DNA of 44,544 nucleotides from contig NZ_DAHVNP010000032.1 in the NCBI RefSeq assembly GCF_027319265.1, positions 1 through 44,544 of the forward strand, read 5' to 3'. The translations under genes were made by a program, and so were the position numbers. Source of the DNA: Ferrimicrobium sp. (GTDB taxonomy: Bacteria; Actinomycetota; Acidimicrobiia; Acidimicrobiales; Acidimicrobiaceae). Positions 1-44,544 of this stretch are shown here, piece after piece; the stretch's first letter is position 1; every line of letters begins with the position of its first letter. Under the pieces are notes generated by a model. That model saw only the letters and a list, made by a program, of their open reading frames with translations. It searched no databases and had not been told where the DNA came from.

Positions 1-1
1 A

Positions 2-910
2 CAGCGCCACCTAGCCAAGAACAACGCTCGTCTGCTCAACTGCACGCTCTCAGAGAGGTGGGGGAGACTGTTTGTATCTTGTCAAGTCGCAGTGAGGACC
101 AGTATCGTTTCCAACCAGTCTCCATCAAAGCCAAACGTTCGCGCTGGTGTCGATCTTGGACTGAGGTCGCTAGCAACGATAGCCGATAGCGATGGCAATA
201 TAGAAGTCTTTCCCAACCCAGCACCACTACGTACGACGCTTACCGAGCGTCGTAGGGTTGGGCGCGCTCTTTCACGACGGATAATACCCGGTTCAAACGG
301 ATACAGGCGAGCGAAAGCCAAGCTCGCCAAGCTAGACCGCAAGTCCGTATACATCCGTCGTGAAAGTATCCACCAATTAACGCGTTACCTGGTGGATAAC
401 TACGGCGAGGTAAAGATTGAAGATCTGAATCTCGCCGCCATGAGGCAGAGCATGGGAAGACGAGCCTTTCGACGCTCGGTATCTGATGCCGGACTCGGAG
501 CCTTTCGACCAACACTCGCCTACAAGGCCAAACGAGCCGGAGTTAAGGTAGTCGTTGTGGATCGCTTCTTCCCCTCATCGCAGATCCACCATGACTGCTC
601 GGGCAGACTCATGGGTGCAAAGCTCGCCAAGAGACTTACCTGTGAGACCTGTCACGTTGAGGTGGATCGCGATGCCAATGCTGGGCTCAATATCCGTGAC
701 TGGTCGGTTACCAGTCCTGGCCTAGTTGAGGCCAGTGCCCTGTTCGTTCCCAGGCCCTCATCGGGTACAGACGACAGTTCAGATGATGGGTTGACTTATC
801 ACCTGGTGAGAGGATGTAAGACCAGTAGCAATACTGGCCGTGCTTGGAGAGGCAAGAACGACTCTCGGACAAGTGAGCATGAGAACCTTGTAAAGGGTGC
901 ATCATCATGA
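2..910 (+). CDS. tnpB: TnpB-family RNA-guided transposon nuclease, 5' partial
   Basis: The reading frame is open from the first bases of the window, so the N-terminus lies outside. The visible part matches TnpB/OrfB of IS200/IS605/IS607-type elements, RuvC-like nucleases guided by an RNA made from the element's right end. All three RuvC acidic motifs are visible: GVDLG (Asp), IEDLN (Glu) and DRDANAG (Asp), so the nuclease site looks intact. The zinc finger between motifs II and III reads HxxC...CxxC, so the first Cys is replaced by His. No TnpA is visible. The stop codon TGA (908-910) overlaps the ATG of the ABC ATPase gene, so the two may be translationally coupled. The C-terminal ~70 residues after the last motif are poorly conserved in the family and may double as guide-RNA scaffold. 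Family assignment is confident; activity and the element's ends are not established. Confidence 0.85.
   Translation, partial: QRHLAKNNARLLNCTLSERWGRLFVSCQVAVRTSIVSNQSPSKPNVRAGVDLGLRSLATIADSDGNIEVFPNPAPLRTTLTERRRVGRALSRRIIPGSNGYRRAKAKLAKLDRKSVYIRRESIHQLTRYLVDNYGEVKIEDLNLAAMRQSMGRRAFRRSVSDAGLGAFRPTLAYKAKRAGVKVVVVDRFFPSSQIHHDCSGRLMGAKLAKRLTCETCHVEVDRDANAGLNIRDWSVTSPGLVEASALFVPRPSSGTDDSSDDGLTYHLVRGCKTSSNTGRAWRGKNDSRTSEHENLVKGASS
780..910 (+). ncRNA. candidate omega/reRNA scaffold region at the tnpB 3' end
   Basis: In this family the guide RNA overlaps the 3' end of tnpB and the right end of the element. Here a perfect 6-bp hairpin with a GNRA-type loop is visible: CCAGTA (822-827), GCAA, TACTGG (832-837). 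A short palindromic TCACC-T-GGTGA precedes it near 810. The exact ends and the guide portion cannot be told from one copy. The position is expected from the family; the RNA itself is inference. Confidence 0.3.
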
Positions 911-1716
911 GTGGACTCACTATTAATCACTCGGATGCAACGGTTGACCAGGATGATTGGCTCGTTCGCGCCAAGGGTATTACCAAAGTTTTTACCACCA
1001 ACGGCCGGGGCGTGCTCGCACTCAACAATGTTGATCTAACGTTGGCACGAGGCTCCTTTACCTCGCTCATTGGGCCATCGGGGTGTGGCAAATCCACCCT
1101 CCTCAGGATTGTTGGCGGTATCGAGACCCCGAGCCAGGGGTCCGTCAAACACGCACGAGCACTCCAGGTTGCTTTTGTCTTCCAAGACCATGCCCTCTTC
1201 CCTTGGCTCACTGTGCTCGACAACGTCAGTTTTGGCCTCAAAATGGCAGGCGTGGAGACCAAGGAGCGCAATCGCCGATCACAACTCTGGATCGACCGAG
1301 TAGGTCTCGCTGGCTTTGAGAAGGCGTTCCCCAACGCCCTCTCAGGAGGCATGCGGCAACGTCTCTCCATCGCTCGAGCGTTCGTGACGGAACCCGATGT
1401 CCTCCTCATGGACGAACCCATGGGGGCACTGGACGAACAGACCAGGCTCCTCATCCAGGAGGATTTGATTCGCTTGTGGGAGGAGACCCGCAAGACGGTG
1501 CTCCTTGTCACGCACTCCATTGACGAGGCCATCCTCCTCGGCGACCAGGTGATGGTCATGAGTCGACGCCCCGGACGCATCAAGGCCAGCCTCGATGTAC
1601 CACTGGAACGACCTCGCACCCTTCACAACATGGCTGATCCACGATTCGTCACCTTGAAGGACACCATTATTAACGATCTCCACGATGAGGTCATGGCATC
1701 AATGGAGTCCCGTTGA
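907..1716 (+). CDS. ABC transporter ATP-binding protein, nitrate/sulfonate/taurine (NitT/TauT) type
   Basis: This 269-aa cytoplasmic ATPase energises a NitT/TauT-family importer (SsuB/TauB-like). Walker A GPSGCGKST is at residues 56-64, the Q-loop Gln near 93, the ABC signature LSGGMRQR near 145-152, Walker B VLLMDEP near 165-171 and the switch His in THSIDEA near 203. The length is normal for the family. The ATG at 907 overlaps the tnpB stop (ATGA), and an AAAGGG ribosome-binding site lies inside the 3' end of tnpB. The gene's stop overlaps the TTG start of the permease. Substrate cannot be told from sequence: members import sulfonates, taurine, nitrate, pyrimidine precursors or riboflavin-like compounds. 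Confidence 0.93.
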   Translation: MSGLTINHSDATVDQDDWLVRAKGITKVFTTNGRGVLALNNVDLTLARGSFTSLIGPSGCGKSTLLRIVGGIETPSQGSVKHARALQVAFVFQDHALFPWLTVLDNVSFGLKMAGVETKERNRRSQLWIDRVGLAGFEKAFPNALSGGMRQRLSIARAFVTEPDVLLMDEPMGALDEQTRLLIQEDLIRLWEETRKTVLLVTHSIDEAILLGDQVMVMSRRPGRIKASLDVPLERPRTLHNMADPRFVTLKDTIINDLHDEVMASMESR

Positions 1717-2546
1717 CCGCAACCTCCACAGAGAACCCGATCGATGCCGAGCTCAACCGGAGTTCGGCCCACAGTCGCCGGCTACGACAGCGTGACTTGG
1801 TACTAGGGATCGCTACCCCTATTGCGCTACTCGTACTTTGGCAGATCGCCAGTTCTACCGGCCTGATCGACGCCAAGATCTTTACCCCACCGACGACCAT
1901 CTTCTCTACCGCCATCGCGCTGATCAACAACGGCATCTTGACCCACGATCTCGGTATCACCTCGCTCCGCCTCATCGTCGGTTTCGTCTTAGGAGGTGCG
2001 GCGGGGATCGTCGTCGGGATCTTCCTTGGCATCTTTCGTACGCTCCGCGCCGCCTTCTCTCCGCTGTTTTCCGCCCTCTACGCGGTTCCCCAGATCGCGG
2101 TGTTACCACTCCTCCTCGTCATTTTTGGGATCGGAGAGACACCGAAGATCCTCACCGTGGCCGCTGTCTCGTTTTTTGTCCTCGAAATCAACGCAATGGC
2201 AGGGGTGCGCTCGATCGATCCCCAGCTCATCGAAGCCGGAAGAGCGTACGGGGCCAAAGGTCGACGTCTTTTCTGGCACGTACTCATCCCCGGAACCTTG
2301 CCCGCCATCTTCACCGGTCTCCGAGTGGCGGCAGCACTTGCACTTGTCGTCGTCACCGCCACCGAGTTCGTCGCCGCTAACAGTGGATTGGGCTATCTGG
2401 TCTGGAACTCCTGGCAACTCTTCGAACCCAATCAGATGTACGTTGGTCTGATCACCATCGCACTGGTTGGAGTGGTGCTGACCGGCATCGTCGAACTCGT
2501 TGCGCGAAGGATCATGCCCTGGTCACGCAGGAACTCTCGTGACTGA
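1713..2546 (+). CDS. ABC transporter permease, NitT/TauT type
   Basis: This 277-aa inner-membrane permease is of the binding-protein-dependent transport family (SsuC/TauC-like). It has about six hydrophobic segments: the first near residues 30-50, then 85-107, 115-140, 145-165, 195-222 and a C-terminal pair. The EAA loop that docks the ATPase is visible as EAGRAYGAKGRRLFWHVLIP, residues 174-193. The start is TTG at 1713, overlapping the TGA of the ATPase gene (TTGA), which implies coupled translation. The short N-terminal extension (residues 1-28) is polar. A 135-bp gap separates it from the substrate-binding gene, with two hairpins in between. Confidence 0.92.
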   Translation: MTATSTENPIDAELNRSSAHSRRLRQRDLVLGIATPIALLVLWQIASSTGLIDAKIFTPPTTIFSTAIALINNGILTHDLGITSLRLIVGFVLGGAAGIVVGIFLGIFRTLRAAFSPLFSALYAVPQIAVLPLLLVIFGIGETPKILTVAAVSFFVLEINAMAGVRSIDPQLIEAGRAYGAKGRRLFWHVLIPGTLPAIFTGLRVAAALALVVVTATEFVAANSGLGYLVWNSWQLFEPNQMYVGLITIALVGVVLTGIVELVARRIMPWSRRNSRD

Positions 2547-2561
2547 CCAGCAATCTTGACC

Positions 2562-2616
2562 TCAGCCGGGACCGTCGTCTCGGTTGGCTATACTCGCCTG
2601 GAAGATCCACTCCAGG
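2562..2616 (+). terminator. two hairpins between permease and binding-protein genes, possible attenuator or RNA-processing site
   Basis: The first stem (2562-2572 with 2577-2587) has 11 pairs including G-U pairs around a CGTC loop. The second is a perfect CCTGGA/TCCAGG stem (2597-2602, 2611-2616). Neither is followed by a U-run, so full termination is doubtful. In ABC operons such hairpins often let the binding-protein message be made or kept at a different level; that role is inference here. Confidence 0.3.
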
Positions 2617-2681
2617 ACAGCTCAGAAGGTACTCCCAATCCGGGGTGGCTCCTAGGAAAACAGCAGTAAGGAACAGATACG

Positions 2682-3698
2682 ATGCGTCGAATGAACAGAT
2701 TGGCTACCGTTGCACTTGCCCTAGGAGCATCGGGCATCCTCGCCGCTTGTGGCAGCACCAGCACCAGTAGTACTACGAGCACCGCTTCAACGACCAACGT
2801 GACGGTCGCCTATGTGCCGATTCCGCTTTTTGACCCCCTCTACATCGCTATGGCCAAGGGCTACTTCGCCAAGGAACATCTCAACGTCCACTTGACCGTC
2901 GTCTCTTCAGGGCAGAGTGCAACCACCTTGGCGGCCACCAATCGCGTCCAGGTCGTCCTTGGGGGCTTCTCTGCGGGCATGTTCGATGCCATCAACCAGG
3001 GTTTGAACTTTAAGGTGGTCGGATCGATGGCGGCCGAAGCATCCGGCACTGCCGCAAATGGGCTCGTCGTTGCGAACGGCGTTGTTCCAGCTGGCAAATC
3101 CCTCACCGCCGCCGAACTGCGTGGTGCCAAAATCGGTATTGATGGAGGCGCTGGAGCAGCCGGGGGCTACCTCTTGGCCGAAGCACTCAAGCCGTATCAC
3201 TTGACCCTCGCTGACGTGAACGTGGTCAACCTCGGCTTTCCCGATATGGAGACGGCGCTCGCCAATCACTCCGTCGCAGCGGCCTATCCAGCGGCACCCT
3301 TCCTCTCTGCGATTCTTGCCGCCAAGGATGGAACCCTCGTCTCCCCGGCACCGGTGAAAACCGCGGTCGTCGGTGTGATCTATGGCGGCTCCTTTGCCAA
3401 GACTCCTGCGGCCCAGCACTTCTTTGATGCGCTCGCCAAGGGAGCCCAAGACCTCCAAGGATCTGCCCAGACCAGCGCTGCAAACCTCGCCATCATTGCC
3501 AAGGCTACGGGAGAGTCCACAAGCATCTTGGCTACGGAACCACCGAGCATCTATGCACCAAACCTCGCACCTCCCGTCTCGACCCTTCAAGCGATGCAGC
3601 GGGTCTATCTGGCCAATGGGCTCGTCGACTACCACCAACCATTGAGCGTCTCTCGCTATATCGACCAGAGCTTTGCCAACAAGGTGCCGGCGAGTTAG
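2682..3698 (+). CDS. ABC transporter substrate-binding lipoprotein, NitT/TauT (NMT1-like) type
   Basis: This 338-aa exported lipoprotein has a positively charged n-region, a hydrophobic stretch (residues 7-20) and a lipobox LAAC with the lipidated Cys at 23. A Ser/Thr-rich tether follows (24-40). The mature part begins TNVTVAYVPIPLFDPLYIAMAKGYF, a form typical of NMT1/SsuA-like solute-binding proteins that meet substrate at the first strand. It should deliver ligand to the permease and ATPase encoded just upstream. An AAGGAA-type ribosome-binding site precedes the ATG. Ligand identity is not visible. A hairpin pair overlaps its stop codon and leads into rlmN. Confidence 0.9.
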   Translation: MRRMNRLATVALALGASGILAACGSTSTSSTTSTASTTNVTVAYVPIPLFDPLYIAMAKGYFAKEHLNVHLTVVSSGQSATTLAATNRVQVVLGGFSAGMFDAINQGLNFKVVGSMAAEASGTAANGLVVANGVVPAGKSLTAAELRGAKIGIDGGAGAAGGYLLAEALKPYHLTLADVNVVNLGFPDMETALANHSVAAAYPAAPFLSAILAAKDGTLVSPAPVKTAVVGVIYGGSFAKTPAAQHFFDALAKGAQDLQGSAQTSAANLAIIAKATGESTSILATEPPSIYAPNLAPPVSTLQAMQRVYLANGLVDYHQPLSVSRYIDQSFANKVPAS

Positions 3699-3739
3699 CC
3701 ACATTTGGCATCTGTGGCAGGTGCAGTTCACCGCCACAG
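3698..3739 (+). promoter_or_regulatory. mutually exclusive hairpins between binding-protein gene and rlmN
   Basis: GCCACA (3698-3703) can pair with TGTGGC (3713-3718). The same segment, extended to CTGTGGC (3712-3718), can instead pair with GCCACAG (3733-3739), enclosing a second GGTG/CACC stem (3720-3723, 3729-3732). The two folds exclude each other. No U-run follows, so this is a candidate attenuator or weak terminator of the transporter operon rather than a standard one. Confidence 0.35.
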
Positions 3740-3752
3740 TACCACTCCTGAC

Positions 3753-3765
3753 TAACCTTATACCT
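3753..3765 (+). promoter_or_regulatory. candidate leaderless -10 element of rlmN
   Basis: TAACCT (3753-3758) lies 7 nt before the rlmN ATG and no Shine-Dalgarno sequence is present. TANNNT followed by 6-7 nt and the start codon is the known layout of leaderless genes in actinobacteria. No good -35 is visible. The same hexamer and layout precede the small ORF at 6798. Confidence 0.4.
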
Positions 3766-4872
3766 ATGCCTTCGCTCTTTGACCTCGATCCCGCCACCGC
3801 CGAGGAGACACTCGGCGCTCGATATCGGGTCAAACAGCTCTTCGAAGGACTCTTTGAGAAGGCGCTACCAGTGACGGAGATCACCAATCTCCCACTTCGG
3901 CTGCGCGCCCAGCTCGACAACGACTACCCCTTGAGCCTCAGCGAAGTAACCATGACGACCAGTGACGACATGGCGACTCGTAAATGGTTGTACGAAATCG
4001 ACGGCGGCTATCGCATTGAGACCGTCTTGATGGAGTATCCACATCGAGCCACCGCATGCATCTCAACCCAGGCTGGCTGCGCCATGGCCTGTAGCTTCTG
4101 TGCAACTGGCCAGGGAGGGTTTGGGCGACAACTCACCACTGCAGAGATCGTCGAACAGGTATACCGGGCCAAACAAGCCGCACTCCCTCGCCGTCTCTCG
4201 AATATTGTCATGATGGGCATGGGGGAACCCCTCGCCAACTACCGATCCTTGATGGGGGCTCTCAGGGTCATCGTAGATCGTTTCGGAATATCACCTCGGC
4301 GCATTACCGTGTCAACCGTCGGCGTCGTTCCGGGCATCAAACGCCTCGCCACAGAGGGGCTACCGTTGACGCTCGCCGTCTCACTCCACGCCGCCAACGA
4401 CCATGATCGCTCCGAGATCATTCCGCTAAATCGACGCTATCCGATCGAACAGATCGTTGCGAGCTGTGAAGAATGGACAGCGGCGACCTCCCGTCTGGTG
4501 AGTTTGGAGTGGGCGATGATCGCCGACTTTAACGACACCCAACGTGCCGCCGATGAGTTGGGCACCATCGCACGGCGCCTCAGAGCACACGTGAACCTCA
4601 TCCCTCTCAACCCCACGCCCGGCTACCTTGTCCGTGGCAGCACGCGCGACCGAGTACTCGCCTTTCAGCGGACCCTCCAGGCAAACGATGTTCGCTGTAC
4701 GATTCGGTCAACGCGTGGCCAGACCATTGATGCAGCGTGTGGACAACTCGCAATGCGCACAGAGCCGATGACTATTCGCCGCCGGTCCAACCCCCGCCTC
4801 ACAGCATGTACTACCAGCTCCAACGAGGATAGGTCCCAGCCCATCGAGCGACAGCAAGGAGTTAGCAGATGA
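3766..4872 (+). CDS. rlmN: 23S rRNA (adenine(2503)-C(2))-methyltransferase (dual-specificity RlmN)
   Basis: This 368-aa radical-SAM enzyme makes 2-methyladenosine at A2503 of 23S rRNA, and in some bacteria at A37 of tRNAs. The radical-SAM cluster motif CAMACSFC sits at residues 105-112 (Cys 105, 109, 112), followed by GQGGFGRQLT. The C-terminal catalytic Cys is in TRGQTIDAACGQLA (about residue 325). I start it at ATG 3766 rather than at the upstream in-frame ATG 3673. The extension would overlap the binding-protein gene and is unlike the family, whereas MPSLFDLD followed by RYRVKQLFEGLF fits RlmN. The C-terminal tail after the Cys (about 43 residues) is longer than usual and polar. The stop overlaps the start of rpe (ATGA). 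Confidence 0.95.
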   Translation: MPSLFDLDPATAEETLGARYRVKQLFEGLFEKALPVTEITNLPLRLRAQLDNDYPLSLSEVTMTTSDDMATRKWLYEIDGGYRIETVLMEYPHRATACISTQAGCAMACSFCATGQGGFGRQLTTAEIVEQVYRAKQAALPRRLSNIVMMGMGEPLANYRSLMGALRVIVDRFGISPRRITVSTVGVVPGIKRLATEGLPLTLAVSLHAANDHDRSEIIPLNRRYPIEQIVASCEEWTAATSRLVSLEWAMIADFNDTQRAADELGTIARRLRAHVNLIPLNPTPGYLVRGSTRDRVLAFQRTLQANDVRCTIRSTRGQTIDAACGQLAMRTEPMTIRRRSNPRLTACTTSSNEDRSQPIERQQGVSR

Positions 4873-5582
4873 TTGAATCGCAGCGAGCTGAAAGAATCGT
4901 TGAACTCGCCCCCTCGGTTTTGCCATGTGATTTTGGACGACTCGGCGAGGAGTTACAGGCCCTAGAAGAGGCCGGTGTGGATCGCATCCACTGGGACGTG
5001 ATGGATGGCGTGTTTGTACCCAACATCACCATCGGGGCGCCCGTGATCGCCAGTTGCCGACGCTACAGCACGCTTCCCTACGAGGTGCACCTGATGATCG
5101 TCGATCCCGAACGTTACGTGGGCGAGTTCGTGGAGGCGGGCTGCGAGTTGATCACCGTGCACGCGGAGGCCACCCGTCATCTCCACCGGACCCTTAGCCT
5201 CATCAAGTCATTCGGGGTACGAGCCGGCGTTGCCCTCAACCCGGCTACGCCACTCACCGATGTCGAGTACGTCATGGATCAACTCGACGTGTTGATGATC
5301 ATGAGCGTCAACCCAGGCTTTGGTGGCCAACACTATATCGAGGCGATGGATGCCAAGATTCTGGCGGCCGTTGCGCTCCGCGAAGTCACCAACCCGCTGG
5401 TCAAGATCGAGGTTGACGGCGGCGTCTCCGAGGAGACGATCCAAGAATGTGTGATCAACGGGGCAGAGGTCCTCGTTTCCGGCTCCGCCCTCATGGCACA
5501 TCGTGGGCATCTCGCCGAGGCGGTTGAGAACTTCCATCAGCTTGCCCGTGATGTTCACCTGCAACGACCTACATCGCTCTAG
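4869..5582 (+). CDS. rpe: ribulose-phosphate 3-epimerase
   Basis: This 237-aa TIM-barrel enzyme interconverts ribulose 5-phosphate and xylulose 5-phosphate in the pentose phosphate pathway. Family landmarks are visible: LAPSVLPCDFGRLGEE at the N-terminus, HWDVMDGVFVPN with metal/catalytic Asp near 43 and 46, YEVHLMI with the metal-binding His near 74, the phosphate-binding MSVNPGFGGQ near 150 and KIEVDGGVSEETI with the second catalytic Asp. The length is normal. The ATG overlaps the rlmN stop, so the two genes are probably co-translated. A U-poor hairpin follows the stop codon. Confidence 0.95.
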   Translation: MIESQRAERIVELAPSVLPCDFGRLGEELQALEEAGVDRIHWDVMDGVFVPNITIGAPVIASCRRYSTLPYEVHLMIVDPERYVGEFVEAGCELITVHAEATRHLHRTLSLIKSFGVRAGVALNPATPLTDVEYVMDQLDVLMIMSVNPGFGGQHYIEAMDAKILAAVALREVTNPLVKIEVDGGVSEETIQECVINGAEVLVSGSALMAHRGHLAEAVENFHQLARDVHLQRPTSL

Positions 5583-5585
5583 GCC

Positions 5586-5610
5586 GAAGTTCCTCCTCCA
5601 GAAGGACTTC
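5586..5610 (+). terminator. weak hairpin after rpe
   Basis: GAAG-T-TCCT (5586-5594) pairs with AGGACTTC (5603-5610) with one bulged T and an 8-nt loop, starting 4 nt after the rpe stop codon. There is no U-run, so it is at best a weak terminator or a 3'-end stabiliser. Confidence 0.3.
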
Positions 5611-5682
5611 ACCCCAGGTGGGCGGCCTTGCTACATGCCGGCACTAGGAAGGGACCTTTGGAATACGTCCAGCTAGCACACC

Positions 5683-5862
5683 TCAAGCGAGGTAGGGAAT
5701 GGCAACCTCGGTCTGGGCCAAGAATGCAGCTACCACCGTCATCGCAGACGAACGTTTCAAGCGAAACGTGGAACCCGTAACCAGGTTCCAGTGATTCTCC
5801 ACATACGTGACCAGCCGGGCACGACAACGGTCATCGTGAACAAGCTGATTCCAGAGCAACAC
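5683..5862 (-). CDS. small ORF of unknown function downstream of the enoyl-CoA hydratase gene, possibly a gene remnant
   Basis: A 59-codon frame starts with GTG and begins 21 nt after the hydratase stop. Codon choice and composition (for example YVENHWNLVTGSTFRLKRSS, then MTVVAAFLAQ) look like genuine protein, but there is no ribosome-binding site and I recognise no family. It could be the tail of a decayed gene, since the short tandem duplication at 5861-5886 lies exactly at its start. The rest of 5583-5883 holds only the hairpin after rpe; I see no RNA gene there. Confidence 0.25.
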   Translation of the reverse strand: MLLWNQLVHDDRCRARLVTYVENHWNLVTGSTFRLKRSSAMTVVAAFLAQTEVAIPYLA

Positions 5863-5886
5863 TATGACTAAAAGATACTATGACTA
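5861..5886. repeat. 16-bp tandem duplication covering the echA stop codon
   Basis: ACTATGACTA occurs at 5861-5870 and again at 5877-5886, separated by AAAGAT, so a 16-bp unit is present 1.6 times. On the minus strand the unit begins with the hydratase stop codon TAG, so a second TAG lies 16 nt downstream. Similar stop-containing duplications occur after fliL and fliE. Confidence 0.8.
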
Positions 5887-6681
5887 GGAGATGGCCTCGT
5901 CCTCCAAAGACTGCCACCTGGGTTCGCGCCGCTCGACAAAGGCCGCCATCCCCTCGGCAGCCTCGGCGGACTCCATCGTGATAACGGCGAGCTCGGAGTT
6001 GAGTTGCCAGATCATCTCTGTTGCACGCGCATAGGTGCCACGCAGCAAGCGCTTGGTGTGGGCAATCGCCTGTGGACCAGCAGCAGCGATCCTCTCAGCA
6101 AAGGCAAGGGCTTCGGTAAGCAACTCTGCGCGCGGAACGACCCTATTGATCATCCCAAGCTCCAGAGCGCGATCTGCTCCGATCGGCTCGCCGGTCAGTG
6201 CAAGTTCCATCGCCACGCTTCGCCCAACAAGCTCGCTCAAGCGAATAAGGCCACCACCCGTCGCCAGGAGACCGCGTTTTGCCTCAGGAAGTCCGAAGCG
6301 AGCTCCTTCGCTTGCGACGACCAGATCGCAGTTGAGGACGATCTCAAAACCTCCCGCAACCGCGTAACCGTTGACCGCAGCGATCAAAGGTTTGGGGAAA
6401 TCGTAACCACCAATACCGGCAAACCCACGACCAGGGATGATGACACCACCGCTACCGTTGGCTTGGGCAAACTTGAGATCCATTCCTGTGCAGAAGGCAC
6501 GGTCTCCCGCTCCCGTCAGGACAACACTCCGAATCGAGGAGTCGGTCTCCGCATCTTGGAGTGCCTCAGTAATCCCCTCAGCGACCCTATCGTTCACACA
6601 GTTCAATTGCTCAGGACGATTGATCGTAACGACCATCGTCGCACCATGTTGTTGGACCTCTACTTCCGCCAATTCCCCCAC
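5884..6681 (-). CDS. enoyl-CoA hydratase/isomerase (crotonase) family protein
   Basis: This 265-aa crotonase-fold enzyme probably hydrates enoyl-CoA in fatty-acid or related acyl-CoA breakdown. The oxyanion-hole strand GDRAFCTGMDLK (59-70) and helix GYAVAGGFEI (105-114) are present. Both catalytic glutamates of true hydratases appear to be kept: E113 in GGFEIVLNCDLV and E133 in GLPEAKRGLLA, which argues for hydratase chemistry. The start is GTG at 6681, with GAAAAG as a modest ribosome-binding site. The gene is alone between a plus-strand pair and the flagellar operon. The exact substrate is not visible. Confidence 0.9.
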   Translation of the reverse strand: MGELAEVEVQQHGATMVVTINRPEQLNCVNDRVAEGITEALQDAETDSSIRSVVLTGAGDRAFCTGMDLKFAQANGSGGVIIPGRGFAGIGGYDFPKPLIAAVNGYAVAGGFEIVLNCDLVVASEGARFGLPEAKRGLLATGGGLIRLSELVGRSVAMELALTGEPIGADRALELGMINRVVPRAELLTEALAFAERIAAAGPQAIAHTKRLLRGTYARATEMIWQLNSELAVITMESAEAAEGMAAFVERREPRWQSLEDEAIS

Positions 6682-6785
6682 CTTTTCGTTTTATCTCGAC
6701 CGTATCGTCATAGTATGTCTCTCGGGTCATTCCCTCTGGGTAGCCATAATCGCTCGCATTGGTCATCCATGATTGGAAGAGATTG

Positions 6786-6797
6786 TAACCTATAGGA
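6786..6797 (+). promoter_or_regulatory. candidate leaderless -10 for the 53-aa ORF
   Basis: TAACCT (6786-6791) is followed by 6 nt and an ATG, the same leaderless layout as at rlmN. No clear -35 is visible. This supports but does not prove that the small ORF is expressed. Confidence 0.3.
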
Positions 6798-6959
6798 ATG
6801 CCCAGCATGCGTGACAACAGTGAATCTTCCCTCAACAAGGGACACATCGCTCATCTTTGGGAACGGTGGAAGGACATCACTGCCCTCTCTCAGAACCCAT
6901 TCATCGGCGAACTACCCGCCACCGTCTTTCGTGATGAGCAAGAACGACCTGACCATTGA
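6798..6959 (+). CDS. small hypothetical protein, 53 aa
   Basis: The ORF begins MPSMRDNSESSLNKGHIAHL and ends RDEQERPDH. It is hydrophilic with a Trp-containing middle (HLWERWKDITALSQNPFIGEL) that would suit a short amphipathic helix. It lies between the divergent hydratase gene and the convergent end of the flagellar operon. A leaderless -10 (TAACCT, 6 nt, ATG) supports expression; an internal ATG nine bases later has GGA at suitable spacing. I recognise no family. Confidence 0.4.
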   Translation: MPSMRDNSESSLNKGHIAHLWERWKDITALSQNPFIGELPATVFRDEQERPDH

Positions 6960-6977
6960 TCTGCCCGGTTATGGCAG

Positions 6978-7199
6978 CTAATCTGATCGCCTACGACGCT
7001 CAGCCAAGTTCTGTAAGTTATACCAGGCGGTGATGGTCGCAAGGATCGAGAGACCGACATAGACAACCAAGAGTGCAATCAAGAGGTGTTCGAGGTAGAT
7101 TGACCAACCGTTATAGCCCTCCAAAACGTTTCGCAAGCTGGAGTAGGTCGCGATGAAGGCACCGACGAGTGTCAAGCGCACCCGCCATGGAACCTTCAC
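6978..7199 (-). CDS. small membrane protein at the end of the flagellar operon
   Basis: This 73-aa protein has two predicted membrane helices (about residues 7-24 and 36-59) and a basic C-terminal tail (RRRR). The GTG start at 7199 overlaps the TGA stop of the FlhF/Jag-N-like gene, so it belongs to the flagellar transcription unit. I recognise no family. A flagellar role is inferred only from the operon position. A short CTGCC/GGCAG stem (6961-6977) follows its stop, and the 53-aa ORF ends convergently at 6959. Confidence 0.6.
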   Translation of the reverse strand: MKVPWRVRLTLVGAFIATYSSLRNVLEGYNGWSIYLEHLLIALLVVYVGLSILATITAWYNLQNLAERRRRSD

Positions 7200-8422
7200 C
7201 GATCAGCTCCTGTGGTCGATGGCCGCAACCGAGCAATTCCTAACTTGGCAGCGATCATGTCATCGCCGTGATACCAGAGCGCATCGATCTCACCACAGGG
7301 ACTCATCTCACGCTCCAGTCGGGCGACCGTTGCCCCACCCTCAACAGCGACCACGACCGCCATCATGGAATCGAGAAAAGAGCCGCGCAACAGGCGTAGT
7401 TGACCAGGATCCACTAAAACTCCCGTGCGGCCACTCGACTCAGTGCAATCCATTACCGACCGGGCTACCGCGTTGGCTGAACTCAGCATCTGTGCTGGGA
7501 TCTCTCGGCGGCGACGCGCAAGCACAAAACGATGTGCTGGCACGATTCCCAACTCCTCACAGATCTCAGTAAAGCGTCCGATCGGATCCGTCGCCGAGGG
7601 CACCACAACGGCTACGAGCTGGGTCACTCCACCGAACTGGGCCGTTTCGGCCATGAAGGGATGTCCCCGAAGATCAACAACCGGTGCGTCACCAGCGAGA
7701 TCGACGACAAGCGCGTCGATGCGATCAACGAGAAACGCGCCAGGTGCCGATCCTGCCTCCATCGCACGACGGGCGGCCTGGACGAGCTCTGTCTCTGTCA
7801 ACGGGGTGTCAACATTCGCGTGACCGGCGTCCATCTGCGCAAGGTCCATCTGCTCAGCGCCTTGGGCACCAGGAGTATCAACCACCAACCGAGCAGGCAT
7901 CAGCCTGGTATCAGACGCTTCGGACGTGGTCAAGGTAACCGGATGCTCTGGCTGGGCCTCGTTCGGAGGAACCATGACCGGATCCGCTAGTGTTGCCCAG
8001 CTCGGAGCAGCGATGTTGGTCAACTTCGTCACCTTTCCATCCCGACGGAACACCTTGGGGGTCGACATCGGAGCGGAGATTGGAGGTGTTGGAGAGGAAG
8101 CAGTTGTCGTCGATGATCGTCCATAGGTCCTCGCAAGCTCATCTTGCACGCTCCGATAATCGGATTCATCCGCGTCGGCTGGCCCTAGCGGTCGTGGGCC
8201 TGCACTGACGAGTACGTTACGAAGGGCAGCTGCAAATCCAGGTGCTGAGATCGGTGCCGTTGGGGGTTCAACCACGACGGTGAAGCTGATGCGCTTCCCC
8301 ACGAAGCCAGGCTTGCTCACCCGTTCTGCCGCCACCAGCCGAACGCCCTCTCCAAGCGCCGTTCGCGCCTTTGCGAGCGCCTCCTCAATCGATTTTCCAT
8401 TAAACCGTAGCTGGTTCGACAT
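7196..8422 (-). CDS. FlhF/Jag-N-like domain protein without a GTPase domain
   Basis: A protein of about 408 aa is encoded directly after flhA. The first ~50 residues (RFNGKSIEEALAKARTALG..., then GFVGKRISFTVVVEP) resemble the small N-terminal domain shared by FlhF and Jag/KhpB. A proline/threonine-rich linker (about 55-200) and a C-terminal alpha/beta domain (about 215-400) follow. There is no P-loop (no GxxGxGKT), so it is not a functional SRP-type FlhF GTPase. Three in-frame starts are close together (TTG 8428, GTG 8425, ATG 8422). I chose ATG 8422 because AGGAG lies 9 nt before it; all overlap the flhA 3' end. It may be a divergent FlhF relative or an actinobacterial flagellar protein of unknown role. 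Confidence 0.6.
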   Translation of the reverse strand: MSNQLRFNGKSIEEALAKARTALGEGVRLVAAERVSKPGFVGKRISFTVVVEPPTAPISAPGFAAALRNVLVSAGPRPLGPADADESDYRSVQDELARTYGRSSTTTASSPTPPISAPMSTPKVFRRDGKVTKLTNIAAPSWATLADPVMVPPNEAQPEHPVTLTTSEASDTRLMPARLVVDTPGAQGAEQMDLAQMDAGHANVDTPLTETELVQAARRAMEAGSAPGAFLVDRIDALVVDLAGDAPVVDLRGHPFMAETAQFGGVTQLVAVVVPSATDPIGRFTEICEELGIVPAHRFVLARRRREIPAQMLSSANAVARSVMDCTESSGRTGVLVDPGQLRLLRGSFLDSMMAVVVAVEGGATVARLEREMSPCGEIDALWYHGDDMIAAKLGIARLRPSTTGADR

Positions 8423-10442
8423 CACCAATCACTCCTATCTGAATCAACTTAAGCGAAGGAGCAAGCTCCCTCACGGCCAACACTGGAATCGCTGCATCAC
8501 CCGCGCGAAGGGTCTGGAAGAGTGCTCTACGAATAGCGGGCATACATACAAGTACTGGTTCATGACCCTCTATCTCAGCTCGCAGCTTGGCCGCCCGGAT
8601 CTCCTCTCGAAGGCGAACGATCTCTTCCATGCCGATACCTAACACTCGGCGACCATCCACGGTTACCAGGCTCTCAGCAAAGCGCATCTCGAGCTGTGAT
8701 GAGAGGTAGACAACCGCTAGCATCCCATCCTGGGCAAAAGTTGATGAGATAGCCCCACCGAGCGCTTCCCGCGCCGCATCGAGGAGTGCATCGGGCTCCT
8801 TGGAGGTGCGGTACCGATCGACAATCGCCTCAACAATCGCCGGCAGGTTTCTCACCGGAACGCGCTCGTCAAGCAGTTCTCGCAAGACTCGCTGAATATC
8901 ACCCATGGCCACCTGAGCGGTGTTGAGTTCATCAACCACCACGGGAGCAACTCGCTTGAGAGCATCGAGCATCTCTTTGGTCTGCTGCCGTGTGAGCAGT
9001 GCACCTGCATGATGTTGGACAACCTCTGAGAGATGGGTGACGATGACCGAAGAGCGATCCACCACGGTAGCTCCGAGCACCTGTGCCTGGGTCTTGTAGT
9101 CGGGTGGGATCCAACGAGCTCGCAGGCCAAAGACAGGATCGACGGTCTCCTCACCGGGTAATGCATCGAGATTATCACCGATCGCGAGCACGCGATCACG
9201 AGGGACTTTCCCGCGACTGATCTCCATCTCTGCGATCTTGATCACGTACTCGGTGGGGCCGATATCCAAATTGTCGTGCGTTCGCACTGGCGGCAGTACG
9301 AAACCGAGTTCCCCAGCCAGTTTGCGGCGCAGCCCCTTTACCCGTTCAAGCAGGTCGCCACCCTTTGCCGGATCCACCACGTCGAGGAGTTCAAAGCCCA
9401 ACTCGAGTTCGAGGATCTCGACGCCAACGACGTCCTGGGCGGTCTCGGGGGCCGCGACCTGGGTCAGCGCCTCAGCCGTCGCCCCTTCATCTCGCTCAGG
9501 AGTCTTTGAGACACGCCATCCAATCACAAAGACGGTGCCACCGACGAGCAGGAACGGAAGCTTTGGCAAGCCCGGCAGCAAACCAAGAGTGCCGATAATA
9601 CCGCCAGCGATCTGGAGGGCTACGGACTGCTTCAAGAGCTGTTGCAAAAGATCGAGGCCAAAGTCCGAGTCGTTCGAGGTTCGGGTCACAACCAGACCGG
9701 TTGCGATCGAGAGGAGCAGCGCGGGGATCTGACTGACGAGACCGTCACCAACAGAGAGCAAGGAGTACGTATCAATCGACTGGGTGATCGAGAGATGATG
9801 CTGCACCACACCGACGATGAAGCCGCCGATGAGGTTGATCACGGTGATCACCGCCGCTGCGATGGCATCACCCTTGATGAACTTCGAAGCGCCGTCCATC
9901 GCGCCGTAGAAGTCAGCCTCCTTGGAGATACGTGCGCGTCGTCGTCGAGCCTCGGCCTCATCGATGTGGCCAGCGTTGAGGTCGGCATCGATAGCCATCT
10001 GCTTGCCCGGCATCGCATCCAAGGTGAACCGAGCACCAACCTCAGCGACCCGTCCTGCACCAGAGGTAATCACGACGAACTGGATGATGAACAAAATAGC
10101 GAAGACAACCAGACCGACAACGACCGATCCGCCGACCACAAAGTGGCCAAAGCTCTCGATCACGGATCCGGCATAGGCATGCAACAGCACCAATCGGGTC
10201 GCCGAGACATTGAGCGCCAATCGAAACATGGTTGCGATTAAGAGCACTGAGGGGAAGGCCGCGAACTCCAAAGGATCCGTCACTCGCAGGGAGACTCCGA
10301 GGACGACCAGTGCGAAGGTGATGTTGGCGGTGATAAGTATATCGAGCAGCTGTGAGGGGATTGGAACGACTAACATCACCACAATCACGGCGATGCCAAT
10401 CGGTACCGCGAGCGCCAAGCGGCGCATACGGGCACTCTCCAT
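8400..10442 (-). CDS. flhA: flagellar biosynthesis protein FlhA
   Basis: This 680-aa inner-membrane component of the flagellar type III export gate has an N-terminal half with about eight membrane helices (residues ~10-330). Conserved FHIPEP-family stretches include FPSVLLIATMFRLALNVSATRLVLL and the loop with DAMPGKQMAIDADLNAG. The cytosolic C-terminal half, which docks chaperone-substrate complexes, begins after ~345. The length is normal. The ATG at 10442 has a strong GGGAGG ribosome-binding site. A 122-bp gap with an AT-rich patch (near 10527-10540) separates it from flhB, so an internal promoter is possible. The 3' end overlaps the next gene. Confidence 0.97.
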   Translation of the reverse strand: MESARMRRLALAVPIGIAVIVVMLVVPIPSQLLDILITANITFALVVLGVSLRVTDPLEFAAFPSVLLIATMFRLALNVSATRLVLLHAYAGSVIESFGHFVVGGSVVVGLVVFAILFIIQFVVITSGAGRVAEVGARFTLDAMPGKQMAIDADLNAGHIDEAEARRRRARISKEADFYGAMDGASKFIKGDAIAAAVITVINLIGGFIVGVVQHHLSITQSIDTYSLLSVGDGLVSQIPALLLSIATGLVVTRTSNDSDFGLDLLQQLLKQSVALQIAGGIIGTLGLLPGLPKLPFLLVGGTVFVIGWRVSKTPERDEGATAEALTQVAAPETAQDVVGVEILELELGFELLDVVDPAKGGDLLERVKGLRRKLAGELGFVLPPVRTHDNLDIGPTEYVIKIAEMEISRGKVPRDRVLAIGDNLDALPGEETVDPVFGLRARWIPPDYKTQAQVLGATVVDRSSVIVTHLSEVVQHHAGALLTRQQTKEMLDALKRVAPVVVDELNTAQVAMGDIQRVLRELLDERVPVRNLPAIVEAIVDRYRTSKEPDALLDAAREALGGAISSTFAQDGMLAVVYLSSQLEMRFAESLVTVDGRRVLGIGMEEIVRLREEIRAAKLRAEIEGHEPVLVCMPAIRRALFQTLRAGDAAIPVLAVRELAPSLKLIQIGVIGDVEPATV

Positions 10443-10564
10443 GGTCCTCCCTCATTGAACCTTGGTCATCCTTGAGAATAGGGCTCATCCGTGTACTCAA
10501 CACTTCGTCAGTCAAGTGCACGACCTTTAATTAAAACCATCAACCAACGATGAATTGGAGCTGC

Positions 10565-11695
10565 CTAGGTGGCGAGTTCGGTGAGAACTCGCTCCAGAAT
10601 CTCCTCCGGGATCTCCTCTAAATTGGACTGATGGGTGGACTCGTAGTACCGTGCGGTCGTCGAAAGCTGATAGACAAAGGCGAGGAGACGAGCCACGACC
10701 AGGAACAGAGAACCAGGGATCGACTCTCCGACAGGAACCGCGATATTGAGCGCGCGCGCCAGGGGCGGGTCGATGACGATCGGCACCCCTGCCACCCGAG
10801 CCCGCTCTCGAATGGTAGCAGCGATGTACTCCGAGCCCTTGGCTAAAACGATAGGTGCGCGATGGGTCGCCGGCTCATACTTGAGCGCAACCGCCACGTG
10901 TGTGGGATTCGCCACCACCACGTCAGCGAGGGCCACGTTGGCGATCATACGCCGCCTTGAGAGCTCTCGAGCGACTCGACGGCGGCGCCCCTTGGTCTGT
11001 AGATCCCCCTCGTACTGCTTGATCTCATCCTTGACCTCTTGACGAGTCATCAGCAGCTGTTTGCGCACCTGCTGCCGAGAACGGCCGTAGTCAATCAGTG
11101 CAATCGCGAGTCCCAAGACCCCAGTAAGCCGTACCAGCTCCAGACTCATCGAGGCGACCTGCGCGGCCACAGCGAGCGGCGCAACTGACGCAGACGTCAA
11201 GGCATCCACGCCTCCCAACAATAGGAGCGTCGAGACCACCACGACGATCAACAGCTTCACGAGCGACTTCGCTGCCTCAATCGCTGGGGTGGTGGAGAAG
11301 ATGCGTGAAAGATTCTGCTTTGGCGAGAAATGAGTAAAGGTCGGTGTGATCTTTTTGGGTACAAAGCGTATTCCCACCTGCGCAATGTTGATCAGTGCCA
11401 CGAAAACTGCGACTGGCGTCGCGACAATAATAGCGAGTTCCCCCACGGTCTCGAGTCCCGATTCGAGCCGACGCAGGGCCGTTGCCGTGGTGATTGACGC
11501 GCCACCATTGAGAGCAAGGTGGCTAAAGGCGACGATCTTTGCCTCCACGAGATGAAACATCAACGGTGCGGCCAGTGAAAACGTGAGGATCACCAACCAA
11601 GTCGCTAGTTCCGCAGAGCGTGCAACCGTCCCCTCTTTCTTGGCCTTTTGCAGCTTCTGTGCCGTCGGCTGTTCGGTACCCTCATTCTTTGGCAC
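10565..11695 (-). CDS. flhB: flagellar biosynthesis protein FlhB
   Basis: This 376-aa export-gate protein switches substrate class from rod/hook to filament. It starts EGTEQPTAQKLQKAKKEGTVARS, the family N-terminus, has four membrane helices within ~28-205, and carries the self-cleavage motif NPTH at 263-266 in VVVANPTHVAVALKY. The start is GTG (11693-11695), directly abutting the TAA of fliR with no gap. The pairing partner for the switch, FliK, is encoded upstream in the same operon. Confidence 0.97.
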   Translation of the reverse strand: MPKNEGTEQPTAQKLQKAKKEGTVARSAELATWLVILTFSLAAPLMFHLVEAKIVAFSHLALNGGASITTATALRRLESGLETVGELAIIVATPVAVFVALINIAQVGIRFVPKKITPTFTHFSPKQNLSRIFSTTPAIEAAKSLVKLLIVVVVSTLLLLGGVDALTSASVAPLAVAAQVASMSLELVRLTGVLGLAIALIDYGRSRQQVRKQLLMTRQEVKDEIKQYEGDLQTKGRRRRVARELSRRRMIANVALADVVVANPTHVAVALKYEPATHRAPIVLAKGSEYIAATIRERARVAGVPIVIDPPLARALNIAVPVGESIPGSLFLVVARLLAFVYQLSTTARYYESTHQSNLEEIPEEILERVLTELAT

Positions 11696-12454
11696 TTAAC
11701 CTCCCAAGAGGTCCCGCTCAGCCGCTAAGAGGTCTCGGATCGAGGCATCAAAGAGATGCGGCAAGAGGGGCACCGCGACCACCATTAGGATGAATGACAG
11801 AAGAATCTGGAGTGGGAAGATGAAGGTCAACGCATAGAGCTGAGGGGCGACCTTGGTGAGGATGCCAACGACGATCTGAGAGAAAAACATCACCGCAAGG
11901 ATCGGCGAGGCCACCTCGAGCGAGGAGACAAAGAGAATCGTCACCGACTTGACTAAGATGCCGAGTGTGAAGGAGAGATGGAAGAGATTCGGTGTCCCAA
12001 AACTGGCGAAATACCCATGAATCACCACCACATCGGCCCCTGAGACGAAGAAGAGGACGATCCACATCAGGTTGTAGAACTCACCAGTCACTGGGGTCTC
12101 ATTCAGCGATAGCGGGTCGAGTGCTGGTGGAGTCGAGAAGCCACCGAAAAGGCCCACCAGCCCACCCGCTGACTCCCCAAGAGAGACAAACAACATAGCG
12201 AAGAAGCCGAGCGCCGCTCCAATGAGTAGTTGTTCAGCAGTGGTGCCGATCAAGCCACCCGTCGTCGTCGGCAGTGCCATCCCCCGAACAAGCGGCGACT
12301 CGGTTCCAAGGCCAAAGGCGACAGCGATCGCCACTCGCGCCGTGATCGGAACCACCGGCATCGCGAACGGAAAAGCCACCAGGATAAAACCCATCGAACG
12401 GCTGAACGCCAGGAGGTAGCCGATCAGCCAATGTGCATCGAAGGCTACCTGCAT
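11696..12454 (-). CDS. fliR: flagellar biosynthesis protein FliR
   Basis: This 252-aa polytopic membrane protein is a core part of the FliPQR export channel. About six hydrophobic segments are visible, with family-like stretches such as LAFSRSMGFILVAFPF and SLNETPVTGEFYNLMW. The length is normal. The ATG at 12454 lies 30 nt after the fliQ stop, and the gene directly abuts flhB. Confidence 0.95.
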   Translation of the reverse strand: MQVAFDAHWLIGYLLAFSRSMGFILVAFPFAMPVVPITARVAIAVAFGLGTESPLVRGMALPTTTGGLIGTTAEQLLIGAALGFFAMLFVSLGESAGGLVGLFGGFSTPPALDPLSLNETPVTGEFYNLMWIVLFFVSGADVVVIHGYFASFGTPNLFHLSFTLGILVKSVTILFVSSLEVASPILAVMFFSQIVVGILTKVAPQLYALTFIFPLQILLSFILMVVAVPLLPHLFDASIRDLLAAERDLLGG

Positions 12455-12484
12455 ACAAACCCGCTTCCTTGGTGCTTGGCCATC

Positions 12485-12760
12485 TCAAAGAGAACTCACC
12501 AAAGAAGGGATCTCTCGATACATCTGAATGGTAAACCCATCGAGTTGAGAGAGCATCCAATGACCAGCAAGGAAGATGATGAGTGCAATCACGACAAGTT
12601 TGGGGAGAAAGCTCAAGGTCGCCTCTTGAATTTGGGTAAGCGTCTGGATAAAGGCCACAACGAGACCAATCGCTAGGGCTCCAGCCAATACCGGTCCGGC
12701 GAGCTTGGCGGCGAGATAGAGAGTTTGGCCAGCGATCTGGAGGACAGGTCCATCATTCAT
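12485..12760 (-). CDS. fliQ: flagellar biosynthesis protein FliQ
   Basis: This 91-aa protein has two membrane helices, the usual size and layout of FliQ. The conserved helical hairpin is seen in LAGPVLAGALAIGLVVAFIQ, then TQIQEATLSFLPKLVVIALI. It forms the export channel with FliP and FliR. It starts 7 nt after the fliP stop. Confidence 0.96.
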   Translation of the reverse strand: MNDGPVLQIAGQTLYLAAKLAGPVLAGALAIGLVVAFIQTLTQIQEATLSFLPKLVVIALIIFLAGHWMLSQLDGFTIQMYREIPSLVSSL

Positions 12761-12767
12761 TGCCTAC

Positions 12768-13484
12768 TCATTTCATACTCACTAGCAACGCGTGCACCAC
12801 AAGTGTCCAACCATCGACCATGACAAAAAGTAACAGCTTGAAGGGAAGTGATACCAGCGTTGGTGGCAGCATCATCATCCCCAAACTCATCAGGATCGAC
12901 GACACCACCAGATCGATCACGAGAAAGGGCAGAAAGATCACAAAGCCGATAATGAAGGCCGAATGCAACTCCGAGAGCAAGAAGGCGGGAATAACCGCAT
13001 CCATCGAAACGCTCGTTGGTGCGACCGTGCCTTGATGATTCACCTTGGCAAAGAGCTCAAGCTCTTGGGTCCTGGTGTTGGAGAGCATCCACTCCTTGAT
13101 CGGAGTCTGCGCCCGATCATAGGCTTGCACTGCGTTGATTTGTCCGTGCAGATAGGGCTGGACCGCCACATGATCGACGATCTTGATGGTCGGTGCCATG
13201 ATGAAGATCGCAAGAAAGAGAGCGAGTCCCGCCAGCACCTGGTTTGGAGGTGTCGCGGTGAGCCCAAGTGCATTTCGCGTGATCGAGAGCACCACCACGA
13301 TCTGGACGAATCCCGTCAACAGGATAAGGAGGGATGGCGCAACCGACAACAAGGTGAGGACCAAGATGATGATCAGTGACTCACTCGGCCCTGAGGCACC
13401 GTGCAAGCTGATATTCAGGCTCGGCAACTTCGTTGCCGGCCCGACGGCCCCAAGCAGTGCCGTCCCGAGAGTAGCAGAGCCCAT
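12768..13484 (-). CDS. fliP: flagellar biosynthesis protein FliP
   Basis: This 238-aa channel subunit of the flagellar export gate shows hallmark stretches: LTLLSVAPSLLILLTGFVQI followed by VLSITRNALGL, then TPPNQVLAGLALFLAIFIMAP, and the C-terminal SMGMMMLPP-like segment (SLGMMMLPPTLVSLPFKLLLF). The N-terminus is polar and may carry a cleavable signal, as in other FliP proteins, but no strong one is visible. The ATG at 13484 lies 3 nt after the fliO stop. Confidence 0.97.
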   Translation of the reverse strand: MGSATLGTALLGAVGPATKLPSLNISLHGASGPSESLIIILVLTLLSVAPSLLILLTGFVQIVVVLSITRNALGLTATPPNQVLAGLALFLAIFIMAPTIKIVDHVAVQPYLHGQINAVQAYDRAQTPIKEWMLSNTRTQELELFAKVNHQGTVAPTSVSMDAVIPAFLLSELHSAFIIGFVIFLPFLVIDLVVSSILMSLGMMMLPPTLVSLPFKLLLFVMVDGWTLVVHALLVSMK

Positions 13485-13487
13485 TGA

Positions 13488-13907
13488 TTAACTCTGTTGT
13501 CCGCCGAGTAGCCGGCGAATACCAGCCACTACGCTCTCCTTCTGCCGTCCATGCCAGATATCGCCATTCGTCCTGCCCCAGGTCGCCAGCAGTTCGCGCT
13601 CCGGATCTTCAATCATTGAAAGATCTAAGACTTCGACCGGCTCCTCAGGGGCGAGCTCCACGCCAAGCTCACCGAGAAGTTGAAGCTGTGTGCCGGAGAC
13701 CCCAATGAGCAGGCGCTTCTCCCCTGCATCGAGGACAAATATGTTCGCCTTCTGACCAAGAGCGACCCGCTGGGTCACCTTCAGTGGTCCGTGCCCTCGT
13801 TCAGCACCCACCATCCCAATGCGTCGGCGTTTGGCAACCTTACCCATGCCAACGATGAGGGCAATGACGGCCCCGAGCGCCAGCAACGCGCTAGCAATCG
13901 ACCCCAT
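13488..13907 (-). CDS. fliO: flagellar biosynthesis protein FliO
   Basis: This 139-aa protein has one N-terminal membrane helix (about residues 5-22), a basic segment (KVAKRRR) and a cytosolic domain with LKVTQRVALGQKANIFVLDAGEKRLLIGVSGTQLQLL, the FliO signature. FliO assists FliP assembly. Its ATG overlaps the fliN stop by one base (TGATG). The C-terminal 60 residues are poorly conserved. Confidence 0.9.
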   Translation of the reverse strand: MGSIASALLALGAVIALIVGMGKVAKRRRIGMVGAERGHGPLKVTQRVALGQKANIFVLDAGEKRLLIGVSGTQLQLLGELGVELAPEEPVEVLDLSMIEDPERELLATWGRTNGDIWHGRQKESVVAGIRRLLGGQQS

Positions 13908-14215
13908 CAGCGCCCAGCCCTCAAGTTATCGACCTCTTCAGAGTTGACCACCTCGACGATGCGCACGCCGAACTCATCATCGACGACGACGACCTCACCA
14001 TGGGCCACCAGAGTTCCGTTCACCAAGACATCGACTGGCGCATTTGCCGCACGATCGAGTTCGATGACGTCACCACTGGTGAGGTTCAAAAGTGCCTTAA
14101 CCGACATCTTCGCCCGACCAAGCTCTACGGTCAACTCCATCTCGACGTTGCGAAGCACCGCAAGGTTATCGACCGTCACTGGCCGTTCTACCTCGGCTAT
14201 CTCCTCATTCTCCAT
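13907..14215 (-). CDS. fliN: flagellar motor switch protein FliN
   Basis: This 102-aa C-ring protein is made up almost entirely of the SpoA/FliMN C-terminal domain: VEMELTVELGRAKMSVKALLNLTSGDVIELDRAANAPVDVLVNGTLVAHGEVVVVDDEFGVRIVEV. It pairs with FliM at the base of the switch complex and binds FliH. There is no CheC-like or CheY-binding extension of the FliY type. It begins 2 nt after the fliM stop. Confidence 0.96.
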   Translation of the reverse strand: MENEEIAEVERPVTVDNLAVLRNVEMELTVELGRAKMSVKALLNLTSGDVIELDRAANAPVDVLVNGTLVAHGEVVVVDDEFGVRIVEVVNSEEVDNLRAGR

Positions 14216-14217
14216 CC

Positions 14218-15123
14218 TTACTCCTCCTCACCCACGATGATTGCCGCGACACGGGAACCAGCCTGCCCCAGTACCGCCTTGTACAGTTCCACTCGGTCCA
14301 CCACCACCGACATCGGACGACTCTTTCGGTGCCCAAGGCCGACCACGTCTCCTGGCTTGAGCCGAAGGAAGGCCTGCGACGAGATCGTCGTGGGGGTCAG
14401 ACGGACCCGGGCAATGACCGGTACTTCTTGCAGCCGGCGTTCGAAGGCTGCCTGGAAGTCGGTGCCATTCTCCTGCATGACGACCGCTCGGGAGGAGATC
14501 GTCTCCACCACCGGACGCAACATCGAATAGGGCAAGATCATCGAGAGTTCACTCGCCTCGTCATCGCCAAGCGAGAAACGGAACTTCGCCCATACACACA
14601 TCTCGCCAAGGGGTATGCCCTGGATGAACTCCAAGGAGGGTTCCGTGTGGATGCGATCGGGTACCACCGCAGTCTGGGTCGAGATCGCGGCTGCGACCTG
14701 GGTCACCATATCCTCAAAAAGTTTGGAGGCGAGGTTCTGTTCGAGATCAGTCAACTCACGCGACTCGATCGGTGGCGAGTCTCCTTCACCCCCAAGACGA
14801 AGGTCGATCAGCCGAAGGGCGACCGCTGCCGGCAGAAAAATCGTCGCTCGCGAAGCGAGCGGATGGAGTGCGAAGTTGATCACCAACCCTGAACCAGTCA
14901 GCTCTGAGAGGACGCTCTCCCATGACAACTGGTCGATTGCGTCGAGCTCGATCTTGACATTGCGGCGCAGGGCAGCCCCGAGCAAGGTTGCACTCGGCCG
15001 TGATGCGCTCTCTAACAGCAACTCCACGCCGCGCAGATGGGAACGTTCAAAACTTCTTGGTAGACGAAAGTCGACCGGTCGTATCGATCGTCGCTTCTGA
15101 TCCTCTGTGGTCTCCCAGCTCAT
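14218..15123 (-). CDS. fliM: flagellar motor switch protein FliM
   Basis: This 301-aa C-ring protein has a middle CheC-like domain (about 45-215) and a C-terminal SpoA domain (about 225-298). The N-terminus is odd: after MSWETTEDQKRRS it enters directly the conserved IRPVDFRLPRSFERSHLR segment. The usual preceding CheY-P docking peptide (SQ-EID-LL) is missing. No upstream in-frame start codon exists between the ATG and a TAA stop 45 nt before it, so this is not a mis-chosen start. The ribosome-binding site is weak. The gene follows fliL after the duplicated 14-bp stop-codon repeat. Confidence 0.94.
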   Translation of the reverse strand: MSWETTEDQKRRSIRPVDFRLPRSFERSHLRGVELLLESASRPSATLLGAALRRNVKIELDAIDQLSWESVLSELTGSGLVINFALHPLASRATIFLPAAVALRLIDLRLGGEGDSPPIESRELTDLEQNLASKLFEDMVTQVAAAISTQTAVVPDRIHTEPSLEFIQGIPLGEMCVWAKFRFSLGDDEASELSMILPYSMLRPVVETISSRAVVMQENGTDFQAAFERRLQEVPVIARVRLTPTTISSQAFLRLKPGDVVGLGHRKSRPMSVVVDRVELYKAVLGQAGSRVAAIIVGEEE

Positions 15124-15168
15124 GGGTTCTTCATCGACCGTAGAACCCTCAACTGAAGAATTTCCTTC

Positions 15169-15196
15169 TTACTGCACGATGATTACTGCACGATGA
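15169..15196. repeat. 14-bp tandem duplication covering the fliL stop codon
   Basis: TTACTGCACGATGA is present twice head to tail (15169-15182 and 15183-15196), perfectly. On the minus strand the upstream copy encodes the last codons of fliL (Ile-Val-Gln-stop). The second copy repeats them with their stop codon just past the gene, in another frame. Confidence 0.95.
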
Positions 15197-15671
15197 AACT
15201 CGCAAAGAGGATGGACTGCACCGTATCCCACGGCTTTGGTCCAGTGTGTAGCACCGCATTGAAGGCATTGGTCAGGGTCACCGCAGCTTGTGTTCGACCA
15301 GAGGTCGGAAGTAATTCGCTATAACCCATGCCACCGAAGCTCAAGATCGCAGCGTTGTTCAGTTCTGGGAGATCTTTAACGATCTCGGCCTTCGTATCAC
15401 CCGGCGCGAGTTCAAGGAGCATCTGCGCCTGGACGATGTGGCCATCGTCAAGGTTCGTGGTGATGACCGGCATCGTGTACGAGATGCTCGGCAATGTTAC
15501 CGCCGTCTTTGCTCCCTTGGTAGCCTTTGTGGGCTTTTTCAGTACCAAGAAGTACGCCGCTACCGCCGCGAGCACCATCACCACGATGATGATGAGCAGC
15601 AACTTCTTCTTGCTTTTCTTCTTGGGCTGTTCCTCTGGGGTCGCCTCGACCGGCGCCATCCTGGTCGCCAT
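15183..15671 (-). CDS. fliL: flagellar basal-body-associated protein FliL
   Basis: This 162-aa single-pass membrane protein surrounds and supports the stator. A lysine-rich segment (KKKSKKK) precedes the membrane helix at about 24-44, and the periplasmic/extracellular FliL domain follows, including LPSISYTMPVITTNLDDGHIVQAQMLLELAPG. The length is normal. It starts 12 nt after the motB stop with a GGAGG-type ribosome-binding site (GTAAGGAGGCACAACAATG). Confidence 0.93.
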   Translation of the reverse strand: MATRMAPVEATPEEQPKKKSKKKLLLIIIVVMVLAAVAAYFLVLKKPTKATKGAKTAVTLPSISYTMPVITTNLDDGHIVQAQMLLELAPGDTKAEIVKDLPELNNAAILSFGGMGYSELLPTSGRTQAAVTLTNAFNAVLHTGPKPWDTVQSILFASFIVQ

Positions 15672-15683
15672 TGTTGTGCCTCC

Positions 15684-16469
15684 TTACAGTCGGTTGTTGG
15701 TTTGCGAGTTAAGAATCACGACATCGACTCTTCGATTCAACGCCATGTTCGTCGGGTTTGAATTGGGTACAATTGGGTGGGTAGCACCAAAGCCAGTCGC
15801 CGAGAGTCGGCTCGCACCGATCCCGTCGGTACGCATGAGCTGTTCCAAGACCGTCACCGCTCGCACGGCTGAGAGTTCGAAGTTCGATGAAAAAGGCCCA
15901 CCATAGATGGGTGCCGAGTCGGTATAGCCCTCCACATCGATATCGTTTGGCAGCGGTTGCACCACCTTGCCGATGATATTGACGACCTCACTACCTACTG
16001 GACCAAGTGCAGCAGAATCGGTGTTAAAAAAGACCTTATCTGAGAGCAGTCGAACAACCACTCCTCGTTTTTCAACCGCTACTTGGACATCGTTGGCGAG
16101 GTTCGCCTGTGCAAGAGCTGCATTGATCTCGGCTGCGAGCTGGCTATCTTGCTGGGAGACACTCGCGGGAGTGCCTGCCCCAGTTTGAGGTATTGAGATC
16201 TGTGGAGGTCCTGGTGTGACCCCGGGATGGGTGATGAGCGAGCGATGTTCCAAGAGACCGGTTCCCCCCTTCAGTGCAGATTGAAGTTGCATCTGCGAGA
16301 AGGTCTGCATTAAACCTGTCTTGAACTCATCAAACTTCTTCTGCGAGATACTGCTCATCGCGAACAACACGACAAAGAGCGCCAACAAAAGCGTGATCAT
16401 ATCTGCATAGGTGAGCAACCAGCGTTCCGAGTTCTCCGCCTCCGCTTCACCCTCCGCACGTTTTCCCAT
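15684..16469 (-). CDS. motB: flagellar motor stator protein MotB
   Basis: This 261-aa stator subunit has a membrane helix carrying the essential proton-path Asp (D23 in LLTYADMITLLLALFVVLFA) and a C-terminal OmpA-like peptidoglycan-binding domain (about 145-255: VEGYTDSAP, NFELSAVRAVTVLEQL, NRRVDVVIL). I start it at ATG 16469, two bases after the motA stop. The longer frame up to 16709 would run through motA in another frame and has no MotB-like sequence. The linker (about 55-140) is long and contains a plug-like region. Confidence 0.95.
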   Translation of the reverse strand: MGKRAEGEAEAENSERWLLTYADMITLLLALFVVLFAMSSISQKKFDEFKTGLMQTFSQMQLQSALKGGTGLLEHRSLITHPGVTPGPPQISIPQTGAGTPASVSQQDSQLAAEINAALAQANLANDVQVAVEKRGVVVRLLSDKVFFNTDSAALGPVGSEVVNIIGKVVQPLPNDIDVEGYTDSAPIYGGPFSSNFELSAVRAVTVLEQLMRTDGIGASRLSATGFGATHPIVPNSNPTNMALNRRVDVVILNSQTNNRL

Positions 16470-16471
16470 GC

Positions 16472-17278
16472 CTAGGCCGCCTTGCCCTTGCCCTGACTCT
16501 TGCCTTGCTTCGGGCTCTCCCCGGTTGCTCGATCCGCCGGAGCTAGATAGGTCATCAACTGTTGTTCCAGGAGGCGCGGCGAGGATCCGCTCTGGATGGC
16601 CAAGGCGCCATCGACAATGAGGAGCTTTGCCATGTGCTCCTGTTCGGCCAGATGGGCGAGCTTGTTCGAGATCGGCAGCCAGATCACGTTCGCCGTCATG
16701 ACACCCCAAAGTGTGGCGGTGAAGGCCGCTGAGATCGCTGGACCTAAGGTGTTTGGCGATGAGAGATTCGCGAGCACATGGATCAGTCCCATCACGGTGC
16801 CGAGGATGCCAAGCGTCGGAGCAAAACCCGCCATATCCTTGAAGAACTTGGCACCAGCCTTATGTCGAGATCGCATTGCGTCGATATCGGCTTCGAGGAT
16901 CTCTCGGATCTTCTCACCATCGACCCCGTCGATGATGAGCTGGATTCCGGTCTTCAAAAACGGATCGGTGAGATCCTTCGCCGCCGTCTCGAGAGCGAGT
17001 ACTCCCTCACGCCGAGCCATCTCTGCGAACTTGACGAGCGTCTCGACGGTCTCTTCTGCCGTCAAGGACTTGGCAAGGATCGCTGACTTCAGTGCGCCAA
17101 CGATCCTGCCAACTTCCTTGAAGCGGATACCAGCAAGGGAGACAAAAACCGTACCGCCGATCACCAAGAGCATCGCTGAGGGCGCGATCAACGATGCCGG
17201 ATTGCCACCATCGAGTACCATCGCAACGATGACGGCGATGAGCGCGAATACGATCCCTATCGGGGTTGCAACATCCAT
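16472..17278 (-). CDS. motA: flagellar motor stator protein MotA
   Basis: This 268-aa membrane protein has four helices (two near the N-terminus at ~4-22 and 30-50, two near 155-175 and 190-212) and the large cytosolic loop that contacts FliG. The proline-containing segment MAGFAPTLGILGTVMGLIHV is typical of MotA. The C-terminal tail is Lys/Gly rich (KQGKSQGKGK). It forms the proton-driven stator with MotB, directly downstream. It starts 2 nt after flbD. Confidence 0.97.
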   Translation of the reverse strand: MDVATPIGIVFALIAVIVAMVLDGGNPASLIAPSAMLLVIGGTVFVSLAGIRFKEVGRIVGALKSAILAKSLTAEETVETLVKFAEMARREGVLALETAAKDLTDPFLKTGIQLIIDGVDGEKIREILEADIDAMRSRHKAGAKFFKDMAGFAPTLGILGTVMGLIHVLANLSSPNTLGPAISAAFTATLWGVMTANVIWLPISNKLAHLAEQEHMAKLLIVDGALAIQSGSSPRLLEQQLMTYLAPADRATGESPKQGKSQGKGKAA

Positions 17279-17280
17279 GC

Positions 17281-17523
17281 CTACTCCAACTCACTTCCAT
17301 GTAACACCATCAACGCTCGATGATCCTGACTCCCAAGCGCTGGATGAAGAATCCTCGCCTTGTAGTCGATCACGATCCCGACGATCGCTGACACCGACTC
17401 CTTGACGACAAAACACGCTCCTGTCGTGAGCGTGATCACCGTGTCCGGTGTCGCTTCGATCTTTTCAATCAGATCTGCGTTCAGAATAACTGTCGATCCT
17501 GACAGCCGAGTTACCTCGATCAT
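17281..17523 (-). CDS. flbD: flagellar protein FlbD
   Basis: This 80-aa FlbD-family protein begins MIEVTRLSGSTVILNADLIEKIEATPDTVITLTTG, the full family signature. FlbD sits between the hook gene and motA in many Gram-positive-type flagellar operons; its exact role is not settled. I start it at ATG 17523, which has an excellent GGGAGG ribosome-binding site, rather than at the upstream in-frame ATG 17583. Confidence 0.93.
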   Translation of the reverse strand: MIEVTRLSGSTVILNADLIEKIEATPDTVITLTTGACFVVKESVSAIVGIVIDYKARILHPALGSQDHRALMVLHGSELE

Positions 17524-17596
17524 CGTGCACCTCCCATGTGCTGTAAGGAGCATCGGCACAAACCGTGGCCACCTCAAGAGCAAATGGGTGCGAATT

Positions 17597-18928
17597 TTAT
17601 GCCATCTGCACCAGGGATTGGAGTACCGAGGCCGTCGTTGAGACCACCTTGGTATTCGCCTGATAGGCGGTCTGTGCGAGCACGAGGTCGGTCAACTCAT
17701 TGCCGAGGTTCACGTTCGACTCCTCCACCGAGCCGCCCACAAAGGTCCCCCGACCACCGGAACCCGCCGCTCCAAGTTGAGCAGCACCCGAGTTCAGGGT
17801 TGCCTGGTAGAGGAGGTTACCCTGCTTTGCAAGACCCTCGGGGTTCGTGAACAACGCACTCGCGATCTGGCCAAGAACCTGCTTCGTGCCGTTCGCATAG
17901 GTGCCCTGCACCGTTCCATCTGATCCGATGCTAAAGCCAGTCAAGGCACCAGAAGGGGCACCGTCTTGGTTGGTGACCGCCAAGGATGAGGAGTTCCCGG
18001 CGAATTGCGTAACCGCGTTAGTGGAACCAACGGCCGGAAAGTCGAGGTTCGCGGTGTAGCCAGTTGGCAAATTATAGGTTGCTGGAAATCCACCTACGGT
18101 AGCGGTCGTCAAATTGCTCGTGCTGCCGTTAATACTTGCGATCTGACCAGTAGTTTGGTCGAAGGTGATCGGAGTCCCTCCAGAGATAACCCCTGACGCC
18201 GACTGCGTTGCCGTCGTCCCGTCAATCGAGAGGTAGGTGGGGGTGGTGCTCGTCCCTGAGGGCGGCACTGACGCTGCAACCGTCCACGACCCTGGAGTTG
18301 TCGAACTCGGGACAAAGGTAAACGTGATTGGAATCGGATCACCCAGCGAATCATACGCGGTAGTCGTAACCGTCACTGGGTTCGTTGCACCAGCCTCCAA
18401 GTTGCCACCAAGCGTGATGTTTTGAGTGGCCTTTGGATTTGCTACCTGTCCTTGCGGAATCGTGATGCCGGTGAGCGGGCTATTCTGGTTGATCTGGCCG
18501 TTTGCTCCGGGTGCCCAACCCTGCACGATCGCACCGGTAGCGGTCACGAGTTGACCTGCGGCATCGAGCTGGAGCGCACCATCGGTGGTGTAGTAGTCCT
18601 GACCTCCTTGGGAGACCACAAGAAAACCATTACCTGAGATCGCGAGGTCCGTTGAGACCCCTGTCTGTTGCATCGTTCCTTGGGCAAAGTTGGTATTATT
18701 GCTGGCGACCCGCACGCCGGATCCCATCACAATCGGGTTGGTGCCACCCTGATTGCCAACGGCAGGGGCGCCCGCCCCTTGCGACTGCTGATAGAGCAGG
18801 TCAGCGAATTGGATGGAGGTGGATTGGTAACCAACGGTGTTCGAGTTGGCGATGTTGTTGGCGATGTTATCGAGCCACTGCTGATCGGCGTTAATACCAG
18901 TAATGGCTGCGGATAGGGACTTGGTCAT
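17597..18928 (-). CDS. flgE: flagellar hook protein FlgE
   Basis: This 443-aa hook subunit has the N-terminal rod-type domain (MTKSLSAAITGINADQQWLDNIANNIANSNTVGYQ) and the C-terminal one (LTDLVLAQTAYQANTKVVSTTASVLQSLVQMA). Between them is the FlgE-type middle domain (ATGAIVQGWAPG, ITFTFVPSSTTPGSW). It is secreted by the flagellar export gate, with no signal peptide. The ATG has AGGAGG upstream. The Thr/Ser/Gly-rich middle is typical of exported hook proteins. Confidence 0.95.
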   Translation of the reverse strand: MTKSLSAAITGINADQQWLDNIANNIANSNTVGYQSTSIQFADLLYQQSQGAGAPAVGNQGGTNPIVMGSGVRVASNNTNFAQGTMQQTGVSTDLAISGNGFLVVSQGGQDYYTTDGALQLDAAGQLVTATGAIVQGWAPGANGQINQNSPLTGITIPQGQVANPKATQNITLGGNLEAGATNPVTVTTTAYDSLGDPIPITFTFVPSSTTPGSWTVAASVPPSGTSTTPTYLSIDGTTATQSASGVISGGTPITFDQTTGQIASINGSTSNLTTATVGGFPATYNLPTGYTANLDFPAVGSTNAVTQFAGNSSSLAVTNQDGAPSGALTGFSIGSDGTVQGTYANGTKQVLGQIASALFTNPEGLAKQGNLLYQATLNSGAAQLGAAGSGGRGTFVGGSVEESNVNLGNELTDLVLAQTAYQANTKVVSTTASVLQSLVQMA

Positions 18929-19035
18929 GATTTCCTCCTCGGAAGATACAGATGAAAATTCATCAATTGCTCGTGCTGATTAAGAACTTGTAGTGATGAA
19001 GAACAGGTGGACGTCTGGCAGAGCGTGCACGTTGA

Positions 19036-19494
19036 TCAGTTGCTCGTCCCTCCGATCGTCTTGCCAACGGCGGTCACTTCGGCACTCGGTATCGCCACCC
19101 CATCGATATTGAGATTGAGTGATCCGTTCGCCATCGCTACCCCCGAGACAACCCCACTGCCTTGGGTGCCACCCGCTGTCGTGTAGCTCACCGTCTGGCC
19201 GATCAGATTGGCGGCGTTGACCACTCCTTCCTGAGACTGGAGCGATTGCAGTTCGTTGCTGACGCTATCGAGGAGCTGGACCATCGACAGGCTGGAGGTC
19301 TGCTGCACCATCGCGCTCGGGTTCATCGGTGAGAGCGGATTCTGGTTCGTCAGCTCAGTGACCAGGAGTTGTAAAAACTCATTGGATGAGAGCGACGCAA
19401 TCGAGTTATTTGAGGTGTTGGATGGACTGCTAGCAGTGCTGTTCGCCGCTCCCACCGCACTTGAAGCACCGACTGAACTAATAGGTAAGGTCAT
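19036..19494 (-). CDS. flgD: flagellar hook assembly (scaffold) protein FlgD
   Basis: This 152-aa hook cap carries the conserved segment SSNEFLQLLVTELTNQNPLSPMNPSAMVQQTSSLSMVQLLDSV (about 35-80), the FlgD core. The C-terminal part is short, with only a small beta-rich tail (VSYTTAGGTQGSGVVSGVAM), so the usual Tudor/Fn3 pair is reduced. AAGGAGG precedes the ATG. It lies between fliK and flgE, as in other Gram-positive operons. Confidence 0.93.
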   Translation of the reverse strand: MTLPISSVGASSAVGAANSTASSPSNTSNNSIASLSSNEFLQLLVTELTNQNPLSPMNPSAMVQQTSSLSMVQLLDSVSNELQSLQSQEGVVNAANLIGQTVSYTTAGGTQGSGVVSGVAMANGSLNLNIDGVAIPSAEVTAVGKTIGGTSN

Positions 19495-19515
19495 CGCCTT
19501 ATCCTCCTTTCTTCC

Positions 19516-20844
19516 TTAGAGCCGTACGTCGACAAGCGAATGTGCAACCACAGCCGTAGGAGATCCAGACACGACACCTGCAATGGGCGTCGCGTCAAGC
19601 ATCGGCACTCCATCGGATGGTGAGGATTCCGACGGCCGCCCTTGTCCTCCTGTTTGCTGACCACCAAATCCAAGATCACGCTGTAAGGCGTTGGTCAAAT
19701 CACCGAGCTGCTGACTCACAATCCCTCTCGTCAGAGGATCAGCGACCTGGATGTGGACTTGAATCTCACCACCATTAGAGGTCACCTGTAGCTGGAGCTG
19801 TCCGAGTTCCTTTGGTTCCAGTGCGATAGTGATCGTCCTTGGAAGATTGCCCTCCCGAACCACCTGGGCCACGATAGTGCCGAGTTGTCCAAGTGGGGAG
19901 GACGCCATCGCTTCGCCAGTCGCTCCAGCCACTGGAACGGAAGGGGGCGAGGCCATATCGAGACGCTGTAGTGGACTCGATCCATTCATCTCGACGAGTG
20001 GGCCTACCGGTGCCGGTTGGTGCGGCACGCGCGATTGTCCGACAAAGAGTTGGGCTCCATTGTACACACCAGCGCCCGCCTTTGTACGCACCACCTGATT
20101 TGATGGATCAGATGGTGGTGGCGACGAAGAAATGTGTGATCGTGGTGATCCTTCGATGATGAGAGGGGCGCGACTGATACTGACAGATGATGAGCGTGGC
20201 GCGAGTGGAGCTGTTAAAGTGCCAATGTCCTCTCCTCCTTGGCTCGGCAGGCTCCCTGAAGAGACCGCACCGATCTGGCGATCCTTACCAAGGGGAACCT
20301 CGGGTGCCCCAGCCTCGCTCGTCGAGGACGCTGTAGTGATCGACTTCGTTGGTGGGATGGCAGCCTGGGCTTGAGCCCCAGCCTCCCCCTGCGTCGCAAT
20401 CCGAGTTTGCGCTGGTGCATTCTCTGCAGTACGCACCATTGGAGCGCCTGCGGTTGCCGGGGGGGTGGTGATGAGTTCGATAGCGTCGCTCCTCGTCGCA
20501 AGGACCACCGATCCATCCGCAGATTGTGCAGATGTCTTGGTGTCATGACCGGACCGGGCGATCGTCGAAGGAATCGGCGACGCAAGGGTCGTGGTCATAG
20601 GGACAGGCGACGTAAGGGTCGTGGTCACAGGGATAGGCGACGTTGGCCGATGCCTATTGACCACAGGTCGCTCCAATCTGGCTTGTACCTCCGCAAAGGT
20701 CGGCTGAGCGTGCGTTTTGGCACCATCAGCCTCAGAGCGCTCCTTGGAACTCGCTTGGGTTTTTGACTTGGCTTGCGACTTTGGCGATTCTTGGGGCAGT
20801 ACCTCGAGGAGCGGAGTGGTTGTTGACTTAGCTATTGGCGACAT
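19516..20844 (-). CDS. fliK: flagellar hook-length control protein FliK
   Basis: This 442-aa secreted molecular ruler has a long, low-complexity Pro/Ser/Thr-rich N-terminal part and the compact FliK C-terminal domain (about 325-420: TITIALEPKELGQLQLQVTSNGGEIQVHIQVADPLTRGIVSQQLGDLTNAL). That domain contacts FlhB to switch export specificity. Three 10-residue repeats (SPIPVTTTLT-like) are encoded by a 30-bp minisatellite near 20571-20645. The ATG has GGGAGG upstream and lies inside the 3' end of the murein hydrolase gene (17-bp overlap). Confidence 0.9.
   Translation of the reverse strand: MSPIAKSTTTPLLEVLPQESPKSQAKSKTQASSKERSEADGAKTHAQPTFAEVQARLERPVVNRHRPTSPIPVTTTLTSPVPMTTTLASPIPSTIARSGHDTKTSAQSADGSVVLATRSDAIELITTPPATAGAPMVRTAENAPAQTRIATQGEAGAQAQAAIPPTKSITTASSTSEAGAPEVPLGKDRQIGAVSSGSLPSQGGEDIGTLTAPLAPRSSSVSISRAPLIIEGSPRSHISSSPPPSDPSNQVVRTKAGAGVYNGAQLFVGQSRVPHQPAPVGPLVEMNGSSPLQRLDMASPPSVPVAGATGEAMASSPLGQLGTIVAQVVREGNLPRTITIALEPKELGQLQLQVTSNGGEIQVHIQVADPLTRGIVSQQLGDLTNALQRDLGFGGQQTGGQGRPSESSPSDGVPMLDATPIAGVVSGSPTAVVAHSLVDVRL
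20571..20645. repeat. 30-bp minisatellite inside fliK
   Basis: Two near-identical 30-bp units (20571-20600 and 20601-20630) and a partial third unit are visible on the plus strand; each contains GGCGACG, then AAGGGTCGTGGTCA. Because the unit is a multiple of three, it encodes in-frame 10-aa repeats in the ruler part of FliK, where copy number could alter length. Confidence 0.85.
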
Positions 20845-21970
20845 TTTGGCCTCCCATGAGTCTCATGACCTCGGTCACGTAATTTTGCGTCTGGGCATAT
20901 GGCGGTATCCCCCCGTACTGCTCCACCGCCCCGTCACCTGCGTTGTAGGCGGCTAAAGCGAGTGGCACTGATCCAAACTTGGTTAATTTTTGAGAAAGCA
21001 GTTCAGCAGCTCCATAGATCGCCTGGGTAGGGTTCATTGGATTGACACCCAGCGAAGCGGCCGTTTGCGGCATAATCTGCATGAGTCCTTCCGCACCCGC
21101 CGAGGAGACTGCAGATGGATTCATCCCAGACTCCGCCGTTGCGACCGAAGTCAACAGGTTGGGTGGCAGATTGTAGGCCTGGGTCGCAGCCGCAAAGACG
21201 GAGGATAGGTCTGATGGTACGCTCGCCTGCGGGCTGTTCATGACCGGCGCGACACTGCGAATCTCGGTAGGATCTCCCACCGGTTGGATCTGCACAGTCT
21301 GTCCCGTCTCAGGCGCATCGACCATATACCCGTTGCCGAGATAGATTCCCACGTGGTAGGCAGGGTTCCCGTAGAAGACAAGATCACCAGGTCGTGCCTG
21401 AGCCAATGAGGCGACTTGGGTCCCCACCTGTTCTTGTTGGTCAGCGACTCGTGGCAGATCAATACCAGCCTGGCCGTAGGCCCACTGCACCAGTCCAGAG
21501 CAGTCGAACCCAGCCGACGGTGATGAACCACCCCATACATAGGGTACACCGATCTCATTCAAGGCATTGGCGACCGCTTGGTTCACCGGAGAAGAGCTCT
21601 GACCAGCGGTTTGTGCAGGACTCGTCGCTGGTGATGCTCCGAACGCTGCCGACGCCGTCAACGCTGGCGTGCTCATCAAACCGGTGCCAATCACTGTGGC
21701 TCCCGTCCCACCCGCCGTTGTGCCAAGGCCTCCACTCGTCATCCCTGCAGCCAAGGATGTTCCAGTGTTGGTCACGGCCGAGGAATCAGCGGCTGACGAG
21801 GTACTTGTGGCCGCTGTCGGATCGAGAATCGACCCAATCGTCGACTGCACTTGATTGAGGGTTTGGAGAAACTCACCCGGCCCACTCGCCGAGGTAGCCT
21901 GATTGGCCAGTTGGCCAAAGGCATTAGAAAGATCGGTGAGCGCTGGAAGGGTTGCGGGGATGGCGTTCAT
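20828..21970 (-). CDS. NlpC/P60 - lytic transglycosylase (SLT) fusion, flagellar murein hydrolase
   Basis: This protein of about 380 aa has two cell-wall-cutting domains. An NlpC/P60 peptidase domain (about 128-235) has the Cys in FDCSGLVQWAY (near 157), the His in YHVGIYLG (near 206) and an Asp in MVDAPETG in the third-residue position. A soluble-lytic-transglycosylase domain (about 250-378) has the catalytic Glu in ATAESGMNP (near 280), followed by GAEGLMQIMPQTA and LALAAYNAG. No signal peptide is seen; the N-terminus is a polar, rod-protein-like stretch. By place in the operon it could stand in for FlgJ, opening the murein for the rod. I chose ATG 21970 (AAGGAG 6 nt before); a GTG lies one codon upstream. 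Confidence 0.88.
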   Translation of the reverse strand: MNAIPATLPALTDLSNAFGQLANQATSASGPGEFLQTLNQVQSTIGSILDPTAATSTSSAADSSAVTNTGTSLAAGMTSGGLGTTAGGTGATVIGTGLMSTPALTASAAFGASPATSPAQTAGQSSSPVNQAVANALNEIGVPYVWGGSSPSAGFDCSGLVQWAYGQAGIDLPRVADQQEQVGTQVASLAQARPGDLVFYGNPAYHVGIYLGNGYMVDAPETGQTVQIQPVGDPTEIRSVAPVMNSPQASVPSDLSSVFAAATQAYNLPPNLLTSVATAESGMNPSAVSSAGAEGLMQIMPQTAASLGVNPMNPTQAIYGAAELLSQKLTKFGSVPLALAAYNAGDGAVEQYGGIPPYAQTQNYVTEVMRLMGGQNVANS

Positions 21971-22383
21971 CACTCACTCCTTAGTTGACGATCAAAAATT
22001 TGGCGGGCTACAAAGAAATCAAGAACTTCAACGAGCTCACGTCGGGCGCGTTGGCGCTCAAGTTCACCAACGGTGACGGTACGCAGGTCCTCAAGCGTTC
22101 TGCGCTTGGCATCGATGGCGACCAGGACCCGCTCCTGCACCGCTATGGTCTGCGCTGCCGCTAAGGCGCGTTCTCCATGCTGGGCAGCTAAGGAGAGATG
22201 CTCTGGTCCAAGGGTCCCAAAATCGCTACGAGCCTCGACGACCGCGAGATGGTCGTCTACCTTGTCAAGTTCTGCACCACGTCGTTCAACAGCCTCTCGC
22301 AGCTCGCGAAGGTGACCCCAACGCTCAATCTCTTGCATACGGAGCAATAGCGTCAACGCTCGTCGGCGACCAGCCAGGTTCAC
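21970..22383 (-). CDS. fliJ: flagellar export protein FliJ (probable)
   Basis: This protein of about 137 aa is almost all charged alpha-helical heptads (LLRMQEIERWGHLRELREAVERRGAELDKVDDHL...), as expected for the FliJ coiled coil that inserts into the FliI ATPase ring. Sequence conservation is low, so the call rests on fold type and on its place right after fliI. I start it at GTG 22383, which overlaps the fliI TGA (GTGA) as at other junctions here, rather than at the ATG 12 codons upstream. Confidence 0.8.
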   Translation of the reverse strand: MNLAGRRRALTLLLRMQEIERWGHLRELREAVERRGAELDKVDDHLAVVEARSDFGTLGPEHLSLAAQHGERALAAAQTIAVQERVLVAIDAKRRTLEDLRTVTVGELERQRARRELVEVLDFFVARQIFDRQLRSE

Positions 22384-23690
22384 TGCGCCACCCCGAGTGC
22401 TTGAGACAACCGTGACCATGTCGCAGACGCCGGGGTCAAGTCCATCAGATCCTGCGCAAAAAGCTGCGTCAAGCGAGGGACAGTAGCAAGTGCTCGATCG
22501 ACGTTAGGATTCGAGCCAGCGACGTAGGCACCAAGATCGATCAGGTCGCGCACCTGATCGAGCTCTGCGTAGAGTCGTCGAGCCTCATGGGCTAATGCAC
22601 GCTGGGAGTCATCAAGGATCGCGGTCTCAAGGCGCGAGATCGACTCCAGCACCGACACCGCTGGATAGAGGCCACGCTGGGCCTGGCTCCGACTGAGGAC
22701 GATGTGACCATCGAGCACTGAACGTGCGGAGTCCGCGATTGGATCATTCAAGTCGTCCCCATCGACGAGGACCGAATATATGCCGGTGATGCTTCCGCGG
22801 CTCGAGGTGCCGGCTCGCTCCAACAGTCGTGCCATCAACGCAAAGACCGAGGGCGGATAACCGCGCACGCTCGGCGGCTCGCCGGCCGAGAGCCCAATCT
22901 CACGCTGTGCCAAACCGAGTCGAGTCAGTGAGTCCATCACGAGCAGTACGCGCTTTCCCTGATCACGGAACCACTCGGCGACTCTTGTCGCCGCCAGTGC
23001 CGCACGCACACGCAACAAGGGTGGTGCATCAGAGGTGGCCACGACGATCGCCGCCTTGGCCAAGCCTTCGGGGCCGAGATCATGTTCCAGAAACTCCTTG
23101 ACCTCACGCCCACGCTCCCCAACGAGTGCCAACACGATCACGTCGACATCGGCACCACGAATCATCATCGACAGCAGTGAAGACTTCCCAACTCCAGCAC
23201 CAGCAAAGACACCGAGCCGCTGGCCGATCCCACACGGGACCAGGGTGTCGATGACCCGTATCCCAAGCGAGAGTTGCTCGTCGATGAGGGTACGATCCAT
23301 TGGCGAAGGTGCCCTGCCATCGATCACCACTAAATCCTCTGGTGTGAGCTGTCCGAGTTGGTCGATCGGTCGCCCCTCTGAGTCCAAGACTCTTCCAAGG
23401 AGGGCCGGCCCAACCGGAAAGAGTGGTGGTCGCTTCAGTGACCAGGCAGGATTACCGTAGCGCACACCGGTCATCTCCTTGAACGGCATGCAGATGAGCC
23501 GCTGGTTATCGAGGCCGACAACCTCGGCGATGAGCGTCTTCGCCCCTCCTAGATCCACCACGACCGCATCGCCGATCCCTGCTTCGACCCCTTCCACCTC
23601 GAGGTGCATCCCAACCAAACGGCAGACGCGCCCACGCGGCGTTGGTTCGACAACGGACAACAGTCGCTCCCGCATCAGATCAGGTATCAT
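22380..23690 (-). CDS. fliI: flagellum-specific ATPase FliI
   Basis: This 436-aa F1-beta-like ATPase powers flagellar protein export. Walker A GAGVGKSS is at about 164-171, Walker B KRVLLVMDSLTRL near 252, and the family-specific segments RGYPPSVFALMARLLERAG and SRSQAQRGLYPAVSVLESISRL are present. I start it at ATG 23690, with GGGGAG 8 nt upstream. An earlier in-frame ATG (23711) has no ribosome-binding site. It overlaps the end of fliH by 11 nt. Confidence 0.96.
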   Translation of the reverse strand: MIPDLMRERLLSVVEPTPRGRVCRLVGMHLEVEGVEAGIGDAVVVDLGGAKTLIAEVVGLDNQRLICMPFKEMTGVRYGNPAWSLKRPPLFPVGPALLGRVLDSEGRPIDQLGQLTPEDLVVIDGRAPSPMDRTLIDEQLSLGIRVIDTLVPCGIGQRLGVFAGAGVGKSSLLSMMIRGADVDVIVLALVGERGREVKEFLEHDLGPEGLAKAAIVVATSDAPPLLRVRAALAATRVAEWFRDQGKRVLLVMDSLTRLGLAQREIGLSAGEPPSVRGYPPSVFALMARLLERAGTSSRGSITGIYSVLVDGDDLNDPIADSARSVLDGHIVLSRSQAQRGLYPAVSVLESISRLETAILDDSQRALAHEARRLYAELDQVRDLIDLGAYVAGSNPNVDRALATVPRLTQLFAQDLMDLTPASATWSRLSQALGVAQ

Positions 23691-24321
23691 GGTGCCAACT
23701 CCCCAGCTCATTCACGACCCGTTCAAAGGCTGTAGTGATACGAGCGTCAAGGACGCGGGCGCCCGACTCGATGACGAGGTCATGGATGCCGAATCCTTCG
23801 CCGACGACCGCCATCGCCTCAAAACCTTGGTCGAGCAACTTCGGAAGCACAGCGGCGCTGACGGCCTCCACATTGTCTGCGGCAACCCGTACTAAAAATG
23901 CCTCCTGGGCAGCCGCCGATTCCGCAGTCTCATCTACGATCTTTTGGATACGATCGATCGGATCTGCGATCTCGGTGCGCAGGATGCGTTGGGTAAGTTC
24001 AAGAGCGAAACGAATGATATCGGCGAGCTCCAACGAAAACTGCTGAGCTCGAGCCTGGTGGAGTCCACGGATCGCTGCATCGAGGAGTTCATTATCCCTG
24101 CGATAGCGTTCCAACTCCTCTTTGAGCTCGCGATCGAGGATACCTCTGGCGTGCTCGATGCCTGCCGCAAAACCCTCGCTGCGGGCGAGTTCGAGCTCCT
24201 CGCGCCACTGGCTCGTCGACCGTGCCACCGTCGAGTTTCCGAGTCCAATATCCTCTAAGACAGAGTCGACTGAGGGTAGATCGAGACGGATGACATCGTT
24301 TGGATTTGATCGCGGATCCAT
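23680..24321 (-). CDS. fliH: flagellar assembly protein FliH
   Basis: This 213-aa cytosolic protein negatively regulates FliI and links it to FliN. A long charged helix (about 40-110, with SEGFAAGIEHARGILDRELKEELERYRR) is followed by the V-ATPase-E-like C-terminal domain (ILRTEIADPIDRIQKIVDET..., VRVAADNVEAV). Conservation is modest, but position between fliG and fliI makes it firm. It abuts fliG with no gap. Confidence 0.9.
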   Translation of the reverse strand: MDPRSNPNDVIRLDLPSVDSVLEDIGLGNSTVARSTSQWREELELARSEGFAAGIEHARGILDRELKEELERYRRDNELLDAAIRGLHQARAQQFSLELADIIRFALELTQRILRTEIADPIDRIQKIVDETAESAAAQEAFLVRVAADNVEAVSAAVLPKLLDQGFEAMAVVGEGFGIHDLVIESGARVLDARITTAFERVVNELGSWHHDT

Positions 24322-25332
24322 CTAGTTCACCAGCTCCTCATCGGAACGGGCGATCATGATCTCGCCAGCGGCTTCAAGCTCGCGAACTGAACGCACGATA
24401 GATGCCTGAGCTGCCTCGACTGTGGAGAGACGAACGGGGCCAAGGATCTCAATCTCCTCCTCAAGGTCTAGCGCAGCACGCTCGGAGATGTTGCCCATCA
24501 CCTTCGCGACCGAGGAGGATGATACACCCTTCAAGGCAACCGCCAGGTCCTTCGGACTCACTTGCCGCAAGACACGCTGAAGAGTGCGATCATCGAGGGC
24601 GAGCACGTCTTCAAAGACAAACATCTGCTCCCGAATTCGATCTGCCAGTTCAGGATCGACAGCATCCAGATCAGAGAGGATGCGCCGCTCGGTGGTCTGA
24701 TCGATATTGTTGAGGATCTCAACGACGGAACTGAGTCCACTGTGCATCGCCACTGGGCCAGCCTTCGTCAGTCCAGCGAGCTTGCGCTGCAAGATGACCG
24801 CGGTCTGTTCCACAATCACCGGATCGACCCGGTTGAGGAGGGCGATACGTCGGGTTACGTCAGCGCGCATCTCATCGGGCATCGCGCCCATGACCTCTGC
24901 GGCCATCGTTGAGTGCACATGCGAGAGTATCAATGCCACGGCCTGGGGGTGTTCCCCCTGCAAGAAGGAGGCGAGTTGGAAGGACTCGACATGCGAGAGA
25001 AAGGAGAGCGGATTCTCAATCGAACGCCCAGAGAACTGGGCGAGGACCTCGTCGGCCTCGTTCTTACCAAGGCGAGCCGAGAGGATCTCACGTGCGGCGT
25101 CCATCCCACCTTGGCCCACGGTCTTGACCGCGATCACCGACTCGACGAACTCCTCCATCAGCTCAGTGATGGTCTCCTTCTCAAGACTTGGTAGCTTGGC
25201 GATCTCAAGAGTGAGGGCTACCGCCTCGGTCTCGCTCATCGAACGCAGCACCCGGGCGGCGAGTTCGGTGCCGAGCTGTACTAAGACGGCAGCCGACTTC
25301 TGCATGCCAGAGAGGTCCTTGACCTGGGTCAT
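24322..25332 (-). CDS. fliG: flagellar motor switch protein FliG
   Basis: This 336-aa rotor protein transmits torque from the stator. The N-terminal domain contacts FliF; the middle domain carries EHPQAVALILSHV; the C-terminal domain carries the charged torque helix (about 275-300, DLAVALKGVSSSSVAKVMGNISERAALDLEEEIEILGPVRLSTVEAAQ). The length is normal. It abuts fliF and fliH without gaps. Confidence 0.97.
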   Translation of the reverse strand: MTQVKDLSGMQKSAAVLVQLGTELAARVLRSMSETEAVALTLEIAKLPSLEKETITELMEEFVESVIAVKTVGQGGMDAAREILSARLGKNEADEVLAQFSGRSIENPLSFLSHVESFQLASFLQGEHPQAVALILSHVHSTMAAEVMGAMPDEMRADVTRRIALLNRVDPVIVEQTAVILQRKLAGLTKAGPVAMHSGLSSVVEILNNIDQTTERRILSDLDAVDPELADRIREQMFVFEDVLALDDRTLQRVLRQVSPKDLAVALKGVSSSSVAKVMGNISERAALDLEEEIEILGPVRLSTVEAAQASIVRSVRELEAAGEIMIARSDEELVN

Positions 25333-26874
25333 CTATCTGTTACCCCGTGATCCCATCCAGATGCGGAGCAGCTTGGCGACATCGTCTGGTTGCTTATCGA
25401 TATAATCGAGTACGTCATCGGCGACGATCGGCTGCGCCATCGGCATTGAGAGAGCGGGCATGAGTTGGGTGACATCGCCAGGTCCAGGACCCAACGCCAT
25501 AGTCGGAGCCGCTGCGTCCAAGAAGAGAGGTTCGATCTCGGTGCGTGCCGAGGATCGCGCCATCAACAGGATCGCCCCCACGACTCCGAGCACCAGCAAC
25601 AGTATTTTGCCCAATGAGAAGATCGAACCCAGTGGGCTCGCGGCCGCGGGTGCCGCCGTGGTTTGGGTCGCAAACGGAAGGGCAACCACGCTCAGGGTGT
25701 CTCCGCGCTTGGCGACAATCCCCGCAGCCGCCGCGACCATGTTCTTGATCTTGGCAAGTGAGTAGCCACCCTTGAGCTTTGAATTCACCGCAACCGCTAC
25801 CGAGAGGCGCTGCACCTGGCCAGGGGCTTGCACGGTTGTCTGGTCAATCTGACCGACCGCGTAGCTGTTATTCGTCGAGTTTTGCTTGTAGTTGCTGTTG
25901 GTGCCGTTGCCGGGGGCCGGGGTAACCGCGCCAAGGGTTCCTCCAGCGACCGTGCCCGCACCCGTAAAGGTCTGCGTCTGGGTATTAGATTGGGTGAGCG
26001 CAGATTGGGCCTTCCCCTTGACCGTTGGCACCTGTTGCGACTTGGTCGTCACCTGGTTGTAGTCGAGGGTGGCGGCCACTCGAACGTTGGCTTGGTTGGG
26101 ACCGAGCACCGAGTCAAGCATCGACTGCAGCGACGTTTCAAGGGTGTTGTCATAGGCCTGGGTGGCAGAACTTGTCCCTGTTCCGGTCACTCCTTGGCCA
26201 GGTGCCGCCAGGACGTCGCCGTTCTGATCGACGACGGTCACCCCATTGGCGTTCATATTGGGGATCGCCGAGGCGACGAGGTGCACGATCGCCTGGACTT
26301 GGGTCGAGGAGAGGGTGACGCCGTTGTCAAGCGTGACGATCACCGACGCCGTGGGCGTCTGGTTTCCTCCGACCGCAAAGACATCGGTGGGAGGCAAAGC
26401 CAAGTTAACCTGTGCAGCCTGCACGCCATTGATGGCCTCGATCGTCTGCTCAAGCTGGCCCTGGAGGGCCTCCTGATAGTCAGCCTGTTGGGTGATCTGC
26501 GAGGTGGTGATACCGACACTTGACAACAAGGAGAGACCCACCGTGGAGTTGGCCGGCAGTCCGGCCTGCGCCATCGCGATGCGCTCCTGATCGACCATGT
26601 TTTGTGGCACCTCAATCACCGACCCCGAATCCTCGAGCTGATACGGAACCCCGGCGCTCGTGAGTTTTGAGGTGATCGATCCTGCATCCGAGGCTGACAG
26701 GTTCGTAAACAACACTCCATAGGTCGGCTTGGAGGTCATCGACGCAACCACAAAGACGATGGCCACCACGATCGCGAGGCCAACCAAGACGACTGCCTTC
26801 TGACCGGTGGTGAAGCCGTCTGCAAACTTCTTAAGACTCTTCGTCACATTCGACAAGGTATCCGTCGATGCCAT
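25333..26874 (-). CDS. fliF: flagellar MS-ring protein FliF
   Basis: This 513-aa double-pass membrane protein forms the MS ring. The first membrane helix is at about 25-46 and the second at about 425-443 (IFSLGKILLLVLGVVGAILLM). Ring-building motifs between them include GVPYQLEDSGSVIEVPQNMVDQERIAMAQAGLP and VQAAQVNLALPPTDVF. The C-terminal tail (DVLDYIDKQPDDVAKLLRIWMG) is the FliG-binding segment. GGGAG precedes the ATG. The flgB flgC fliE fliF order is the usual one. Confidence 0.97.
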   Translation of the reverse strand: MASTDTLSNVTKSLKKFADGFTTGQKAVVLVGLAIVVAIVFVVASMTSKPTYGVLFTNLSASDAGSITSKLTSAGVPYQLEDSGSVIEVPQNMVDQERIAMAQAGLPANSTVGLSLLSSVGITTSQITQQADYQEALQGQLEQTIEAINGVQAAQVNLALPPTDVFAVGGNQTPTASVIVTLDNGVTLSSTQVQAIVHLVASAIPNMNANGVTVVDQNGDVLAAPGQGVTGTGTSSATQAYDNTLETSLQSMLDSVLGPNQANVRVAATLDYNQVTTKSQQVPTVKGKAQSALTQSNTQTQTFTGAGTVAGGTLGAVTPAPGNGTNSNYKQNSTNNSYAVGQIDQTTVQAPGQVQRLSVAVAVNSKLKGGYSLAKIKNMVAAAAGIVAKRGDTLSVVALPFATQTTAAPAAASPLGSIFSLGKILLLVLGVVGAILLMARSSARTEIEPLFLDAAAPTMALGPGPGDVTQLMPALSMPMAQPIVADDVLDYIDKQPDDVAKLLRIWMGSRGNR

Positions 26875-26917
26875 TCCTACTCCCTACCCAAAATTCAATT
26901 GATGGAAATGAACCATT

Positions 26918-26965
26918 GCACTGTGTCGATCTAGCACTGTGTCGATCTAGCACTGTGTCGCGCTA
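26918..26965. repeat. 16-bp tandem triplication covering the fliE stop codon
   Basis: GCACTGTGTCGATCTA occurs twice exactly (26918-26933, 26934-26949) and once with two changes (26950-26965). A more diverged fourth copy continues into the last codons of fliE. Read on the minus strand, each unit contains a TAG, so the fliE stop codon is followed by two further TAGs at 16-nt spacing. Confidence 0.95.
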
Positions 26966-27262
26966 GAACTGCGTCGACATCACTTGATTGATGGCACTCA
27001 CGGCACCGTTGCGTAGCGCTACCACTAACTGCGTCGCAAGCAAAGATTCGTTGGAAGCCACCATGGCATCGCTGAGATTCGCCTGACCAGCAGCTACCTG
27101 CTGCGCCTGCGTCGCCGCCGTTGCTTGCGTACCTTGCAGTGAATCGATGGCGTTGCCGAGAATCTGACCAAAGGAGCTCGAGCTTGCACTCGGTGCGCTG
27201 GAACCAATCGGCGGCAGGTTTGCGCCAAGACTTGAAGTGATAGCACCGATCGCGGGCACCAT
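26963..27262 (-). CDS. fliE: flagellar hook-basal body complex protein FliE
   Basis: This 99-aa export substrate joins the MS ring to the rod. The conserved C-terminal half is visible: FGQILGNAIDSLQGTQATAATQAQQVAAGQANLSDAMVASNESLLATQLVVALRNGAVSAINQVMSTQF. The ATG overlaps the flgC TAA by one base. The extreme 3' end belongs to a run of 16-bp tandem repeats. Confidence 0.95.
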   Translation of the reverse strand: MVPAIGAITSSLGANLPPIGSSAPSASSSSFGQILGNAIDSLQGTQATAATQAQQVAAGQANLSDAMVASNESLLATQLVVALRNGAVSAINQVMSTQF

Positions 27263-27696
27263 TAGCTCACGATCCCGAGGACTGACAGATAGGCAGCTTT
27301 TGCCTGGCTGATGACCGATGCGTTCGCCTCGTAGCTATATTGAGCGGTGACGAGATCCCCAAGTTGGGTACCGAGGTTGATCCCTGGCTCCTTGACCATA
27401 CCCTGTTTGTTCGCCAGCGTGGAACTTGGATCATAGGTCAATTCACCGTTGGGTTTTGGAGTAACGATGGAACTCACCTGCACGCCATCACCAAGTGCGT
27501 AGTTGGTAAAATTAGGGATACCTGAAGAGTTGACTGACGGCTTTGGAGCGACCAGCACCTCTTGCTCTTGGTATTGTGGTTGATTGACTCCTGCGATATC
27601 ATTCGCATTCGCGATGTTAGAACCGATCGAATTGAGCCAAGTTTGCTCAACGTTCACGCCAGTTCCTGCGATATTGATTGCACCGAACAGCGACAT
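27262..27696 (-). CDS. flgC: flagellar basal-body rod protein FlgC
   Basis: This 144-aa proximal-rod subunit has the N-terminal rod motif (GAINIAGTGVNVEQTWLNSIGSNIANAND) and the C-terminal one (LGTQLGDLVTAQYSYEANASVISQAKAAYLSVLGI). The usual YEP-type middle is seen in QPQYQEQEVLVAPK. The ATG overlaps the flgB stop (ATGA), with GGGAGG upstream. Confidence 0.96.
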   Translation of the reverse strand: MSLFGAINIAGTGVNVEQTWLNSIGSNIANANDIAGVNQPQYQEQEVLVAPKPSVNSSGIPNFTNYALGDGVQVSSIVTPKPNGELTYDPSSTLANKQGMVKEPGINLGTQLGDLVTAQYSYEANASVISQAKAAYLSVLGIVS

Positions 27697-28034
27697 CAGA
27701 ATTGACCTCCCATTGCTCCTGAGAGGACCTGGAATTGTGTGGTGAGTTGATCGGAGACGGCTTGGTACGCCAGCGCATTGTTCTGTAACCGAACCAACTG
27801 GTTGCCCATAGAGACATTGTTGCCATCAAGTGATTCCGCGTTTGTCGACGGGGTCAGTGTTGCTGCTGCAGTCCCCCCATTGGCCAGCGCATTCGAGAGC
27901 GAAGACTGGAAGGAGACGTTGGTCGCTTGGAACCCTGGCGTATTGACATTAGCCATATTGTTCGCAATCGCATGCTGTTGCGATGTCAATCCATCAAGAG
28001 CAAACTGGAGAGCCTGAATCGAGGTAGAACCCAC
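27696..28034 (-). CDS. flgB: flagellar basal-body rod protein FlgB
   Basis: This 112-aa rod subunit is the first gene of the long operon. Rod signature: LQFALDGLTSQQHAIANNMANVNTPGFQATNVSFQSSL, and a C-terminal helix with NNALAYQAVSDQLTTQFQVL. The start is GTG at 28034, with AAAGGG upstream. The long untranslated stretch before it (28035-28404) is the likely control region of the whole ~21-kb unit. Confidence 0.95.
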   Translation of the reverse strand: MGSTSIQALQFALDGLTSQQHAIANNMANVNTPGFQATNVSFQSSLSNALANGGTAAATLTPSTNAESLDGNNVSMGNQLVRLQNNALAYQAVSDQLTTQFQVLSGAMGGQF

Positions 28035-28404
28035 GGTAGCGCCCTTTCAAAGAAAAGCTATCCGTAGCCCACTGCCGAGCGATCCGTGCCCGTAGGAATA
28101 GCTTCGGTTCACCCATCGACCCACTTAAATAACTTTTGTAGATGGGTGCCATTGCATCACATTCACCGCCGGCAAGCAACCGAGTAGAAGCAAAAGGGTC
28201 GAATGGCCGCACTGGAACAAAGCTATCAAGGCAGCTTGATACGCGTTCTGAAGTAGTGGGACGAAATCACTGGCGAAGATAAGGAAAATCCGTAAGCAGG
28301 ATGAAGGATTTCAAGCGAGTAATTAAGTGGTGGTGACCGCTCCTTCGAGCGAAGAGAAGTACTGCCAAGAGCGAACGGACTAGGCGTACCGAAGACGACA
28401 CCAG
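28035..28404 (-). promoter_or_regulatory. upstream control region of the flagellar operon
   Basis: This 370-bp stretch has no convincing gene. Two inverted repeats stand out: CACCCATC (28110-28117) with GATGGGTG (28141-28148) around an AT-rich centre, and TATCAAG-GCAG-CTTGATA (28224-28241). On the minus strand the first encloses AAAAGTT, 10 nt, GTCGATGG, which is loosely like a sigma-28 site but with spacing that is too short. No sure promoter can be named. Confidence 0.5.
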
Positions 28405-28683
28405 TTAGGCGAGTACGTCGATCAGTACAATCCGCTCGGGGTCCTTCATGCGAGAGTATCGCAACACCGTTGAAAATGCGTCCATGCGTGAACGCAACTC
28501 CTCACTCAACTCCTGCGTACGAAGAACAAGCGACTCCGAACGATCCCGCAAGACCCGAGGCAGATGGACACTTGGCTGCTCATAGCAGAAGCTCGTCGTC
28601 ACCACCCTGCCGGTGGCGAGGGAGTCCGCAACGGCGTTCAGATGCTCCTCGTACGCATCAAGATAGGCGAGCCACTCATCCAT
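28405..28683 (-). CDS. small helical protein in the FliT position downstream of fliS
   Basis: This 92-aa acidic and basic helical protein starts within the last 8 bases of fliS, so the two are co-translated. In many flagellar loci the gene after fliS is fliT, the FliD chaperone, or a FliT-like protein. Size and helical content suit that, but I see no clear FliT sequence signature, so the role is inferred from context. Confidence 0.7.
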   Translation of the reverse strand: MDEWLAYLDAYEEHLNAVADSLATGRVVTTSFCYEQPSVHLPRVLRDRSESLVLRTQELSEELRSRMDAFSTVLRYSRMKDPERIVLIDVLA

Positions 28684-29056
28684 CCGCGTTCACCAACACC
28701 GCTGCCTGACGCCAAGCATTCATCAGTGGGCGAAGCACCGCCTCAGCCTCCGCGAGCAACTCGCGCTCCTTGGCGAGGTTCGAGCGAACGAGACGATCGA
28801 GCGAGTACTCATACAGTCGCCGAATATCACTCGCACCATCCCACACTTCGACCTGCAGGCAGTCGCGGAGTAAGGCCACAACCGCCTGTGCATTCTTGAG
28901 TCCACAGTGGATCTCATGGAGATCATTCTTCTCGTAACCGCTTAGTGCGCGGGCGAGAGAGGCATCTAACTGGTCGATTACCATCAACAAACGCGCAGAT
29001 GGCGAGGCTGTCTGTACAGCGTTGATCATATAGCTGCGTCTACCCGAATAGACCAT
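28676..29056 (-). CDS. fliS: flagellin export chaperone FliS
   Basis: This 126-aa chaperone binds the C-terminus of flagellin in the cytosol. The family N-terminus is clear (YMINAVQTASPSARLLMVIDQLDASLARAL) and so is the C-terminal VRSNLAKERELLAEAEAVLRPLMNAWRQA. GAAAGGATG serves as ribosome-binding site. It is transcribed away from the glycosylation island, from a sigma-28-like promoter about 125 nt upstream. Confidence 0.95.
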   Translation of the reverse strand: MVYSGRRSYMINAVQTASPSARLLMVIDQLDASLARALSGYEKNDLHEIHCGLKNAQAVVALLRDCLQVEVWDGASDIRRLYEYSLDRLVRSNLAKERELLAEAEAVLRPLMNAWRQAAVLVNADG

Positions 29057-29522
29057 GGGACATCCTTTCTACAGCAACTGGGCAGTCTGGGCAACAGCAC
29101 CGCTTCGACAGGTCTTCCGTGGACCAGTCCACTCGTGATCTCGACGAGATCGGGCGCGGACGCTTCCCACCATGGCTCTCCTATCGGCACGGAATAAGCT
29201 CTTCCTTACTATAAATTCAGGCCATGTCGGTGAATTTGGGAACACTTCAGTGGATTGACCCCAGTGACTTCAGTGTCTCGTTTCTTGAGTAGGTTCACCT
29301 TTTAACCTCGCCACACTCGCCCATCCCCACGAGAACCCCTATGAATGACCACGGGATTACGTTCCACAACATCACGCACAGACTTTCCCAGATCTCAGTC
29401 CTAGTCCCTCAAGGAGTTGGTCGAGGCGTCAAATACTCGAGCCACCTTATAAAGCTAACCTCCAACTGTGTCGACACTGAAGTGTCCTGTAGTCCCTCAA
29501 GTTTGAGAAAGAAGCTACGCTT
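29057..29522. promoter_or_regulatory. divergent regulatory region between fliS and the GT2-TPR gene
   Basis: This 466-bp region has no gene I can support. It contains the sigma-28-like promoter for fliS (29181-29208) and a 15-bp palindrome GATCTCG-A-CGAGATC (29137-29151) in the fliS leader. It also holds three copies of ACTTCAGTG (29244-29252, 29267-29275, and inverted at 29475-29483) and a direct repeat TAGTCCCTCAAG (29402-29413, 29490-29501). The repeat density suggests binding by a regulator. Confidence 0.6.
29181..29208 (-). promoter_or_regulatory. sigma-28 (FliA/SigD) type promoter for fliS
   Basis: On the minus strand TAAGGAAG (29208-29201) is followed after 12 nt by GCCGATAG (29188-29181). 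The -10 matches the known consensus GCCGATAA in 7 of 8 positions; the -35 is weaker (TAAG for TAAA) and spacing is one base longer than ideal. Position fits a leader of about 120 nt to the fliS ATG. Confidence 0.65.
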
Positions 29523-31415
29523 ATGCCTGCCTCCCCTGTCGTTGTGGTAGCCATCCTGGCCGACGAAAGTACTCGCAAGGCGACAAAACGCTATTTGAAC
29601 GAGGTCACTCCTGCAAGCTTTCCAGTAGTCTGTCTCCTCGAAGGTGGCGAACTCGACCCTAGGGATCGGACAAAGATCGAAAGTGCCGAACACGCGGCGA
29701 TCCTCACGCCCGACTCCTCCCTCCCTAGTGGCTGGATCGATGAATTGATGTGGGTAGCACGCCAGCACCCTGATCACGTTGTTGTCCCTGGTTCTCCAAA
29801 TGTGCTAGGCCCACAACGCTTCATCCTGGAAGAGGGCCAATCGGTCGCACGACAGGGAGACCAAACCGTTTACGCCCGTGAACATCGCAAGGCGTTCTCT
29901 CGCATCGTAGAGCAGATTCAGTTCGCAACCGACCTTGTGGCTATGGCACCAGGGCCTTGGGTTGGGGAGGTTCTGCGGTCATCTCCTGGAACCTGCTTCG
30001 ATGTCTTCAAAAGGCTATACAAGGACCGCCCCCTGTTGCTTGCTCAAGGTGCAGCGGTATTTTCATCAGTAGTCAAACAACGCCTGATCCCTGGCGCTAA
30101 GAGAACGGCCCCTCTGGTCTCATTATGCATGATCATCAAAGACGAAGAGGGGTATCTTGGTGATGCCCTGGACTCGGTAGAGGGGTTGGCTGATGAGATT
30201 ATCGTCTACGATACCGGATCCAGCGATCGCAGCATTGAGATTGCCGAGAACTACGGCGCCAAAGTAATCCTTGGCCAATGGCGAGATGACTTCGCATGGG
30301 CAAGGAACCAAACCCTAGATCATGCGAATGGTCAGTGGATTCTCTGGATCGATGCCGATGAACGCGTGCGAGGTGACATAGACGCACTTCGGCTTCGCCT
30401 CGAGGACCCCTTCGCTCCCTATGAGTCCTATTCGATCCGCATCCAAAATGCAACAGGGGCAGGGCTAACCAGTATGGAGCACTTTGCTAACCGTATCTTC
30501 CGAAGAAAGGACTGCTACTGGCGAGGAGCAATCCACGAGACTGTATGGTATCGAGACAACCGTCGAACGAACTATACCATCAGAGCACCAGAACTGTATT
30601 TGGAGCACCTTGGGTATCTCGATGCTTCGCTTGCCGGTCGCAACAAGGCAGACCGCAACATCAGCGTTTCCGATCAGAATGAGTCCGCAGACTCTCTCGA
30701 AGAAGTTGCCCTCCATAAAGCTCGTTCCCTCACGATGGGAGGTCGTTTCGATGAAGCGATTGAGCTGCTTGAAACCAAGGTTCTCGGTCGCGACTCCCCT
30801 GCCATGCACCGAATCGCGCTTTTGATGCTTGGGGTCTGGTATCGGGTGGTCGGACGCTATGACGATGCGAAAGCCATTCTTGCTCAATATGGTGATGCCG
30901 AAATAGATCCAGCCTTTGCCGAGGCCGAGTATGCACAGCTTGCCTTTGTCCAGGGGGACTTTGACGAGGTGCTACGTCATGTGAATCAAGTCACACACTT
31001 CGTTGCTGATCGCGATGGCTTAACCGTCTCCCCCGATAATCTTGCTGGCCTCAAGGCACGGGCACTGGCACAGCTTGGCCGGCACGAGGAAGCAGCACAG
31101 ACAATTCTTGGAGCTCTACAGCGAGGAGTGTTAGAGGTTCATCTTGGAGAACTCATCGACTGGATGGACCAAGGTGGCGTACCGATGTCGGAACTGGCGA
31201 AGGCTATCCCTGATAGTAAGAAGACGCTAGTGCTTGCCCAGCTCCTACAGATCGATCCAGTAGTCGCGGATCAGGTATTAGTGGAGCTCCATGATGCAAA
31301 CCCCACGGACCTTGCGATTCTGGCGACCGCCTCGCTCGTTGCGAAGCAGCTTGACTCGCAACGTCAGACCTCTTGGCGAGCGACACTGGCTAAAGCGGGT
31401 CTGGTGAACGCTTAG
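29523..31415 (+). CDS. glycosyltransferase family 2 with TPR repeats, probable flagellin glycosyltransferase
   Basis: This 630-aa cytosolic protein has three parts. The N-terminal domain (1-190) is of unclear type, with VVVVAILADEST and PDSSLPSGWIDEL that look like a second, degenerate GT-A fold. A GT2 domain (about 195-390) has LVSLCMIIKDEEGYLGDALDSVEGLADEIIVYDTGSSDRS and the metal-binding WIDADER. The C-terminal half (about 395-625) is helical repeats of TPR type. SunS-like GT2-TPR proteins beside fliC are known flagellin glycosyltransferases in several Gram-positive genera; the function here is inference from that. The stop overlaps the convergent stop of the next gene (TTAG). Confidence 0.85.
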   Translation: MPASPVVVVAILADESTRKATKRYLNEVTPASFPVVCLLEGGELDPRDRTKIESAEHAAILTPDSSLPSGWIDELMWVARQHPDHVVVPGSPNVLGPQRFILEEGQSVARQGDQTVYAREHRKAFSRIVEQIQFATDLVAMAPGPWVGEVLRSSPGTCFDVFKRLYKDRPLLLAQGAAVFSSVVKQRLIPGAKRTAPLVSLCMIIKDEEGYLGDALDSVEGLADEIIVYDTGSSDRSIEIAENYGAKVILGQWRDDFAWARNQTLDHANGQWILWIDADERVRGDIDALRLRLEDPFAPYESYSIRIQNATGAGLTSMEHFANRIFRRKDCYWRGAIHETVWYRDNRRTNYTIRAPELYLEHLGYLDASLAGRNKADRNISVSDQNESADSLEEVALHKARSLTMGGRFDEAIELLETKVLGRDSPAMHRIALLMLGVWYRVVGRYDDAKAILAQYGDAEIDPAFAEAEYAQLAFVQGDFDEVLRHVNQVTHFVADRDGLTVSPDNLAGLKARALAQLGRHEEAAQTILGALQRGVLEVHLGELIDWMDQGGVPMSELAKAIPDSKKTLVLAQLLQIDPVVADQVLVELHDANPTDLAILATASLVAKQLDSQRQTSWRATLAKAGLVNA

Positions 31416-31732
31416 GAATCCGAGGGGCGATTGGACTCCTCGATTGCTCGGAGTGCATCCTCGAGATCGCTCCAAGCTTGAAGCTCAGAGAGAATCTCCT
31501 CGTCTGGAGCATGGGCAATGTCTGTGAGCCGATGCCAACCAACCCCAGCTTGCGTCCGTGACATCGCTAGTAGGTCTTGTTGAATCTCCTGTGCTAGCGC
31601 CTGTATGCAATGAATCTCCAATAACTCTACATCCTTGAACCGTGCACCACACTTACAAACACAGGTCGTGTAGGTGCCCGGATCCGCTTGATGCCCTGTC
31701 GCTACATGATCTAGCTTATGCTCACGCTCCAC
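31412..31732 (-). CDS. small Cys/His-containing protein of unknown function
   Basis: This 106-aa protein has a possible zinc site: CVCKCGARF followed by IHC, loosely C2H2-like, and acidic helices towards the end (EILSELQAWSDLEDALRAIEESN). I start it at GTG 31732, with GGAGAGG 10 nt upstream, overlapping the methyltransferase gene by 11 nt; the frame continues upstream to 31897 only inside that gene. Its stop shares bases with the stop of the convergent GT2-TPR gene. I recognise no family; it is probably co-expressed with the methyltransferase. Confidence 0.65.
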   Translation of the reverse strand: MEREHKLDHVATGHQADPGTYTTCVCKCGARFKDVELLEIHCIQALAQEIQQDLLAMSRTQAGVGWHRLTDIAHAPDEEILSELQAWSDLEDALRAIEESNRPSDS

Positions 31733-32612
31733 GAGACAACACCTCTCCAAGTTGGCGAAGCGAATGGCCCCAATCGCCAAGACGATACTCATCTCCAAAT
31801 GGGTTGTTCGGGCGATCAAGTGGCCTTGGAAAGAGGTGCTGGCAATCAGTGAACTCCCAGTCTGCTTTGCGTACCAAGGTGACTTCGAGCACGTCATAAC
31901 CCATTACTCCATCAGCGAGTGCTCGAGCTCCATAGTTATTGGCATGGACATGGACGATCTGGTGGGTGCCAAACAGGACTTCTAGAGAACGATAGACCCG
32001 CGCTTGGAACGCATGATCCTCCACAATGCGTAAGAGGTGATGTAACTCCATGACGATTTGGCTAAACGGTGCGAGGTCGTGGGGTCTAAGTTGCGGCAGT
32101 ATGTCCCACTCCCCTCCCTCGATGTCGATGTTAAGAATGAGATCATCTCGGGTCTCATTGTGGTGGGTCGCAAGCGCATCTCCAAGACTGATCATGGTCT
32201 CGCTGGTCTTAGCGCCAAGTCCTAAACGATAAAAAACTGTCTCGCCTTCAACAGGAGGTGGCGCATCGATCGTATGGTCATATTGATAGACACGATTGTT
32301 CCTCATAGCCATCGCCTGATCCCACGTAACCTCTTGTCCAATGCCAAAGTTGTAGGCAATGGTGTTGGCGAGACCACGGTCAACCATCACGTAGCCTCCG
32401 TCGTTGGCTCCACCGACCCTGATGAACTCAGCACCATAAGGAGTCATGGGGGTAAGAAGGTTCTGAAGTTCCAATAGGGCACCTATATCCGTTGGCGCGA
32501 GAAACCGTGGACCCTGTTGGGCAACAAACGAAAGGTAAGCGATCTGTTCCTCGAGGGTTGCTTGACGCTCACGCAAGTGATTGAGAACAGCGGCGACTTG
32601 GGCATCCATCAT
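31722..32612 (-). CDS. FkbM-like SAM-dependent methyltransferase
   Basis: This 296-aa protein carries a methyltransferase core with RVGGANDGGYVM (65-76), YNFGIGQEVTWDQAMA (87-102) and LILNIDIEGGEWDIL (158-172), the last being the FkbM-type KIDVEGAE-like motif. Such enzymes often O-methylate sugars. Placed among glycosyltransferases next to fliC it may methylate the flagellar glycan (inference). AAGGAG precedes two consecutive ATGs; the second (32609) has the better spacing. Confidence 0.8.
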   Translation of the reverse strand: MMDAQVAAVLNHLRERQATLEEQIAYLSFVAQQGPRFLAPTDIGALLELQNLLTPMTPYGAEFIRVGGANDGGYVMVDRGLANTIAYNFGIGQEVTWDQAMAMRNNRVYQYDHTIDAPPPVEGETVFYRLGLGAKTSETMISLGDALATHHNETRDDLILNIDIEGGEWDILPQLRPHDLAPFSQIVMELHHLLRIVEDHAFQARVYRSLEVLFGTHQIVHVHANNYGARALADGVMGYDVLEVTLVRKADWEFTDCQHLFPRPLDRPNNPFGDEYRLGDWGHSLRQLGEVLSRGA

Positions 32613-32644
32613 CTAACTCCTTAACTGGGTTACTGAGAACATCT

Positions 32645-33928
32645 TTATAACGACTCTGTGCTCTTGGCCTCTAGAAGAGCGCCCGTATCGATATCGATCC
32701 AACGGTCAAAAAACAGCGTGTCAGCATAACTGGTACCAAAGACGCGATCAAGGGCAAGGAGGAGTGCAAGTCGAGGAGTTGTGACACCCTTCTCTGCTCT
32801 GGCAAGTGCTGCTACTGAAAACCGAGTCACCTTCGCCAATTGGCGTAGGCTCATCCCTCGTTCCTCTCGTGGCCTGCGTAACGATTCACCAAGGGATTCA
32901 GACCAAGCGATGCGAGGGTAATGACGTTGGTAGAAGTCGGTAACCACGAGCTGGTCGCCTCGTTTGATGGCGATCCGAGATGATGGTTTGAAATCCGAGC
33001 GCAAGTTAGATCCTAACAGCGTATCAAGAACCTTCATCTGTTGATAGGTTGGATGAGCAGCACAACGTTCCCATGTCCATATCGTGTAGGAGCCTACCCC
33101 GCACCTCTTTGCCACCGTATTAACTTGCATCCCGATTTTGATTCTCGCATGCTTCAAGGATGTGGCATGTCGTGCGGTCCAACAAGGCTGTTTAGCCTTT
33201 TTGCGGAGAGGCTTGTTATGATAATTGGAGGAGTCGCGTTGCGCTGGCCTCTGACGATCCACAAAGAGATCTTTTAACTTCAACGTCCAGTCATCAAGAT
33301 AATACTGGTGGCTAAAGTCGCTCCCGGGTAGCTGATCGATTGAGCGCAGAAACCGTAGCGATGGCTTTGCTGTAGCGTTCTCTACCTCGACTAGCCATGC
33401 ATAGGAACATCCCAGTATCCCGCTTAATTTGAGTACAGAGTACCCGTAAGCCTCACGCTCCCTCCGAATTACTTGCCCCTTGTCTCGGTTCCACACATTC
33501 TCATTGAACCGCTGGTAAAATTCAGTGGCCTCTTCGTATGCAGCCTGCGTGGAGCAAATTGGTACATCGGGCAAAAAATGTTCGTGGAACCTGGTGCCGA
33601 GTAGTTCGTCAAGACTTACAAGGTACCCATAGGTTGGAGAGGATTGATAGCATGTCTCCCATGTCGAGAGCATCACCAAGGAGATGCCCAATTCGGATGC
33701 AAGATGGCGTGAGGACACATCAAGTGCTAAGCGTGCGAACCGTAAGCTAGCGCCATAAATGGCTCCCCACTCCTGAGAAGGAGGTGCGTCTTGTCGTTCT
33801 CCACGCTTCTCTCTGTCCCGTTTGCGTTGCTCTCTAGCGGCCGGATCAAGCGTAAACCGGGCATCAGGTGCGAGTTGGGCGTGGAAGGAGGATTCCAAAA
33901 TCTCGTCAATACTAGTCAGTATCTGCAT
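32645..33928 (-). CDS. multi-HTH (XRE-like) protein, main part after an apparent frameshift
   Basis: This 427-aa frame holds four complete XRE/Cro-type helix-turn-helix modules in a row, at about residues 58-108, 152-205, 262-312 and 365-415. Each has a recognisable LASELG/LSGILG/VAKRCG/LAKVTR turn, a W or V-E recognition part and a closing (L)LG-type helix, followed by a short phenylalanine-rich link (RFHEHFLPD, DFSHQYYLDD, NLRSDFKPS, YADTLFFDRW). The frame's beginning (MQILTSIDEILESSFHAQLAPD) is the second half of a fifth module whose first half lies in the preceding frame (33912-34154). No ribosome-binding site precedes ATG 33928, so it is unlikely to start there. No other domain is visible. 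Role unknown; DNA binding is expected. Confidence 0.7.
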   Translation of the reverse strand: MQILTSIDEILESSFHAQLAPDARFTLDPAAREQRKRDREKRGERQDAPPSQEWGAIYGASLRFARLALDVSSRHLASELGISLVMLSTWETCYQSSPTYGYLVSLDELLGTRFHEHFLPDVPICSTQAAYEEATEFYQRFNENVWNRDKGQVIRREREAYGYSVLKLSGILGCSYAWLVEVENATAKPSLRFLRSIDQLPGSDFSHQYYLDDWTLKLKDLFVDRQRPAQRDSSNYHNKPLRKKAKQPCWTARHATSLKHARIKIGMQVNTVAKRCGVGSYTIWTWERCAAHPTYQQMKVLDTLLGSNLRSDFKPSSRIAIKRGDQLVVTDFYQRHYPRIAWSESLGESLRRPREERGMSLRQLAKVTRFSVAALARAEKGVTTPRLALLLALDRVFGTSYADTLFFDRWIDIDTGALLEAKSTESL

Positions 33929-34154
33929 AGTGGGAAACTGAATTCCATTCTCGATGGCACAAACCTTCCAAGAGAGTACCGAGGTTAGAGGCCAGGCCTG
34001 TCTGTGAGTAGCCCTTTGACTTACGGAGGGACCTTAGTGCTTGTGCGTACTCAAACGTCCAAGGCACTCTTGCCTCTTGGACTTTGCTCGTGTTCGATAG
34101 GGTCCGTTTGCGTGGTCTAGCTACGGATTCGGGTTGTCGAGTTGTCGCAGTCAT
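33912..34154 (-). pseudogene. 5' part of the multi-HTH gene, separated by a frameshift
   Basis: This 80-aa frame is coupled to the GT4 gene (ATGA overlap) and has a good GGAG ribosome-binding site. A basic leader (RPRKR) is followed by the first half of an XRE module (ALRSLRKSKGYSQTGLASNLG), then by 21 residues unlike any HTH. The missing half (LSWKVCAIENGIQFPTMQIL) lies in the next frame and continues into the 427-aa ORF. Joining them by a one-base shift near 33980-33990 would give one protein of about 505 aa with five HTH modules. Mutation, sequencing error or programmed frameshift cannot be told apart here. Confidence 0.65.
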
Positions 34155-35551
34155 GTTTGTGGCTCCGCTCCAACACTAGTAAGCACGTCACCGGAATGCT
34201 CGCCTCTGTGCCCTATGCGTATTTGCTGACGATACCTAGCGTCCTTCCATAGGTCGAGACGTGCCTTTACTTGGGGCTCAAGGCTTTCGTGTAGAGAGAC
34301 CGCATTCGTGGGCAACTCACCAGGATAGAGCTCAAGCAGTGCTTGTGCACCATAGAGGTCCTGGTGATCCAATAGCAACGCAATGGTGTTGGAGAGGTCG
34401 TCGATCCCCCACTCAGTGAGGGTCCGAGCAACTTGGAGTTCAGTCGCATTGAAGTGATCGAGCTCAACATCACCAGTGAAGGCCCCTGCAATCGCTCGTT
34501 CCGCAATACGTGCGCTCTGGCTCCAAGAGAAGGTAGTGCTTGTTGCCAGTCCCGATTGGATTCGTTGCTCATGAACCGAGTCATCAACAAGAGCTAGACG
34601 GATTCCCTGAGTAAGGTCTTCGACAGAGACCTCTAACCAATGGTACCTCCCGCCAATTGGACCATAATTATCAACAGCTGGCTGATCGCTAATGGCGACA
34701 GAGGCTTTAACCAGAATGGCATTGGTGTCGTTTGCATAGTCATCGGCGGCACCTCCTCGAGTCAGCACTACAGCCGTGCCGAGACTCATCGCTTCGAGTC
34801 CACCAAGATAGAAACCTTCTGCTCGATAGGGATGCACAAGCGCCTGCGACTCTGCAACAAGCAGATCGAGGTCGTCCCGGCTGAGGCTCTCGCGAAGCAC
34901 TTGGGTAATCTCACCCACGCGGGGGTACAGCTTTACTAAGTCATCAACAAGTGACTGACCTTGATAGAAGGAATTGTTGCCAGATTCTTTAATAACGACT
35001 GAGACCCCGCTGAGCTCGTCATCGTCAAGGGCATCAAGAGCCCGAATGAAGAGATCTATGCCTTTGCGCCAAATTCCACCGCCGAGGAAAAGCAGCTGAT
35101 TGGGCTTCTTGACGGGGAACTTGATCGAAGGCGGTCGCACTCCCAGTGGCACGATTCTGACCTTTTGGGGATCCGCTCCGGCCTCGACCCAACAGGACTT
35201 GACAAAGTTTGTATGCACCCACACTTGATCGACGTTATCCAGGGCCTTGACCCACTCAAGAGGTACACCACCGAACTCCCAGGGTTGGATCACAATGAAG
35301 ATCCGCGAGTTTGGTCGTTCCCAATTGGGTGGCCAGAACTGGCGAATACACACGTCTGCACCATCACTTGAGCCGAGTGGGAAGGGCTCAAGTCCGAGTC
35401 GCGCACATCCAATCTCTACTTGTTCTGGGTCTTCATCCCATGAATTGAGTGCAACGAGATGGCCACGGCTCCGAAGCGCATCTGCAAGGTTGAGATTAAC
35501 GATGCCATAGCTGTTGTCAAAACGAGTATTGCCTTCAAAAACGATTCTCAT
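34151..35551 (-). CDS. glycosyltransferase family 4 (GT-B fold)
   Basis: This 466-aa protein has a retaining GT-B enzyme in residues 1-360. The N-terminal Rossmann half begins MRIVFEGNTRFDNSYGIVNLNLADALRSRGH; the C-terminal half begins at NQLLFLGGGIWRKGIDLFIRAL and has the EX7E motif, E245 to E253 (EGFYLGGLEAMSLG). About 100 extra helical residues follow. It probably adds sugars to the flagellar glycan, given the position beside fliC. AGGAG precedes the ATG. It is read divergently from fliC and leads into the multi-HTH gene. Confidence 0.88.
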   Translation of the reverse strand: MRIVFEGNTRFDNSYGIVNLNLADALRSRGHLVALNSWDEDPEQVEIGCARLGLEPFPLGSSDGADVCIRQFWPPNWERPNSRIFIVIQPWEFGGVPLEWVKALDNVDQVWVHTNFVKSCWVEAGADPQKVRIVPLGVRPPSIKFPVKKPNQLLFLGGGIWRKGIDLFIRALDALDDDELSGVSVVIKESGNNSFYQGQSLVDDLVKLYPRVGEITQVLRESLSRDDLDLLVAESQALVHPYRAEGFYLGGLEAMSLGTAVVLTRGGAADDYANDTNAILVKASVAISDQPAVDNYGPIGGRYHWLEVSVEDLTQGIRLALVDDSVHEQRIQSGLATSTTFSWSQSARIAERAIAGAFTGDVELDHFNATELQVARTLTEWGIDDLSNTIALLLDHQDLYGAQALLELYPGELPTNAVSLHESLEPQVKARLDLWKDARYRQQIRIGHRGEHSGDVLTSVGAEPQT

Positions 35552-35661
35552 AGGACTCCTGTGGTGCGCATACTACCAAAAGCATCGGAGAAACTCATGT
35601 CTTCTTAATGTTGGATTCAGACCTTGATGAGGCTTTCAACCCTCTCTGGACAATTTTCCTA

Positions 35662-35689
35662 TCAAGCTCTGCGCCTCGTGTGTCGAAGA
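35662..35689 (+). promoter_or_regulatory. weak sigma-28-like promoter candidate for fliC
   Basis: TCAAGCTC (35662-35669), 12 nt, GTCGAAGA (35682-35689) matches the sigma-28 consensus in 5 of 8 positions in each half, with near-correct spacing and a leader of about 60 nt. Flagellin genes usually have such promoters, so it is a reasonable but weak candidate. Confidence 0.35.
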
Positions 35690-35698
35690 TCTTAGGGA

Positions 35699-35717
35699 TA
35701 CCAGGTAGATCCTGGTG
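35699..35717 (+). promoter_or_regulatory. hairpin in the fliC leader
   Basis: TACCAGG (35699-35705) pairs with CCTGGTG (35711-35717) around a TAGAT loop, about 20 nt before the strong AAGGAGG ribosome-binding site. It could protect the flagellin message or take part in its control. Function is not shown by sequence. Confidence 0.4.
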
Positions 35718-35754
35718 TTACGTATATGAATACGAGGGAATTCAAGGAGGATTC

Positions 35755-36588
35755 ATGTCCCTATCGGTTAATACAAACATCTCGGCCATTGAGGCGTACA
35801 ATAACTTGAACGCCACTAACAACGCGATGCAAACGTCCATCAACCAGCTGTCTTCAGGCTTGAAGATCCAAAACGCCTCCCAAGGTGCTGCGGACTACGT
35901 GATCTCACAGGGTCTACAGACTCAGGCGAATGGTCTGGGTGTTGCTATCAACAACGGTCAGGATGCCACCTCGGTACTCCAGATCGCCACGGGTGCCATG
36001 AACCAGCAGATCTCGATCTTGCAGACCATGAACCAGTTGGCAACCCAAGCTGCGAACGCTGGCGCGAACAACACCACGTCGAACAACGCCGACCAACAAG
36101 AGTTTGCGGCTCTACAGAACCAGCTGGATCAGATCGCGAACTCAACACAGTTCGGCTCCACTCAGTTGCTCAACGGGACCTATACCGGACAGTCATTCCA
36201 GATTGGTGCTTACGCCGCATCAGTAGACCAGGTAGTGGTGAGCATCGGTAATCTTGGATCAGCTTCGCTTGGTGTCAGCGCGGCATCGGTGAACATCTCG
36301 ACGGCTTCTGCCGCGTTCTCTGCGATGGCATCAGTACAGGCGGCAATCACAACGGTTGCCTCTGCTGAAGCTGCCATTGGCGCGACTCAGAACCAGATCC
36401 AGGACATCATCGCCAACGACACCGTTGCCCAGCAAAACGTGACCTCAGCGAACTCGACGCTGGTCGACACCAACATGGCCAAGGCGATGACAAACTTCTC
36501 GTCCCAGCAGGTGTTGATGCAGGCTGGTGTTGCGATGTTGTCCCAAGCCCAGGCACTACCTCAGTTGATCCTGAAACTAATCCCATAG
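35755..36588 (+). CDS. fliC: flagellin
   Basis: This 277-aa filament protein has the N-terminal D0/D1 part (MSLSVNTNISAIEAYNNLNATNNAMQTSINQLSSGLKIQNA) and the C-terminal D1/D0 part (SANSTLVDTNMAKAMTNFSSQQVLMQAGVAMLSQAQALPQLILKLI). There is almost no variable middle, so the outer D2/D3 domains are absent. I start it at ATG 35755 with AAGGAGG upstream; the frame runs 49 codons further up but without flagellin sequence. It is exported by the type III gate with FliS. The many surface Ser/Thr residues are possible glycosylation sites. A strong terminator follows. Confidence 0.97.
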   Translation: MSLSVNTNISAIEAYNNLNATNNAMQTSINQLSSGLKIQNASQGAADYVISQGLQTQANGLGVAINNGQDATSVLQIATGAMNQQISILQTMNQLATQAANAGANNTTSNNADQQEFAALQNQLDQIANSTQFGSTQLLNGTYTGQSFQIGAYAASVDQVVVSIGNLGSASLGVSAASVNISTASAAFSAMASVQAAITTVASAEAAIGATQNQIQDIIANDTVAQQNVTSANSTLVDTNMAKAMTNFSSQQVLMQAGVAMLSQAQALPQLILKLIP

Positions 36589-36607
36589 TTTCTCCTTACT
36601 CTCACTA

Positions 36608-36640
36608 TGGGCCAGGGATCGCGTATCCTTGGCCCATTTT
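36608..36640 (+). terminator. intrinsic terminator of fliC
   Basis: A 12-bp stem (TGGGCCAGGGAT 36608-36619 with ATCCTTGGCCCA 36625-36636, one G-U pair) with a 5-nt loop is followed by TTTT. It stands 20 nt after the fliC stop and separates fliC from fliD. Confidence 0.9.
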
Positions 36641-36672
36641 GGGTAGTACCTCTTATTTCGTTCTCTAGATCA

Positions 36673-36680
36673 GCCGAAGC
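36673..36680 (+). promoter_or_regulatory. possible sigma-28-like -10 for fliD
   Basis: GCCGAAGC lies 23 nt before the fliD ATG, after the fliC terminator. It matches 5 of 8 bases of the sigma-28 -10 and resembles GTCGAAGA before fliC, but no -35 is visible. Some promoter is needed here because the fliC terminator is strong. Confidence 0.25.
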
Positions 36681-36703
36681 TCATCACAGGCCAAGGAGGT
36701 CAC

Positions 36704-39262
36704 ATGTCTTCGATATCACCAACGACCAGTACTACTTCAACAACTGGAACGACTAGCACCAGTTCCACCTCGTCAAGCACCACCAGTCCCTTCGCGCCTC
36801 CGATCCAATTCAATGGTGTTATCTCAGGCTTAGACACCAGCTCAATCATCAATGCGCTCATGCAGGCCTATGAGCAACCTCAAGTAGATATCCAAAACCA
36901 GATCACTTCATTGAACAACAACCTGAATGACTACCAACAGCTCTCATCAGATTTCCTCAACCTCCAAACCGCAGCCAACAATCTCACCTCAGCCTCCGAC
37001 TGGCAAATCACCTCCGCGACTACCTCGAATCCAGCAGTGGCCACCGCCACGACCACCTCAGGGGCTACTCCCTCAACGATCAGCTTCAACGTTGATCAAC
37101 TCGCCCAAGGCAATGTGCTTGCCGGAGCCAACACACTCAGTTCACTCTCATCCACCGCCGCCTCGGGCAACTTCCTACTCTCTTCTAGCGCGGCAGGTTT
37201 TGGAGTCAGTTCCCTCGCTGGCAGCTCCTTGTCCGTTGGAACCCATTCATTTGATGTCACCCAAGCGCTCACTGGAGGTACAGCCTCGGCAACAACTGCT
37301 CTCGCTAGCTCAGTGACGATTGGCTCCTCGAATGACACTATCGATGCAACCGTCAATGGAACTACCGAAACCTTTACCATCGCTTCGGGCACCTATACCC
37401 CTTCCCAACTGGCCCAAGCGATTAGCACAGCGTCGAGTGCATCCGGCACTCCTCTTCTCAATGCGCAGGTCAATTCACGGGGACAATTAGAAGTTGGAAC
37501 ATCGCTTCTTGGGTCATCGGCCTCACTCCAACTCACCGGCGGGACTGCGCTTTCAACGCTCGGTCTAAGCACCCAATCAACCGCCTCGGTCGGAACCGCA
37601 GGCTCGATTACCCTTGATGGCACAGCTACGGCAATCAACAACGTCCAGTCAGGTTCAACCACCACGCTCACAGACGGTTCCGGTGGCACGATCACCATGG
37701 GAATCGGTGCCTTCGGCATCGCCAAGGGGAGCTTCAGCGCCTCGGAGATCTCCGCTGGTAGTGGCAGCCTGAGTTCGGTGGTCTCTGATATCAACGCCTC
37801 GAGTTCCGGTGTTACCGCGTCAGCGGTACAGGTGGGAACAAATGCGTACATCCTCCAACTTTCTTCGAACACTACAGGAACCGATGGCAACATCACCGTT
37901 GAGTCATCGCCATTCTCTGCGTCGGTCGGGAGCTTCAACTCTATTACCGCAGGCCAAAATGCTGTCATCAGCGTCGGTGGTACCAACGGTTATGAGTTGT
38001 CGTCACAGACCAATACGGTGTCAGGAGTTCTACCAGGTGTAAACATCAATCTGGTATCGGCGCAAGCTCCAGGGTCATCCCCCATCACCCTTTCGGTAAC
38101 TCCGAATGGTGCCAAAATGGCAACAGACGTTCAATCACTCATCACGGCAGCCAACACGGCGCTCTCGGACATCAATAAGTACGCTGGCTATAACGCCGCC
38201 ACCGGAACCGGCGGGCCACTGATGGGCAACTCTGACCTCAACGCCCTGACCTCGCAAATTCTTGGGGTTATCTCGAATGAAGTGGGGTTGAACGGAACAA
38301 CAGCGGCGAATGCAGGGATCACCCTCAACAAGAACGGATCGATCGACTTCAACGCCACCACCTTTGCCCAAGCCTATGATGCCAATCCATCACAAGTCGC
38401 CTCCCTCTTCACTCAGGGTGGCTCACTAAATGCGACTTCTAACGCCTACTCGGGCTCGGTAACCCTTAGTTATGCGGGCAACGCAACCCAAGCAGGCAGC
38501 TACCCTATCGTGATCACACATTCGGCAACCCAAGCGGTAGATACCGGCAGTATTGTCTCAGGTGGTGCAATTACCAGTGCCGAATCGCTCTCCTTCACCT
38601 CTGGTGGCTCAACTGCGACTTATGCAGCAAGTGCTGGCGAATCGCTCACTAGCATTGCAGCGGGCATCAACGCGTCCTTCGCATCGTCGGGTCTTGCGCT
38701 GAGCGCAACAGTCAACACCACCTCATCTGGCTCCCAGCTTGTGGTCTCCTCACAGAACTATGGCTCTGCACAGAGCTTTACCGTGGCGACTAGTGGAACA
38801 ACCGGCCAGCTCGGTCTCACCGCGAACGGCACCACCTATGCGGGAACTGATGTGGCTGGGACTATCGATGGAGTGACAGCGACCGGCAGTGGCCAGTATC
38901 TCTCGGCACCTATTGATAATCCGACGCTGGCCGGACTCTCGCTGCAAGTGACGGCGACTGGAATCACGAGTGCAACGACTCTTGGTGATTTTACCTATAC
39001 CCCAGGCATTGCGGGTGGCATGGGCGCGACAGGGTATGGAGCATCCGATCCGACCACAGGGTCGCTGTCGAGCACGATTTCTAGCCTCAACCAGCAGATC
39101 GCAAGTTTGCAACAACAGTACAACAACTACACTCCGATGATCCAATCAGAGCAGAAGATGCTCCAGCAGGAGTTCGACAACATGGAGACCCAGCTCGGAA
39201 CTCTCAAGAATCAGGGCAGTTATCTCTCGAGTGAAATTGCTCAGCTGCCCACAGGTGGATAG
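36704..39262 (+). CDS. fliD: flagellar filament capping protein FliD (hook-associated protein 2), unusually long
   Basis: This 852-aa protein caps the growing filament. After a Ser/Thr-rich N-terminal tail (1-30) comes the FliD signature FNGVISGLDTSSIINALMQAYEQPQVDIQNQITSLNNNLNDYQQL (about 38-80). The C-terminal conserved helix ends the protein (LNQQIASLQQQYNNYTPMIQSEQKMLQQEFDNMETQLGTLKNQGSYL). Two flagellin-hook-IN-like units are seen in the middle (around TYTPSQLAQAISTA and ESLTSIAAGINASF). Typical FliD proteins are 450-650 aa, so the variable outer part is enlarged. GGAGGT precedes the ATG. Confidence 0.95.
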   Translation: MSSISPTTSTTSTTGTTSTSSTSSSTTSPFAPPIQFNGVISGLDTSSIINALMQAYEQPQVDIQNQITSLNNNLNDYQQLSSDFLNLQTAANNLTSASDWQITSATTSNPAVATATTTSGATPSTISFNVDQLAQGNVLAGANTLSSLSSTAASGNFLLSSSAAGFGVSSLAGSSLSVGTHSFDVTQALTGGTASATTALASSVTIGSSNDTIDATVNGTTETFTIASGTYTPSQLAQAISTASSASGTPLLNAQVNSRGQLEVGTSLLGSSASLQLTGGTALSTLGLSTQSTASVGTAGSITLDGTATAINNVQSGSTTTLTDGSGGTITMGIGAFGIAKGSFSASEISAGSGSLSSVVSDINASSSGVTASAVQVGTNAYILQLSSNTTGTDGNITVESSPFSASVGSFNSITAGQNAVISVGGTNGYELSSQTNTVSGVLPGVNINLVSAQAPGSSPITLSVTPNGAKMATDVQSLITAANTALSDINKYAGYNAATGTGGPLMGNSDLNALTSQILGVISNEVGLNGTTAANAGITLNKNGSIDFNATTFAQAYDANPSQVASLFTQGGSLNATSNAYSGSVTLSYAGNATQAGSYPIVITHSATQAVDTGSIVSGGAITSAESLSFTSGGSTATYAASAGESLTSIAAGINASFASSGLALSATVNTTSSGSQLVVSSQNYGSAQSFTVATSGTTGQLGLTANGTTYAGTDVAGTIDGVTATGSGQYLSAPIDNPTLAGLSLQVTATGITSATTLGDFTYTPGIAGGMGATGYGASDPTTGSLSSTISSLNQQIASLQQQYNNYTPMIQSEQKMLQQEFDNMETQLGTLKNQGSYLSSEIAQLPTGG

Positions 39263-40148
39263 AGTTGATGAAAGTTAACATTCAGCGATCAGCGCCATTG
39301 TGAGTGCCTCTTGACTCTTTCCAGATGGCTAATGATTGGTTGATGATAACGGTGTTTAACTTTTTCAAACATCTGCCTGCGGGCTAATTGCGTCGACTCT
39401 CATGAGCGGTAGTTCCGTTGATCTTCACTGAGAACTGATTTGGAACCAGCCCACAACTTTGTTGGCCAGGGTTATTTTAGATGAAATAACATCGACAACA
39501 TACACGATATCTCTACCTCAGACTTGATTGTATTGATTGACATCCTGGGGTTCGATAACTGTGCACCGACGAATTCATATAGCGGCCACGCCACCCTGAC
39601 CGACGTAGGCAGAAAGGTCTAATCAATTCTCCAAATCCCTATGAACCCAGATCCCCCCAGCATACAATCCTTGAGTCCCTCGGGTTTGAAAACCCTTCTT
39701 ACTCGGACCGCCCGACGTAGCGGCTAGTTTGCAGTGCCACTTTCAGAACGATTAGCTAGTTGAGCTGAGAGTCTGAAATGGCGATCAAAAGATGAATTGA
39801 ACGCGTAGTTTTCTCGATTACCTGAACCTCATCGAATTCTTAGTCGTTAACGAGACAACCCCGAGAATGGTTCCCTATCTACCAAGCAAACACCGAGGGT
39901 GTAGCACTGAGAACTCATTCCTGACCAAAGCAGCGCAGAGGAAGTATAGTAGAGCGCGACGCGGTCTTCTCGAATACAAAGTGAATGGGACTCACGCAGC
40001 CCTCCGGAATTACATGGAACTTCCTAGAGACCATAGACCGCAGTATTGGTAGGTGCAATGAACAGTAGCAGCGTCTTGCCGTCAACCCCTCGAGTAACCA
40101 CCTAGTACAGTCCCTGTCTGTGCTTTACATCGCAGCAGGCGCGGCTAC
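39263..40148. other. 886-bp region without a convincing gene
   Basis: This stretch is more AT-rich and irregular than its surroundings. A 61-codon frame at 39867-40052 (contains QRKYSRARRGLLEYKVNGTH) has no ribosome-binding site and no family I recognise. Visible structures are GTTATTT-TAGATG-AAATAAC (39471-39490), a GGGTT-TGAA-AACCC hairpin followed by TTCTT (39682-39700), and a long inverted repeat GCCACTTTCAGA (39736-39747) with TCTGAAATGGC (39772-39782). It may be decayed mobile DNA. Confidence 0.5.
39736..39782. repeat. inverted repeat resembling insertion-sequence ends
   Basis: GCCACTTTCAGA (39736-39747) and TCTGAAATGGC (39772-39782) are inverted copies with a single extra base, 24 bp apart. 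The spacing is too short for an element, so it could be a solo end, a hairpin, or a remnant. A link to the IS21 fragment at the right edge is possible but unproven. Confidence 0.4.
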
Positions 40149-41171
40149 TTAAGCTTTATATCGCAATAATACTTCCAAAACCTGAATCGCATTCAGCGCC
40201 GCGCCTTTGCGTAAGTTATCCCCCGATACAAAGAAGGCGATCCCATTTGTCGATGACCGGTCGGGTCGAATCCGTCCAATCAGGACTGGATCGATCCCAG
40301 CCGAAGCGAGAGGAGTTGGCAGCTCAACGATCTGACAACCTGGTTCCTGTCTGAGCGCGTCCACGAACGACTCCACCCGGGGAGTATCTCGGCACTCTGC
40401 AACAATCGCGATGCTGTGTCCCGTAAAGACCGGTACCCTTACACAGGTAACATGGCAGCGCAGATCAGCCAACCCCAAAATTTTGCGGGACTCATTGACA
40501 AACTTCTCCTCCTCAGAGGTGTCGCCATCGTGAAGATCCCCTGCGAGGGGGATGACATTTCCGGCAAGTACAGCTGGGAACTTTACCGGAGACATGAAGT
40601 CGACGGCACCGCCATCGAAGGTGAGTGCGGCAAGATTTGGTCGTTGCAGTTCGGCATCAAGTTCTGCCACCCCTTCCCTGCCCGCCCCAGAGGCTGCCTG
40701 GTAGGTCGCAGCGATCACGCGTTCGAGGCCAAAGAGGCGATCGATGATCGCCAATGGAGGCATCGCAATCATCGTCGTGCAGTTTGGATTAGCGATGATC
40801 CCAAGCGGGTGGCGCACAACTTCCCTAGGATTGACCTCCGGAACCACCAATGGGACATTCGGGTCCATCCGATACGCTGATGAGTTGTCGATCACGACCG
40901 CTCCGGCCTCGACGAAGCGAGGAGCGTGCACTTTGGAAGCGGTCGCCCCGATCGAGAAGACGGCGTAATCGATCCCGCGAAGGTCTGCTGTCTTCACGTC
41001 CTCCACCTCAATGGACCGCCCATCAAACTCGATGACGGTACCTGCTGATCGTGGGGATGCAAAGAAGCGAATGTGATCGAATGGAACCTTCCGTTCCTCA
41101 AGGATCTGGCGCATCACACCACCCACTTGGCCGGTTGCACCTACGATAGCAATGGTTCCAGCGCTCCTCAT
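40149..41171 (-). CDS. asd: aspartate-semialdehyde dehydrogenase
   Basis: This 340-aa enzyme reduces aspartyl-4-phosphate to aspartate semialdehyde, the branch point to lysine/diaminopimelate, methionine and threonine. The NADP-binding start IAIVGATGQVGGVM, the catalytic Cys131 in NPNCTTM and the AASGAGREGVAEL segment (YQAASGAGREGV) are present. The length is normal. Its ATG overlaps the lysC stop (ATGA), so the kinase and dehydrogenase are made together. A diverged copy of its last codons (GCTTTA-ATCGCA pattern) lies 31 bp beyond the stop. Confidence 0.97.
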   Translation of the reverse strand: MRSAGTIAIVGATGQVGGVMRQILEERKVPFDHIRFFASPRSAGTVIEFDGRSIEVEDVKTADLRGIDYAVFSIGATASKVHAPRFVEAGAVVIDNSSAYRMDPNVPLVVPEVNPREVVRHPLGIIANPNCTTMIAMPPLAIIDRLFGLERVIAATYQAASGAGREGVAELDAELQRPNLAALTFDGGAVDFMSPVKFPAVLAGNVIPLAGDLHDGDTSEEEKFVNESRKILGLADLRCHVTCVRVPVFTGHSIAIVAECRDTPRVESFVDALRQEPGCQIVELPTPLASAGIDPVLIGRIRPDRSSTNGIAFFVSGDNLRKGAALNAIQVLEVLLRYKA

Positions 41172-42376
41172 AGCGAAAACGCCTCATGTAACGCCTGCAC
41201 GGCCGTCTCTAGCTGTTCGACCCGAATGACACAGGAAATTCGGATAGCTGAAGTGGAGATCATCTCGATGTTGATATGGTGATTAGCCAGCGTCTCAAAC
41301 ATCGTGGCGGTGACACCGGGGTGGGATTTCATCCCTGCTCCAACGAGGGAGACACGACCAATCGCCGTGTCAGTCACCACCCGACTCGCGTCGACTTGCC
41401 TTGCCACCTCCTCGGTCACGCTTCGCGCGAGTTCAAGGTCGAGTTTTGGCGCCGTAAAGGAGATGTCCGTATGGCCCTCGATAGAGGTATTCTGCACAAT
41501 CATGTCGACATTCACACCAGCGTCGGCGATGACGCGAAAAATTCGAGCCGCCACACCAGGGCGATCAGGCACCCTCAACAAGGTGAGCTTGACCTCAGAT
41601 GCATCATGCGAGATCGCGCTCACTACCGCCTGTTCCATTGTCTCTTCCTCCTCTACCACCCAGGTACCCGGCTCCCAGGTGAAACTCGAACGAACATGGA
41701 GTCTCACCCCATAGTTTCTGGCAAATTCAACTGAACGCAATGCAAGCACCCTGCCACCGGAGGCCGAGAGCTCAAGCATCTCCTCAAATGAAATCCTTGG
41801 GATCTTGCGGGCGCTCGGAACCACACGAGGATCAGCCGTGAATACCCCAGAGACATCGGTATAGATCTCGCAAACGTTCGCTCCAAGGCTGGCTGCGATA
41901 GCGACCGCTGTCGTATCAGAGCCTCCGCGTCCGAGCGTCGTGACATTGCGATCCGTGGAGACCCCCTGGAAACCCGCTATCACCGGAACCACCCCGGCGG
42001 CGAGTGCTGCCTTAATCCGCTCGGGTTTGATCTCGACTATTTTTGCTTTGGTGTGGTCGGTGTCAGTGATGATGCCTGCCTGCGAACCCGTAAAGGATTC
42101 TGCCGCCACCCCCAGGTCAGCAAGCGCCATACAGAGCAACGACACCGAGATGCGCTCACCGGCCGTAAGTAACATGTCCATCTCGCGTGGAGGGATCGTC
42201 CTACTGACATCCCCTGCGAGTCGGATCAGGTCATCGGTGGTCTTCCCCATCGCAGAGACGACCACCACCACATCGTCCCCCCTACGCCTTGAGCGTGCTA
42301 CGTAGTCAGCAACCGTGCGAATGCGGTCAGCATCAGCCACTGAAGTGCCGCCGTACTTCTGAATTATGAGAGCCAC
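41168..42376 (-). CDS. lysC: aspartate kinase
   Basis: This 402-aa enzyme phosphorylates aspartate, the first step of the aspartate amino-acid family. Kinase motifs KYGGTSV (7-13), TLGRGGSDTTAVA and YTDVSGVFTADPR are visible, followed by two C-terminal ACT domains (about 265-400) that usually bind lysine/threonine. The start is GTG at 42376 without a ribosome-binding site, fitting a leaderless message. No separate beta-subunit start was examined in detail. Confidence 0.97.
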   Translation of the reverse strand: MALIIQKYGGTSVADADRIRTVADYVARSRRRGDDVVVVVSAMGKTTDDLIRLAGDVSRTIPPREMDMLLTAGERISVSLLCMALADLGVAAESFTGSQAGIITDTDHTKAKIVEIKPERIKAALAAGVVPVIAGFQGVSTDRNVTTLGRGGSDTTAVAIAASLGANVCEIYTDVSGVFTADPRVVPSARKIPRISFEEMLELSASGGRVLALRSVEFARNYGVRLHVRSSFTWEPGTWVVEEEETMEQAVVSAISHDASEVKLTLLRVPDRPGVAARIFRVIADAGVNVDMIVQNTSIEGHTDISFTAPKLDLELARSVTEEVARQVDASRVVTDTAIGRVSLVGAGMKSHPGVTATMFETLANHHINIEMISTSAIRISCVIRVEQLETAVQALHEAFSL

Positions 42377-42382
42377 TCGAAC

Positions 42383-42411
42383 AATCTAACAGCCCGAAAG
42401 GGTCGAACCAA
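42383..42411 (-). promoter_or_regulatory. leaderless promoter of lysC
   Basis: On the minus strand TTGGTT (42411-42406), 17 nt, TAGATT (42388-42383), then 6 nt to the GTG start. Spacing is ideal for a housekeeping sigma factor and the message would start at or next to the start codon. Confidence 0.55.
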
Positions 42412-42435
42412 GAGGATCGAGCGGTCTTGTGCTAT

Positions 42436-42447
42436 TAAAGTGTTCAC
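42436..42447 (+). promoter_or_regulatory. leaderless -10 of the first cyclophilin gene
   Basis: TAAAGT (42436-42441) is followed by 6 nt and the GTG start, mirroring lysC on the other strand. The -35 is not clear. The 71-bp gap thus holds two divergent promoters. Confidence 0.45.
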
Positions 42448-43242
42448 GTGCCAAGCGAAAAGCGGGCTCGAATCCGAGCGAACCAACAGAAATTGAAAGA
42501 AGCGGAAATGGCGCGTGCTAAGCGACGTCGACTGATGCGCAACGGCGCCATCGTGGTGGTAGCTGCGATCGTCGTCTTTGTGGGGATCTACCTACTCACC
42601 AAGCCCCCGACGAAGAAGACAACGGCCGCCACCAAGACAACGTCGACTGCTGCGAAGACTACGAGTTATCTGCTGCCCAATGGGTGCCCCAATCCGAGCG
42701 CCACCATCCCACGCAAAACCCACTTCAAGAAGTATCCACCAGAATGTCTGAATCCGAGTGATCACTACACTGCCGTCGTCAACACCACGGCCGGAACCTT
42801 TGACGTGAAGCTCGAACCAAATCTGGGACCAAAGTCGGCAAACAACTTCTATGTACTATCGCTCTATCACTTCTTCAACGGAACCACGTTTTTCAGAGTC
42901 ATTCCCGGGTTTGTGATTCAGGGTGGTAGTCCAACCAACAACGACTTCGGGACTCCGGGTTATAGCTTCGGCGACAAGAACCCTCCGGCCGGTTCCTATC
43001 ACATCGGAACTGTAGCGATGGCCAACAGCGGATCACCGAACTCCAACGGAAGCCAGTTTTTTGTGGTTTCCGGAACTGCCGGCGAAAAAGAGCTGAGTGA
43101 CACCTACAGTGTCTTTGGACAGGTGACCAAAGGGCTATCGGTCATCGCAAAGATCGATGCTGGCGGAAGTACTGCCAACAACGGTATCCCGCCAAAGACA
43201 ACCTACAAGATCAACACGGTCACGATCCAGGTAACCAAGTAA
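42448..43242 (+). CDS. membrane-anchored peptidyl-prolyl cis-trans isomerase (cyclophilin type)
   Basis: This 264-aa protein has a basic cytosolic N-terminus (1-31), one membrane helix (about 32-51), a Lys/Thr-rich linker (52-72) and a cyclophilin domain outside the membrane (about 105-262). Active-site stretches FFRVIPGFVIQGG and MANSGSPNSNGSQFFV are present, so it should catalyse proline isomerisation in exported proteins. The start is GTG at 42448, leaderless. The short second cyclophilin gene follows after 34 bp. Confidence 0.93.
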   Translation: MPSEKRARIRANQQKLKEAEMARAKRRRLMRNGAIVVVAAIVVFVGIYLLTKPPTKKTTAATKTTSTAAKTTSYLLPNGCPNPSATIPRKTHFKKYPPECLNPSDHYTAVVNTTAGTFDVKLEPNLGPKSANNFYVLSLYHFFNGTTFFRVIPGFVIQGGSPTNNDFGTPGYSFGDKNPPAGSYHIGTVAMANSGSPNSNGSQFFVVSGTAGEKELSDTYSVFGQVTKGLSVIAKIDAGGSTANNGIPPKTTYKINTVTIQVTK

Positions 43243-43276
43243 TACCGGCCCCTAACACACATGCGAAGGAGTAACA

Positions 43277-43846
43277 ATGCTCGGCAAGAAGAAGGAAAAC
43301 TACCCGTGCCCTGAGGCTGATGGTTCGAGTCCGCAGGTTCGACACTTCGATGCGAGCCCTTCGTACTGCCTCGAAGACAACACCAGCTATGAAGCCATCA
43401 TGGAAACCAACCATGGCACAATGCGCTTTGAGCTCTTCCCTGAACGCGCGCCCATCACCGTCAACAGCTTCGTCTTCCTCGCGCGCTACCACTACTTCGA
43501 TGGGATCAACTTCCACCGGATCATTCCAGGGTTTGTCGTTCAAGGCGGTGATCCAACAGGCTCGGGTGCAGGAGGCCCAGGCTATAAGTTCCGCGACGAA
43601 CTGCCAAACGCGGGTGAGTACAAGCTCGGCAGCTTGGCCATGGCCAACGCCGGCCCAAACACCAATGGGAGCCAATTCTTTATCATCTCTGGACCTAGTG
43701 GCGTATCGCTACCGCCACTCTACAGCCTCTTTGGTCAACTCATTGAGGGTGATGAGGTGCTTACCATCCTTGAACAAGCTGGCTCGCCGAACGGCACACC
43801 CAAATCAGAATGCACTATGAGTGCTGTTAGTATACGCCAAGAATAA
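43277..43846 (+). CDS. peptidyl-prolyl cis-trans isomerase (cyclophilin type), cytosolic
   Basis: This 189-aa protein has no signal or membrane helix. The cyclophilin domain (about 40-186) has FHRIIPGFVVQGGDPTGSG and MANAGPNTNGSQFFI, the catalytic Arg and substrate-pocket Phe included. The first 35 residues (KKKENYPCPEAD) carry two Cys. GAAGGAG precedes the ATG. It is probably co-transcribed with the membrane-anchored cyclophilin, giving one enzyme on each side of the membrane. Confidence 0.94.
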   Translation: MLGKKKENYPCPEADGSSPQVRHFDASPSYCLEDNTSYEAIMETNHGTMRFELFPERAPITVNSFVFLARYHYFDGINFHRIIPGFVVQGGDPTGSGAGGPGYKFRDELPNAGEYKLGSLAMANAGPNTNGSQFFIISGPSGVSLPPLYSLFGQLIEGDEVLTILEQAGSPNGTPKSECTMSAVSIRQE

Positions 43847-43877
43847 GGGAGAGTATCAACATTCCATGCCCTTATTC
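43841..43877. terminator. inverted repeat at the end of the cyclophilin genes
   Basis: GAATAAGGG (43841-43849) and CCCTTATTC (43869-43877) form a perfect 9-bp stem with a 19-nt loop, overlapping the stop codon. There is no U-run, and the loop is long, so termination is uncertain. A second, shorter stem GCTTCA/TGAAGC lies at 43919-43936. Confidence 0.4.
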
Positions 43878-43968
43878 AATCATCTAGTGGAAGCTTTTCT
43901 TGAGTTCCATAAACCATCGCTTCAAGCTTGTGAAGCTCGATAATTCTGCAGGCAAAAACCGGAATCCT

Positions 43969-44544
43969 CTAACAGTGACAACCTCTTCGAACGTGAATCC
44001 CTAATTCGTTCCGAATAACATCGTAAATAGCCCTCTTGGCAAAGATCTGGACGCTCTTCTCCGACAACCGCACTTCGACCTGGGTCCCAACCAGGCGATA
44101 TTGCACCGAGTAATAATGACGGTCAGCGCTCACAATGATGTGATAGTCAATGCTGACCTTGGCCCGCTTCCAGGTGGCAAACTCATAGGGAGTAGCTGGT
44201 AGTGGTCGTAGATGGTCACGTTCAATGCTCTCGAAGAGTTCCTGACGTGAGGTACCAAGGGACTTGGTGACTCTATGGTTGAGATCCCAGGTGAGCTTTG
44301 CAATCGCGGCATTGGCCTCGGCGAGACTATGAAAGTGCTCATTGCGAAGTCGTGCGAGAATCCAGCGTTCAACCACCAGTACTGCCACCTCGACTTTTGG
44401 CTTATCCCGAGGCCGATAGGGACGAGCAGGCAGTACGGTCATTTGATAGTAGGTGGCCATCTCAAGGTAGGTCGCGTTAGGAACGGGCTCATACCGGTCA
44501 GCCTTGGTGACCGCGGTACGCATGCCATCGCACACGATCGCATC
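43969..44544 (-). pseudogene. istA: IS21-family transposase IstA, fragment
   Basis: The minus-strand frame is open to the window edge, so its start lies outside. The visible part is the IstA core and following domain: AIVCDGMRTAVTKADRYEPV, then LPARPYRPRDKPKVEVAVLVVERWILARLRN, which contains the DDE-type Glu, and DRHYYSVQYRLVGTQVEVRLSEKSVQIF. After this the reading runs into 20 unrelated residues and stops; a full IstA would go on for roughly 100 residues more, and no istB follows. It is therefore a 3'-truncated remnant, cut near 44030-44045. Confidence 0.85.

Follow-up and report, generated by a model that had tools for sequence, protein, structure and literature searches.

The window (the whole stretch of DNA analysed, 44,544 nucleotides) is one contig of a 2.88 Mb draft genome in 82 contigs. 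The locus of interest is on its minus strand, where the following genes succeed one another: a gene for a GT4-family glycosyltransferase, an 80-aa ORF whose first 4 nt are the last 4 of the GT4 gene, a 427-aa ORF, a gap of 32 nt, an FkbM-like ORF and a small ORF (Table 1). Beyond the GT4 gene lies the divergent flagellin gene fliC, and the next ORF, whose relatives adjoin fliC in other genomes, is fliD-like and is taken by us to be fliD. The region 31300-36000 contained one promoter-like site and no terminator-like sites, fewer than the means of 3.0 and 3.6 in shuffled sequence. By eye, the small ORF has a Cys/His-rich stretch, and a 34-residue match to it was found in genome G003 (E 7e-5; L048 17263-17364). 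The ORFs at the window ends (92-910 and 43969-44535) look by eye like TnpB-type and other transposase proteins. A PADLOC search returned short helix-turn-helix (HTH) matches only.

Table 1. Features of the locus and their positions in the window.
Feature	Position	Strand	Remarks
GT4-family glycosyltransferase	34151..35551	minus	PF00534 E 1.5e-10; lies upstream in what looks like one operon
80-aa ORF	33912..34154	minus	N-terminal tail and first half of HTH module 1; HTH_31 positions 2-25, E 0.023
427-aa ORF	32645..33928	minus	Remainder of module 1, then modules 2-5, all intact; Pfam HTH_31 in 4 stretches
Module 2	33494..33769	minus	M4-like; net charge of HTH core -2; '33' neither K nor R
Module 3	33182..33493	minus	M5-like; core net +3; contact-equivalent positions hydrophobic/acidic, 5/6 identical in G001
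Module 4	32906..33181	minus	Net charge of HTH core +6; HTH fold in the model; '33' neither K nor R
Module 5	32648..32905	minus	The canonical module; net +5; R at '33' kept
FkbM-like ORF	31722..32612	minus	PF05050 E 0.0019, weak, below cut-off; next gene downstream
Small ORF	31412..31897	minus	Relative in G001, 65% identity; no family above cut-off
GT2 glycosyltransferase with TPR repeats	29523..31415	plus	Converges on the operon

XRE regulators abound in bacteria, as a rule with a single HTH each. The earlier note had read four XRE-like modules, some 95 residues apart, in the 427-aa frame and a fifth split between this frame and the 80-aa frame, and the profile searches agree with this: the Pfam family HTH_31 matches the 427-aa frame in four places (E 1.3e-23), the modules M1 to M5 measure 97, 92, 104, 92 and 86 aa, and M1 starts in the 80-aa frame, continues one base out of register in the 427-aa frame and, read across both, matches HTH_31 with E 1.6e-4. 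The chain belongs by its HTH_31/HTH_3 profile match to the XRE (Cro/CI-like) superfamily. When the intact modules were scanned singly, the E-values were 0.0018 (M2), 1.7e-4 (M3), 0.0029 (M4) and 2.7e-11 (M5), and M5 was the only one of the five modules to pass the curated Pfam cut-off; in a phmmer comparison M5 also matched the regulator ClgR (3f51, E 6.5e-5). Pfam recognised no domain other than HTH in the chain, as had been claimed. The closing link that was said to be similar in each module (LLGTRF..PD, LPGSDF..DDW, LLGSNL..KP and VFGTSY..DRW) shows some likeness but is only loosely common to the modules. Regulators of the ClgR, BldD and DdrO type have one HTH each, whereas the present chain repeats the domain and has nothing else recognised in it.

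The first HTH is frameshifted in the present assembly, and mutation and assembly error are both possible causes. After the frameshift the open frame spans 427 codons. With module 1 broken as in the assembly, the product would consist of four whole modules made from an internal start, or there would be none.

The pairwise scores of the intact modules (M2-M4 51 bits, M3-M5 43, M2-M3 29, M4-M5 21, M3-M4 19) place M2 nearest to M4 and M3 nearest to M5 (E 3e-14 and 5e-11 in a comparison of 8 sequences), and M2-M5 thus look like a duplicated two-module unit, as far as such short and diverged sequences can tell. M1 scored 40.0 bits with M2, 37.0 with M3, 30.8 with M5 and 30.0 with M4. An A-B-A-B-A order for all five modules was considered and dropped, since the M1 scores do not single out one type, and the alternation was limited to M2-M5.

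The earlier note had proposed structure prediction as a check for the HTH folds, and this yielded two of them: the model of M4-M5, based on an alignment of 12 rows, contains two HTH bundles with a helix between them at a mean pLDDT of 81.6 (M4 helices 3-15, 20-27, 31-38 and 46-56; M5 helices 95-107, 112-119, 123-130 and 138-148). The four- to five-helix XRE fold was recovered in the models of M4 and M5 only, and a single-sequence fold of the whole 427-aa chain (mean pLDDT 34.9) gave no usable model of M1-M3. A Foldseek comparison of the M4-M5 model with the PDB gave no match at E <= 0.001. In a second look at the Foldseek matches the M5 region aligned with many XRE regulators, among others, at Z of about 9-10.6, a size that according to the warning of the alignment tool is common for helical bundles; the top row had Z 10.6 and rmsd 2.0 over 69 residues, and 3ivp_C aligned with rmsd 2.0 over 69. 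Ribosome-bound MBF1/EDF1 rank high among the fold matches to the M5 region, and therefore the fold alone is no proof of gene regulation. Among the best 50 rows module 4 was covered by one chain, the cyanase 6xgt_A (Z 9.4, rmsd 2.2 over 72).

These last two matches, the first to MBF1/EDF1 and the second to an enzyme, fit a reading in which the protein is an adaptor: the HTH fold would be kept as an interaction surface, e.g. for organising the glycosylation enzymes or another regulator, and DNA binding would be minor or absent. Fold matches show no function, however, and no partner is known. The residues at the DNA-facing positions bear on the same question. Contact-equivalent positions, including '33', were set by equivalence to the contacts of the phage 434 repressor. 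In the HMM alignment M5 and its G001 counterpart G5 (from the relative described below) have R at '33', while K or R, usual there but not universal, is found in none of the six modules M1-M4, G3 and G4, and in 26 of 34 single-HTH controls. These controls are not independent, since L010 and L067 are the same place, L003 is identical to L004 and there are close relatives among the others. The conserved Glu after the recognition helix is present in all modules (8/8) and in all controls (34/34), and the net charges of the HTH cores from M1 to M5 are 0, -2, +3, +6 and +5. A separate, earlier position reading, which in the controls gave all six positions at 27 of 34 loci with five of these misread (the HMM version was usable at 34/34), indicated that 5/6 contact-equivalent positions are shared with the G001 counterpart in M3, 2/6 in M4 and 1/6 in M5. 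As M4 and M5 share so few of them, no conserved DNA specificity is seen. In the HTH turn of module 3 the window species and G001 are set apart by an indel of 2 residues; this indel, the hydrophobic or acidic contact-equivalent positions of the same module with their high identity in G001, and the negative core of M2 would suit an adaptor. The basic cores of M4 and M5, the net positive core of M3 and the canonical XRE HTH of M5 speak against it, and we consider it rather unlikely. The fold is kept, and it is chiefly module 5 that retains the usual DNA-reading features, module 4 being basic. Five equal DNA readers are unlikely, because M1-M4 are without one usual DNA-contact feature.

Repeats near the locus had been put forward as possible targets of the protein, and this proposal found no support. 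Of the 5 exact copies of ACTTCAGTG in the window, three precede the GT2-TPR gene, at 29244, 29267 and 29475 (stretch 29241-29486), but when 0-1 mismatch is allowed the window contains 11 matches against 10.6 expected, and none of these lies in the GT4-fliC gap. The third copy is part of a 14-bp palindrome (29473-29486) whose 6-bp arms match perfectly and which is the genome's only zero-mismatch site. When up to 2 mismatches are allowed, the palindrome has 17 sites genome-wide vs 30 for the reversed control, so that it is not enriched. Since ACTTCAGTG is at chance frequency and the palindrome is not enriched, their putative role as targets of the tandem-HTH protein is unsupported by these counts.

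A search for homologues with the same repeat, also proposed earlier, recovered a single one: the sole other multi-module protein found is encoded in G001, a MAG of the same genus, at 42% identity. It is cut upstream by the contig end, with three modules visible in the same order and 330 open codons up to that end. Its downstream neighbours are the same as in the window (FkbM-like, small ORF, GT2-TPR), and at the DNA level the 4.1 kb that reach from the module region to GT2-TPR, GT2-TPR included, are 69% identical. Among the 7 genomes covered for the genus, two carry the multi-module gene. Matches in other genomes were found in 14 genomes, of which only G001 matches in several modules, the others being matched in one stretch near module 5; the 14 other phylum-wide matches cover about 57-74 profile positions at module 5, and the five further matches in the window's own genome are likewise all single stretches (E 6.8e-4 to 0.11). 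Profile searches across the class (395 genomes) and the phylum (396), in which scoring was limited to 4 candidates per genome and distant multi-HTH proteins may be missed, gave no second multi-module relative.

The records of mobile elements bear on an origin of the gene as a repressor that came into the operon from a phage or mobile element. Phage regulator families are matched distantly, and one of them, phrog_8, covers M4-M5 in both species; in addition, five viral models align at E <= 0.001 (the best at 3.8e-6, yet with TM 0.33 and rmsd 14); however, XRE domains generally give such matches, no relative was found among 50,697 records of phages and 72,556 of plasmids and none was confirmed in viral contigs, and no phage gene was recognised by eye among the ORFs of at least 130 aa beside the gene. 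We regard such an origin as very improbable.

The coupling to a GT4 gene beside fliC, as the earlier note described it, is true of the window but is not a fixed arrangement. Relatives of the GT4 gene were found in 19 of 42 genomes of the family (E <= 1e-30) and of the FkbM-like ORF in 3 of 42 (78% identity in G001, 60% in G002), and the overlap of the GT4 gene by the XRE gene was seen in the window alone. G001 has no GT4 match at E <= 1e-30, and its XRE-FkbM-GT2 cluster and fliC are on different contigs. The fliC stretches of G001 (12.8 kb) and G004 (14 kb), in both of which fliC is beside asd, contain no GT4, XRE, FkbM-like or GT2-TPR match at E <= 1e-3. G003 and G005 have the GT4 gene with neither an FkbM-like nor a multi-module match, and the one match in G003 is to a single stretch. 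The GT4 ORF of G002 adjoins the FkbM-like one with no XRE gene between them, which argues that the XRE gene is accessory and that the operon can do without it. Judged from these comparisons, the multi-module gene is an accessory part of a rearranging region and not a core flagellar gene.

Further observations concern the flagellar genes themselves. Compared with G001 and G004, the fliC and fliD-like genes are inverted relative to the fliS-side genes and asd (window 27696-41171 vs L086 and L087), and in the window the glycosylation island sits between the two groups. The flagellin gene of G001 (G001:C60:64921-65754; L085, L086) was read with one in-frame TAG.

Rates of change were compared between the window genome (G000) and G001; dS was saturated in NG86 for the XRE pair and differences per codon position were used instead. 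At codon positions 1/2/3 these were 0.465/0.369/0.678 for the XRE gene (301 codons), 0.183/0.115/0.485 for the FkbM-like gene (295 codons) and 0.176/0.117/0.505 for the GT2-TPR gene (630 codons). The values for the XRE gene indicate purifying selection. Its dN is 0.59 vs 0.146 in each of the two neighbours, about fourfold, and the HTH cores are more alike between the species (0.44-0.48) than the linkers and tails (0.24-0.38). Together the data point to past purifying selection on the XRE protein, yet with fast evolution. In four-fold codons with the same residue the third position differs in 0.82 of 33 for the XRE gene vs 0.64 of 76 and 0.58 of 172 for the neighbours, a higher difference that may reflect a greater age of the two XRE copies than of their neighbours, or faster mutation.

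The high dN, the excess at four-fold third positions, the frameshift in module 1 and the occurrence in so few genomes of the genus would all be expected of a decaying gene, i.e. a formerly working multi-HTH protein that in the window's strain is now disrupted, under relaxed constraint and without present function. The long frame that stays open after the frameshift, the open codons of the G001 copy up to its contig end and the smaller number of changes at codon position 2 than at position 3 argue against decay, and an assembly error could account for the frameshift; we judge decay to be unlikely.

The earlier note could match the architecture to no described family. It is right in so far as no five-HTH XRE protein was found in the open-access literature searched, but chains with two and three HTHs have been published. 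In PMC10883916, Cbp1 of Crenarchaeota, which binds CRISPR repeats, is described as having three tandem HTHs that arose by duplication, of which HTH3 recruits Cren7, and Cbp2 as having two tandem HTHs in one chain. The present protein resembles both in its tandem HTH domains within one chain, and its modules, the first of them frameshifted, are mutually similar, as expected where several HTHs per chain stem from duplication in the manner of Cbp1. It differs from these archaeal proteins of CRISPR repeats in having five modules and in lying in a flagellin-glycosylation operon, and no repeat target was found for it; the likeness is one of architecture. Two HTHs per chain are also reported, in PMC8555981 and PMC11172241, for Wmk of the Wolbachia prophage WO and for the repressor phiCDKH01_17 of a C. 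difficile phage, the latter being XRE-type by CDD. Both are phage or prophage genes with two modules and not five, likened here by architecture. The TnsD-like target selectors of Tn7 transposons have several HTHs as well, and are transposition proteins with other domains besides. The phrase 'three HTH domains' is present in the text of PMC12839542 and PMC6090056.

No paper on flagellin glycosylation in Acidimicrobium was found in the open-access literature. In Listeria, GmaR reportedly glycosylates flagellin. The same protein binds the repressor MogR and is tied to flagellar gene regulation (PMC9638930), and GmaR-MogR offers the flagellin-island protein a functional analogy only.

Tentatively, and with somewhat less than an even chance of its being right, we favour a DNA-binding regulator, accessory to the operon, in which one module is canonical and several are derived; its DNA binding, regulatory role and targets are all putative. 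It would be an XRE-derived accessory protein, present in two species of the same genus, that lengthened through duplication, the duplicated unit probably being a pair of modules. Placed between the GT4 and FkbM-like genes, it would most likely regulate the flagellin-modification operon by binding DNA, in which module 5, perhaps together with the basic module 4, may make the contact, and the derived modules may add weak contacts or bind partner proteins. A regulator is supported by the basic cores of M4 and M5 and the arginine kept by M5 and its G001 counterpart, by the G001 relative with its three modules in order and the same downstream genes, by the match of five modules to HTH_31 together with the two modelled folds, and by the purifying selection seen in the codon positions and the 4-nt overlap of the 80-aa start with GT4. 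It has a precedent in Cbp1, whose HTHs split their work between DNA and a partner protein. It is weakened by the missing K/R at '33' in M1-M4, G3 and G4 and the lack of an enriched operator, and by the frameshifted module 1, the G002 gene pair without the gene and a dN about fourfold that of the neighbours. A bolder version of the regulator is a 'polydactyl' XRE protein of five modules, at least M2-M5 being of two alternating types, in which intramolecular pseudo-dimers would read a long composite operator and tie the expression of flagellin-modification genes to the co-translated glycosyltransferase; this we think improbable.

Multi-HTH chains are already known, and the five XRE-type modules are a real and unusual repeat, the first module of which is broken in the assembly and the role of which is putative. 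A five-module chain would show a single-domain regulator turning into a multi-module chain, and would show whether spare modules become protein-binding parts; its setting in a flagellin-modification operon would link surface-sugar genes to regulation in a way that can be tested.
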